Virus record (IMG/VR): IMGVR_UViG_3300043410_000920
Span: 1-39,887 of that record
DNA from: a virus
DNA: 39,887 nt
Reading direction: 5' to 3' (one strand)
Both the position numbers and the translations under genes were made by a program. This document shows, piece after piece, positions 1 to 39,887 of the stretch (positions within the stretch are counted from its first letter, which is position 1; each line of letters begins with the position of its first letter). The notes beneath the pieces were generated by a model. It had not been told where the DNA came from. It ran no database searches and worked only from the letters and a program-made list of their open reading frames with translations.

Positions 1-1
1 C

Positions 2-184
2 AAGAACACCGGCATCGAGAAGAACACCTGCGAGATCATCGCCACCGAATTGCAGCTGCTGGGCGCGCGTGAAGACGGCGCAGCACCTCGCCAGTCTGCA
101 CCTGCAGCGGCACCTGCACAGCGTCCAGCACAAGCCCCACGCCAGCCCGCACCGGCTGACATGGACGACGACATTCCGTTCTGA
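2..184 (+). CDS. ssb: Single-stranded DNA-binding protein, C-terminal fragment
   Basis: The window opens inside this gene. The 60 residues visible are the end of the OB fold, an Ala/Pro/Gln-rich linker and the acidic tip DMDDDIPF, which in SSB family proteins recruits replication and repair partners. A full copy of almost the same protein lies at 38647-39096. The visible differences are one silent change and one Pro/Ser change in the linker. It is probably complete in the real, circular genome and is cut here only by the window edge. Confidence 0.9.
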   Translation, partial: KNTGIEKNTCEIIATELQLLGAREDGAAPRQSAPAAAPAQRPAQAPRQPAPADMDDDIPF

Positions 185-195
185 TCGGGGGCGGT

Positions 196-666
196 ATGCT
201 TACAGAATTCAATTGCCAGGATTGCGTGTTCCAAGGCGGCAAGCTGATCGATGGTCCATGCAAGGGGTGTCGCCCTGGCCTGCATCACGGCACTAGCTGG
301 GTGCCAAAAAAGGACGCAGCAAAACCTGGCGCGATCTACCAGCTGCCCGAGGGCGTAAATCTGGAAGACATTCGACCTGGCCCCCTCACCGGCAGCATCG
401 ATGCCACGCTGAACGAGCGCGGAAAACGCTATGGCAAGTTCAAGGACCATGCGCGCATCAGCCAGGCCCTGAAGACGGTCATTGCCAACAACCTTCCACC
501 TGAACAGTTCGCCCGGTTCAGCGATGACCAAATCGAGGCGCTGGATATGATCTGCCACAAGCTGGCGCGCATCATCAACGGCGACCCGAACTATGCCGAC
601 AGCTGGGTCGACATCGCAGGCTACGCCAAGCTGGTGGCCGACCGACTGGAAGGGGTGGAACGATGA
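196..666 (+). CDS. DUF6378-like phage protein with N-terminal Cys pairs
   Basis: A 156-residue protein. The N-terminus carries two CxxC pairs (C7/C10 and C22/C25), a likely small zinc site. The C-terminal half (ERGKRYG, HKLARIINGDPNYADSW, DIAGYAKLV) matches a conserved phage domain I recall as DUF6378, whose biochemical role I do not know. It starts 12 bases after the SSB stop. A diverged homologue of exactly the same length sits at 39108-39578 in the same position after SSB, with all four cysteines kept. The stop overlaps the next start as ATGA. Confidence 0.75.
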   Translation: MLTEFNCQDCVFQGGKLIDGPCKGCRPGLHHGTSWVPKKDAAKPGAIYQLPEGVNLEDIRPGPLTGSIDATLNERGKRYGKFKDHARISQALKTVIANNLPPEQFARFSDDQIEALDMICHKLARIINGDPNYADSWVDIAGYAKLVADRLEGVER

Positions 667-926
667 ACGAGGACATCAAGATCAGTACACAGCAGCTGGC
701 CGCCGAAGAGGTGATCGTGCCCGAGGCGCAGCCAAGCGGGTGGCTGCTTTTCTATCGCTACCCCAACACAAGGGCATGGTCCTATGGCATCCCCGATTAC
801 GACGGCAACAGGGACACCATTCGATACCCGTACCCGCTGTTCAAAACAAAAGACGAAGCGATGAACCAGGCCCGCAAATCACTGCCTCACGGCGGCGATG
901 TGAAGCTGTTCAAGATCGACCTATGA
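663..926 (+). CDS. Hypothetical protein, absent from the right-end copy
   Basis: An 87-residue soluble protein of unknown function. The middle is rich in aromatic residues (WLLFYRYPNTRAWSYG), and the C-terminal half resembles a small alpha/beta domain of the kind that displays phage data-like repeats, but I cannot assign a family. The start overlaps the upstream stop by four bases and its own stop overlaps the next start in the same way, so translation is probably coupled. The equivalent position at the other end of the window (39575) lacks this gene completely. Confidence 0.7.
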   Translation: MNEDIKISTQQLAAEEVIVPEAQPSGWLLFYRYPNTRAWSYGIPDYDGNRDTIRYPYPLFKTKDEAMNQARKSLPHGGDVKLFKIDL

Positions 927-1267
927 AAGAGAACGCCATCCAGCAACTTGTTCGCCTGGCTCTCTCTGAGGCCGGCGCCACTATGTTCCGCAACAACGTC
1001 GGGGCCACGCATACGCCTGACGGGCGGCTTATCCGGTACGGCGTCTGCAACCCCGGCGGCAGTGACTTGATCGGCTGGAAGTCGGTCGAGATCACGCCCG
1101 ACATGGTTGGCAAGAAGGTGGCGGTTTTCACAGCGGTGGAAGTCAAAGGCCCACAAGGCCGACCCACCGCCGACCAGATGCACTTCCTGGCTACGGTCGC
1201 CCGTGCCGGCGGCCTGGCTGGCATCGCAAGATCACCTGAAGACGCCACGGCAATCCTGAACCGCTGA
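923..1267 (+). CDS. VRR-NUC domain nuclease
   Basis: A 114-residue protein matching stand-alone VRR-NUC nucleases, a PD-(D/E)XK branch common in phages. Visible motifs are an N-terminal helix (ENAIQQLVRLALSEAG), the GGSDLIG segment with the catalytic Asp, and VEVKGPQGRPTADQ with the E-x-K pair followed by a conserved Gln. In this family the enzymes cut structured DNA, and phages may use them for recombination intermediates. A partial near-identical copy begins at 39575. The five differences I can see in the shared part are all silent. Confidence 0.85.
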   Translation: MKENAIQQLVRLALSEAGATMFRNNVGATHTPDGRLIRYGVCNPGGSDLIGWKSVEITPDMVGKKVAVFTAVEVKGPQGRPTADQMHFLATVARAGGLAGIARSPEDATAILNR

Positions 1268-1273
1268 GAGTGT

Positions 1274-1358
1274 TGTGTTTTCCCAACACATAGGGTTTAT
1301 CCCTACGAAATACTGCAAGTATTGCAGTAATATTCACAGCACTGCACAACAAGTGCAG
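1274..1358. promoter_or_regulatory. Cluster of four inverted repeats in a 111-base gap
   Basis: Four perfect inverted repeats lie one after another between the VRR-NUC stop and the next gene. They are 1274-1290 (TGTGTT/AACACA), 1291-1305 (TAGGG/CCCTA), 1311-1329 (TACTGCAA/TTGCAGTA, 8-base arms with 3 between) and 1342-1358 (CTGCAC/GTGCAG). The last two share the core CTGCA. None is followed by a T-run, so simple termination is unlikely. They could be operators or a structured RNA leader. This is the only real gap in an otherwise coupled gene run. Confidence 0.6.
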
Positions 1359-1378
1359 CAACTTCAGGAGTGAAGCAA

Positions 1379-1486
1379 ATGGAAAACGACGAAATCTTCG
1401 TATTGAACAAAGTCCTTTATGCGGTGGCCGTCATCGCGCTGATCGTGGTCGCCCTCGATGTGCATGTGTGGAGGGCTGTGGCATGA
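1379..1486 (+). CDS. Membrane microprotein, 35 residues
   Basis: A short gene starting at an ATG with a good ribosome site (AGGAG at 1366-1370). After about 12 residues it has one strongly hydrophobic segment (VLYAVAVIALIVVALDV), so it is probably a single-pass inner-membrane peptide. It is the first gene after the inverted-repeat cluster, and its stop overlaps the next start as ATGA. Function unknown. Confidence 0.65.
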   Translation: MENDEIFVLNKVLYAVAVIALIVVALDVHVWRAVA

Positions 1487-1815
1487 CCCGACGCATCAAA
1501 GGCCAAGCGACCGTGTGGCTGACTGGAACCAGCAGTTGGGATGTGGAGAAGCTGAACACCACCGACAAACCTGGCGACTTCTTCTACACCAAAACCGACA
1601 ACGACATGAGTGACATGGGCTGGATGAAGGTCGGCACCGCTGAGATCGACGTCCTGCTGACCACCGACAGAGCGTCCATCGTCAACAATCAGGTGGCAAC
1701 TCTGAAGCGGCAGGCGCAGAAAATCCGCGCTGAAGCCGAGGTCAAGGCCAGCGAGATCGAGAACGAGATCAAGAACCTGCTGGCCATCACCTACGAACCA
1801 GGCGAGGCCGCATGA
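1483..1815 (+). CDS. Hypothetical phage protein
   Basis: A 110-residue protein. I chose the ATG at 1483, which overlaps the upstream stop, over an in-frame ATG at 1468 that lies inside the previous gene. The first half looks like a small beta domain (ATVWLTGTSSW, GWMKVGTAEIDVLL). The second half is a charged helix (KRQAQKIRAEAEVKASEIENEIKNLL) likely to form a coiled coil. Comparable proteins are found in other phage small-gene clusters, but no function is known to me. Confidence 0.7.
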   Translation: MTRRIKGQATVWLTGTSSWDVEKLNTTDKPGDFFYTKTDNDMSDMGWMKVGTAEIDVLLTTDRASIVNNQVATLKRQAQKIRAEAEVKASEIENEIKNLLAITYEPGEAA

Positions 1816-2039
1816 AAACCCTCGGCATCATCATCCTGGTGCTGGTCGGCCTAGTGACGGTCATCAACCTGTCCATGTCGTCCGAGAAATCCGCCCTCTA
1901 CGATCAACTGCACGAAGCCGAGCGCATCTGTGGCACTGCCATGGACGACGCCGCCCTCGGCGGTGAACGACGCCGCACACGCGAAATTTGCGATCGTCTG
2001 ATCACATCCATCAAAGCCGAAATCAAGGTGACCCCATGA
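1812..2039 (+). CDS. Small protein with N-terminal membrane segment
   Basis: A 75-residue protein with an N-terminal hydrophobic segment (LGIIILVLVGLVTVINLSM), then a charged domain with two cysteines (C40 region and the ICDRL motif). It could be an anchored periplasmic or cytoplasmic protein, or be exported. Both ends overlap the neighbouring genes by four bases. Function unknown. Confidence 0.65.
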   Translation: MKTLGIIILVLVGLVTVINLSMSSEKSALYDQLHEAERICGTAMDDAALGGERRRTREICDRLITSIKAEIKVTP

Positions 2040-2236
2040 AACACGACCCCAACCACCTCACAGCCCGCGACATGTTCATGATGTCGACCCTGACCGGCAT
2101 CACCCAGGGCGTGATGGCCGCCTATCCCGACCCAGCCGGCAAGCTGAAGGCAGCCGAACACTTCGCGCCTGAGATCGCGTCCATCGCCGGTCGCATCGCT
2201 GATGCCGTGATGGCCGACCGAAAGGCCAAGGCATGA
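2036..2236 (+). CDS. Small hypothetical phage protein
   Basis: A 66-residue, mostly helical protein. The segment LTARDMFMMSTLTGITQGVMA resembles a small phage family whose members begin with similar 'R-D-x-F-A-a-x-A-l-x-G' motifs. It then continues into EIASIAGRIADAVMADRKA. The start at 2036 overlaps the preceding stop; an upstream in-frame start lies inside that gene and is unlikely. Function unknown. Confidence 0.65.
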   Translation: MKHDPNHLTARDMFMMSTLTGITQGVMAAYPDPAGKLKAAEHFAPEIASIAGRIADAVMADRKAKA

Positions 2237-2400
2237 ACCAAGCAGCTGCCAACGTGATCTACGCCAAAGCCCTGGCGCTGATCCAAGAAGCCAAGCGCGA
2301 AGGCGTGGTCCTGACCATCGAGACGCGACCCAAGACGCCGCTGGCCATGGGCAACCACTGCATGCACGCATCGGTGCGCATCGCACGGGGCAAGCAATGA
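2233..2400 (+). CDS. Small hypothetical protein, 55 residues
   Basis: A 55-residue gene between two four-base ATGA overlaps, which is the main evidence that it is real. The sequence has an amphipathic N-terminal helix (ANVIYAKALALIQEAKREG), then two likely beta strands (VVLTIETRP, HASVRIARG) with PLAMGNH between them. The layout resembles small DUF-type phage proteins seen in replication clusters. Function unknown. Confidence 0.6.
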   Translation: MNQAAANVIYAKALALIQEAKREGVVLTIETRPKTPLAMGNHCMHASVRIARGKQ

Positions 2401-2651
2401 AGCCAGAACCTGCGACCCCGCTGTGCTTCAGCAGCCGCCAGCAGTTCATCATGTGGATGAAGTCAGCACGCATCACCGGCGGCATCTTCGACAACGGCAT
2501 CTGCACCGACTGCACGCATGAGTACCAGGCCAAGATGATCGCCGAGAAGCGCTGCATCCATCCGAACGTCTACTTTTCGCCCGACACCGACGGGTTCATT
2601 CAAGGAGTTATCCCAAATGGCAAAACCGACCCTGCACATCACGCACCCTGA
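2397..2651 (+). CDS. Small hypothetical protein with a CxxC motif
   Basis: An 84-residue protein with CTDCTHEYQAKMIAEKRC (residues about 39-56), so three or four cysteines could bind a metal. The N-terminus has an FSSRQQFIMWMKSARITGG helix. Its 3' end overlaps the next gene by 35 bases in another frame, an exception to the four-base rule in this cluster. Function unknown. Confidence 0.65.
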   Translation: MKPEPATPLCFSSRQQFIMWMKSARITGGIFDNGICTDCTHEYQAKMIAEKRCIHPNVYFSPDTDGFIQGVIPNGKTDPAHHAP

Positions 2652-2817
2652 CTTTAAATACCGCAACAGCGCGCAGACCGACGTCCGCGAGACCTGGCGC
2701 CGCTTCGGCTGGCAGCCACTCGCCGCCCGCGAACAGTACGTCGAGCCCGAACCCGTTCTGGAGACACCCGCCAAGCGCGTGGTGCGCACGCTGCTGGTGA
2801 GCAAGGGGCAAAAATGA
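2617..2817 (+). CDS. Small hypothetical protein, 66 residues
   Basis: A 66-residue gene starting inside the end of the previous one, with its own ribosome site (AGGAG just upstream of 2617). That supports the start despite the 35-base overlap. The sequence is basic (ITHPDFKYRNSAQTDVRETWRRFGW) and has no recognised domain. A similar 'T-D-v-r-x-T-w-r-r-f-G-W-x-P' segment occurs in other small phage proteins, which hints at a conserved family of unknown role. Confidence 0.65.
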   Translation: MAKPTLHITHPDFKYRNSAQTDVRETWRRFGWQPLAAREQYVEPEPVLETPAKRVVRTLLVSKGQK

Positions 2818-2978
2818 GCCTCGAGAAATTCAAGCGCATCGCAGCTGAGTGCGACGACGAATCACTCATCGATGAACTGTGCTGGCGCTGGCTGAAAGCG
2901 GCGGCAGAGGACAACGGCAAAGACGGCGAGGTCGCCATTCGTCTAATGAAGATCATCGAGAGCGAGTTAATGCCATGA
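2814..2978 (+). CDS. Small hypothetical acidic protein, 54 residues
   Basis: A 54-residue gene bounded on both sides by ATGA overlaps. It is helical and acidic (FKRIAAECDDESLIDELCWRWLKAA), with a C-terminal helix (VAIRLMKIIESEL). No family is recognised. Confidence 0.6.
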   Translation: MSLEKFKRIAAECDDESLIDELCWRWLKAAAEDNGKDGEVAIRLMKIIESELMP

Positions 2979-3181
2979 CCAACATCGACTACGTGCGCCT
3001 GGTGCGCAACAACGAGGGCGTGATCATCGACAGCTTCGACGCGAACCCTGAGATCGAAGCCATGAAGATGGAGATCGCGCTACAGGCCAACATCATCCGC
3101 GACCTGCGCGAACTGCTGAAGAACGTGCGGCAGATCGCCATCGAGGTTGCAGAGAAAACATATCGGGAGAAACACCAATGA
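2975..3181 (+). CDS. Small hypothetical coiled-coil protein, 68 residues
   Basis: A 68-residue protein whose C-terminal two thirds form a long charged helix (EIEAMKMEIALQANIIRDLR and on). The start at 2975 overlaps the previous stop; the longer in-frame ORF begins inside the upstream gene and is not credible. Function unknown. Confidence 0.65.
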   Translation: MTNIDYVRLVRNNEGVIIDSFDANPEIEAMKMEIALQANIIRDLRELLKNVRQIAIEVAEKTYREKHQ

Positions 3182-3417
3182 CACACAGCGACGGAGGCAA
3201 GGGAAGCGCCCGCCGACCTGGCGAGGGCTACCAGGACAACTGGGAACGCATCTTCGGTTGCCGCAAGCGCCAGATCGCAGAAGCGGTCGAGGCCGAAAAC
3301 GAAGACACCAAAGACTGCCCACGGTGCAACACCGAAATGTCAATCACAGGCACACACCTGCACTGGCATTGCGATGTGTGTGGGTGGATGGAGAAGATCG
3401 AACGGGGGGAGCCATGA
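3178..3417 (+). CDS. Zinc-ribbon phage protein
   Basis: A 79-residue protein with two parts. The N-terminus (MTHSDGGKGSARRPG, then NWERIFG) is a motif seen in many small phage proteins. The C-terminus has two CxxC pairs (CPRC and CDVC) spaced as in a zinc ribbon. It may bind nucleic acid or a protein partner, but no target is known. It sits in the ATGA-coupled run. Confidence 0.7.
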   Translation: MTHSDGGKGSARRPGEGYQDNWERIFGCRKRQIAEAVEAENEDTKDCPRCNTEMSITGTHLHWHCDVCGWMEKIERGEP

Positions 3418-3593
3418 ACCGCAAACCAATCGGCCTGTCAGTGCCACACCGACTGATCAAACCCAGCGAGGCCAAGCAGCCCGACTGCAGCGAGGCCATC
3501 GAGGAACTGGAGACCGAGAACCGCCTGCTGCGTGCCCGCAATGACCGCCTCGAACGCGAGGTCGAGGAACTGCGTGCCAAGGGGCTGCTATGA
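3414..3593 (+). CDS. Small leucine-zipper-like protein
   Basis: A 59-residue protein. After a polar N-terminus, the C-terminal half (EAIEELETENRLLRARNDRL and on) has Leu repeats and alternating charge, as in a dimeric coiled coil. It may multimerise or bind another small protein; no DNA-binding region is clear. The start overlaps the zinc-ribbon stop by four bases. Confidence 0.65.
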   Translation: MNRKPIGLSVPHRLIKPSEAKQPDCSEAIEELETENRLLRARNDRLEREVEELRAKGLL

Positions 3594-3724
3594 GTAATTT
3601 ATGGATTAACTGGCGCTTCGGAACCTGGCACTTGCAGATTGGCCCTGATCGCCCGCGCTTCAGATTTGTGCGGAATGAGTATTGGCTGAACAACGAACCA
3701 CCATGCTGGTTCGAACGGTACTGA
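3590..3724 (+). CDS. Tryptophan-rich microprotein, 44 residues
   Basis: A 44-residue gene with five Trp, several Phe/Tyr and many Arg (NLWINWRFGTWHLQIG at the start, CWFERY at the end). The N-terminal motif 'W-I-N-W-R-F-G-T-W-H' looks like one I have seen in other tiny phage proteins, so it is probably conserved. It is not a classic membrane segment. The start overlaps the previous stop by four bases. Function unknown. Confidence 0.65.
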   Translation: MSNLWINWRFGTWHLQIGPDRPRFRFVRNEYWLNNEPPCWFERY

Positions 3725-3733
3725 AAGGCTGCT

Positions 3734-3853
3734 ATGAGCGAAGAACTCAAATCGCTTTTGACCTTGCTGGCGCTGATCTTCCTGGCACCAGCTGCCTTCG
3801 GCGTCGCGCTGGTGGCGATCTTTTTTAGTGAGTGGATGAAGGGGAGGAAATGA
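3734..3853 (+). CDS. Membrane microprotein, 39 residues
   Basis: A 39-residue gene nine bases after the previous stop. It has one long hydrophobic segment (LLTLLALIFLAPAAFGVALV) and a short basic tail (EWMKGRK), which predicts a single-pass inner-membrane peptide with its C-terminus in the cytoplasm. Its stop overlaps the next start. Function unknown. Confidence 0.65.
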   Translation: MSEELKSLLTLLALIFLAPAAFGVALVAIFFSEWMKGRK

Positions 3854-4320
3854 GAAAACGAAGCAAATACCGCCCCAAGGGCGTGCGACTGGATACGGTC
3901 GCCTATGTGGTGTCGGGCATGCATCGCGTCGACCAGGTCGAGGATGCCGGCATCGCGCTGAAGATCAAGAACCACGCCGCACTGGCTGCCGTGGTGCAGG
4001 GCAAGGCTGAACGCGACGACATCGATGTGCTGATCGCCGCGCTGAACATGACCGAGGCGTTCTGCATCATGGGCATCGGCAGCGACTGGCGCACTGAAGT
4101 GCGACACGCGCTCGACTGCCTGCACGCAATGTCAGTGCGCGGGCTGACCTCCGGCCGCTTCATCCTGACCGGCCTGGAGATGAAGGCGATCAACTTGGCG
4201 ATGGACATCCACGACGCCCAGTTGGAGACGGCGACGGTGCGACAGATGGAACAAGCCATTGACCTGGTGGTGAAGACGATCAAGCACGGCAAGGCGCGAC
4301 GGATTGAGGTGGCGGCATGA
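3850..4320 (+). CDS. Conserved phage hypothetical protein, 156 residues
   Basis: A 156-residue soluble helical protein starting RKRSKYRPKGVRLDTVAYV. This opening, the middle (VLIAALNMTEAFCIMGIGSDW) and the end (GRFILTGLEMKAINLAMDIH) look like a widespread family in proteobacterial phages with no known function. The ATG at 3850 overlaps the preceding stop and has AGGAA just upstream, so it is preferred over 3832. Its place before the HTH and primase genes suggests an early role in replication or control. Confidence 0.75.
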   Translation: MRKRSKYRPKGVRLDTVAYVVSGMHRVDQVEDAGIALKIKNHAALAAVVQGKAERDDIDVLIAALNMTEAFCIMGIGSDWRTEVRHALDCLHAMSVRGLTSGRFILTGLEMKAINLAMDIHDAQLETATVRQMEQAIDLVVKTIKHGKARRIEVAA

Positions 4321-4508
4321 GAGCGCCGGATGTCTGGAGCGCGGACCAACTAAGCCGCTGGGATGTCAGCACGGGTTTGCCAGATGGCCGTCACGTTTGT
4401 GCCCGTCCTATGGCTTACCCAGGATTTCGCGTAATCCATCGCCTTCGCACAGCCTGGTTCGTGTTTATTGGCCGCTATGACGCACTGCGCTGGGAGGGAC
4501 AGCCATGA
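4317..4508 (+). CDS. Hypothetical protein, 63 residues
   Basis: A 63-residue gene held by four-base overlaps at both ends. It contains a moderately hydrophobic stretch near the C-terminus (TAWFVFIGRYDALRW), but this is too short and polar for a clear membrane helix. No family is recognised. Confidence 0.55.
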   Translation: MRAPDVWSADQLSRWDVSTGLPDGRHVCARPMAYPGFRVIHRLRTAWFVFIGRYDALRWEGQP

Positions 4509-4687
4509 CCGGCGCCGAACTCCGCACCGCCCAGCGGGCGATGAACCTGACCAATGCCCAGCTGCGCCGCAAACTCGGCGTGGCTGAGACGACACTATGC
4601 AACTGGAAGTCGGGCCGCATCGATGTGCCCACATCCGTCGCACTGGCAATGAAGTATCTGCAAGAAAAACACGAACAGGGGAAATAA
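4505..4687 (+). CDS. Small XRE-type helix-turn-helix protein
   Basis: A 60-residue protein that is almost entirely one HTH: ELRTAQRAMNLTNAQLRRKL, then GVAETTLCNWKSGRIDVP, then an AMKYL helix. This matches the Cro/CI-like fold, in which the second helix reads DNA. It is Cro-sized and has no C-terminal oligomerisation or peptidase domain. It lies directly before the primase, whose start overlaps its stop by one base (TAATG). It is the only clear transcription factor in the rightward early genes and may bind one of the repeat clusters in this window. Confidence 0.75.
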   Translation: MTGAELRTAQRAMNLTNAQLRRKLGVAETTLCNWKSGRIDVPTSVALAMKYLQEKHEQGK

Positions 4688-6762
4688 TGGACAACGTGGA
4701 CGCCTTCCGCGACGCAATACGCGCCGCCGGATTTGAGCCGCCGTCTGAAGTCGTGCCGGGCAAGTGGCATCGGTTCAGCGTGAACGGGAAACGCACCGAC
4801 ACCGCCGGCTATTGCATGATGTTCCATGACATGCGCGGCGGCATCTTCGGTGACTGGCGCCAAGGCGTCGAACACACTTGGCAGTCCGAGGCCCGCGAGG
4901 AACTGACGGTCGAGGAACGCAAGGCGCATCGCAAGGCGATCGAGCAAGCCAAGCGCGAACGCGAGGCCGAACAGGCCAGGGTGCGGCAGGAAGCCCGCGA
5001 CAAAGCCCAGCGCATCTGGGACAGCTCGGAACCGGCCAACGATAACCACCCCTACCTGGTCCGCAAGGGCGTGAAAGCCTACGGCCTGAAGCAGTCCCGC
5101 GACGCGCTGGTGGTGCCCATCAAGGACATGACCGGCACCATCCACAGCCTGCAGTTCATCGACGGCGAGGGGAATAAGCGCTTCCTGACCGGTGGGGCCA
5201 TCGCTGGCCACTTCGCTGGCATCGGCAAGTTGAACGGCGTCATGCACGTGGCCGAGGGCTATGCGACGGCGGCCAGCATCCACCAGGCAACCGGCGACGC
5301 TGTGGCCATCGCCTTCAATGCCGGCAACCTGGAGCCTGTGGCCAAGGCCGTGCGCGAACGGTTCCCCGATGTCGAAATCCGCATCTGCGCCGACAACGAC
5401 GTCAACACGCCGGGCAACCCCGGCATGACCAAGGCACACAAAGCCGCCCAGGCCGTCCAGGCCACGGTGATCGCACCCGAAGCAGGGGACTTCAACGACA
5501 TGATGCTGGAACATGGCATCGAGGCCGTGGCCAACGTCGTCACGGCGCCCGTGGTGGTGGCCAACGACAACAAGGCCCTGGTGGACTACTACGCCCCGCT
5601 GCCGATCTGCGACGGTCGCGGCAAGCCCATGGACATCATCGAGAACCTGGCCGAGATCACGCGCCGCCTTGGCGTCACCATCCGCTACAACGTCATCAAG
5701 AAAGAAGACGAAATCCTCATTCCCGGCAAGGCGTTCAGCGTCGACAACGCCGCCAACGCCAGCCTCGCGTGGCTGCGCAGCGAGTGCGTGCGCTTCCGCT
5801 ACCCGACCGGCGCGCTGGGCGACTACGTGACCTACCTGGCCGACCAGAACCTTCACAACCCCGTCATCAACTGGATACAGTCCAAACCCTGGGACGGCGT
5901 CAGCCGGCTGCAGGACCTCTACGACACGATCGAGGCCGAAGACCAGGCACTCAAGGAGGTGCTGATCAAGCGCTGGATGATCAGCGCGGTGGCTGCGGCA
6001 TTCCGTCACGACGGCGTCAGCGCCCATGGCGTGCTGACCTTGCAGGGCAGCCAGTACCTCGGCAAGACCAAGTGGTTCAAGTCGCTGGTGCCCGAGGACC
6101 TGGGCCTGCTCAAGGACGGCATGCTGCTGCAGCCGCACGACAAGGACAGCGTCAAGCAGGTCTGCAGCTTCTGGCTGGTCGAACTGGGTGAACTGGACGC
6201 GACCTTCCGCAAGTCCGACATCGCCGCGCTGAAGTCCTTCATCACGAACCAGTCCGACGTCCTGCGTCGACCCTTCGCCCGCAAGGAAAGCCACTTTGCC
6301 CGGCGCACGGTGTTCTTCGCATCGGTCAACCCGAAGCAATTTCTGCACGACGCGACCGGAAACCGGCGCTACTGGACGATCGAGGCCAAGTGGATTGACC
6401 ACAGCCACAAACTAAACATGCAGCAAATCTGGGCTGAAGTGTTGTTTTTATACAACAGCGGCGAGCCCTATTATTTGCAGCCCGACGAGATGGACAAGCT
6501 GAACAAGTCGAACGAGGAATACACGGTCATCGACCCGGTGCAGGAGCGACTGGAAAGCCGCCTCGATTGGAAGTCACCACCCATGACCTGGACCTGGAGA
6601 TCGGCCACCGACATCCTGATCGAGGTCGGCATGGACAAGCCAACCGTGCCCGACGTCAACAAAGCGGCGACCTTCATCCGGCAGAAAAACGGCGACCAGG
6701 GAAAGCGCACGTATAAGGGGCGCGTGCTGCTGGCACCGCCCAAAATCACGAATTCCTGGTGA
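4687..6762 (+). CDS. Toprim primase / VapE-family helicase
   Basis: A 691-residue replication protein. The N-terminus resembles phage primase-associated domains (GFEPPSEVVPGKWHRF). A Toprim domain follows, with Glu190 in AEGYATAAS and the D236-N-D238 motif. The C-terminal half is a virulence-associated-E type P-loop ATPase: a Walker A-like GSQYLGKT at 454-461, then FWLVELGELD, and conserved ANVNPKQF-like and GNRRYW motifs. It probably primes and unwinds DNA at the phage origin. No DNA polymerase is present, so host polymerase is likely used. The start at 4687 is chosen because it overlaps the HTH stop. Confidence 0.85.
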   Translation: MDNVDAFRDAIRAAGFEPPSEVVPGKWHRFSVNGKRTDTAGYCMMFHDMRGGIFGDWRQGVEHTWQSEAREELTVEERKAHRKAIEQAKREREAEQARVRQEARDKAQRIWDSSEPANDNHPYLVRKGVKAYGLKQSRDALVVPIKDMTGTIHSLQFIDGEGNKRFLTGGAIAGHFAGIGKLNGVMHVAEGYATAASIHQATGDAVAIAFNAGNLEPVAKAVRERFPDVEIRICADNDVNTPGNPGMTKAHKAAQAVQATVIAPEAGDFNDMMLEHGIEAVANVVTAPVVVANDNKALVDYYAPLPICDGRGKPMDIIENLAEITRRLGVTIRYNVIKKEDEILIPGKAFSVDNAANASLAWLRSECVRFRYPTGALGDYVTYLADQNLHNPVINWIQSKPWDGVSRLQDLYDTIEAEDQALKEVLIKRWMISAVAAAFRHDGVSAHGVLTLQGSQYLGKTKWFKSLVPEDLGLLKDGMLLQPHDKDSVKQVCSFWLVELGELDATFRKSDIAALKSFITNQSDVLRRPFARKESHFARRTVFFASVNPKQFLHDATGNRRYWTIEAKWIDHSHKLNMQQIWAEVLFLYNSGEPYYLQPDEMDKLNKSNEEYTVIDPVQERLESRLDWKSPPMTWTWRSATDILIEVGMDKPTVPDVNKAATFIRQKNGDQGKRTYKGRVLLAPPKITNSW

Positions 6763-6967
6763 GGTGTACATGGGCGTCATGGGGGTGTCATGCCCGAAAC
6801 CCGCATGAACACTGGCTTTATGACACCATGTACACCATGTACACCTATATACACATATATGAGAAAAAGAGAGGAAACAGGGGGCGAGCGCGTGCGAGGC
6901 ACGTATAGGAAAACAGCGTCATGGGCGTCATGGTGTACATGGCGTCATGCGAGGGGATAATCGGACC
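6763..6967. promoter_or_regulatory. Repeat-rich control region, possible origin
   Basis: This 205-base gap holds no gene but has ordered repeats. The 11-mer GGTGTACATGG occurs at 6763-6773 and 6932-6942, and its reverse complement at 6826-6836 and 6835-6845; each contains the palindrome TGTACA. A second unit, GGCGTCATGG, occurs at 6773-6782 and 6924-6933, with one-mismatch copies at 6915-6924 and 6941-6950. GGTGTCAT (6784-6791) faces ATGACACC (6820-6827). An A/T-rich tract (about 6845-6875) lies in the middle. Repeats flanking an A/T-rich core beside a primase gene suggest a replication origin; an operator set for late genes is the alternative. Confidence 0.6.
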
Positions 6968-7576
6968 ATGATGAACTTCACCGTCAACGTCGACTTGGAC
7001 AAGATGGCTGGCATGCTGGATGCGTTCAGCGCCAACCAGGCCCCCTTCGCCATCGCCAAAGCCCTGACGATGACGGCCAAGGATGTGCAGGCAGCGGTGC
7101 AGTCCGACATGCCCAAGCGCTTCATCCTGCGACGCCAGTGGATTGTGCAAGGCATCCGCATCACCGCCGCCCGTAAGACCGACCTGACCGCCACCGTCTA
7201 CAGCCGCGACGCATCGTTCATGGCGCGCCAGGAATTCGGCGGCATCAAGACACCGATGCAGGCTGGTGGCCGGAATGTCGCAGTGCCAATGCCTGCCGTG
7301 CGACGCACGAAGACGGGCATCATCGCCAAGGCAGACCTGCCCGCCAACCTCGGCGACCGGGCCTTCGTCATCAAGGCGACCGATGGCCGGCAGTACCTGG
7401 CCAAGCGCTTCAGCCGTGGCAAGCGCGCTGGCGTGCAGCTGCTCTACGAACTGAAGCCCAGCACGAAGGTGAACCCACGCCTCGGCCTGCATGAGATCGG
7501 CCAGAAGGTGGCGACCGTGTCGTTCGATAGGAACCTGCGGGCAGCCATCGAGTACGCAATGCGCACGGCCCGCTGA
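6968..7576 (+). CDS. Putative minor tail protein Z-like / tail completion protein
   Basis: A 202-residue protein. The pattern '[20 protein letters not shown]', a basic middle region and a C-terminal '[29 protein letters not shown]' helix resemble phage minor-tail-Z or neck/tail-completion proteins, but the match is only by eye. It is separated from the other virion genes by the methyltransferase and terminase genes. The start at 6968 has a purine-rich site (AGGGG at about 6952) upstream; ATG 6971 is also possible, and the ATG at 6947 lies inside the repeat region. Confidence 0.5.
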
Positions 7577-7669
7577 CGGCCGTCCCTGGGTAAGGTTAAA
7601 AATTCTCGGGTCCTCCCCAGGGGGTGGGCATCGCGGGTCACGCGCGACCGCGATGAAACTCTAGTGACA
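7577..7669. other. Candidate packaging (cos-like) region with two inverted repeats
   Basis: The region before the methyltransferase promoter holds no gene. It has CCCTGGG (7584-7590) facing CCCAGGG (7616-7622), with an A/T-rich stretch and CTCGGGTCCTCCCC between, then a G-run, then CATCGCGG (7629-7636) facing CCGCGATG (7648-7655). GC-rich symmetric blocks next to an A/T patch and close to the terminase genes are what one expects of a cos or pac site. No terminator T-run is seen. The assignment is a guess. Confidence 0.3.
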
Positions 7670-7691
7670 GGTTGTCAACTTGGTTGCCAAC
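7670..7691. promoter_or_regulatory. Tandem GTTGNCAAC operators
   Basis: GGTTGTCAAC (7670-7679) and GGTTGCCAAC (7682-7691) are two copies of the 9-base palindrome GTTGNCAAC, 12 bases apart. The second overlaps the -35 of the promoter at 7684-7713. A third copy in reverse orientation, GTTGACAACC at 7751-7760, is the exact reverse complement of the first and covers the start codon of the next gene. This looks like repression of the methyltransferase operon. Confidence 0.6.
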
Positions 7692-7713
7692 GAATAGAGG
7701 TCCAGACTACAAT
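7684..7713 (+). promoter_or_regulatory. Sigma-70-like promoter for the methyltransferase/terminase operon
   Basis: TTGCCA (7684-7689) and TACAAT (7708-7713) are separated by 18 bases. The -35 lies inside a GTTGNCAAC palindrome. Expected transcription start is near 7720, giving a leader of about 30 bases before the TTG start at 7752. Confidence 0.55.
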
Positions 7714-7751
7714 TTCCCGTCAAAATACACGCATATTCACGGGGAAGCACG

Positions 7752-9047
7752 TTGACAACCAGCATTGCCAAAATGGCCGAGCGCATCGAACTGTGGCCGG
7801 TGGACCGACTGCAGCCATATGCAAAAAATGCCCGCACGCACAGCGACGAGCAAATCGACCAGATCGCAGCGTCTATTCAAGCCTTCGGGTTCACTAATCC
7901 GATCTTGGTGGACGGTACGGACGGCATAATCGCCGGTCATGGCCGGTTATTGGCCGCAAAAAAACTGAATTTCCAAGACGTGCCGGTCATCGTGCTGGAC
8001 CACCTGACCGAGGACCAGCGCCGCGCCTACATCATTGCCGACAACAAGCTGGCGCTCAATGCCGGATGGGACGATGCGTTGCTGGCCGAGGAACTGGCCC
8101 GCCTGCAGGATGATGGCTTCGATCTGGCGCTGACCGGCTTCAGCGACGAGGAACTGGCCGACCTGCTGCCCCGCATCGATGACGACGAGGGCGGCACCAG
8201 CGAGGCAGACGAAGTGCCGGCCGTCCCGGTGCATCCGGTCACGCGCCCTGGCGATGTGTGGGTGATGGGCCGCCACCGGCTCATGTGCGGCGACAGCCTG
8301 CAGCCCGACGCCACCGGCGTGCTGATGGGCAACGGCCAGGCTGACCTGGCGATCTGCGCCATGGCGTTCACCGACCCGCCGTGGAATATCGCCTACGGGG
8401 ACAACGGCCGCCGTAAGGGCCGCGCCATCCTGAACGATAACCAGGACGCCGACAGCTGGCAGGCGTTCGTCGCCGACTTCGCCGGTTCGCTGTCCATGGT
8501 GACGCGCCCCGGTGCCCCGGTCTATGTGGTGATGGGCGCCAACGAATGGCCCACGGTCGACGGTAGCCTGCGCGAGGCCGGGTTTCACTGGTCCAGCACC
8601 ATCGTCTGGGTCAAGGACCAGTTCGTGCTGACGCGCAAGGACTACCACGCGCAGTATGAGCCGATCTGGTACGGGTGGAATGGCGGCGCCGCCCGCCTGC
8701 GTCCGGTCGAGGACCGCACCCAGTCCGACGTCTGGCACATCCCCCGCCCGAAGGTGTCCGAACTGCACCCGATGACGAAGCCGGTGCAGCTGATCGAGCG
8801 CGCGCTGGAAAACAGCAGCGACCCCGGCGCCGTGGTGGTCGACCTGTTCGGTGGCAGCGGGTCGACCCTGATCGCCTGCGAAAGCACCGGCCGGTCGGCG
8901 CGCCTCATGGAACTCGACCCCAAGTACTGCGACGTCATTGTCCAGCGCTGGCAGGAGTTCACCGGCAAGACGGCGACCCTCATGGGCACCGGTGAGCCGT
9001 TCGGGCGTCGCGCCTCCAACGACAATGCGGCAGCCGCCGTCGCCTGA
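7752..9047 (+). CDS. ParB-domain DNA methyltransferase fusion
   Basis: A 431-residue fusion. Residues about 10-110 are a ParB/Srx-like domain (RLQPYAKNARTHSDEQIDQI, then GFTNPILVDG and GHGRLLAAKKL). The rest is an N6-adenine or N4-cytosine methyltransferase of the type with motif IV first: DPPW at 208-211 and the SAM-binding DLFGGSGST at 364-372, with DEDP-like target regions not obvious. No restriction enzyme is nearby, so it is an orphan enzyme, likely protecting phage DNA or acting before packaging. I chose the TTG start at 7752, which has GGGGAAG six bases upstream; ATG 7773 is the alternative. The start codon lies in an operator-like palindrome. Confidence 0.85.
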   Translation: MTTSIAKMAERIELWPVDRLQPYAKNARTHSDEQIDQIAASIQAFGFTNPILVDGTDGIIAGHGRLLAAKKLNFQDVPVIVLDHLTEDQRRAYIIADNKLALNAGWDDALLAEELARLQDDGFDLALTGFSDEELADLLPRIDDDEGGTSEADEVPAVPVHPVTRPGDVWVMGRHRLMCGDSLQPDATGVLMGNGQADLAICAMAFTDPPWNIAYGDNGRRKGRAILNDNQDADSWQAFVADFAGSLSMVTRPGAPVYVVMGANEWPTVDGSLREAGFHWSSTIVWVKDQFVLTRKDYHAQYEPIWYGWNGGAARLRPVEDRTQSDVWHIPRPKVSELHPMTKPVQLIERALENSSDPGAVVVDLFGGSGSTLIACESTGRSARLMELDPKYCDVIVQRWQEFTGKTATLMGTGEPFGRRASNDNAAAAVA

Positions 9048-9052
9048 CCGAT

Positions 9053-9601
9053 ATGGCGACCGTCAGTCTGCGTGAATTTGGCCGGATGCGAGGTGTATCC
9101 GGCGAGGCCGTGCGCAAGGCCATTGCATCGGGCCGACTGGTGAAGTCGGTGGTCCATGACGAGAAGGGGCGGCCAAAGATCGACCCCGCCATCGCGGCGA
9201 CGGAATGGGCGCAGTCGACCCATCCGACCCATGGCGGCAAGCGGGCCGAGGCGCCCGCCCCCGAGATCGAGGCCCCCAGCACGCCACCGGCCGATGATCG
9301 GGGCGCCGGTGGCGGGGCTGCGGCGACGTTCGCGCAGTCGCGCGCCATCAAGGAAGCCTACCTGGCGCGCCTGGCGAAACTCGAATACGAAGAAAAAAGC
9401 GCGGTCCTGGTCAAGGCCGACGCCGTCAAAAAAGAGGCGTTTCGCGTCGCCCGCATGGTGCGCGACGGCCTGCTGAACATCCCCGACCGGGTATCGGCTG
9501 AACTGGCCGCCGACAGCGACGCCTTCACCATCCACCGCAAGCTGACCCTGGAAATTCGCAAGGCGCTCGAAGCCGCACTGGGGGCCGATCATGACCAGTG
9601 A
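9053..9601 (+). CDS. Terminase small subunit
   Basis: A 182-residue DNA-packaging protein. The N-terminus is a winged-helix/MerR-like HTH (SLREFGRMRGVSGEAVRKAI), as in Nu1-type small terminases that recognise the packaging site. A Pro/Ala linker (about residues 65-95) follows, and then a helical oligomerisation/large-subunit-binding region (AYLARLAKLEYEEKSAVLVK, NIPDRVSAELA). It overlaps the large subunit gene by 11 bases, as expected for a coupled pair. Confidence 0.85.
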   Translation: MATVSLREFGRMRGVSGEAVRKAIASGRLVKSVVHDEKGRPKIDPAIAATEWAQSTHPTHGGKRAEAPAPEIEAPSTPPADDRGAGGGAAATFAQSRAIKEAYLARLAKLEYEEKSAVLVKADAVKKEAFRVARMVRDGLLNIPDRVSAELAADSDAFTIHRKLTLEIRKALEAALGADHDQ

Positions 9602-11495
9602 CGGCGCCTTCCTCTACCTGCAAGCTTTCCAGGCTGGCCTGATGCCGGACCCCGACTTCACGGTCAGCGAGTGGGCCGACGAGCATCGCATGCTGTCGCA
9701 GAAGGCGTCATCGGAGCCGGGCCGCTGGCGCACCGACCGCACGCCCTACCTGCGCGAAATCATGGACGAACTGTCGCCGCACAGCCCGGTCGAGACCGTG
9801 GTGTTCATGGCCGGCGCCCAGGTGGGGAAGTCCGAGACCGGCAACAACTGGACCGGCTTCATCATCGATCACGCGCCGGGCCCGATGATGCTGGTCCAGC
9901 CGACGACCGACACGGCGAAGCGGTTTTCCAAGCAGCGCCTGGCGCCCATGTTCGAGGAAACCCCCCGTCTCAAGGAGCGCATCGCCGACCCGCGATCGCG
10001 GGACAGCGGCAACACACAGCTGGTGAAGGAATTCCTCGGCGGCGTCCTGGTCATCACCGGCGCCAACAGCGCGGTCGGCCTGCGCTCGATGCCGGTCCGC
10101 TACCTGTTCCTCGATGAGGTCGACGGCTTCCCGGTCGACGTCGACGGGGAAGGGGACCCGGTCATCCTGGCCATCCGACGCACCACGACCTTCGCGCGGC
10201 GCAAGATTTTCATGTGTTCGACGCCCACCGTGAAGGACGTCAGCCGCATCGAGCGCGAGTTCAACAACAGCGACCAGCGCCGCTACTTCGTGCCGTGCCC
10301 GCACTGCGGCCACATGCAGTGGCTGCGCTGGGCGCAGATCAAGTGGTCGAACGACGACCCGAAAACGGCGGCCTATGTCTGCGAGGACTGCGGCACCCTG
10401 ATCGATGAACACCACAAGACCGACATGCTGACCAAGGGCGAGTGGCGCCCGACCGCCGAAGGCAACGGCCGCACCGCCGGCTTCCACCTGTCGTCGCTCT
10501 ACAGCCCGCTGGGCTGGAAGTCGTGGGCGGCCATCGTGGAAGAGTTCATCGCCGCCAAGAACGACGCGCCCCTGCTCAAGGGCTGGGTCAACACGGTCCT
10601 CGGCGAGACCTGGGAAGAAGAATTCAGCGCCAAGATCGGCGCCGAAGGACTGCAGACCCGCGCCGAGTTCTACGACCCCAAGGTGCTGCCCGCCCGTGTG
10701 CTGGCCGTCACCGCTGGCGTCGACGTGCAGGACAACCGCCTGGCGGTGTCGCTCTACGGCTGGGGCCGTGACGAGGAATGCTGGACGGTCGCCCACCAGG
10801 AGATCTACGGCGACCCGGCGCGCCCCGAAGTCTGGGCCCAGCTGGACGACCTGCTGCTGGCGCCCGTCGATCACGAACTGGCCGAGCCGCTGGCGATCTG
10901 TGCCGCCTGCATCGACAGCGGTGGCCACCACACCCATGACGTCTACGCTTACGCCCGCGACCGCCGCACCTGGGGTCACGGCAATGACCGGCCGATCATC
11001 ATGGCGATCAAGGGCCAGTCGCAGCGCAACAAGCCGGCGATCAGCAAGCCGGCGCGGGTCGACCTGAACTGGAAGGGCCGCATCCTCAAGTCGTCGGCCG
11101 AGGTCTGGCCGGTCGGCGTCGACACCATCAAGTCGGTGATCTACGCGCGCCTGAAGCACAACGAGCCCGGCCCTGGGTATGTCCACTTCCACAGCGAACT
11201 GCCGCTGGAGTTTTACGAGCAGCTGACCGCCGAAAAGCAGATCACCAAATACGTGAAGGGCTTCCCGGTGCGCGAATGGACCAAGAAGTCGGGCGCGCGC
11301 AACGAAGCGCTCGACACGGCGGTCTACGCCTACGCCGCGCTGCAGTCGCTCTACCTGCGCTACAACCGCCGCACCATCTGGGACCAGTTCGAGCGTGCGC
11401 TAAAAGTAAAACCCGAGAATTCGCAGGAATTGCCGCAGTCCAAGCCCAAGCCTATAATTCCGAAGAAGCGCCCATCATTTGTCACGAACTGGTAA
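9591..11495 (+). CDS. Terminase large subunit, GpA family
   Basis: A 634-residue packaging motor of the lambda gpA type. The ATPase part shows Walker A (GAQVGKSE, near residue 70) and Walker B (YLFLDEVDG, near 175). A four-cysteine site (CPHCGH and CEDCGT) follows, typical of the GpA family. The C-terminal nuclease shows VTAGVDVQDNRLAVSLYGWG and a late conserved Asp (NEALDTAVYAYAA). It translocates DNA into the prohead and cuts concatemers. GpA-type enzymes usually make cos ends, which argues that a cos site lies nearby. Confidence 0.95.
   Translation: MTSDGAFLYLQAFQAGLMPDPDFTVSEWADEHRMLSQKASSEPGRWRTDRTPYLREIMDELSPHSPVETVVFMAGAQVGKSETGNNWTGFIIDHAPGPMMLVQPTTDTAKRFSKQRLAPMFEETPRLKERIADPRSRDSGNTQLVKEFLGGVLVITGANSAVGLRSMPVRYLFLDEVDGFPVDVDGEGDPVILAIRRTTTFARRKIFMCSTPTVKDVSRIEREFNNSDQRRYFVPCPHCGHMQWLRWAQIKWSNDDPKTAAYVCEDCGTLIDEHHKTDMLTKGEWRPTAEGNGRTAGFHLSSLYSPLGWKSWAAIVEEFIAAKNDAPLLKGWVNTVLGETWEEEFSAKIGAEGLQTRAEFYDPKVLPARVLAVTAGVDVQDNRLAVSLYGWGRDEECWTVAHQEIYGDPARPEVWAQLDDLLLAPVDHELAEPLAICAACIDSGGHHTHDVYAYARDRRTWGHGNDRPIIMAIKGQSQRNKPAISKPARVDLNWKGRILKSSAEVWPVGVDTIKSVIYARLKHNEPGPGYVHFHSELPLEFYEQLTAEKQITKYVKGFPVREWTKKSGARNEALDTAVYAYAALQSLYLRYNRRTIWDQFERALKVKPENSQELPQSKPKPIIPKKRPSFVTNW
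11430..11458 (+). promoter_or_regulatory. Sigma-70-like promoter inside the end of the terminase gene
   Basis: TTGCCG (11430-11435) and a consensus TATAAT (11453-11458) are exactly 17 bases apart, inside the last codons of the large terminase gene and about 40 bases before the next start. The surrounding DNA is more A/T-rich than the rest of the gene. It could drive the head genes. Because it is inside a coding region, chance occurrence is possible. Confidence 0.5.
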
Positions 11496-11498
11496 AGC

Positions 11499-12062
11499 AT
11501 GAACATCCCCGGACAACTTTCCGCTGGCGATAGCATCACCTGGCAGGACGACGCCGCCCATGACAATCTGGGCAACGTCCTGTCGAGCGACGTCTGGACC
11601 CTGCATTACTACCTGCGCGCCGGCACCCAGGCGCTCAACCTGACCGGCGTGGCCAATGGCCCCGGCTGGAAAACCTCGATCGCCAGCGCTGACTCGGCGC
11701 CTCTGACGCCCGGTGTCTTTTACTGGCAGGCCAGCGTTTCGAACGGCAGCCAGCGCATCACGCTGGGCACTGGCACGATCAAGATCATCGCCGACCTCGC
11801 TTTTTCCGGTAGTCCGGCCGATTTCGATGGCCGCAGCGACAACGAGAAAGCCTTGGACGCGATCAACGCCGAGATCAGCGCGCGCCTCAATGGCGGCACG
11901 GCCGAGGAATACACCATCGGGAACCGGTCCCTGAAGAAGACCCCCATGAAAGACTTGATCGCCATGCAGTCGCGCTACAACACCATCGTGCAGCGTGAGC
12001 GCCAGGCGCAGAAAATCGCCCAGGGCCTGGGCAATCCGCGCCAAATGTATGTGCGCTTCTAA
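11499..12062 (+). CDS. gpW-like head-tail joining protein with extra N-terminal domain
   Basis: A 187-residue protein. Residues 1-100 look like a beta-rich domain (GDSITWQDDA, LHYYLRAGTQALNL, FYWQASVSNGSQRITLGTG). The last 75 residues (EKALDAINAEISARLNGGTA, TPMKDLIAMQSRYN) have the helix-hairpin-helix pattern of lambda gpW-type proteins, which seal the portal after packaging. Lambda gpW itself is only 68 residues, so this is an extended version. The position between large terminase and portal matches lambda order. Confidence 0.6.
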   Translation: MNIPGQLSAGDSITWQDDAAHDNLGNVLSSDVWTLHYYLRAGTQALNLTGVANGPGWKTSIASADSAPLTPGVFYWQASVSNGSQRITLGTGTIKIIADLAFSGSPADFDGRSDNEKALDAINAEISARLNGGTAEEYTIGNRSLKKTPMKDLIAMQSRYNTIVQRERQAQKIAQGLGNPRQMYVRF

Positions 12063-12071
12063 GGGGCAACC

Positions 12072-13664
12072 ATGAAACTCTGGCCATTCGGCAGCAAATC
12101 CAAAAAACCCGCCGCCAAGCGCATGTTCGGTGGCGCGGTGTTCAACCGTCTGACCAGCGACTGGAATGCCTCCATCGGCACCAGCCAGGATAGCGAAATC
12201 CGCAGCAGCCTGCGCGTCCTGCGCAACCGCACCCGCCAGCTGGCCCGTGACAACGACTGGGTCAAGAACGCGCTGCGCGCCATCCAGAACAACGTCATCG
12301 GCACCGGCATCGGCATGCAGATGCAGGTCAAGATGCAGCGCCAGCGCAACGGCAAGGTGCTGAACCAGGACCTCAACGAGGCGATCGAAGACGCCTGGTC
12401 CCAGTGGTGCAAGGCCAGCAACTGCCACACGGCGGGCCTCTTGAACTTCAGCGACATCGAGCGCCTGCTGATCAGCAGCTGCGCCGAGAACGGCGAAGTC
12501 CTGGTCCGCATCGTCAAGGGCAAGGCGTTCGGCACCAGCCCCGTGCCCATGGCGCTCGAAGTGATCGAAAGCGACCAGCTGCAGGACGAGCGCAACGGCA
12601 CCGCCGACAACGGCAACATCATCCGCATGGGGGTCGAGAAGGACGAGTGGGGCCGCCCCGTCGCCTACTGGTTCTATCCCTACCATCCCGGCGACTACCT
12701 CTTCAAAACCGTCGAACTGTCGAAATACAAGCGCGTCGACGCCGAAGAGATCATCCACCTCTACAAGCATGAGCGTCCCGGCCAGACCCGTGGCGTGCCA
12801 TGGTTCGCCTCGGCCTTGCGTCGCATGCACCAGGTCGCTGGCTTCGAGGAAGCCGAAGTCGTGGCCGCCCGCGCGTCCGCTTCGATCATGGGCTTCATCA
12901 ATACCCCCGATGGCGAATTGCAGGACGACGGCGTCCAGGATGGCCAGCGCGTCAGCAACTTCGAGCCCGGCAAGATCGAAGCCCTCGGCCCTGGCGAGAC
13001 GTTCACGGCGTTCACGCCGACCCGCCCCGGTGGCCAGTACGACCCCTTCGTGCGCGCCCAGCTGCGCGCCGTCGCCGCCGGTGTCGGGGTCAGCTACGAG
13101 ACCCTGTCGAAGGACTACAGCCAGTCGAACTATTCCTCGAGCCGCCTGGCGCTGCTCGATGACCGCGACAACTGGCGCTCGCTCCAGCAGTGGATGATCA
13201 AGAACTTCCACCAGAAGGTCTTCGAGACCTGGCTGGACATGGCCGTGCTGTCCGGCGCGCTCGACCTGCCGAACTACGAGATCAACCCCGACGCCTACCG
13301 TGCCGTCCGCTGGATGCCGCGCGGCTGGTCGTGGGTCGACCCTGCGAAGGAAGTGGCCGCCTACAAGGAAGCCGTCCGCTGCGGGTTCATGACCCAGTCC
13401 GAAGTCGTGGCGCAGACCGGCTGCGACATCGAAGACCTGCTGATGCAGCGCCAGCGCGAGGTCGAGATGGCCGAAGCCCTCGGCCTGGTGTTCGACACCG
13501 ACGCCGCGCAGGTCAACGACAAGGGCCAGACGCAACCCGCACCGGCGCCCGCCGCCGCTGCCGAGGAAGCCGCCCCCGGTGATGCCGCGACCGACGCCGC
13601 TGCGGCGCCGGCCGACGACAGCGATGCCGACGAACCTACCGAGACGTCATCGCAGAACCTGTAA
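12072..13664 (+). CDS. Portal protein, lambda gpB family
   Basis: A 530-residue portal. Family hallmarks include SLRVLRNRTRQLARDNDW, AIQNNVIGTGI, and the clip/stem region with EVIESDQLQDE, and VSYETLSKDYSQSNYSSSRL. It forms the ring at one head vertex through which DNA enters. The last 50 residues are Ala/Pro/acid-rich and probably disordered. It has a good ribosome site (AAGGGG, about eight bases upstream). No ClpP-like protease follows; the protease is fused to the capsid gene instead. Confidence 0.95.
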   Translation: MKLWPFGSKSKKPAAKRMFGGAVFNRLTSDWNASIGTSQDSEIRSSLRVLRNRTRQLARDNDWVKNALRAIQNNVIGTGIGMQMQVKMQRQRNGKVLNQDLNEAIEDAWSQWCKASNCHTAGLLNFSDIERLLISSCAENGEVLVRIVKGKAFGTSPVPMALEVIESDQLQDERNGTADNGNIIRMGVEKDEWGRPVAYWFYPYHPGDYLFKTVELSKYKRVDAEEIIHLYKHERPGQTRGVPWFASALRRMHQVAGFEEAEVVAARASASIMGFINTPDGELQDDGVQDGQRVSNFEPGKIEALGPGETFTAFTPTRPGGQYDPFVRAQLRAVAAGVGVSYETLSKDYSQSNYSSSRLALLDDRDNWRSLQQWMIKNFHQKVFETWLDMAVLSGALDLPNYEINPDAYRAVRWMPRGWSWVDPAKEVAAYKEAVRCGFMTQSEVVAQTGCDIEDLLMQRQREVEMAEALGLVFDTDAAQVNDKGQTQPAPAPAAAAEEAAPGDAATDAAAAPADDSDADEPTETSSQNL

Positions 13665-13680
13665 AATCACGGCATTGAAT

Positions 13681-13710
13681 TTGACCAATAAAGCCCCGAG
13701 GGCAGATAAT
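13681..13710 (+). promoter_or_regulatory. Sigma-70-like promoter abutting a start codon
   Basis: TTGACC (13681-13686) and GATAAT (13705-13710) are 18 bases apart in the 54-base gap after the portal gene. The next ATG (13719) is only eight bases past the -10, so transcription would begin at or beside the start codon. That implies a leaderless message. No ribosome site is visible before 13719, which fits. Confidence 0.5.
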
Positions 13711-13718
13711 CGAACTCG

Positions 13719-14102
13719 ATGGACCCGATCGCATCTTTGATCTTGACGCTGTTTCACGCCGGCACCGCCGCCCATGTTCTGCATCTGCAGGCCGTGGGCC
13801 CCGGCAGCTTCGCGCGTCACTCGGCGCTCAACGACTTCTACCACGACGTCATCGATGCCGCTGACGAGATCGCCGAGTGCTGGCAGGGCAAGTACGGCAT
13901 CATCACGCCTTACGCCGAAGGCTACGCCAACCCCGGCCAGAATGGCACGCCCAGCGATGCGCTGGACTTCCTGAAGTCCCTGAACGCCTTCGTCGCGGAA
14001 ACCCGCAAAGACGTCGTCCAGGATAGTGAAATCCAGAACCTGATCGATGAAGTGGTCGCCCTCATTGACCGCACCATCTACAAGGTCGAACGTCTACAAT
14101 AA
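13719..14102 (+). CDS. DUF5856-like (ferritin/Dps-like) protein
   Basis: A 127-residue helical protein. FHAGTAAHVLHLQAVGPGSF, FARHSALNDFYHDVIDAADEIAE and WQGKYG match a phage family I know as DUF5856, which is predicted to have a ferritin/Dps-like four-helix fold. A structural or DNA-associated role inside the virion has not been shown to my knowledge. The gene sits between portal and protease-capsid, has its own putative promoter and no visible ribosome site. The unusual location among head genes suggests that it acts late. Confidence 0.7.
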   Translation: MDPIASLILTLFHAGTAAHVLHLQAVGPGSFARHSALNDFYHDVIDAADEIAECWQGKYGIITPYAEGYANPGQNGTPSDALDFLKSLNAFVAETRKDVVQDSEIQNLIDEVVALIDRTIYKVERLQ

Positions 14103-14106
14103 GCCC

Positions 14107-16107
14107 ATGACACAGCAAGCACATTCCTTGCCCTGGCAGGCCAAGCCGCCAGCGGCACCCGTCGAGAAGCGGACCCCCGAATTCATCGAGGCCGATGGCC
14201 AGGTGCGCTTCAAGCTGCCGCAGATGGTGCGCGCCCTGACCGGCGATGACCTGGTGGTCGATGCCGGCAGCCGCACGATGACGATGTCGTTTTCGAGCGA
14301 ACTGCCGGTCGAGCGCTGGTTCGGCAACGAGGTGCTGTCGCACGCCGCTGGCGCGGCCGACCTGTCCCGCCTCAATGACGGCGCTCCTTTGCTGTTCAAC
14401 CACAACATGGACGACATCATCGGCGTCGTGGAGAAGGCCAGCATCGACAGCAAAGCGAAGCGCGGCACCGCCACGGTGCGCTTCGCCGACACCCCGATGG
14501 CGAACGAAGTCATGGGCATGGTCAACGACAAGATCATGCGCAACGTGTCGTTCGGCTACCGCATCAACGAGATGGACGTGCAGGACGCCAAGTCCGACAT
14601 GCCCACCTATGTGGCGACCTCCTGGACGCCCTTCGAAATTTCACTGGTTTCTGTCCCGGCCGACCCGTCCGTCGGTGTCGGTCGGGCAGAGGCCGTGGAA
14701 GAGCGCGACGTCATCGTGCGTCGCGATCATCAACCCGCTGCAGCCGCAGCAAAACCTGACGAGGTCACTATGACGCAAGAAACCACTGCGGCTGCACCAG
14801 CCGTGAACATCGAGACCGTGCGCGGCGAGGCTGTTGCAGCCGAACGCGCCCGTATCGCCACCATCAGCGCTCTCGGCGCGAAGTTCGGCAACGAAGACCT
14901 GGCCCGCAGCCTGGTCGACAGCGGCAAGTCTATCGACGAAGCCCGCGCTGCCTTCCTGGAGAAGATCGGCACCAAGGCCCCTGTGGCCGAAGGCGCTGCT
15001 GACCTCCCCATGACCGAGAAAGAAAAGCGCGACTACAGCCTGGTCCGCGCACTCCGCGCCCAAGTCACTGGCAACTGGAAAGACGCCGGTTTCGAGCGTG
15101 AGTGTTCCGAAGCCATCGCCAAGCGCACTGGCAAGGAAAGCGCCGGCTTCTTCATGCCGATGAACATCAGCATGCGTAATGCTTCCAGCAGCGCCTACGC
15201 TGTCGGCACAGCCGGTTCTGGCACGACTGGCGGCACCTTGGTGGCCACCAACCTGCTCGCTTCCGAGTTCATCGAAGTGTTGCGCAACAAGGCCCGCGTG
15301 GTCCAGTTGGGCGCCCGCATGTTGACCGGTTTGGTCGGCAACGTGGACATCCCTCGCCAGACTGCACAGACCGCCACCTACTGGGTGTCGGAAGGCGCTG
15401 ACGTGACCGAAGCCGAAGCCGCATTCGACAAGATCACCTTGTCGCCCAAGACGATCGGCGCACGCAGCCAGATCACTCGCAACATGATGATGCAGTCGAC
15501 ACCCGACATCGAGATGGTTGTTCGCAACGACCTCGCTCAAGTGTTGGCCCTCGGCATCGACTTGGCAGCGATCAGCGGCACGGGTTCCAGCGGCCAGCCC
15601 ACTGGCATCTTGAACACCAGCGGCATCGGCTCTGTGGTGGGTGGCACCAACGGTGCAAACATCACCATCGATCACCTGATCGCCCTCGAAACCGCTGTGA
15701 CGGCCGCCAACGCGCCCGAAGACGCGCTCGCCTACCTGACCAACGCCAAGGTCATCGGCAGCCTCAAGGGCTTGAAGTCGACCACTGGTCAGTACCTCTG
15801 GACGGACAGCCCCATCGGTCAGCGTTCTGGCACCCCTGGCGAGATCAACGGCTACACCGTGGCCCGTTCGAACCAAGTGTCCAGCACTGGCACCAAGGGC
15901 ACATCGTCTGGCAACTGCTCGACTGTCGTGTTCGGCGACTGGTCCGAGTTGTTCATCGGCGAGTGGGGCGTCTTGGAGATCCTGCCAAACCCCTACGGCG
16001 CTGGCTACAACAACGGCTCCATCGACATCCGCGCCTTGCAGTCTGTCGACATCGGTGCCCGCCACGTGAAGTCGTTCTCTGCAATGACTGACGCCTTGAC
16101 ACCTTAA
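14107..16107 (+). CDS. Prohead protease - major capsid protein fusion
   Basis: A 666-residue fusion. Residues about 1-210 are an HK97-type S78 prohead protease with His99 (LLFNHNMD) and Ser148 (RNVSFGYR). After a linker and a scaffold-like helical delta region (about 220-330) comes an HK97-fold major capsid protein (VATNLLASEFIEVLRNKARV, TATYWVSEGADVTEAEAAFD, SGSSGQPTGILN-like loop). The protease would free the capsid by self-cleavage. An in-frame ATG at 14770 with GAGG five bases upstream could also make protease-free capsid protein. The capsid part uses different codons (more TTG, ACT, GCT), as highly expressed genes often do. Confidence 0.95.
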   Translation: MTQQAHSLPWQAKPPAAPVEKRTPEFIEADGQVRFKLPQMVRALTGDDLVVDAGSRTMTMSFSSELPVERWFGNEVLSHAAGAADLSRLNDGAPLLFNHNMDDIIGVVEKASIDSKAKRGTATVRFADTPMANEVMGMVNDKIMRNVSFGYRINEMDVQDAKSDMPTYVATSWTPFEISLVSVPADPSVGVGRAEAVEERDVIVRRDHQPAAAAAKPDEVTMTQETTAAAPAVNIETVRGEAVAAERARIATISALGAKFGNEDLARSLVDSGKSIDEARAAFLEKIGTKAPVAEGAADLPMTEKEKRDYSLVRALRAQVTGNWKDAGFERECSEAIAKRTGKESAGFFMPMNISMRNASSSAYAVGTAGSGTTGGTLVATNLLASEFIEVLRNKARVVQLGARMLTGLVGNVDIPRQTAQTATYWVSEGADVTEAEAAFDKITLSPKTIGARSQITRNMMMQSTPDIEMVVRNDLAQVLALGIDLAAISGTGSSGQPTGILNTSGIGSVVGGTNGANITIDHLIALETAVTAANAPEDALAYLTNAKVIGSLKGLKSTTGQYLWTDSPIGQRSGTPGEINGYTVARSNQVSSTGTKGTSSGNCSTVVFGDWSELFIGEWGVLEILPNPYGAGYNNGSIDIRALQSVDIGARHVKSFSAMTDALTP

Positions 16108-16121
16108 TCGGTGCTTGAGTG

Positions 16122-16149
16122 AAGGGGCTGCGCAAGCGGCCCCTTTGCT
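16122..16149 (+). terminator. Rho-independent-like terminator after the capsid gene
   Basis: AAGGGGC (16122-16128) pairs with GCCCCTT (16139-16145) around a 10-base loop, followed by TTGCTT. The T-run is short, so it may be partial. Placed right after the capsid gene, it would lower expression of the downstream connector genes relative to capsid. Confidence 0.65.
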
Positions 16150-16171
16150 TAATCACTGACCGCGAGGCGAT

Positions 16172-16354
16172 ATGAAATACAAGGTACGCGACCAATTCAC
16201 GATCAAGCAGGGGCGTGACTTCTTCCACGGCGGCGACGTCATCGAACTGGATGACGCCGAGGCCGCGAACTGGGCCCATGCCATCGAGGCGGCCGAGAAG
16301 GCTGCGCCGAAAAAGGCCAAGGCCGACAGCGACACCAGCGACGCTGCAAAATGA
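16172..16354 (+). CDS. Small post-capsid protein, 60 residues
   Basis: A 60-residue protein (KYKVRDQFTIKQGRDFFHGG, then VIELDDAEAANWAHAIEAAE and a Lys/Ala/Asp tail). It resembles the small proteins often found right after HK97-type capsid genes, with a beta strand, 'G-G-D-V-I-E-L' turn and helix. Such proteins may be head-associated, but a function is not established. GAGGCGAT serves as ribosome site. It overlaps the next gene by four bases. Confidence 0.65.
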   Translation: MKYKVRDQFTIKQGRDFFHGGDVIELDDAEAANWAHAIEAAEKAAPKKAKADSDTSDAAK

Positions 16355-16626
16355 TCACTGAGGCGCCCGACCTCTTCCTGAACGACTTCGGTGTCGCCGT
16401 GTCCGATGGCACGGTGACCGGCAAGGGTGTGCTGGACATGCCTGGCGAGATCATCGCCGGCGGCATGGTGCTGACCACCGACTACCAGGTGACGGTTCGG
16501 GCCGATCAGTTCGGCGGCAAGAAGTACGGCGATGCGCTGACCATTGGCGGCGTCGCCTACACCGTCCGCGAAACCCGCCTGCAGGACGACGGCGTCTTCG
16601 CCATCATCTACCTGACCAAATCATGA
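16351..16626 (+). CDS. Head-tail connector, lambda FII-like
   Basis: A 91-residue beta-rich protein (DLFLNDFGVAVSDGTVTGKG, then GVAYTVRETRLQDDGVFAII). Length, strand pattern and position between capsid and tail terminator match lambda FII-type head-tail joining proteins, which form the surface where the tail docks. Assigned by motif and order. Confidence 0.7.
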   Translation: MITEAPDLFLNDFGVAVSDGTVTGKGVLDMPGEIIAGGMVLTTDYQVTVRADQFGGKKYGDALTIGGVAYTVRETRLQDDGVFAIIYLTKS

Positions 16627-17048
16627 CCACCCGCCGCGAAGCCATCCTGGCGCAGATCGCCATCCAGCTGGCCAGCACGGCCGGCGTGAACGGTCGCGTC
16701 TATCGCAGCCGGGTCGAGCCTCTGGCGCGTGGTGAAAGCCCAGCGCTGGTGGTCGAGCCCCGCCAGGACCAGGCCGCGCAGACCACCATCCCCCGCATCG
16801 ACTGGACCCTGACGGTCGCCGTCATGGTCATCGTGCGCGGTGTGGTCCCTGATCAGCTGGCCGACCCGATCGTCGCCAGCCTGCACCAGAAAATCATGGC
16901 CGACCTCACCCTCGGCGGCCTGGCGATGGACGTCCAGCCCGGCAGCATCAGCTTCGACATGATCGAGGCCGATCAGCCCGCAGGCGTCGTCACCTGTGAA
17001 TATAATGTGATCTACAAAACCAGTCTGTCCGATCAGACGACCCTGTGA
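16623..17048 (+). CDS. Tail terminator protein, lambda U-like
   Basis: A 141-residue alpha/beta protein. The N-terminal helix (RREAILAQIAIQLASTAGV), the central strand pattern (RIDWTLTVAVMVIVRG) and the C-terminal CEYNVIYKT strand resemble lambda gpU / tail terminator family members. These cap the tail tube and join it to the head. It overlaps the connector gene by four bases and precedes the tube gene. Confidence 0.7.
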   Translation: MTTRREAILAQIAIQLASTAGVNGRVYRSRVEPLARGESPALVVEPRQDQAAQTTIPRIDWTLTVAVMVIVRGVVPDQLADPIVASLHQKIMADLTLGGLAMDVQPGSISFDMIEADQPAGVVTCEYNVIYKTSLSDQTTL

Positions 17049-17056
17049 GGTAACCC

Positions 17057-17215
17057 ATGGACCAATTCAACGGCATCGGTGGCAGCTACACCGTCGACCC
17101 CAACACCGGCGAACGCACCCTAGTCGAGCGCACGCAAGACCCATCGTTCCCCGTTCCTGACGCCCAGCCGGTCGAACCGGCTGCCCCCCAATCCGACGAC
17201 CCCAAAGGTGACTGA
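17057..17215 (+). CDS. Small protein before the tail tube gene
   Basis: A 52-residue gene between terminator and tube. A ribosome site (GAGG) lies about seven bases before the ATG. The protein begins MDQFNGIGGSYTVDPNTGER and ends in a Pro/Asp-rich tail, so it is probably mostly disordered. Similar short 'G-G-s-Y-x-x-D-P-x-T-G-e' proteins occur next to tail tube genes in related phages. Function unknown. Confidence 0.65.
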   Translation: MDQFNGIGGSYTVDPNTGERTLVERTQDPSFPVPDAQPVEPAAPQSDDPKGD

Positions 17216-17217
17216 CC

Positions 17218-18150
17218 ATGTCCTTGCTAACCCGTAAGCGAGTAATCCTCGCCAAGATCGAAACCACCTACGGCGTCGACCCCACGCCGACCGGCAGCGC
17301 GAATGCCATCCTCATTCGCAATTTGAACGTGCAGCCGCTGTCGACCGAACTGGCGTCGCGTGACCTGGTGCGTCCCTTCCTGGGCAACTTCCAGCAGCTG
17401 AACGCATCGAGCCACGTCGAACTCGACTTCGAGGTCGAAGCCGCTGGCGCCGGTTCCGCTGGCACCGTGCCTGGCTATGGCGCTCTGTTGCGTGCCTGCG
17501 GCATGTCCGAGACGGTCACCGCTGGCACCAAGGTCGAATATGCGCCCATCAGCGCCGGCTTCGAGAGCGTCACGATCTACTTCAACGTCGACGGCGTCCT
17601 GCACAAGGTCACCGGGTCGCGCGGCAGCGTCGAATTGAGCCTGAACGCCAAGCAAATCCCTGTCTTCAAGTTCAAGTTCATCGGCATCTACAACGCCCCC
17701 AGCGACACAGCCCTGCCCACGGTCAGCTACAGCGCGTTCCAAACCCCTCTGGCGGCCAACAGCAGCAACACACCGACCTTCAGCCTCTATTCGATCAGCC
17801 CCGTGCTGGAAGCCTTCAGCTTCAACCTGGGCAACCAGGTCGACTTCCGCGCGCTCATCGGCAACAGCTACGTGCAGATCACCGACCGCAAAGCGGCCGG
17901 CCAGGTCACGTTCGAAGCTGTGGCGATCGCGACGAAGGACTTCTTCACGATCAGCCAGCAGGCCACCCTCGGCGCTGTGTCTCTGGTTCACGGCACGACC
18001 GGCGGCAACAAGGTCCAGATCGACCTGCCATCGATCAACCTGCAGAACCCGACCTATCAGGACAGCCAAGGCGTCCAGATGCTGCAGTCGAACTACAACG
18101 CGCTGCCTTCCAGCAGCGGCAACGACGAATTCAAGATCACCGTCCTGTAA
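17218..18150 (+). CDS. Major tail tube protein
   Basis: A 310-residue beta-rich protein (KIETTYGVDPTPTGSANAIL, LSTELASRDLVRPFLGN, and a C-terminal SFNLGNQVDFRALIGNSYVQ region) with the pattern of siphovirus tail tube proteins. Its position after the terminator and before the frameshifted chaperones confirms it. It probably forms the tube as stacked hexamers. A strong terminator follows, as expected for a very abundant product. Confidence 0.85.
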   Translation: MSLLTRKRVILAKIETTYGVDPTPTGSANAILIRNLNVQPLSTELASRDLVRPFLGNFQQLNASSHVELDFEVEAAGAGSAGTVPGYGALLRACGMSETVTAGTKVEYAPISAGFESVTIYFNVDGVLHKVTGSRGSVELSLNAKQIPVFKFKFIGIYNAPSDTALPTVSYSAFQTPLAANSSNTPTFSLYSISPVLEAFSFNLGNQVDFRALIGNSYVQITDRKAAGQVTFEAVAIATKDFFTISQQATLGAVSLVHGTTGGNKVQIDLPSINLQNPTYQDSQGVQMLQSNYNALPSSSGNDEFKITVL

Positions 18151-18175
18151 TCGGCGAGAATTCCAAAAACCAACA

Positions 18176-18205
18176 CAGCGGCCCCACACGGCCGCTGCTG
18201 TTTTT
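18176..18205 (+). terminator. Strong rho-independent terminator after the tube gene
   Basis: CAGCGGCC (18176-18183) pairs perfectly with GGCCGCTG (18190-18197) around a six-base loop, followed by CTG and TTTTT (18201-18205). It lies 25 bases past the tube stop and immediately before the chaperone gene's ribosome site (AAAAGGGGAAAAG), so downstream genes must depend on read-through or another promoter. Confidence 0.8.
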
Positions 18206-18222
18206 AAAAGGGGAAAAGAAGC

Positions 18223-18564
18223 ATGTTCGTACTAGATCAGAAAACCACCTACACCTGGCCCGTCACGGTCGAATTCCCGATCGATGGCGGCAAGACTGAC
18301 CGCCAGACCTTCGATGCCGAGTTCAAGCGCGTCAGCCAGACCCGCATGAACGAAATCCGCGAGGCCATCGAGACCGGCAAAACGAGCGACGTCGACCTGG
18401 CGCGCGAAGTGATGGCCGGCTGGGCTGGCGTCACCGATGGCCGTGGCGAGGCTGTGCCCTTCACCGAAGGCGGCCGCGACCAGCTGCTCGATGTGCCCCT
18501 GGTGGCCGCTGCCGTGGTCTACGCCTGGCTGTCGTCCCTCACCGGCGCCAAACGAAAAAACTAG
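18223..18564 (+). CDS. Tail assembly chaperone, zero-frame product (gpG-like)
   Basis: A 113-residue protein (KTTYTWPVTVEFPIDGGKTD, VVYAWLSSLTGAKRKN) in the position of lambda gpG, between the tube and tape measure genes. In lambda-type tails such chaperones coat the tape measure during assembly and are not in the virion. The final codons AAA-CGA-AAA-AAC-TAG carry a slippery heptamer; part of the ribosomes should shift and make the longer product. Confidence 0.85.
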   Translation: MFVLDQKTTYTWPVTVEFPIDGGKTDRQTFDAEFKRVSQTRMNEIREAIETGKTSDVDLAREVMAGWAGVTDGRGEAVPFTEGGRDQLLDVPLVAAAVVYAWLSSLTGAKRKN

Positions 18565-18902
18565 AAGACGCCGCCCGACATTGGGCGAGGGGTGGCGTCC
18601 AGGACCTGATGGCCGACGACCTGGCGGTGATGGGGGCATCCTCCATGATCATCGACGCGGTGCAGCAGGACAGCCCGACCTACGATTTCGAGGTCTTCGA
18701 GGACAACTGGCCCGTGCTGAAGCTGTTCATGCAGCTGCAGACGCAATGGGTCGTCGGCGGCATGGGCGCCTACATCGGCATGAACTATCAGTCGGTGGAG
18801 TTCTTGTTTAGAATTGAGGACATCAAAAACCAGCGAGAAACGCTGGCCGATCTGCAGGTCATGGAAGTGGCCGCGCTGAATATTCTGAACGCCAAGGACT
18901 GA
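18223..18902 (+). CDS. Tail assembly chaperone, -1 frameshift product (gpGT-like, DUF1799)
   Basis: A -1 shift at 18555-18561 joins the gpG-like part to codons beginning CTA at 18561 and ending at 18902, giving a product of about 226 residues. The extension starts LEDAARHWARGGVQDLMADD and continues through VFEDNWPVLKLFMQLQTQW, which matches DUF1799, the family found as the T part of such chaperones. There is no stop between 18561 and 18609 in that frame. The T part should contact the tube protein. Confidence 0.85.
18555..18599 (+). other. Programmed -1 ribosomal frameshift signal
   Basis: Slippery heptamer A-AAA-AAC (18555-18561) in the correct phase, followed five bases later by a two-part hairpin. 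The outer stem is GACGCC (18567-18572) with GGCGTC (18594-18599), and the inner stem GCCC (18573-18576) with GGGC (18583-18586). The zero-frame stop TAG (18562-18564) directly follows the heptamer. All parts match the standard design for -1 frameshifting. Confidence 0.88.
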
Positions 18903-18909
18903 CACGCAC

Positions 18910-21372
18910 ATGGCCCTCAATCAAGACGTCGCCTTCAACATCAGCGCCAACGTGTCCGGCCAACAAGCCGTTGATCAGTTGGCCGCCAGCCTGAAAAAGA
19001 TGGGCGACACCGGCACCATGTCGGCGAAGCAAATCCAGCAGGAGATGCGCTGGCTCCCGAAGCAGTTCGATGACCTGGCGCGTTCAATCGCCGCCGGCCA
19101 GTCGCCGATGCAGGCGCTCTACATGCAGGGCAGTCAGCTGCGCGACATGTTCGGCGGCATCGGTCCTGCGGTGCGCGCCGTGGGCACCTACATCGGCGGC
19201 ATGCTGACACCCCTCAACGTCGGCCTGACGGCCCTCGCTGCCTTCGGCTATGCTGCCTACGAAGGCGCCCAGCAGTCGGCCGAACTGAACAAACAAATCC
19301 TGCTGACGGGTGGCGCTGCCGGCTACACGGCGGGGCACATCGAGGAAATGGCCCGCACCCTGCGCGATGTGCAGGGCATCTCGGCCGGAACCGCCCGCGA
19401 CCTGGTGACGGGCCTCGCGTCGAGTGGTCAGTTCGTCGGCCACAACCTCGACCTGGCGGCCGAGGCCACGACGAAACTGCAGAAGCTGACCGGCCAGACC
19501 AGCGACGAAGTCGTCAAGGACTTCGCGGCGATGTCGAAGGGCGTCGCTGCCTGGGCCGCCGAACACAATCGTCAGTTCAACTTCTTGAGCATTGCCCAGT
19601 TCCAGCACATCAAGCAGCTGGAGGAAATGGGCCACACCGAGGAAGCCATGAAGGCCACGATGCAGGCCCTCGATGACGCCCTCGATGGCCGCAAGCGCAA
19701 CCTCGGCACCCTGGAGAAGTCTTGGATCGCGGTCAAGAATGCCGCCAGCAGCGCCTGGGATGCGATGCTGAACGTCGGCCGCGATGCCAGCCCCGAAGAC
19801 AAGCTGAATGGCCTCAAATCGCAGCTGGCTGCCTTGGAGCAGATGGGCCCGGACAACCGCGCCCTGATCAAAGCCTATGGCAACGGCAACCCGGCGGCCA
19901 AGCAAGCCTTCGAGGACCAGAAGAAGGTCCTGATCGACCAGATCAACGCGCTGCAGGGCACGATTGATTCAGCCAATAAGACGGCCGAGACCAAGGCCAA
20001 GGAAGAGGCCGCGACCCGTCAGAAGATCGAGGAAGAGCAAAGCGGCAAGGCGAACGCCCTGCGTGGCGCCAACATCGCCATGGAGATGGCCCAGCTGCAG
20101 GGCGCCAGCAACGCCCGCCTGGCGCTCATTGAGCAGGAGGCCCAGCGCAACGAGAACCTGTACCGGTCTGGCCTGATCGGCGAGGAAAAGTACAACGCCG
20201 ACAAGATCAGCCTGGAGAAGCAAGCCTTCGCCGAGCGCATCGCCTTGATCGACCAGGAGATCGCCGCCGAGAAGAAGCGACCCGTCACCAGCCAGGCCGA
20301 TGCCGTCAACCAGAGCGCCCGCGTCCAGCAGATGCGCAACGAGCAGGCCGCGCTGGCCCAGGCTGCCACCCAGGCCGAACTGAAGGCCGAGGGGGAGCGT
20401 GCCGCCTTCCTGCGCGCATCCCGCGACGAACTGGATAAGTTCACCCGCAGCCAGAACGCCCACATCGACCAGATCAGGGGCGAGGCCGACGCCGTCGACA
20501 TGTCGACCCTGGAGTACAAGAAACACACCGAAGCCCTGCGCATCCAGAAGGAAGCCGAAGATGCGATGAAGGGCAAGGCCAAGGAACTCCGCGACGAAAT
20601 CCAGCTGCAGGCCGACGTCCTGAAAGAGGCCACCGCTGCGGCGCTCGACTATGCCGACGCGAAAGCAAAATCGTTCGACAGCGGCGCCAAGGCAGCGGTC
20701 AAGGACTACGTCGAGAACGTCAGCAACGCCGCGAACCAGGCGAAAACGCTATTCTCGAACGCCTTCAAGGGCATGGAAGACGCGATGGTCAACTTCGTCA
20801 AGACCGGCAAGCTGGACTTCAGCAGCCTGGCCGACAGCATCATCACCGATCTGATCCGCATGCAAGTGCAGGCCAGCATCACGGGGCCTTTGGCGGCGGC
20901 GATGAAGGGCGGCTTTTCCGGCTGGTTTGGCGGTGGCACGACAGCCGTCAACAACAGCGCCGGAACGGGCACTGGTGCCGTGTTCTCGGCGAATGGCAAC
21001 GTGATGACCAGCGCCGGCCCGATGGCGCTCAAGAAATACGCGAACGGCGGCATCGCCACCAGCCCGCAGCTGTCGATCTTCGGAGAAGGCAGCATGCCCG
21101 AGGCTTACGTTCCGCTACCCGATGGCCGCAGCATCCCGGTGGCGATGAAGGGCGGGTCCAAAGGGTCGAACGTCGTCGTGAATGTGGTCAACAACACCAG
21201 CGCCAAGGCATCGACCAAGGAGCGCACCGACAACAACGGCACGCGCATCATCGACGTCATGATCGAGCAGGTGAAGGCGTCCATCGCGTCCGACATCACG
21301 CGAGGCACCGGCACCGTCACATCGGCGCTTGAACGTACATACGGCGCGAACCGCGCTGCAGGGGCATACTAA
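18910..21372 (+). CDS. Tail tape measure protein, lambda type
   Basis: An 820-residue protein. It begins with a coiled-coil region, then WLPKQFDDLARSIAAGQSPM with the conserved 'MYMQGSQLRDMFGG' tape-measure motif near residue 75, followed by a hydrophobic stretch (MLTPLNVGLTALAAFGYAAY). The long middle is Gln/Glu/Ala-rich helix. The C-terminus (NAFKGMEDAMVNFVKTGKLD and 'KKYANGGIATSPQLSIFGEG') is the lambda-family tail end. At about 0.15 nm per residue it predicts a tail near 120 nm. It overlaps the next gene by one base. Confidence 0.92.
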   Translation: MALNQDVAFNISANVSGQQAVDQLAASLKKMGDTGTMSAKQIQQEMRWLPKQFDDLARSIAAGQSPMQALYMQGSQLRDMFGGIGPAVRAVGTYIGGMLTPLNVGLTALAAFGYAAYEGAQQSAELNKQILLTGGAAGYTAGHIEEMARTLRDVQGISAGTARDLVTGLASSGQFVGHNLDLAAEATTKLQKLTGQTSDEVVKDFAAMSKGVAAWAAEHNRQFNFLSIAQFQHIKQLEEMGHTEEAMKATMQALDDALDGRKRNLGTLEKSWIAVKNAASSAWDAMLNVGRDASPEDKLNGLKSQLAALEQMGPDNRALIKAYGNGNPAAKQAFEDQKKVLIDQINALQGTIDSANKTAETKAKEEAATRQKIEEEQSGKANALRGANIAMEMAQLQGASNARLALIEQEAQRNENLYRSGLIGEEKYNADKISLEKQAFAERIALIDQEIAAEKKRPVTSQADAVNQSARVQQMRNEQAALAQAATQAELKAEGERAAFLRASRDELDKFTRSQNAHIDQIRGEADAVDMSTLEYKKHTEALRIQKEAEDAMKGKAKELRDEIQLQADVLKEATAAALDYADAKAKSFDSGAKAAVKDYVENVSNAANQAKTLFSNAFKGMEDAMVNFVKTGKLDFSSLADSIITDLIRMQVQASITGPLAAAMKGGFSGWFGGGTTAVNNSAGTGTGAVFSANGNVMTSAGPMALKKYANGGIATSPQLSIFGEGSMPEAYVPLPDGRSIPVAMKGGSKGSNVVVNVVNNTSAKASTKERTDNNGTRIIDVMIEQVKASIASDITRGTGTVTSALERTYGANRAAGAY

Positions 21373-21731
21373 TGGCGACCTTCCCAAGCACACTACCAGC
21401 GCCGATGTCGGCGGGCTATCAATTCGCACCGCAGGACCAGGTGGTGCGCACCAACATGGAGGTGGGAACCGCACGGGCCCGGCTGCGCTCCACGGCGCAG
21501 ATCGACCACATGCAGGTCGAGTGGATACTGACCGACGCCGAGATGGCGACCTTCCGCACCTGGTTCTACGGCGACGGCGCATCCGGCACGTCGTGGTTCA
21601 CGATCAACCTGCCGGTCGGCAAGTCCGGCCTGACGGCGGTCACGGCGCGCTTCACTGAGCCGTTCGCGGCGTCCCTGATATCGCCCGTCATCTGGAAGCT
21701 GCAGGGCAAGCTAGAGGTGCGCTATGCCTGA
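21372..21731 (+). CDS. Minor tail protein (gpM-position)
   Basis: A 119-residue beta-rich protein (QFAPQDQVVRTNMEVGTARA, VEWILTDAEMATFRTWFYGD, SWFTINLPVG). Its place right after the tape measure and before DUF1833 corresponds to lambda gpM, a tail-tip protein, and the pattern 'f-r-t-W-f-y-g-d-g-a-s-G-t-s-W-F' is common to proteins in this slot. Overlaps the next gene by eight bases. Confidence 0.7.
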   Translation: MATFPSTLPAPMSAGYQFAPQDQVVRTNMEVGTARARLRSTAQIDHMQVEWILTDAEMATFRTWFYGDGASGTSWFTINLPVGKSGLTAVTARFTEPFAASLISPVIWKLQGKLEVRYA

Positions 21732-22248
21732 CAGCACCCTATCGCAGGCGCTCAAGGAAGCCTACGCCGCCGCGCCCGACAACGTGGTGGCCTACCACAC
21801 GCTGGAGATTTACCACCCGGCGTTCACGCAGCCCATCCGGGTCGTGCGCGACTTCGTGGACCTCTCGGCCAAGCTGGAAGCCAGCGCACCGCGCGACGCC
21901 AGCACCTATGTGACATTCGTCGGCTTCGCCTTCGACATCGTGCCGCCCGAAGTGTCGGCCACCGGTGTGCCGCAGTGCCAGGTGACCATCGACAACGTCA
22001 GCCGCGACATCGTGGCCAACCTGGAACTGGCCATCGCCAGCAACCAGCCGATCACGATGATCTACCGCCTGTTCCTGTCGACGGACCTGACGGGCCCGCA
22101 GAACAACCCGCCGATGACGCTCTCCGTCATCAACATGCAGGCCGACGTCTTCAAGGTGACCGCCACGGCCACCTTCGGCGACCTGGTCAACCGCAAGTTC
22201 CCCGGCCAGAACTACACCACCGAACGCTTCCCTGGCCTGGTTCCATGA
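21724..22248 (+). CDS. DUF1833 tail protein (gpL-position)
   Basis: A 174-residue protein matching the DUF1833 family (LEIYHPAFTQPIRVVRDFVD, FDIVPPEVSATGVPQCQVTI, FGDLVNRKFPGQNYT). DUF1833 proteins replace lambda gpL in many siphoviruses and are thought to be tail-tip components. The gene overlaps the NlpC gene by four bases. Confidence 0.8.
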   Translation: MPDSTLSQALKEAYAAAPDNVVAYHTLEIYHPAFTQPIRVVRDFVDLSAKLEASAPRDASTYVTFVGFAFDIVPPEVSATGVPQCQVTIDNVSRDIVANLELAIASNQPITMIYRLFLSTDLTGPQNNPPMTLSVINMQADVFKVTATATFGDLVNRKFPGQNYTTERFPGLVP

Positions 22249-22631
22249 CGCACTGGGCCGTCGCATACATCGGCGACCCCTGGGTGGCAGGCGAACACGA
22301 CTGCTGGGCCTTTGCGCGCCGTGTCTGGCGCGAGCAGTTCGGCCGCGATGTGCCGGCGGTGGATGTCGATGCCTGCAACAAGATGGCCTGTGTGCGGGCC
22401 TTCTCGGGCCATGAAGAACGGTCAAGCTGGCATAATGTGGCGACGCCGCAGGAAGGCGACGCCGTTCTACTTTCCCAATCAAAACACCCGTCGCATGTCG
22501 GCGTCTGGGTCGATGCAGACGGTGGCGGTGTGCTGCACTGCATCGAGGGCACGGGCGTGGTCTTCCAGACCGTCAGTTCGATGCGCGCGGCCGGCTGGCA
22601 TGGCATGGAGTTCTACAAGAGATGCACGTAA
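22245..22631 (+). CDS. NlpC/P60-like tail-tip peptidase (gpK-position)
   Basis: A 128-residue NlpC/P60-type protein. Cys20 lies in GEHDCWAFAR, and a candidate His84 in SHVGVW. In lambda-like tails gpK carries such a domain, and virion NlpC proteins may open the peptidoglycan during DNA entry. The start at 22245 overlaps the DUF1833 stop; a longer in-frame ORF extends back into that gene and is rejected. The 3' end overlaps the J-like gene by ten bases. Confidence 0.75.
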   Translation: MTHWAVAYIGDPWVAGEHDCWAFARRVWREQFGRDVPAVDVDACNKMACVRAFSGHEERSSWHNVATPQEGDAVLLSQSKHPSHVGVWVDADGGGVLHCIEGTGVVFQTVSSMRAAGWHGMEFYKRCT

Positions 22632-25600
22632 TCACCGTTCACGACCCCTTCCACCCGCTTCGTGGCCGCGAGGTGCGCGAGTTCCGACGCAAGCGGTGCA
22701 TCAAGGCGCTGACCCCCAAGACCGACAAGCCGTTCGTCGTGCTGGTCGATGGCCAGCCCGTGATGCGCAAGGACTGGGACCAGACCGTCAGCGGCGATCA
22801 GATCATGACCATCGTGATGCTGCCGCAAGGTGGCGGTGGTGGTGGGTCGAACCCGCTGCAAGTCGTTCTGATGATCGCGGTCATCGTGGTGTCGATTCAG
22901 TTCGGGCCCGAAGTCGGTGGCTTGATCGGGTTCTCTGGTGCGACGGCCACGGCGGTGGGCCAGGCCCTCATCATGGTCGGTGGATCGATGCTGGTGAACG
23001 CCCTGGCGCCACCACCCTCGGCCGGTTCCGGTGCGCTGGGGGCCTCATCCATCCCGACAGCCAGCCCAACCTACAACGTCCAGGCGCAGGGCAACGCCGC
23101 ACGACTTGGCCAGGCCATCCCTGTGCAGTATGGCCGCATGAAGGTGTATCCCGACTTCGCGGCCCAGCCCTATGTCGAGTACATCAACAACGAGCAATAC
23201 CTGTACCAGCTGTTCTGCGTGGGGCAGGGCGACTATGACATCGAGGCGGTAAACATTGGCGACAGCGCCGTGTCAGCCTTCGACAACGTGTCCTATCAGA
23301 TTATCAGTCCAAACGGCCGAAATTATCTGTTCCCGTCGAACGTCGAAACGTCGTCCGAAGTCGCGGGGCAAGAAGTGGGCAGCCTTGCTGCGACATACGC
23401 GAAAAGCGGCTACACGATCACCGTCACGGCAACGGCGCACGGCCTGTCGGTCGGGACAAGCGTCTACATTGATTTCACCAGCGGCGCGGCGATCGATGGC
23501 ACCTATACCATTGCCAGTGTGCCCACGGCCGACACGTTCACGGTAACAGCCGGCGCTTCGTCAACCTCAAGCGGAAACGCCATCGTCAGCAACTGGCTTG
23601 GCCCCTACGTGTCGAACATCGCCGGCACAAACTGCCTGTCGATCGGCTTGGACTTCGTGTGTCCCCGTGGCCTCTACTACGCCAACGACAACGGCAGCCT
23701 GTCCGCGAAATCCGTCTACGTGCATGTCGAGGCCCAGGCCGTCGATCAGTCCGGCAGCCCTGTCGGCAGCTGGCAGGTGCTGACCGCCGACGACTTCTAC
23801 AGCGCCTGGTCCGCCTGGGGATACTATGGCGGCAGCACGTGGATGTACCCTGGCAGCATTCAAACCACGGCCGGCAGCCGTTCTGCGGTTTATACGCAAA
23901 CCGCGCATGGGCTGTCAGTGGGGCAAAAAATATATGGCTACATGCCCGGCGTGTGGACGTACTACTACGGCGTCATCACAGCGACGACCGCAAACACGTT
24001 CACCGTCTGGATGGACCAGGCGGCGCCATCGACGACGTACTGGCCATCGAGCGACTATTACACCGGTTTGATTCCAATCCCGAGCGACACGGACACCGCG
24101 CAATATCAGTGGTATGACGACGGCGACAGTGCCTATCTGCAAACCCGCACCCGCACGGTCACGGCCGTCGATGCCTATCAGATCACCGGCGCAACCACCA
24201 CACCCATCCGCAGGACACTCACGTACAGCGTGGCGGGCCTGACGGCCGGTCTTGGCCTGGGCCGCTTCCAGGTGCGCGTCAAGCGTACCGACGTCAAGGA
24301 CACCAGCACCCGCGCCGGTCACGAAGTCGACTGGACCGGCATGCGCGCCTACCTGCCCGACCAGTCAGCCTATGGCAACGTCACCATGCTGGCGGTCAAG
24401 GCCCAGGCATCGAACAACCTGTCGAACCAGGCCGCCCGCCAGATCAATGTGACATGCACGCGCCGTCTTGCTGGCGTCACGGCGACGGGCCCATCCTCGA
24501 CTGTATCCGGCACCCGTTCGGTGGCAGCGGCGATCGCTGACGCTGCGATGAACACGACCTACGGCGGCAGCGTCGCAGCGGCGAACATCGACTGGGCGGC
24601 GCTCTATGCGCTGGACCAGACGCTGGCGGCCCGTGGCGACTACCTCGATGTGCGCTTCGATACCGCCAGCACGCTGTGGGACGCCCTGACGCAGATCGGC
24701 GCCGTCGCCCGCACGAAGCCCTACATGCAAGGCGGCATCCTGCACGTGGCCCGCGATCAGTCGGCCAGCGTGCCCGTGGCGCTGTTCTCGATGCGCAACA
24801 TCGTGCAGAACAGCATGTCGGTGCAGTACATGACGCCGACCAGCATCACCGCCGACAGCGTCCAGGTGACGTATTTCGACAAGGCCACCTGGCAGCAGGC
24901 GACGATCACCTGCACGCTGGCCGGTGGCACGAACGACAACCCCGCTAAGATCAGCCTGCTGGGCATCACCGAACGCGCCCAAGCCTATCGCGAGGGGCTG
25001 TATCAGGCTGCCGCGAACCAGTACCGCCGCAAGGTGATCAAGTTCAGCACCGAGTGCGAAGGCTTCATTCCGTCCTTCGGCGACCTGATCGCCATCCAGC
25101 ACGACATGCCCGCCTGGGGTCAGGTAGGCGAGGTGACGGCCTGGAACAGCGGCACCCGCACCCTGACCGTCAACGAGCAGCTGACCTGGGTGGCCGGCCA
25201 GACCCACTATGTCGGTCTGCGCAAACGCGACGGGTCGATCGATGGCCCCTATCAGGTCACCCAAGGCGCGGCGGCCAACATCCTGGTGCTGGCCACATCG
25301 CCCGGCTTCACGCCCTACACCGGCGTCGATGAGGAACGCACCCACATCGCCTTCGGTTATGCCGACACCTGGCGACAGCCCGCCCGTGTGGTGTCGGTGG
25401 TGCCGCGCGGCCCCTACCAGGTCGAGATCACAGCCGTCAACGAAGACCCCTCGGTCCACACCGCCGACACGGGCGTGACGGCGCCTGCGCTGTCCTACAG
25501 CGAACTGCCCAAGACGAACCCGCTGCCCGTGGTGTCCGGACTGTCGGTCGGCATCGATGTGACCGGCGCCTCGCCGCAGTACGTGGCGAACTGGAACTCG

Positions 25601-27811
25601 GCCCCTGGCGCCGATCACTACGTGGTCGAAATCAGCTGGGACGGTGGCAGCACCTGGTCGGCCTTGGCCACCGAGTACGGCACGACCCACCGCTGGGCCG
25701 CCAATCGCAACGCCAGCGCCTACGTTCGCGTGGCGGGCGTCAACCTGGGCCGTGGCGCCTGGGCGACGGCATCGGTGAACTATTCATCGGCACCGGCCAA
25801 GCCATCCAGCCTGACAGCGACAGCCAATTCGACCGGCCTGCAGCTGACATGGACCGCCAGCGCCGACCCTGACGTCGTCGGCTACGAAGCCCGCAGCAGC
25901 GACAGCGGATGGGGTGGCACCGGCGCCCTGTTCAGCGGCAAGTCGCTGACCTGCCCCGTGACGCCACCATCGGCTGGGTCTGCTCAGTCCTACTACGTCC
26001 GCGCGATCGACTTCCTGGGCAACTACAGCAGCGCATCGACCACGACATCGTTCACGGTGTCGGCCCCATCGCAGGTCGCTGGGGTGGCTGCGGCGGTTTC
26101 TGGCCAGGCGCTGGTCCTGACCTGGACCCGCAACGCAAGCCCGCTGTCGACCCAGTTCGCCGTGGCCCAGTACGAGGTCCGCGCATCCGACAGCGGCTGG
26201 GGGACCACCACCGGCCTGCTGTTCAAGGGTGACGCCCTGACCGCCACAGTGGCCGCCCCTGCACCTGGCGTGGCCACGACCTACTACGTCCGCGCCATCG
26301 ATGGCTTCGGCAACTACAGCGCGACATCCGGCACGACGACCTTCACAGCCTCGGCCGTGCCGAACGTGGCGTCGGTCAGCTGGACCTTCTACGCGACCAG
26401 CACGACCAGTTCGACCATCACCCTGTCCTGGACCGATGTGGCGCCGCAGTACGGTCTGGACGGCTACCAGGTCAGCTATGGCAGCACCACCGTGGTGGCC
26501 AAGTCGAACAGCATCACGGTGCCCGCCAACTGGGTCGGCGATCGGGTCTTCACCGTCAAGACGGTCGACAATAACGGCAACTTGAGCAGCGGCACCCCGC
26601 AGACCGTCACGAAGTCGCTGCCCAACAGTCCGACCAGCTTCCGGGCCCAGGTCATCGACAACACGGTGATGCTGTACTGGGGCCAGCCTGCCGTCACCAC
26701 GCTGCCGATCAGCCACTACCTGCTGCGTCGCGGCGCCAGCTGGTCGTCCTATGACGTCGACTTCGGCCGCAAGGACGGCCTGTTCACGACCATCAACGAA
26801 ACCCAGGGCGGCAACTACACCTACTGGATCGCCACCGTGGACACCGATGGCAACGTGTCGGCCGCATCGAGCGTCGGCGCCGTCGTAGCCCAGCCGCCTG
26901 ACTTCATCTTCTTCGGCCAGTTCAACAGCACGTTCAGCGGCACGAAGTCGTCGGCCTACCTCGAAAACGGCGCCCTGATCCTGGCAGCCAACACGACCGA
27001 GACCTGGGCCCAGCACTTCACGAACCACAGCTGGTCATCGCCACAGGACCAGGTCAACGCCGGCTACCCGCTGTTCATCCAGCCGTCGTCGGCGTCTGGC
27101 TACTACGAGGAAACCTTCGACTTCGGCACGGTGTTGTCGTCGTCTCGCGTCACCGTGGGCACCAGCGCGACGGTGATCGCCGGCAGCCCAAACCTGGCGA
27201 CCACGATCAGCACATCGTCTGACGGCGTCACCTGGCTGGACAACCCCGGCAGCACGCAAATCTATGCGACGGCCTTCCGGTACGTGAAGGTGCGACTGAC
27301 TGTCACAGACAGTGCCGGCACCGGCCTCTACCAGATCAGCGCGATGTCGGTGACCTGTGACGCCAAGCTGAAAAACGACGCCAACATGACGTCAGCGGTA
27401 TCAACGGACACCAACGGGACGATCGCGAACTTCGGCAAGGAGTTCATCGACGTCACCAGCATCACCGTGACACCGCAAGGCACAACACCGGTATTGGCCG
27501 TGTATGACTACAAAGATGCGGTAATTACCGGGACGTACAGCGTCACCAGCAACGTCTGCACCGTCAATGCAACAGCGCACGGGCTGGTCGTCGGACAAAA
27601 CGTGCGCCTGAGTTTTACTACTGGCACGGCGCCGAACGGTGTCTATACTGTGACGAGCGTCCCGAACGCCAACAGCTACACGGTGGCCCTGACCACGGCG
27701 AACACAAGCGGCAACGTATCAACTTACTCGCAGGGGCTTAGAATATATCTGTTCAACACGTCGGGCACGCGCGTCAGCGGTACGGCGTCTTGGTCGATCA
27801 AAGGGTACTAA
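22622..27811 (+). CDS. Central tail hub / host specificity protein, J-like
   Basis: A 1729-residue protein, much longer than lambda J (1132). The first 200 residues contain a gpI-like ubiquitin-type start (GREVREFRRKRCIKALTPKT) and a Gly-rich and hydrophobic segment. The region to about 950 matches tail hub proteins (ARLGQAIPVQYGRMKVYPDF, ATQIGAVARTKPYMQGG-like). From about 970 come several fibronectin type III domains, two of them near-duplicates (YEARSSDSGWG and YEVRASDSGWG). Three copies of an 'AHGLxVG' module are inserted near residues 263, 421 and 1639. It is expected to bind the host receptor at the tail tip. Confidence 0.88.
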   Translation: MHVITVHDPFHPLRGREVREFRRKRCIKALTPKTDKPFVVLVDGQPVMRKDWDQTVSGDQIMTIVMLPQGGGGGGSNPLQVVLMIAVIVVSIQFGPEVGGLIGFSGATATAVGQALIMVGGSMLVNALAPPPSAGSGALGASSIPTASPTYNVQAQGNAARLGQAIPVQYGRMKVYPDFAAQPYVEYINNEQYLYQLFCVGQGDYDIEAVNIGDSAVSAFDNVSYQIISPNGRNYLFPSNVETSSEVAGQEVGSLAATYAKSGYTITVTATAHGLSVGTSVYIDFTSGAAIDGTYTIASVPTADTFTVTAGASSTSSGNAIVSNWLGPYVSNIAGTNCLSIGLDFVCPRGLYYANDNGSLSAKSVYVHVEAQAVDQSGSPVGSWQVLTADDFYSAWSAWGYYGGSTWMYPGSIQTTAGSRSAVYTQTAHGLSVGQKIYGYMPGVWTYYYGVITATTANTFTVWMDQAAPSTTYWPSSDYYTGLIPIPSDTDTAQYQWYDDGDSAYLQTRTRTVTAVDAYQITGATTTPIRRTLTYSVAGLTAGLGLGRFQVRVKRTDVKDTSTRAGHEVDWTGMRAYLPDQSAYGNVTMLAVKAQASNNLSNQAARQINVTCTRRLAGVTATGPSSTVSGTRSVAAAIADAAMNTTYGGSVAAANIDWAALYALDQTLAARGDYLDVRFDTASTLWDALTQIGAVARTKPYMQGGILHVARDQSASVPVALFSMRNIVQNSMSVQYMTPTSITADSVQVTYFDKATWQQATITCTLAGGTNDNPAKISLLGITERAQAYREGLYQAAANQYRRKVIKFSTECEGFIPSFGDLIAIQHDMPAWGQVGEVTAWNSGTRTLTVNEQLTWVAGQTHYVGLRKRDGSIDGPYQVTQGAAANILVLATSPGFTPYTGVDEERTHIAFGYADTWRQPARVVSVVPRGPYQVEITAVNEDPSVHTADTGVTAPALSYSELPKTNPLPVVSGLSVGIDVTGASPQYVANWNSAPGADHYVVEISWDGGSTWSALATEYGTTHRWAANRNASAYVRVAGVNLGRGAWATASVNYSSAPAKPSSLTATANSTGLQLTWTASADPDVVGYEARSSDSGWGGTGALFSGKSLTCPVTPPSAGSAQSYYVRAIDFLGNYSSASTTTSFTVSAPSQVAGVAAAVSGQALVLTWTRNASPLSTQFAVAQYEVRASDSGWGTTTGLLFKGDALTATVAAPAPGVATTYYVRAIDGFGNYSATSGTTTFTASAVPNVASVSWTFYATSTTSSTITLSWTDVAPQYGLDGYQVSYGSTTVVAKSNSITVPANWVGDRVFTVKTVDNNGNLSSGTPQTVTKSLPNSPTSFRAQVIDNTVMLYWGQPAVTTLPISHYLLRRGASWSSYDVDFGRKDGLFTTINETQGGNYTYWIATVDTDGNVSAASSVGAVVAQPPDFIFFGQFNSTFSGTKSSAYLENGALILAANTTETWAQHFTNHSWSSPQDQVNAGYPLFIQPSSASGYYEETFDFGTVLSSSRVTVGTSATVIAGSPNLATTISTSSDGVTWLDNPGSTQIYATAFRYVKVRLTVTDSAGTGLYQISAMSVTCDAKLKNDANMTSAVSTDTNGTIANFGKEFIDVTSITVTPQGTTPVLAVYDYKDAVITGTYSVTSNVCTVNATAHGLVVGQNVRLSFTTGTAPNGVYTVTSVPNANSYTVALTTANTSGNVSTYSQGLRIYLFNTSGTRVSGTASWSIKGY

Positions 27812-27814
27812 AAA

Positions 27815-29710
27815 ATGGCTGACTTTAACAAACCAGCGACCACCGATACCTACGCCAATTTTCTGGCGTACATCAACGCGAAGATCAGCGACCTGGCGCT
27901 GCACCTTGATCCTGCGACGACCTCGCCGACCAACGTCCCGACAAACGCCATCCGCTGGAACAGCGCGAACAACCAGTTCGAGAAGTACAGTGGAACTGCG
28001 TGGGCTGCGCTGTCGGCGACCTGGGCATTCACGAACATCACCGCATCCGGAACGTTGTCGGTCGGGGGCGCTGCGACGTTCAGCGGTGGCAATGCCAACG
28101 GCATCAGCTACCTGAACGCGTCGAAGGTGCTGACCACCGGGTCTGCGCTGACGTTCGACGGCACTGACTTCGCCACCACTGGCAAGGCCATTGCTGCATC
28201 GTTCGTGCCCACCAGTTCATCGGTGCCGACGAACGGCATGTACCTGCCAGCTGCGAATACGCTGGCGTGGGCAGTCAACAGCAGCGAGAACATGCGCCTA
28301 ACCAGCGGCGGCTTTTTTGGTCTTGGTATAACGCCAAGCAGTTGGCTATCTGGGTCTGGCATTTTCCAAATGAAAGTGTCGGGCACATCGGGGAACTCAT
28401 TCAGTTTATGGGGAGTTTCCGATTCGATACGCATGTGGACGAACGCGTACTACAACGGTAGCACGTACGTAAGGCAAGCCACCGGAGTTACACCCGGGGC
28501 CTTTATGATTGGCACAGATGGTTCATTCCTGTGGCAAACCGTCGCGCCAGGCACCGCCGGAACTACATTTTTGACGTCAGACATAGCGACGAAGATGTCA
28601 GTCGATACGTACGGCAACTTCGCGCTGGGGATGTCGCCAAGTGGCTGGGAGCCCGGAGCGAAAGTCATTCAAATCCCAACCAGCGGCGCTGGTGGGACCG
28701 CTGGGAATACGGCCTCGCTGTGGTGCAGGGCTGATTCAGTCCGAATGATAACCGGCGCGTATTTCAATGGAGGTAGCTACATTTACACCGCAACGGGTGT
28801 GGCACCTCAAGTATTCGCACAGTGGAACGATGGGTCGTGGTCCTGGTCTAAAGCTGCATCCGGCACAGTAAGCGGCACGGTCGGTTCGTTTACGACGCCG
28901 ATGACGCTGGCCACCAGCGGAAATCTGCTGCTTGGCACAACTACCGACTACGCATGGACTAGTAGCATCAAGGCGCTACATATCGGCAGCGTGGCATCGT
29001 TTTCGGGTGAAACGACCGGTTCTGCCATCATGTCCGACAACTGCTATTTCGATGGCAGCGCGTGGCGCTACATGACGGCAAACCCAGCGGGCCAGTTCTA
29101 CATCGGACTGAATGGTGACATGTATTTCCGGCGCGCCGCATCGGGTTCGGCTAATGCGTCGATATCATGGGCTAACCAAATGACGATTGACGTCAGCGGC
29201 AACGTGATGGTGAAAAAGGCGTCTCTGACCAATACGGGTCGCGGCAACTACATCCGTCCAGATAACGGTTATGGCGGCGGCTTTTGTTCTACGGGCGATG
29301 GCAGCGTAAACTTCAGCGCATACGTCCTCAACAACGAAGGCAGCGGTGGTACCTATTACTACGTTCGCGGCGACGGCAACGTTTACAACTCATCTGGAAC
29401 CTACGGGACGATATCCGACATCAAGCACAAGGAAAATGTGGTTGACGCAACTGGCAAGTTGGCTGACGTATTGAACTTGCGCGTGAGGAACTTCAATTTT
29501 AAGGACAATCCAAATAGCAGGCAGATCGGTTTTATTGCACAGGAATTTGAAACCGTGTTTCCGACCATGGTGGACGCATCGCCGGATTTTGACGAAGACG
29601 GCGTTCCCACTGGAGAAACCACAAAGACGATCAAAACGTCGGTTCTTATCCCTGTTCTTGTGAAGGCAATGCAAGAATTAAATGCTAAAGTCGAAGCACT
29701 GATGCACTAA
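27815..29710 (+). CDS. Tail fibre with C-terminal S74 chaperone
   Basis: A 631-residue fibre. The N-terminus (TYANFLAYINAKISDLALHL, then ATWAFTNITASGTLSVGGAA) is a fibre attachment/shaft region. Residues about 165-430 hold three imperfect repeats of about 90 residues (SLWGVSDSIRM..., SLWCRADSVRM..., ATGV...). The C-terminus is a Peptidase_S74 intramolecular chaperone with SDIKHK, giving the expected Ser534/Lys539 pair for self-cleavage, and ends in a coiled coil. The repeat region is more A/T-rich than neighbouring genes, which suggests exchange. It starts three bases after the J stop. Confidence 0.88.
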   Translation: MADFNKPATTDTYANFLAYINAKISDLALHLDPATTSPTNVPTNAIRWNSANNQFEKYSGTAWAALSATWAFTNITASGTLSVGGAATFSGGNANGISYLNASKVLTTGSALTFDGTDFATTGKAIAASFVPTSSSVPTNGMYLPAANTLAWAVNSSENMRLTSGGFFGLGITPSSWLSGSGIFQMKVSGTSGNSFSLWGVSDSIRMWTNAYYNGSTYVRQATGVTPGAFMIGTDGSFLWQTVAPGTAGTTFLTSDIATKMSVDTYGNFALGMSPSGWEPGAKVIQIPTSGAGGTAGNTASLWCRADSVRMITGAYFNGGSYIYTATGVAPQVFAQWNDGSWSWSKAASGTVSGTVGSFTTPMTLATSGNLLLGTTTDYAWTSSIKALHIGSVASFSGETTGSAIMSDNCYFDGSAWRYMTANPAGQFYIGLNGDMYFRRAASGSANASISWANQMTIDVSGNVMVKKASLTNTGRGNYIRPDNGYGGGFCSTGDGSVNFSAYVLNNEGSGGTYYYVRGDGNVYNSSGTYGTISDIKHKENVVDATGKLADVLNLRVRNFNFKDNPNSRQIGFIAQEFETVFPTMVDASPDFDEDGVPTGETTKTIKTSVLIPVLVKAMQELNAKVEALMH

Positions 29711-29720
29711 GGACATCCAC

Positions 29721-30053
29721 ATGACCATCGAATACACCTGGGAAATCAGCCAGCTGGAAGGCCCTAAGTCGCAGGACGGCCTTCAAGACGTTGTGACGAC
29801 TGTCCATTGGCGGTTGAACGCTGACGACGGCCAGGGGCATACAGCATCACGATACGGCACTGCAGACATGGGCGCTGTGGACCCCGCGCAGTTCACGCCA
29901 TTCGCAGACCTGACGCAGCAGCAGGTGATCGTATGGGTGGAGAACGCACTGGGGGCGCCTGAAGTCGAAGCCATCAAAACACGACTGGCGAACGACATCG
30001 CCGAGCAGATCAACCCGCCCACGTTCAGCAAACCCGCCCCATGGGCGGCATAA
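29721..30053 (+). CDS. Conserved phage protein downstream of the tail fibre
   Basis: A 110-residue protein of the type found just after tail fibre genes in many phages. IEYTWEISQLEGPKSQDGLQ, VTTVHWRLNADDGQGHTAS and DLTQQQVIVWVENALGAPEV form a recognisable pattern, but no function is established. A ribosome site-like GGAC lies before the ATG. It could be a fibre chaperone or attachment protein. Confidence 0.7.
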   Translation: MTIEYTWEISQLEGPKSQDGLQDVVTTVHWRLNADDGQGHTASRYGTADMGAVDPAQFTPFADLTQQQVIVWVENALGAPEVEAIKTRLANDIAEQINPPTFSKPAPWAA

Positions 30054-30082
30054 TCTAGACTTCACAACACAAGGGGAAAACC

Positions 30083-30307
30083 ATGAACGAATTCACGATC
30101 AAACTGCAGGCACCGATGATCCAGGCCATCCTGGATGTGCTTGACCAGGCGCCGATGCCACAGCGCGTCAGCCGTCCGATCACCGACGCCATCTTGCAGC
30201 AGCTGAACGCCCAAGTCGGGGCACAGCCTGCCCAGCCTGGCGACGAACTGAAGGCGCCCGAAGCGCCATCCGATCAACCCACGCAGCCAGAGACACCTGC
30301 AGCGTGA
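30083..30307 (+). CDS. Small hypothetical protein with Pro-rich tail
   Basis: A 74-residue protein with an ACAAGGGGAAAA element directly upstream (30069-30080), shared with three other transcript-initial genes. CATAAT (30049-30054) may be its -10. The helical first half (MNEFTIKLQAPMIQAILDVL) is followed by a Pro/Ala/Glu-rich tail (residues 47-74). Similar 'L-x-a-p-l-v-q-a-i-l-x-v-L' proteins occur in other phages near lysis genes. Function unknown. Confidence 0.65.
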   Translation: MNEFTIKLQAPMIQAILDVLDQAPMPQRVSRPITDAILQQLNAQVGAQPAQPGDELKAPEAPSDQPTQPETPAA

Positions 30308-30531
30308 CCAACACTGACGACACCATGAGCGACATCGACCCCGTCAAATTCGGCCTGCTGATCGGCCAAGTGAATGCCCTGGAAGACCAGGTCGCCGATC
30401 TGCAGAAGGACGTCAAGGCCCTGCTGGAACTCGCCAACAAATCGAAGGGCGGCTTCTGGATGGGGATGACCTTCGCGTCCATGGTGGGTGGTGTCTTCTC
30501 ATGGGTCGTCAGCCACATCAAGCTGGGATGA
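30304..30531 (+). CDS. XhlA-like holin-associated membrane protein
   Basis: A 75-residue protein with a coiled coil (VNALEDQVADLQKDVKALLE) and one C-terminal membrane helix (GFWMGMTFASMVGGVFSWVV). That layout matches XhlA-type phage holin-associated proteins. I place the start at the GTG (30304) that overlaps the preceding stop; ATG 30325 is equally possible and would remove seven residues. A role with the lysis genes is likely, unproven. Confidence 0.6.
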   Translation: MTNTDDTMSDIDPVKFGLLIGQVNALEDQVADLQKDVKALLELANKSKGGFWMGMTFASMVGGVFSWVVSHIKLG

Positions 30532-30532
30532 C

Positions 30533-31261
30533 GTGGGTGAAATCTGGCTGGCCGTTCAAGCGCTGCGTGCCGCTTATGACGGCATCCAGTACTGCGTCGA
30601 AGCCCTAAGCGAAGGGACCGTCCAGGTCCAGAAGATCAAGAAGGCCGTCGACAACGCGCAGACGATCGTCAAGGACGTCCGCAGCATCTGGTCGACCATC
30701 AAGGGCCTGTTCGGCGTCAAGCCTGCCGCAGCACCAGCGCCAGCGCCCGAAGCTGCACCGGCAAAACCCAAGAAGGACGAATACATCAGCCACGTGCCCA
30801 CCGAGGCCGAGGTCGTGCAGCAGTTTCTCGGGCACATCGGGCAGTTCTTCAAGCTGCACAAGACCATCGTCCACCAGTCCGAAGACCTGCTCAACGCTGA
30901 GTACGCCAAGGACAACCCGGACCCCGACGTCATCCTGCAGCTGAGTGCCTACAAGCACGAAACCGACCAGGCATACATGAAGCTGAGTGGCATGATGCGC
31001 GGCGCCCACGTGCCACCGCAGCTGGGACCGCTGTGGGATAATTTCAACGCCATTTATGGCCAAGTGCAGGAAGAACAGCGCGCCCGGAAAGAGCGCGAGC
31101 GCATCAAACGAAACAACGACGCATGGCTACGAAGGCAAACACGGGATTTTCTAATCGATCGGGCGCTGGCAGTGGTGTGGACGCTGGCCGTGCTGGCGTG
31201 GATGTGGGGTCTGCTGTTGTGCTTCAAATGGCAAGGAATGACACAGCGTGGTTTCGCGTGA
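30533..31261 (+). CDS. Unknown membrane-anchored protein, 242 residues
   Basis: The start is uncertain. I use the GTG at 30533, just after the previous stop, because the 15 codons before it lie inside the previous gene. The N-terminal half is helical (IWLAVQALRAAYDGIQYCVE, VQVQKIKKAVDNAQTIVKDV), a Pro/Ala linker follows (about residues 65-80), then a soluble helical domain, a very basic segment (ARKERERIKRNNDAWLRRQT) and one C-terminal membrane helix (LAVVWTLAVLAWMWGLLLCF). I do not recognise the family. It could sit on the cytoplasmic side of the membrane and contact the following membrane proteins. Confidence 0.6.
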   Translation: MGEIWLAVQALRAAYDGIQYCVEALSEGTVQVQKIKKAVDNAQTIVKDVRSIWSTIKGLFGVKPAAAPAPAPEAAPAKPKKDEYISHVPTEAEVVQQFLGHIGQFFKLHKTIVHQSEDLLNAEYAKDNPDPDVILQLSAYKHETDQAYMKLSGMMRGAHVPPQLGPLWDNFNAIYGQVQEEQRARKERERIKRNNDAWLRRQTRDFLIDRALAVVWTLAVLAWMWGLLLCFKWQGMTQRGFA

Positions 31262-31425
31262 CGGTGTTTTTTCTGGCATTCGTGCTATTTTTTGCCATGC
31301 CATTGGCGGCGCTGTTCGTCATCCGGAACCTGAAGCTCGAAGCAGATCTGAAGGCCGTGGTGGTCGAGCAAAACCGCAAGATCGCCAGGCTGGAGAAGAA
31401 CCTTAAAAAGGACGACGATGAATAA
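31228..31425 (+). CDS. Small membrane protein with coiled coil
   Basis: A 65-residue protein starting inside the end of the previous gene (34-base overlap). An in-frame ATG at 31123 would give 100 residues but would add a Gly/Ala-rich segment and is less likely. It has one membrane helix (FRVTVFFLAFVLFFAMPLAA) and then a charged coiled coil (LKLEADLKAVVVEQNRKIAR). Its stop overlaps the lipoprotein start by eight bases. Function unknown. Confidence 0.6.
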   Translation: MARNDTAWFRVTVFFLAFVLFFAMPLAALFVIRNLKLEADLKAVVVEQNRKIARLEKNLKKDDDE

Positions 31426-31621
31426 AACCATCCTGATCGCACTGCTGGCGCTGCTCTGCGCCGCCTGCGACGACCGATACCGCTACCCATGCCAGGACCC
31501 GAAGAACTTCGGCAAGCCTGACTGCCAGCGGCCCATCTGCCAGTTCACCCAGCAATGCCCTGACTACCTTGTCGCTCCGATCTTGGAGAAGCAAATCACC
31601 GCATCGGAGCCACAAAAATGA
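31418..31621 (+). CDS. Small Cys-rich lipoprotein
   Basis: A 67-residue protein with a signal peptide (ILIALLALLCAAC) whose cysteine 17 fits an LxxC lipobox, although the residue at -3 is Cys rather than Leu. The mature part is Cys/Pro-rich (CDDRYRYPCQDPKNFGKPDC, QRPICQFTQQCPDYLV), suggesting disulphides in the periplasm. A 'Y-x-Y-P-C-Q-D-P' opening looks conserved in other phages. It is likely anchored to the outer or inner membrane. Its stop overlaps the next start by four bases. Confidence 0.65.
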   Translation: MNKTILIALLALLCAACDDRYRYPCQDPKNFGKPDCQRPICQFTQQCPDYLVAPILEKQITASEPQK

Positions 31622-32127
31622 AGATCGAACTACGCATCCAAACTGTCGACGAACTGGTGACCATCATCCAGGTGCTGGCCTGGGCCTTCGTCGTCTTCGT
31701 GGTGATGACCGTCTTCGGCGGCACTGTGGGGTCGATGCTGTACTCGGTGATCTTCGTCACCCAGCCGATCAAGTCGATGGCGCCGATCGACCAGGCGTTC
31801 ACGAAGATGCTGAACGACATCGTCCTGCTGCTGACCGGGTCGATCACCACGCTGATCGGCATGTTCGGCATAGCCAAAGGCGCCAAAGCCCTGGCCGAGA
31901 AGATCGCCCCGGCAGTCATCACGCCATCGCCATGCCCACCAGCTGCACCCGCTGTGGCGGCCACCACCGGCAACGGCATGCCCGACTTCAACTGGATGGG
32001 CTGGCAGAACCCGGCGCTGGATGAAAGCTGGCGCCCTGGTCCACCACCCACGACCGCACCCGACTACCTCGACCCGTCGCGTGGCGATATCGCAGCCGAG
32101 CGCGCCGCCGCTGGGGGTGAGCAGTGA
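31618..32127 (+). CDS. Two-helix membrane protein, holin candidate
   Basis: A 169-residue protein with two membrane helices (IIQVLAWAFVVFVVMTVFGG and IVLLLTGSITTLIGMFGIAK) near the start, then a Pro/Ala-rich cytoplasmic or periplasmic tail. The position directly before the spanins makes a holin role plausible, but it is longer than typical holins and lacks a known holin family match. An alternative is a membrane component of an accessory system with the three genes before it. Confidence 0.55.
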   Translation: MKIELRIQTVDELVTIIQVLAWAFVVFVVMTVFGGTVGSMLYSVIFVTQPIKSMAPIDQAFTKMLNDIVLLLTGSITTLIGMFGIAKGAKALAEKIAPAVITPSPCPPAAPAVAATTGNGMPDFNWMGWQNPALDESWRPGPPPTTAPDYLDPSRGDIAAERAAAGGEQ

Positions 32128-32591
32128 TACCGCGCAGCGTCTACGTCGCCATCGGCATCGTCATGGTGCTGATCGGCGTCTACGGCTACGGCCACCACAA
32201 TGGCTGGGCCGAGCGCGACACCGAGATGCAGATCGAGATCGCGCGTCTCAACGACGAAGCCCGGCAGAAAGAGCAAAAGCTGACTGCCGACCTCAATGAC
32301 AACGCCAGCAAACTTCAGGAAGCCACCAATGCCATCACTCAAAAACAGTCTGCTCTTGATCGTGCCATTCGTGCTGGGCGCGTGCGCTTCCCAGCCCCCA
32401 GTTGCATATCGAACGGTCCAGGTGCCACCCCTGCCGGTCGAAGTGGGGACGAAGCGGGAAGCGAATCAGATCGACAAACTCTCGCAGCTATTGCAGCCAT
32501 CGTCGCCGAAGGACAGCGCAACACCGAGCAACTCAATGCCTGCATCGACGCCTACAACCAAGTGAAGGACAGCATCAATGGTCAACGCTAA
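32124..32591 (+). CDS. Rz: Rz-like inner-membrane spanin
   Basis: A 155-residue protein with an N-terminal membrane helix (YVAIGIVMVLIGVYGYGHHNGW) and a long coiled coil (MQIEIARLNDEARQKEQKLT and on), as in the i-spanin Rz. In lambda-type lysis it links to Rz1 across the periplasm and fuses the membranes. The start is the GTG at 32124, which overlaps the preceding stop by four bases. Rz1 is nested in the +1 frame. Confidence 0.85.
   Translation: MIPRSVYVAIGIVMVLIGVYGYGHHNGWAERDTEMQIEIARLNDEARQKEQKLTADLNDNASKLQEATNAITQKQSALDRAIRAGRVRFPAPSCISNGPGATPAGRSGDEAGSESDRQTLAAIAAIVAEGQRNTEQLNACIDAYNQVKDSINGQR
32329..32565 (+). CDS. Rz1: Rz1-like outer-membrane spanin lipoprotein
   Basis: A 78-residue lipoprotein lying entirely within Rz in another frame. 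It starts MPSLKNSLLLIVPFVLGAC, with a clear lipobox (LGAC), and continues with the Pro-rich segment VQVPPLPVEVG seen in o-spanins. It should be anchored to the outer membrane and bind Rz in the periplasm. An in-frame start at 32296 would add 11 residues that are not signal-like, so 32329 is preferred. Confidence 0.88.
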   Translation: MPSLKNSLLLIVPFVLGACASQPPVAYRTVQVPPLPVEVGTKREANQIDKLSQLLQPSSPKDSATPSNSMPASTPTTK

Positions 32592-33192
32592 CGAACTCGC
32601 CGCGATGGGCATCGGTGCCCAGTGGGTCGACCCCCTCAATGAGACCTTCGAGCGCTTCGGCATCACCAGCGCCGTGCAGCAGGCCGCCTTCATCGGTCAG
32701 TGCGGTCATGAGTGCGGCAACTTCCGCATCCTCGAAGAAAACCTGAACTACCGCGCCGCCACGCTGATGAAGCTGTGGCCCAAGCGCTTCCCGACCCTCG
32801 ATGTGGCCAACCAGTACGCCGGCAACCCGCGCAAGATCGCCAACAAGGTCTACTGTGACCGCATGGGCAATCGCGACGAAGCCTCTGGCGACGGCTACCG
32901 CTTCCGAGGCCGTGGCTGCATCCAGCTGACCGGATCGACCAACTACTTCCACGCCGGCCAGGCGCTGGGTGTGGACTTCTGGAAGGACCCCGACTTGGTG
33001 GCCTCGCCCAAGTATGCGGCGCTGACTGCCGGGTGGTTCTGGTCGACGCATGGCTGCAACCAGCTGGCGGCTGCGCAGGACTGGGTCGGCCTGACCAAGA
33101 AGATCAACGGCGGCACGTTCGGCCTGCAAGAGCGCATCGCGCACACGAACACCATGATCGCTGCGATCGACGCATCGTCGGTGATGGCTTGA
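32578..33192 (+). CDS. GH19-type endolysin
   Basis: A 204-residue glycoside hydrolase family 19 enzyme. CGHECGNFRILEENLNYRA contains the likely first catalytic Glu45 and second Glu54, and GDGYRFRGRGCIQLTG is the conserved substrate groove. It cleaves peptidoglycan during lysis. No signal sequence or SAR anchor is visible, so it probably needs a holin to reach the wall. It overlaps Rz by 14 bases and is closed by a strong terminator. Confidence 0.9.
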   Translation: MVNANELAAMGIGAQWVDPLNETFERFGITSAVQQAAFIGQCGHECGNFRILEENLNYRAATLMKLWPKRFPTLDVANQYAGNPRKIANKVYCDRMGNRDEASGDGYRFRGRGCIQLTGSTNYFHAGQALGVDFWKDPDLVASPKYAALTAGWFWSTHGCNQLAAAQDWVGLTKKINGGTFGLQERIAHTNTMIAAIDASSVMA

Positions 33193-33220
33193 GGTTTTCC
33201 CCTGCCGGGGCGACCCGGCT

Positions 33221-33430
33221 TTACCGGCCTTCGGGTCGGTTTTTTTCTAAGCGCTGGCGGCGGTCGTAATCGTCGCGGCAGTCGACATCGCAGAACAGAC
33301 GGTCAGGGGCAACCGTTTCGCCGCAGTTGTGGCATTCACCGGTGTGAGGCAAAGACACCGAGCGACGGGCTGCAAAGCGCGCGGCGTCTTCTTTCTCGAT
33401 GTTTTCCTGGGCTTTGTCGATGATGTCCAT
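33221..33430 (-). CDS. TraR/DksA-type zinc finger protein
   Basis: A 69-residue protein beginning MDIIDKAQENIEKEDAARFA, with a C4 zinc finger (CHNCGETV, then CDVDC). This matches phage TraR/DksA-like proteins, some of which bind RNA polymerase through the secondary channel. The start at 33430 fits the family; a GTG at 33505 would add 25 non-family residues, and neither has a clear ribosome site. Its last codons overlap the plus-strand terminator. It lies downstream of the integrase on the same strand. Confidence 0.75.
   Translation of the reverse strand: MDIIDKAQENIEKEDAARFAARRSVSLPHTGECHNCGETVAPDRLFCDVDCRDDYDRRQRLEKNRPEGR
33223..33246 (+). terminator. Strong terminator ending the lysis operon
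   Basis: ACCGGCC (33223-33229), loop TTCG, GGTCGGT (33234-33240, one G-U pair), then a run of T from 33240 to 33246. The UUCG tetraloop makes it very stable. It lies inside the 3' end of the minus-strand TraR-like gene, so this part of that gene encodes both a protein tail and a terminator. Confidence 0.9.
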
Positions 33431-33517
33431 GGGGGAGTGGCTGGCTACTCGCTGCACGGTGGCCGGTCTGCCGGGAACCCCCAGCAGCACCGCATCCGCT
33501 TTCACCAGCCGCGAATT

Positions 33518-34672
33518 CTAACCCGCCTTGACGCTGGCGAGGACCCGTTCGGCAGCCACCTGCGCGTTCCGGCGCTTGCGTTCATCGTACCCATGCACAT
33601 AGCGTTCGGTGGTGGCCATCTTGCGGTGGCCAAGCATGTCCGCGATGTCGCGCTGCGACAGACCCGCCATGTGGCCAAGGCTGCCGAGCGTGTGGCGCAG
33701 GTCGTGGATGCGGACGTCATCGAGGCCGATCTTCTTGCGCATCTTGCCCCAGTGGTGCTGCGGGTGGTTCAGCGGCGCCGAGCAACGCATGTTCGGAAAC
33801 ACCCAGGGCGTGATGTGCGGCTTGAACGACTTCAGCCGGCGCAGGACATCCAGCACGGCATCAGACAGGTGGACCACTCGCGCGCCGGTCTTGCTGTCGG
33901 GCAGGGACAGCGTGCCCTTCTCGAAGCTGACCCATTCCCATCGAGCCTGGCCCCACTCGCTGCAGCGCAGGCCAGACAGCAGCAGGACCCGGACCAGCCA
34001 GGTGAACGACCAGGTTTCGAAGCCGTCGCGGTCCATCTTGTCCAGCTGCGCCATGAGCCTGGCAATTTCGTCGTCGGTCAGGATGCGCGTGCGTTCGGCT
34101 TCTTTGAACCGGCGCACATCGGTGACCGGGTTCGTGTGACGTGGACGCCAGCCCCATACCTCGCAGGCGATGAGTGCCTGGCTGACCAGCTTCAGCACCT
34201 TGTTGGCATTGACGGGGTGATCGCGCAGCTTGGCCTGCAGGTCCTGAATGACCTCGACATCGATGTCGGCCACGCGCCGCTTGCCGATGTGCGGCAGGAT
34301 GTGAAGCCGGAACAGCCGGTCGTAGTTGCCCCACGTGCCGGCCTTGATCGTTGGCGGCCGGTGCAACTCGAGGAAGCGCGCCGCCAGGTCCTTCATGGTG
34401 TGCTTGACGATCTGCTTCCTGGGGTCCTGGCCATCACGCACCATCACCAGCGCGGTGCGGGCGCGATCGCGCGCCTGGTCCAGCGTCATCACCTTGGTGG
34501 ACCCGATCACCATGCGACGGCTGGCGCCTGACCTGGTGCGATACCGCAGAACGAAGGACTTCGCACCAGCTGGCGTGACGCGCACGCCGAAGCCAGGCAC
34601 AGTGTCGTCCGCAAGCCACTGTTCGCGGCCTGTGGACACAGAAGACCGGATGATGAGTTTCGTCAGAGCCAT
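33518..34672 (-). CDS. int: Tyrosine integrase
   Basis: A 384-residue tyrosine recombinase. The N-terminus has an arm-binding-type domain (AKSFVLRYRTRSGASRRMVI), then a core-binding SAM-like domain, then the catalytic region with Arg in LLSGLRCSEW, Lys in DSKTG, HDLRHT, LGHRK and the nucleophile Tyr in ATTERYVHG. It inserts and excises the prophage by recombining att sites. I use the ATG at 34672; a GTG at 34678 adds two residues. The start codon touches a TGGGCAC repeat, so integrase may also control its own gene. Confidence 0.93.
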   Translation of the reverse strand: MALTKLIIRSSVSTGREQWLADDTVPGFGVRVTPAGAKSFVLRYRTRSGASRRMVIGSTKVMTLDQARDRARTALVMVRDGQDPRKQIVKHTMKDLAARFLELHRPPTIKAGTWGNYDRLFRLHILPHIGKRRVADIDVEVIQDLQAKLRDHPVNANKVLKLVSQALIACEVWGWRPRHTNPVTDVRRFKEAERTRILTDDEIARLMAQLDKMDRDGFETWSFTWLVRVLLLSGLRCSEWGQARWEWVSFEKGTLSLPDSKTGARVVHLSDAVLDVLRRLKSFKPHITPWVFPNMRCSAPLNHPQHHWGKMRKKIGLDDVRIHDLRHTLGSLGHMAGLSQRDIADMLGHRKMATTERYVHGYDERKRRNAQVAAERVLASVKAG

Positions 34673-34689
34673 GGGCACACCGTGGACAC
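34672..34689. promoter_or_regulatory. Paired TGGGCAC-type sites, int side (arm-type)
   Basis: TGGGCACACCGTGGACAC contains two TGG(G/A)CAC units, 11 bases apart, one DNA turn. It is nearly identical to the site at 34880-34897 (two mismatches). A third single copy, TGGACAC, lies at 34633-34639 inside the integrase gene. They resemble arm-type binding sites used by integrases, here also covering the int start. Confidence 0.6.
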
Positions 34690-34879
34690 AGGATTGAAAG
34701 AACGGGCGTGATTATGCCGCCCACGCGGTGAACGCCTCAATCGCGAAAGTGTGCATTCCAAGGGTGTTTCTTGAACTTCTGTGATGTGCCGTGATCGGCG
34801 CACGTGACATCGGCGGGCTTTTGGGTAGTCGGGCATAGTTCAATGAATTCAAGGGGTTGAGTGGGCGCCTGAAAACCGG
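34690..34879. other. Putative attP core region
   Basis: No gene was found in this stretch between the two paired repeat sites. Its central part is a mildly A/T-rich segment (about 34838-34862) with TTCAATGAATTCAAGG, a plausible strand-exchange core of tyrosine integrases. The exact core cannot be fixed without the host junctions. Short minus-strand ORFs cross this area but show no protein family and are probably spurious. Confidence 0.45.
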
Positions 34880-34897
34880 TGGGCACACAGTGGGCAC
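34880..34897. promoter_or_regulatory. Paired TGGGCAC sites, far side (arm-type)
   Basis: TGGGCACACAGTGGGCAC holds two TGGGCAC units 11 bases apart, matching 34672-34689 at 16 of 18 positions and in the same orientation, about 208 bases away. The two sites bracket the putative attP core. Confidence 0.6.
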
Positions 34898-34937
34898 CGA
34901 AAAACGTGAAAAGCCGGTACAAACCGGGAACATGGGC

Positions 34938-34971
34938 AAAAAAAAGGACCGGCAGGCGTCCCCACCGGTCC
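34938..34971 (-). terminator. Terminator of the leftward recombination operon
   Basis: On the minus strand, GGACCGG (complement of 34965-34971) pairs with CCGGTCC (complement of 34946-34952), followed by eight Ts (complement of 34938-34945). It lies ten bases beyond the AlpA-like gene stop and separates the recombination operon from the attP/int region. Confidence 0.8.
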
Positions 34972-34980
34972 ACGCGCAGG

Positions 34981-35175
34981 TTACGCCGCCGCCGACCTAG
35001 TGCGGTCCTTTTCCCAGTCCTGAACGGCAGAGACGGGGTACAGGACGCGACCGCCGACCTTGGTGAAGCGCGGGCCGTTCCCCGTGCTGCGCCAGTTGGC
35101 CAGGGTGCGCACCGTGATCGCGCCCTTGTATCGGGCCGCTAGTTCGTTGGGCGTGAGATAGGTTTCTGCATTCAT
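34981..35175 (-). CDS. AlpA/MerR-type HTH protein, possible excisionase
   Basis: A 64-residue protein with a winged HTH (YLTPNELAARYKGAITVRTL, then ANWRSTGNGPRFTKVGGRVL, YPVSAVQDWEKD), typical of AlpA/excisionase proteins. It may bend att DNA for excision or regulate the integrase. The ATG at 35175 is preferred over 35184 because GAGGG is nine bases upstream of it but directly adjacent to the other. It is the last gene before the leftward terminator. Confidence 0.75.
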   Translation of the reverse strand: MNAETYLTPNELAARYKGAITVRTLANWRSTGNGPRFTKVGGRVLYPVSAVQDWEKDRTRSAAA

Positions 35176-35200
35176 CGCTTTCATCCCTCAAAGGTTCGCG

Positions 35201-35833
35201 TCAGACCCAGTTACCTGTTCCGGCTTCTTGCCCAGCCGGTTCGGCCTGGGGGGTCGCAGCAGCTGCATCCGCATCGGCCTGCGCTGCGCGTGTCTTCAGG
35301 TCATCGGGGCAGGCGTTGCCCATCTTCTTGCGGGTCGTCGCTGGCAGGGCCTTCCAAGCGGTCAGCAGCGATGCCGTGCCGGCGTCTGCCGCTGCTGCCA
35401 GATCGGCCTTGACTTTCGCCAGGCCGTCGACCTGTGGCGCCAACTTCCCGATGACCAGAGGTTCCTTCTTGCCCTTGGTGGCCGTCAGCGACAGCTGGAT
35501 GTCGCGCTCGATGTGCGACATATGGCTGATGCGAATACCGCCCACCACGACGCCGCCGAACTTAACGTCGGGCTTGTTGAACAGCGTCATTGAGCGACCG
35601 ACCCACTGGCTGCCGTCTTCACCCCAGGCAAAGATCAGCACCTTGCGCATGGACTTGTTCGGCTTGTAGGGGTGGCCATTGTCGCCTTCGTAATGCACCA
35701 CCACCGGCTGATCGTCAGTGCCGCGCGACACGGCGGTGACGGTGATGGTAATCGGTCCACCCAGCAGCTGTTCAGCGTTCAGTTGATCGGATTTTGGGAT
35801 GATGGTGTCGCGCAGGTTCGTGACGTCAGACAT
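35201..35833 (-). CDS. Conserved recombination-associated protein of unknown function
   Basis: A 210-residue protein. Its first 140 residues form a compact conserved block (NLRDTIIPKSDQLNAEQLLG, HYEGDNGHPYKPNKSMRKVL, FGGVVVGGIRISHMSHIERD) that I recognise from similar phage operons but not from any named family. The rest is Ala-rich and acidic, and the tail may be disordered. It overlaps the exonuclease gene by eight bases (ATGTCTGA), the position where RecT-like annealases usually sit, so it may act with the nuclease. Confidence 0.7.
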   Translation of the reverse strand: MSDVTNLRDTIIPKSDQLNAEQLLGGPITITVTAVSRGTDDQPVVVHYEGDNGHPYKPNKSMRKVLIFAWGEDGSQWVGRSMTLFNKPDVKFGGVVVGGIRISHMSHIERDIQLSLTATKGKKEPLVIGKLAPQVDGLAKVKADLAAAADAGTASLLTAWKALPATTRKKMGNACPDDLKTRAAQADADAAAATPQAEPAGQEAGTGNWV

Positions 35834-36689
35834 AAGCTATTTCCTCAATTTCTTCGTTATCGTTGGCCGCCTTCATCACCCAGGGCGGGAGTGACAGCGG
35901 TGTGACCGACGGTTCATAGCCGGGCCAAGTGTTCGAATTCAAGCAATCTGCATAGATCGTCAGCAGGCGCTGACACTCCTGGCGTCCAATCTGCAGCATC
36001 GCTTCATCGGCCTGGTAGAACGCCAGTGCGTTCGGTGCATCCTTTTCGAATGCCGCGAAGATGAACTGGTCGATGTTCTCGCCGGTCGCCTGGCGCCAAC
36101 CTTCGAGATACCAGGCTGCCGAGATGTGGTAGCCGTACTTGAAGATCGACTTGGCGAAGGCTGACGGGCTGGCGTCCTGCGTCGACTTCACATCGAGCAT
36201 CACGGGGGCGCCGGCCACCATCCAGTCGGGTCGGCACTTACACAGCACGCCGGTCTCGGGGTCCTTCCAATAGACTGACTGCTCGGCCGCGCCCTTGGCG
36301 AAGAACGTGGCGAACAGGGGATGCGCGACCACGGCACGCGAGATGCGCGCGCAGGTGTCGTAATCGTCCTTCGTGATCGCCGTCTTCTTGTTCACGGCGC
36401 AGTCGTCCAGGAACGCCTGCCACTCGGCCTTGCCGTCCTTCGTGCGGCGGTCGACCACCGGCGCGATGGCGTATTCCTCGCCGAATCGATCGGGTTCGAG
36501 AATGGCCGTGTGGATGGCGGTGCCCAGTATCAGGGCTGGCGTCGGCTCGCTGGCTTCGCGGTGCGGGTCCAGGTATCTGGCCCAGTAATGAAGCGGTGAT
36601 CGGTCGATCAGCTTCAGGCCAGAAGACGAAAGCCCCGGCCCGCTGTGGTATTCCTCATTGGAAATACCGGAATGTACTCCGATTTTCAT
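35826..36689 (-). CDS. RecE-like PD-(D/E)XK exonuclease
   Basis: A 287-residue nuclease resembling RecE C-terminal / DUF3799-type exonucleases. GISNEEYHSGPGLSSSGLKL is the typical start, RPDWM and MLDVKST carry the PD and (D/E)XK residues, and the GYHISAAWYLEGWRQATG helix with Gln-like residues follows. It should degrade one strand at double-strand ends. The ATG at 36689 follows ACAAGGGGAA (36702-36693); a 44-residue upstream extension of the frame is rejected. First gene of the leftward operon. Confidence 0.85.
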   Translation of the reverse strand: MKIGVHSGISNEEYHSGPGLSSSGLKLIDRSPLHYWARYLDPHREASEPTPALILGTAIHTAILEPDRFGEEYAIAPVVDRRTKDGKAEWQAFLDDCAVNKKTAITKDDYDTCARISRAVVAHPLFATFFAKGAAEQSVYWKDPETGVLCKCRPDWMVAGAPVMLDVKSTQDASPSAFAKSIFKYGYHISAAWYLEGWRQATGENIDQFIFAAFEKDAPNALAFYQADEAMLQIGRQECQRLLTIYADCLNSNTWPGYEPSVTPLSLPPWVMKAANDNEEIEEIAYV

Positions 36690-36710
36690 GGATTCCCCTT
36701 GTTTATCATT

Positions 36711-36724
36711 CCCCATCATTGGGG
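36711..36724. promoter_or_regulatory. Inverted repeat in the divergent control region
   Basis: CCCCA-TCAT-TGGGG is a perfect inverted repeat 22 bases before the exonuclease start, in the 146-base gap between leftward and rightward operons. It may be an operator or a hairpin in the exonuclease leader. No other clear element is visible except TATAAT at 36806-36811, which lacks a good -35. Confidence 0.4.
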
Positions 36725-36805
36725 TGTCGAAGAATAACCGCTTTTCTCGTAGTCGGGCAACATCATCGTGGTGTAAATACAACAGCGCACTCAAGACGTA
36801 ATTCC

Positions 36806-36811
36806 TATAAT
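36806..36811 (+). promoter_or_regulatory. TATAAT -10 element of the rightward early operon
   Basis: A consensus TATAAT lies 12 bases before ACAAGGGGAAA (36823-36833) and 25 bases before the GTG start at 36836. No acceptable -35 is seen at 16-18 bases, so it may need an activator. Confidence 0.45.
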
Positions 36812-36835
36812 TCGCGGTCACTACAAGGGGAAACC

Positions 36836-36964
36836 GTGAACTTCAAAGATAAAGCACTTTCGTTTCTGTGGCTGTCTCTGAATGGGGCGCTATTTTTTAT
36901 TTTCTGCGGTCTGGTGGCGCACTGCGTCTGGCACCTGGTGTCTTACGGGTGGGACCTGGTGTGA
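36836..36964 (+). CDS. Membrane microprotein, 42 residues
   Basis: A short GTG-start gene preceded by ACAAGGGGAAA (36823-36833), two bases from the codon. It has one membrane helix (SFLWLSLNGALFFIFCGLVA). Its stop overlaps the helicase GTG as GTGA, so the two are translated together. Function unknown. Confidence 0.65.
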   Translation: MNFKDKALSFLWLSLNGALFFIFCGLVAHCVWHLVSYGWDLV

Positions 36965-38340
36965 ACCTTCGCCCCTACCAGCACGAAGCCGTCACCGAAC
37001 TGCGCCAGGCTTACAGCAAGGGCCACAGGTCGCCGCTGTTCGTCCTGCCCACGGGTGGCGGCAAGACCTTCACCTTCGTCTATGTCGGCCAGTCAGCGGT
37101 GGCACGCGGCAATCGCGTGCTGATCTTGGTCCACCGTCAAGAACTGCTGATGCAGGCCAGCCGCAGCCTCACCTCGATGGGCGTGAAGCACGGCCTGATC
37201 GCTGCCGGTCACGTGCGCACCGGCGACCCCGTGCAGGTGGCCAGCGTCCAGACGCTGGTGCGACGCCTGGGCAAGCATCCCATGCACTTCGACCTGATCA
37301 TCGTGGACGAAGCCCACCACGCCATCGCCGGCAGCTGGCGCACGATCATCAACGCATTCCCCCAGGCGCGCGTCCTGGGCGTCACGGCCACACCGGTGCG
37401 CAGCGACGGCAAGGGCCTGCGCGATGTGTTCGACACCATGGTGCTGGGCCCCTCGGTGCAGGCGCTGATCGACATGGGGCACCTGGTCAAGCCAGTGGTC
37501 TATGCGCCACCGACGCAGCTGGACCTGGCGGGCGTCAAGCGACGCATGGGGGACTACGCGCAGGACGAACTGGCCAAGCGCGTCGACAAGCCCACCATCA
37601 CCGGCAGCGCCGTCGAGCATTACCGCAAACTCTGTCACGGCAAGCCGGCAATCGCGTTCTGCGTGAGTGTTGCGCACGCACAACACGTGGCCGCAGATTT
37701 TCGCGCCGCTGGCTACCGGGCTATGGCGATCGATGGGTCGATGCACGACGCCGAACGCAAACAGGCCATCGAGGACCTGGGGGCAGGTCGCCTGCACGTG
37801 CTGACCAGCTGCGACATCATCAGCGAAGGCACAGACATCCCCGTGGTGGCTGCGGCCATCCTGCTGCGGCCCACGCAGTCCATGGGACTGTTCATTCAGC
37901 AGGTGGGGCGTGCCCTGCGTCCGGCGCCCGGCAAGGACCGCGCGATCATCCTGGACCATGTTGGCAACTGCATGCGGCACGGCCTGCCGCAAGACGATCG
38001 CGACTGGTCGCTGGATGGCCTGTCGAATGTGTCGCGCAAAAACAACAAAGAAGACGAGCCGCCACCGGTGAAGCAATGCGAGAAGTGCTACTCGGTGTTC
38101 AAGCCGCAGCCCGTGTGCCCCGCCTGTGGCCACGTTCACGAGGTCAAGGCGCGCAAGGTCGAGGAAACAGACGGCGAATTGCAGGAATTGGACGCCGCTA
38201 CAATCCAGCGCCAACGCCGCCAGGAGATCGGAAAAGCCAAGACAATGGAAGACCTGATGGAGGTCGCCAAGCGTCGCGGATACAAGCCTGGCTGGGCACG
38301 ATTTATCTGGAATGCACGGCAGAAACGGACAGCAGCATGA
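36961..38340 (+). CDS. DEAH-box helicase with C-terminal zinc finger
   Basis: A 459-residue superfamily 2 helicase. It begins NLRPYQHEAVTELRQAY, has Walker A PTGGGKT at 30-36, DEAH at 116-119, GVTATPVRSDG (motif III-like), and the C-terminal helicase domain with TSCDIISEGTDIPVV and QVGRALRPAPGK. A four-cysteine site (C373/C376 and C386/C389) follows. It is likely a replication or recombination helicase for the phage. The GTG at 36961 overlaps the preceding stop; upstream extension of the frame lies in the membrane peptide gene. Confidence 0.88.
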   Translation: MNLRPYQHEAVTELRQAYSKGHRSPLFVLPTGGGKTFTFVYVGQSAVARGNRVLILVHRQELLMQASRSLTSMGVKHGLIAAGHVRTGDPVQVASVQTLVRRLGKHPMHFDLIIVDEAHHAIAGSWRTIINAFPQARVLGVTATPVRSDGKGLRDVFDTMVLGPSVQALIDMGHLVKPVVYAPPTQLDLAGVKRRMGDYAQDELAKRVDKPTITGSAVEHYRKLCHGKPAIAFCVSVAHAQHVAADFRAAGYRAMAIDGSMHDAERKQAIEDLGAGRLHVLTSCDIISEGTDIPVVAAAILLRPTQSMGLFIQQVGRALRPAPGKDRAIILDHVGNCMRHGLPQDDRDWSLDGLSNVSRKNNKEDEPPPVKQCEKCYSVFKPQPVCPACGHVHEVKARKVEETDGELQELDAATIQRQRRQEIGKAKTMEDLMEVAKRRGYKPGWARFIWNARQKRTAA

Positions 38341-38507
38341 GGCACCCTGACGAAAAAGAACTGCTGAAATTCCTCGACCGGCCGGACCAGTCGGCGGCCT
38401 ACGTGGCCGCGACTGCCGAATGGATTAAGAAAAACTATCCAGACAGCGTGGGGTTTCTGATTCCGCGCCTTCGGGAGATTTATAGGAAAAAGCCAAAGGC
38501 GTCCTGA
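38337..38507 (+). CDS. Small hypothetical protein, 56 residues
   Basis: A 56-residue gene whose start overlaps the helicase stop by four bases. It is helical (HPDEKELLKFLDRPDQSAAY, AATAEWIKKNYPDSVGFLIP) and ends in a basic tail (EIYRKKPKAS). No family recognised. The 139 bases after it hold no gene. They contain an inverted repeat (GGCACC at 38600-38605, GGTGCC at 38611-38616) and the start of the SSB leader. Confidence 0.65.
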   Translation: MRHPDEKELLKFLDRPDQSAAYVAATAEWIKKNYPDSVGFLIPRLREIYRKKPKAS

Positions 38508-38599
38508 CCTGGGAACTCGCCACCCGCAGCCGCAGGTCGGGGCACAACAGCGGCAGCTACGAGATGGGGTCTACTCCTGCCCCTGAGACGTAGCCGATT

Positions 38600-38645
38600 G
38601 GCACCCGTAAGGTGCCATATCATCAACGCCAAACAAGGGGAAAAA
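38600..38645 (+). promoter_or_regulatory. SSB leader: inverted repeat, weak -10 and ACAAGGGGAAAAA element
   Basis: GGCACC (38600-38605) faces GGTGCC (38611-38616), followed by TATCAT (38618-38623), a possible -10, and ACAAGGGGAAAAA (38633-38645) directly before the SSB start. The repeat could be an operator overlapping the promoter. A convincing -35 is not visible. Confidence 0.4.
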
Positions 38646-38646
38646 C

Positions 38647-39096
38647 ATGGCATCAGTCAACAAGGTCATTCTGGTGGGCAACTGCGGGCGAGACCCGGAA
38701 GTGCGCTACATGCAAGACGGCAAAGCCGTGGCCAACGTCAGCATCGCAACGTCCACACGCCGCAAGGACAAGAACACCGGCGAGATCATCGAAGACACGC
38801 AGTGGCACCGCATCACGTTCTACGAACGCCTGGCCGAGATCGCCGGCGAGTACGTGAAGAAGGGCCGCCCGATCTACGTCGAGGGGCGTCTGAAGTACGG
38901 CACCTATACCGACAAGAACACCGGCATCGAGAAGAACACCTGCGAGATCATCGCCACCGAATTGCAGCTGCTGGGCGCGCGTGAAGACGGCGCAGCACCT
39001 CGCCAGTCTGCACCTGCAGCGGCACCTGCACAGCGTCCCGCACAAGCCCCACGCCAGTCCGCACCGGCTGACATGGACGACGACATTCCGTTCTGA
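38647..39096 (+). CDS. ssb: Single-stranded DNA-binding protein
   Basis: A complete 149-residue SSB. Residues 1-110 are the OB fold (VNKVILVGNCGRDPEVRYMQ, DTQWHRITFYERLAEIAGEY, KKGRPIYVEGRLKYGTYTD), then a Gln/Pro/Ala linker, then the acidic tip DMDDDIPF. It coats single-stranded DNA during phage replication. The last 60 residues are nearly the same as those at 2-184. Next gene starts 12 bases later. Confidence 0.95.
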   Translation: MASVNKVILVGNCGRDPEVRYMQDGKAVANVSIATSTRRKDKNTGEIIEDTQWHRITFYERLAEIAGEYVKKGRPIYVEGRLKYGTYTDKNTGIEKNTCEIIATELQLLGAREDGAAPRQSAPAAAPAQRPAQAPRQSAPADMDDDIPF

Positions 39097-39107
39097 TCGG
39101 GGGCGGT

Positions 39108-39578
39108 ATGACACGATGCTTTGACTGCAAAACGTGCGCCTTCCTTGCCTACCCGCAAGCCGGCGAGCCGTGCATTGATTGCGAACCAGGCAATGATCAT
39201 GGAACCCACTATCTGCCGAATACCGGCGCAGCCAGTCCTGGCGCGATCTACAAGCTGCCGGAAGGTGTGAAGCTGGAGGACCTGAAACCAGGCCCGCTTA
39301 CCGGCAGCATCGACGCCACGCTTTCCGAGCGTGGCAGCCGCTACGGCACATTCAAAAGCCACTCTGAGATCACAAAGAACATGTTTCGAATGTTCCAAGC
39401 CCACATGGGCGTGCAGAAGTTCGAAAGCATGGCGGCGTATCAGCAGGAAGCCCTGCACATGATCTTCCACAAGCTTGGCCGCATCGCCAACGGTGACCCG
39501 AACTATGCCGACAGCTGGGTCGACATCGCAGGCTACGCCAAGCTGGTGGCCGATGGCCTGGAAGGTGTCGAACGGTGA
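39108..39578 (+). CDS. DUF6378-like protein, diverged homologue of 196-666
   Basis: 156 residues, the same length as the left-end homologue. C7, C10, C22 and C25 are kept and Cys4 is extra, and the core (LTGSIDATLSERGSRYGTFK, NGDPNYADSWVDIAGYAKLV) is conserved. The N-terminal sequence and the segment after the first conserved block (about residues 85-115) are quite different. This looks like an allele from a related phage. Its stop overlaps the next start as GTGA. Confidence 0.75.
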   Translation: MTRCFDCKTCAFLAYPQAGEPCIDCEPGNDHGTHYLPNTGAASPGAIYKLPEGVKLEDLKPGPLTGSIDATLSERGSRYGTFKSHSEITKNMFRMFQAHMGVQKFESMAAYQQEALHMIFHKLGRIANGDPNYADSWVDIAGYAKLVADGLEGVER

Positions 39579-39887
39579 AAGAGAACGCCATCCAGCAACT
39601 TGTCCGCCTGGCGCTCTCTGAGGCCGGCGCCACCATGTTCCGCAACAACGTCGGGGCCACGCATACGCCTGACGGCCGGCTTATCCGGTACGGCGTCTGC
39701 AACCCCGGCGGCAGTGACTTGATCGGCTGGAAGTCGGTCGAGATCACGCCCGACATGGTGGGCAAGAAGGTGGCGGTTTTCACAGCGGTGGAAGTCAAAG
39801 GCCCACAAGGCCGACCCACCGCCGACCAGATGCACTTCCTGGCTACGGTCGCCCGTGCCGGCGGCCTGGCTGGCATCGCAAGATCAC
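39575..39887 (+). CDS. VRR-NUC domain nuclease, cut by the window end
   Basis: The first 104 codons of a VRR-NUC gene that is nearly identical to 923-1267. The start codon here is GTG (GTGAAAGAGAAC), overlapping the upstream stop, where the left copy uses ATG after an extra gene. The five visible base differences are silent, so both copies are under selection and functional. Confidence 0.85.
   Translation, partial: MKENAIQQLVRLALSEAGATMFRNNVGATHTPDGRLIRYGVCNPGGSDLIGWKSVEITPDMVGKKVAVFTAVEVKGPQGRPTADQMHFLATVARAGGLAGIARS

Follow-up and report, generated by a model that had tools for sequence, protein, structure and literature searches.

A proposed replication origin with divergent iterons, of the SaPI/PICI/P4-crr type, directly downstream of a VapE-family primase-helicase gene in a complete temperate phage

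The window analysed here is a whole virus record of 39,887 bases. It encodes a tyrosine integrase, an SSB, a DEAD-type helicase and an exonuclease VIII-like gene, together with terminase, portal, major head, tape measure and tail genes, including a central tail fibre. As an integrase is present along with terminase, portal, head and tail genes, the element is a tailed phage of the temperate type rather than a satellite. Positions 4687-6762 of the plus strand hold the gene of a 691-aa primase-helicase (Pfam PF13362 and PF05272), the proposed initiator, in which a Toprim domain (residues 186-278) is followed by a VapE-like helicase domain (398-613) and then by a predicted C-terminal winged helix. 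The start of this gene is overlapped by a small gene of the same strand (4505-4687) for a regulator-like HTH protein of 60 aa, with weak matches to PHROG regulators. Just upstream of the terminase genes, a gene at 7752-9047 encodes a ParB-like domain fused to an N6/N4 DNA methyltransferase. The ends of the record nearly repeat each other: positions 916-1235 correspond to 39568-39887 at 97.5%, positions 1-674 match 38913-39586 at 76%, and the end repeats (1-1235 and 38913-39887) contain two DUF6378 genes. These near-repeats may be a paralogous duplication; otherwise the genome is circularly permuted or a mixture of strains and its ends overlap imperfectly.

The stop codon of the helicase gene ends at 6762 and the repeats begin with the next base. 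A first-pass annotation, made from the sequence by itself, had described two repeat families of four copies each in this region, and all of these copies were confirmed. The 11-mer GGTGTACATGG occurs at 6763-6773 and 6932-6942 on the plus strand and at 6826-6836 and 6835-6845 on the minus strand, thus entirely within 6763-6942, and nowhere else in the record. GGCGTCATGG has exact matches at 6773-6782 and 6924-6933, and two further sites, 6915-6924 and 6941-6950, differ from it by one mismatch, all four being on the plus strand; the overlap between units that had been pointed out is also real. An 11-mer reached four copies in none of 1000 dinucleotide shuffles of the region, the shuffle maximum being two, and the density of a repeated 9-mer along the whole record peaks in the stretch 6763-6967. 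With 25 one-mismatch matches genome-wide against 6.5 expected, GGCGTCATGG by itself is unremarkable, and it is its clustering that is remarkable. The exact tandem motif CCATGTACACCATGTACACC was found in no other record among all the viral contigs scanned.

The division into two families, however, did not hold. Read in register, the repeats resolve into a single degenerate unit of 8-9 bp, GGYGT(A)CAT, which is present ten times in the order >>> <<< [A/T tract] >>>>. Iterons 1 (6763-6771, GGTGTACAT), 2 (6773-6780, GGCGTCAT) and 3 (6784-6791, GGTGTCAT) lie on the plus strand; a conserved spacer that is not an iteron, CCCGCATGAACACTGGCTTT (6800-6819, plus strand), separates them from the inverted iterons 4 (6820-6827, GGTGTCAT), 5 (6828-6836, GGTGTACAT) and 6 (6837-6845, GGTGTACAT) on the minus strand. 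The right array, again on the plus strand, consists of iterons 7 (6915-6922, AGCGTCAT), 8 (6924-6931, GGCGTCAT), 9 (6932-6940, GGTGTACAT) and 10 (6941-6948, GGCGTCAT). Because GGTGTCAT, present once in each orientation, is an intermediate form that links the two families, and because the units of a relative (lineage L096) are uniform, we consider the families to be variants of a single unit.

The repeats flank an A/T-rich tract, as had been noted, but they are not evenly placed about it, with six units on the left (three direct, three inverted) and four on the right. By nearest-neighbour energies, no other 30 bp of the record are as unstable as this tract at 6846-6875, which ranks first among 39,857 windows of that size and is a candidate DNA-unwinding element. 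It is followed by a G+C-rich stretch (6884-6914) that ends in a conserved CACGTATAGGAAAAC core, CGCGTATATGGAAAT in relatives. No terminator was found here. A GC-skew analysis, proposed as a check in the first-pass annotation, gave no switch at the repeat site, although skew counts for little in a phage of 40 kb.

In a family profile search the protein encoded upstream had a single clear PDB relative, 7PDS, described as 'similar to D. nodosus vapE' (E 3e-35, 8e-40), which we take to be SaPI1 Rep. A Foldseek search with the AlphaFold2 model of the primase-helicase (mean pLDDT 92) placed six 7PDS chains, labelled 'PriRep1 with dsDNA', at the top (E 4e-21, TM 0.68 on target), with the SaPI5 primase-helicase as a lower-ranked match. 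It is by homology to this PriRep1 alone that we class the protein as a Rep-type self-loading helicase. Its C-terminal domain (6535-6735, plus strand; about residues 617-683) is modelled as winged-helix-like in the order H-E-H-H-E-E, with block pLDDT mostly 87-96 and the winged-helix order of elements over the final 70 residues. A PDB fold search with this domain alone gave no significant match (best E 0.36), and many of the insignificant matches were winged-helix DNA-binding domains. The winged helix is probably the domain that reads the iterons. Lineages L096 and L111 are 85% identical in the helicase core and 46% identical in the C-terminal domain, and their iterons differ. Among the relatives as a whole, iteron similarity tracked the winged helix no better than it tracked the helicase (Mantel-type test of iteron against winged-helix similarity with the helicase core controlled for, partial r 0.07, p 0.066).

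The first-pass annotation had listed a lack of conserved repeats in related phages among the results that would speak against it; such repeats were found, with lineage-specific sequence, in the same place and in the same arrangement. Scanning viral and genome contigs yielded 159 VapE loci, to which annotated phage records added more, and clustering at 93% identity left 110 testable lineages. With thresholds that were set post hoc, 46 of the 110 carry a clustered short repeat just 3' of VapE, scored as a 6-mer repeated significantly (p <= 0.01, dinucleotide shuffles) within 260 bp after the stop codon; in the control, made up of the last 260 coding bp ahead of the stop, the figure was 2/110 at p <= 0.02. 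The repeated word varies by lineage (GTGTCA, AGGGAC, GGTGAC, GACCCC, CTACAC, CTGACAG, AGTGCA, AGGGTA, GTTCAC, TTGACAA and others). Nevertheless, a common frame recurs around these varying words: left direct units, a short spacer, inverted units, TATATA, a G+C-rich stretch, TATATrGAAA and right units. The arrays nearest the A/T-richest site are opposed in 21 of 23 scorable lineages (p = 7e-5), in a pass made without selecting for orientation. Moreover, in sets extended by eye, 32 of 46 iteron loci have their weakest 30 bp in the 260 bp that follow VapE, where about 1.1 would be expected; intergenic DNA is generally weaker than coding DNA, for which the VapE loci without repeats (9/52) are a partial control.

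In L096, whose protein is 56% identical, all ten units are GGTGTCA. The units of L005 (68% identical) finish in CAC rather than the CAT of the window; this holds for nearly every copy, whichever of the two spacing forms it has, and fits one protein reading every unit. The spacer CCCGCATGAACACTGGCTTT is nearly identical in L005 and L096 and similar in L111, and the block at 6884-6914 can be aligned in six relatives. Among 56 iteron loci, a set likewise extended by eye, an AAGTyrTTGAT-type spacer occupies the same position in 12 (0.3 in shuffles) and a TATA..RGAAAW motif occurs in 17 (2.1 in shuffles). In proteobacterial loci and in some of the Clostridial ones, the core itself, CACGTATAGGAAAA at 6900-6913 (CGCGTATATGGAAAT in relatives), adjoins the right array despite their differing iterons; it may serve to bind a host protein or mark where the primer starts.

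Dense repeats near VapE are also present in isolated phages, namely Alexa, LPPA36, PS3, phiSP15-1 and a Paenibacillus phage. The hosts of these isolates are Acinetobacter, Pseudomonas, Marinobacter, Staphylococcus and Paenibacillus, and the surveyed lineages are proteobacterial and Clostridial, so that the repeats co-occur with VapE across phyla. The association is not universal, since about half of the VapE relatives have no repeats right after the gene. These are mostly lytic groups (FoX, Mano, ep3, Persinger and PPpW-3) and Stenotrophomonas loci; phages of the Foxunavirus, Manovirus, Jilinvirus, Harrisonburgvirus and Hiroshimavirus types have no repeats at this place. Among the loci without repeats are L023, L024, L026-L030 and those of Stenotrophomonas, several of which have a terminator and then the next gene.

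What surrounds the repeats changes from lineage to lineage. Among 54 iteron loci, counted in a set extended by eye, 4 have a homologue of the window's HTH protein, 7 one of its downstream tail gene, 2 one of TerS and 3 one of TerL. Where the next gene was read, it was a tail gene, TerS, a VRR-NUC or SNF2-type helicase gene (in Clostridia) or unrelated. Even the N-terminal primase half varies, being Toprim in the window and L101 and Prim-Pol in L111. The constant partner of the repeats is the VapE helicase with its C-terminal tail, VapE being present in all iteron loci by selection. As judged from these comparisons, the repeats appear to be part of a replicon module that travels together with the VapE helicase.

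Several described systems resemble this arrangement. The crr of P4, an annotated cis-required region for replication, reads > <<< AT >> with the same script. As in the window, the repeats, here 8 bp long and of type I, run in both orientations and closely follow a primase-helicase gene; the P4 unit GGTGAACA is one base from the window unit GGTGTACA. Unlike the window, P4 has two crr repeat copies and a separate ori elsewhere. The window protein is a PF05272 VapE, whereas the P4 alpha helicase is generally placed in another helicase family.

The arrangement also resembles that of SaPIs and PICIs. In these elements the rep helicase gene is directly followed by an A/T-rich site with an iteron set on either side (PMC6092414, PMC7581432); PICI origins always have the two sets around an AT-rich region and support plasmid replication (PMC6092414), and the C-terminal domain of SaPI Rep recognises the iterons directly downstream of its own gene (PMC7581432). 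The window agrees with SaPI1, SaPIbov1, SaPI5 and EcCICFT073 in having its iteron sets (6763-6845 and 6915-6948) around 6846-6875 immediately 3' of the initiator gene, and its helicase is of the same VapE kind as the PriRep1 of 7PDS. It differs in being a complete temperate phage with integrase, terminase, portal, head and tail genes, in its fused Toprim primase where SaPIs have AEP-type primases (PMC7581432), and in its iteron sequence, with 8- and 9-bp forms. All SaPI/PICI origin features that lend themselves to comparison from sequence and model are present in the window, but the likeness concerns the type of origin only; a PICI as an element is a satellite without head and tail genes of its own, which the window is not.

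Two further systems share parts of the layout. Cch2 of SCCmec is a self-loading helicase that binds, through its C-terminal domain, repeats directly downstream of its gene, and these short direct repeats are its putative origin (PMC7581432). It belongs to the D5_N / SaPI5 Rep branch, unlike the window protein, its iterons are AAGTG within a 23-bp stretch, and its origin is putative in vivo. In the archaeal plasmid pRN1, too, an essential element closely follows the gene of a primase-helicase with a winged helix, orf904, and a small regulator gene, orf56, precedes orf904, as in the window; in contrast, its element is a stem-loop without iterons and its primase is of the AEP type (PMC4234260).

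According to these data we propose that 6763-6948 is the replication origin of this temperate tailed phage, of the SaPI/PICI/P4-crr type and initiated by the VapE-family primase-helicase encoded upstream, a reading to which we give a probability of about 0.86. The primase-helicase would bind the iterons, most likely via its C-terminal winged helix, and assemble on the two opposed arrays at 6820-6845 and 6915-6948, with the direct copies at 6763-6791 as a further binding array. The A/T tract between the opposed arrays (6846-6875) would then melt, two helicase hexamers would be loaded in diverging orientations, and the strands would be started by the Toprim primase fused to the helicase. It is from the divergent arrays around the weakest DNA that we infer two opposed helicase rings and a bidirectional start.

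The first-pass annotation had left the choice between an iteron origin, which fits these results, and a dense operator, which does not. As an operator cluster, the repeats would be the target of a phage regulator such as the 60-aa HTH protein, whose gene is in the same operon, and would control the transcript of the downstream tail gene. A promoter-like TGTACA-16-GATAAT at 6934-6961 does overlap iteron 9 just before the ATG of that gene at 6968, although it would yield a nearly leaderless transcript. The HTH homologue is found in just 4 of the 54 iteron loci, and the downstream gene varies among lineages. Furthermore, an operator does not account for the divergent layout or for the packing of ten copies into 190 bp about the least stable DNA of the genome. 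We see only a small chance that this is what the repeats are, and from the same comparisons the HTH protein is unlikely to be a general iteron binder. The promoter-like pair is built from iteron 9, and regulation of the late transcript might be a further role of the right array.

The repeats could also be a packaging site (pac or cos) for the terminase encoded 2.1 kb downstream. Short repeats can be part of cosB and pac sites, and terminase genes lie downstream both in the window and in L129. However, no more than 2 to 3 of the 54 loci have a TerS or TerL of the window type close to the repeats, the repeats following VapE rather than the packaging genes, and we hold this to be the slimmest of the possibilities considered. 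Since the neighbouring genes vary while VapE is constant, both a packaging site and an HTH operator are removed as general explanations. A pRN1-like origin driven by structure, in which the inverted iterons form a large stem-loop recognised by shape and not by sequence, would still be an origin. pRN1 needs a stem-loop 3' of orf904, similar ones have been noted in phages (PMC4234260), and the single strand of the window folds better than its shuffles (z -2.95; 1 of 200 equals it). Nonetheless, the stem consists of iterons, so this z-score follows from their inverted order; the units recur in direct orientation across the tract, and recognition by shape would not need the copies to have a common lineage-specific sequence. 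It is therefore very improbable that structure is what is recognised, a little less so than for a packaging site.

The proposed iteron origin is of a known kind, found here in a complete phage, and what goes beyond the known is its spread among complete phages. A paper of 2018 considered the layout exclusive to PICIs, with no other known replicon having it. No description of such an origin in VapE phages was found in the literature covered, which includes few subscription papers. The first-pass remark that no described origin is known to have this pair of repeats is literally correct, but the layout itself is described for SaPIs and PICIs and is present in P4 crr. In a wider reading, which we regard as evenly balanced between true and false, the PICI/SaPI origin would not mark satellites in particular but be one branch of an old class of VapE-helicase replicons present in complete phages and satellites of several phyla. 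The iteron 'word' would be replaced wholesale in each lineage within a fixed frame (spacer, inverted array, A/T tract, GCG/TATATrGAAA core and direct array), the primase half would be swapped freely, and the C-terminal winged helix would set compatibility groups. If the proposed origin is correctly identified, complete temperate phages of many hosts have a replicon class in common with satellites, and the two could exchange, interfere or exclude each other at the origin. Many genomes annotated 'VapE / DNA primase, hypothetical' would gain a located origin, and the lineages would be a natural series of iteron-domain pairs for learning how such helicases read DNA.

Two further features were observed among the relatives. 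A second conserved element, AGTGGTCACTAACAT, lies about 20-60 bp past the right array in L096, L111, L129 and L008. In the L015-L022 clade, iteron-like CTACCCCC words extend into the 3' coding end of VapE, giving a C-terminus that ends in ...DTPTVPRSTPDF.

Follow-up and report, generated by a model that had tools for sequence, protein, structure and literature searches.

Putative arm-type sites bracketing attP of a phage DUF4102-type integrase, and a partial residue-to-base rule among its relatives

The integrase locus and its paired double sites

The window, meaning the whole 39,887-nucleotide stretch of DNA that we analysed, is an IMG/VR virus record in which head and tail genes of a phage are present. 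Positions 1–1235 of the window recur at 38912–39887 in two blocks (916–1235 at 97.5% and 1–674 at 76%), which fits either a tandem array of genes or a circular genome whose closure joined divergent variants, and the protein encoded at 7752–9047 matches ParB-like partition families and DNA methyltransferases alike. On the minus strand, the region under study reads in the order excisionase-like gene, terminator-like hairpin, far arm, gene-free interval, promoter-like sequence, near arm and integrase, and has the following features:

33518–34672, minus strand: tyrosine integrase of 384 amino acids (Pfam PF13356 arm-binding, PF14659 SAM-like and PF00589 catalytic domains; phrog_1 integrase)
34632–34641, minus strand: possible third P' unit; GTGGACACAG, within the integrase gene, repeats near unit 1 exactly over 10 bp
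34672–34690, minus strand: putative near (P') arm double site, TGTGTCC (34684–34690) and TGTGCCC (34673–34679), 11 bp apart, with position and 11-bp period as in relatives
34711–34740, minus strand: promoter-like TTGAGG-18-CATAAT for the integrase (one found; mean of 0.1 in shuffles)
34860–34869, minus strand: weak, tentatively unit-like sequence beside the far arm, GGCGCCCACT (also given as AGTGGGCGCC)
34880–34898, minus strand: putative far (P) arm double site, GGTGCCC (34892–34898) and TGTGCCC (34881–34887), matching far arms in relatives
34946–34971, minus strand: terminator-like hairpin that separates the far arm from the excisionase-like gene
34981–35184, minus strand: 67-amino-acid HTH_17 protein (PF12728), a candidate excisionase (RDF; phrog_66 'excisionase and transcriptional regulator', 2.3e-07)

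In the integrase, the PF13356 domain, which we take to be DUF4102, matched with 62.3 bits against a cut-off of 27, and PF00589 with 76 bits. Residues R236, K261, H323, R326, H349 and Y358 are invariant in our alignment A1 and are presumably the conserved catalytic R, K, HxxR, H and Y. The AlphaFold model had a mean pLDDT of 88.5, and its best matches using Foldseek were to lambda integrase, with the first domain resembling the arm-type binding domains 3ju0, 3jtz and 3rmp (target-normalised TM 0.82–0.91). The protein is an arm-binding (AB) domain tyrosine integrase of the IntSXT/DUF4102 type, a subgroup whose definition is given in the sections of PMC8138268 available to us.

The initial annotation had reported matching 18-base double sites on either side of the likely attP, and both 18-mers lie where it had placed them, with TGGGCACACCGTGGACAC at 34672–34689 and TGGGCACACAGTGGGCAC at 34880–34897, on the same strand, 208 bp apart from start to start and identical at 16/18 positions. 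They were also the only 0-mismatch matches of the pattern TGGRCACNNNGTGGRCAC in the window. Read in the integrase (minus) orientation, the near site is made of units TGTGTCCACGG and TGTGCCCATGG and the far site of units GGTGCCCACTG and TGTGCCCACCG, and the one-turn spacing described for the two units of each double site was confirmed at 11 bp. The statement that one site covers the integrase start was nearly correct, in that the near site adjoins, and overlaps by a single base, the ATG that is consistent with the family (CAT at 34670–34672). An equally good 18-mer pair arose in 1/1000 dinucleotide shuffles of the 401-bp region. However, pairs of at least 16/18 within 60–400 bp also occur at several other places in the window, in coding or repeated DNA, and the 7-mer TGGGCAC is only mildly enriched (16 occurrences against 9.5 expected); the pair taken alone is thus modest evidence, and it is the relatives that decide.

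Arm sites in relatives and the interval between them

We compared the window with the 80 best of 550 confirmed genome loci, the 80 best of 444 viral loci, a single additional viral locus and eight phage or plasmid records; among 170 entries in total, 22 lacked a start or had a cut or short 5' side and were set aside, which left 148 usable. No integrase more than ~41% identical to that of the window was present among the matches listed in the genome, viral and protein searches, and because no relative found exceeds this value, none shares the exact attP of the window. Likewise, a single-protein viral scan gave no close relatives, and the window integrase had no match in phages that share the primase, for which the records of 8 of the 18 loci were searched. 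Protein searches with the integrase at strict cut-offs returned no matches in 369 genomes (from the class of a MAG titled Gammaproteobacteria) and two, both at 38% identity, in 385 genomes (from the class of a MAG titled Alphaproteobacteria).

With near-identical upstream regions removed, and a tandem defined as at least 8/9 in the last 90 bp before the integrase, we detected an 11-bp tandem just upstream of the integrase in 41/74 genome or record loci (from the best 80 of 550 genome loci and the records) and in 22/59 viral loci (from the best 80 of 444), compared with 0–6 loci for each of the other lags from 7 to 23 and ~0.5 in shuffles. Paired integrase-like genes, arranged head to tail with short gaps, were seen in three places (G009:C195, G010:C49 and G568:C96), and the one such pair that was checked, L397, has no 11-bp tandem.

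We examined the far arm in 24 viral or phage loci, which were picked by the near tandem alone, by seeking the same word 120–330 bp upstream. The locus's own word was found at 15/19 or better on the same strand in 13/24 loci, compared with 0/24 on the reverse strand, 0/480 in shuffles and 11/552 when using the words of other loci; a far arm of at least 14/19 was absent from this interval in 9/24 loci, one of which (L121) has a copy at the distal end. Across a set of 18 regions, window included, the arms are 198 to 265 bp apart, and in Aeromonas phage ST4 a near TGCGCCC doublet and far GGCGCCC/CGCGCCC doublet are separated by 222 bp. For the integrated form, the word was present downstream at 15/19 or better on the same strand in eight of 80 near-tandem loci (L060, L066, L071, L081, L084, L091, L092 and L121) and on the opposite strand in 1/80, and as downstream sequence was covered to at most ~10.6 kb, the 72/80 misses are uninformative for long elements. 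In seven of the eight, the distal word is followed at 46–85 bp by a 27–47-bp repeat, with the other copy of the repeat upstream of the near arm, and as judged from sequence this is an attL/attR pattern. As in a lambda-type attP, repeats representing putative arm sites are therefore found on both sides of the interval in the window and in relatives, and the free-form far arms and the distal copies in integrated relatives support the proposal that the double sites bracket attP.

We searched the inter-arm regions for tRNA pieces; Rfam did not report the half tRNAs, and they were recovered using BLAST against 33 tRNAs found in the retrieved loci. A match at E≤1e-3 was found in 9/18 regions, with the window not among them: 45–47 bp of a tRNA 3' half in six (L057, L060, L116, L126, L131 and L137), a full tRNA-Val in L188, and partial tRNAs in L146 and L193. 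Additional tRNA-like pieces were recognised by eye only in L129, L161 and L170, while Rfam and BLAST against the 33 tRNAs found no tRNA piece in the window interval. The expectation that the core lies between the double sites held in those relatives where a tRNA marks it, and in the window two features stand out in this interval:

34783–34811 (29 bp), minus strand: candidate core, GATGTCACGTG-CGCCGAT-CACGGCACATC, an 11-7-11 inverted repeat (9/11)
34847–34859, minus strand: IHF-like site CAACCCCTTGAAT, between the far arm and the core, with 8/9 informative bases of YAANNNNTTGATW

An inverted repeat of 9/11 or better occurred in 0.045 of shuffles. Measured to the starts of the two arms, the centre of the candidate core is at distances of about 101 and 107 bp; the corresponding distances for tRNA loop centres in L146, L161, L170 and L129 are 106–110 and 101–110 bp. 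This weak inverted repeat is our best candidate for the core of the window attP, with roughly even odds of being correct. A search for a host attB with the core pattern in 369 genomes gave three matches versus four for the reversed control, which is chance level, and a viral 17-mer search gave four matches, none with an integrase nearby. Scoring against YAANNNNTTGATW, which we take to be the IHF consensus, gave an IHF-like score of at least 8 of 9 in the far halves of 9/18 regions in the same orientation and of 1/18 in the opposite orientation.

TCACG repeats ~10–13 bp apart were also observed beside the core in some attP regions (L002, L131 and the window at 34783–34811), and these are possible excisionase sites. 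In phage ST4 (L002) a whole tRNA-Lys is located at 1094–1166 beside attP, and the interval contains only CTGATTAAAAGTC, at about 1300, which resembles the Lys anticodon loop; the phage tRNA-Lys is possibly a replacement for a disrupted host tRNA.

Arm word and arm domain

Aligned units read TG-NNNN-C, with T1, G2 and C7 nearly fixed and positions 3–6 variable. Across 62 integrases, word similarity tracked arm-domain identity (Mantel r 0.59; partial 0.39 given the catalytic domain, p 0.001), with only a small contribution from the catalytic domain (partial 0.09, p 0.068), noting that partial Mantel tests can be liberal under shared ancestry. By mutual information, position 4 of the unit was linked to residue 43 (p 0.027) and position 6 to residue 53 (p 0.013); in the AlphaFold model, residue 43 is located on strand 38–45 of the arm domain and residue 53 on strand 51–58. 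In a training set of 48 non-redundant integrases, K43 was associated with GT in 7/7, Q43 with T4 in 19/20, R43 with G at position 3 or 4 in 9/9, and R/K53 with C6 in 26/33, the remainder having A6 (six) or G6 (one).

A further pair of viral scans and a pair of genome searches supplied held-out loci, of which 25 were retained once redundant loci, loci lacking an 8/8 tandem and loci with at least 70% arm-domain identity to the training set had been removed. Here, K43 was again accompanied by GT (3/3 versus 1/22 for others, p 0.0017), and G6 was not seen with R/K53 (0/16 versus 5/8 for other residues, p 0.0013), while the R43 rule (4/4 versus 10/21, p 0.105) and the Q43 rule (6/7 versus 9/18, p 0.18) were not significant; W53 had G6 in only 1/3. 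Across all 87 integrases, with the unit register set without positions 3–6 preferences and uncertain for some units, G6 was found with R/K53 in 0/62 versus 18/25 for other residues, and GT at positions 3–4 with K43 in 9/10 versus 1/77 for others. Furthermore, when the arm domain was left out of the tree, residue 53 contrasted in 12 edge-disjoint pairs, of which nine were concordant, three neutral and none reversed, and 7/7 pairs contrasting at K43 were concordant. The closest contrasting pair, L033 (K43, F53, TGGTAGC) and L370 (M43, K53, TGTTACC), are 0.25 apart on this tree, and it is possible that the arm domain was exchanged together with the arm sites. The window also fits, with R43 paired with G4 and R53 with C6.

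Each integrase has its own word, partly predicted by two amino acids, and DUF4102 (PF13356) arm domains probably follow a residue-to-base code in which residue 43 sets positions 3–4 and residue 53 sets position 6 of a TG-NNNN-C unit repeated every 11 bp. If true, knowing only the integrase sequence would allow arm words, and hence attP flanks, to be predicted in part, and a change in the arm domain would be accompanied by a change in the word. The suggestion that the literal word could serve as a code for searching other genomes did not survive, because each integrase has its own word, and the 19-mer of the window word gave 0 stretches in viral contigs. What can be searched for instead are TG-NNNN-C doublets, 11 bp apart, with about 200–265 bp between arms, combined with the residue-to-base rule.

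Interpretation and comparison with known systems

In our interpretation, the DUF4102-type integrase encoded by the phage itself has its P arm-type site at the far double site and its P' arm-type site at the near one, with attP bracketed by the two; from the sequence comparisons we assign this a probability of about 0.92. The double sites might instead be bound by an excisionase, as a 67-amino-acid HTH_17 excisionase-like protein adjoins the region and the RDF sites of Apl from phage 186 are direct repeats one turn apart (PMC7498355, in the sections available). However, this seems unlikely: the sites flank the core, recur at each end of integrated elements and have a word that varies in step with the arm domain of the integrase and with its residues 43 and 53, and a separate TCACG repeat, seen near the core in some relatives, is a more promising RDF site than the doublets. 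It is very improbable that they serve only as operators through which some regulator controls the integrase promoter, and take no part in recombination: the near site does adjoin the start codon and follow a promoter-like sequence, but this leaves the far copy unaccounted for, together with the distal copy that in integrated elements is beside the core and far from the integrase, and autoregulation by the integrase itself is compatible with arm sites. A chance repeat in GC-rich DNA, which the other pairs in the window and the mild 7-mer enrichment might suggest, is scarcely credible given the shuffle result, the 11-bp spacing of the units in both double sites and the recurrence of this architecture in relatives that use other words.

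With the double sites as integrase arms, attP would comprise roughly the 190 bp between them. On each arm, the N-terminal β-sheet domain of integrase protomers would read TG-NNNN-C units spaced by one helical turn, with the SAM-like and catalytic domains acting at the core between the arms and an IHF-type bend probably on the far side of the core. As the near arm follows the promoter-like sequence and runs up to the start codon, bound integrase may well dampen its own expression, although we regard autoregulation through the near arm as evenly balanced.

In lambda attP there are arm sites on both sides of the core, together with IHF, although the lambda arms are unequal, unlike those of the window. 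Lambda Int is likewise a heterobivalent integrase and gave the best Foldseek matches, but has a different arm-domain family and word. In KplE1 (CPS-53) of E. coli K-12, a putative IntS arm unit abuts the ATG and matching units are present at the other end, as in the window, and arm sites overlapping the integrase promoter have been published alongside negative autoregulation (PMC2951348, in the sections available). However, the KplE1 units are inverted between the ends and spaced 12–14 bp (by eye), whereas those of the window share the same orientation and are 11 bp apart, and KplE1 targets tRNA-Arg while the window interval has no tRNA piece. According to the available text of PMC11963761, arm-type motifs for IntS of ICEMlSymR7A flank the core in a 283-bp attP with the consensus TGKTGGTATC, which shares its TG start with the window units but differs in having five sites and another word, and in belonging to an ICE and not a phage. 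Cluster K mycobacteriophages (CrimD, Anaya and Adephagia) have pairs of 11-bp putative arm repeats flanking the core, and changes in the sites were noted together with substitutions of the N-terminal residues 17 and 19 (PMC3203893); these integrases belong to another group, the second pair is inverted in CrimD, and the available sections cover a few close phages and hold no family-wide residue-base rule.

Within the open-access literature we found no family-wide arm-site survey or recognition code. The attP described here is ordinary, its layout is already known and the comparison with relatives supports it well; what is new is the family-wide residue-base rule. Few integrases have known arm sites, and where a tRNA mark is missing, as in the window, attP and element ends are hard to call. 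The layout combined with a partial residue-to-base rule would allow arm sites, attP and element ends to be predicted across a large integrase family, and changes of specificity by mutation or domain exchange become directly testable.
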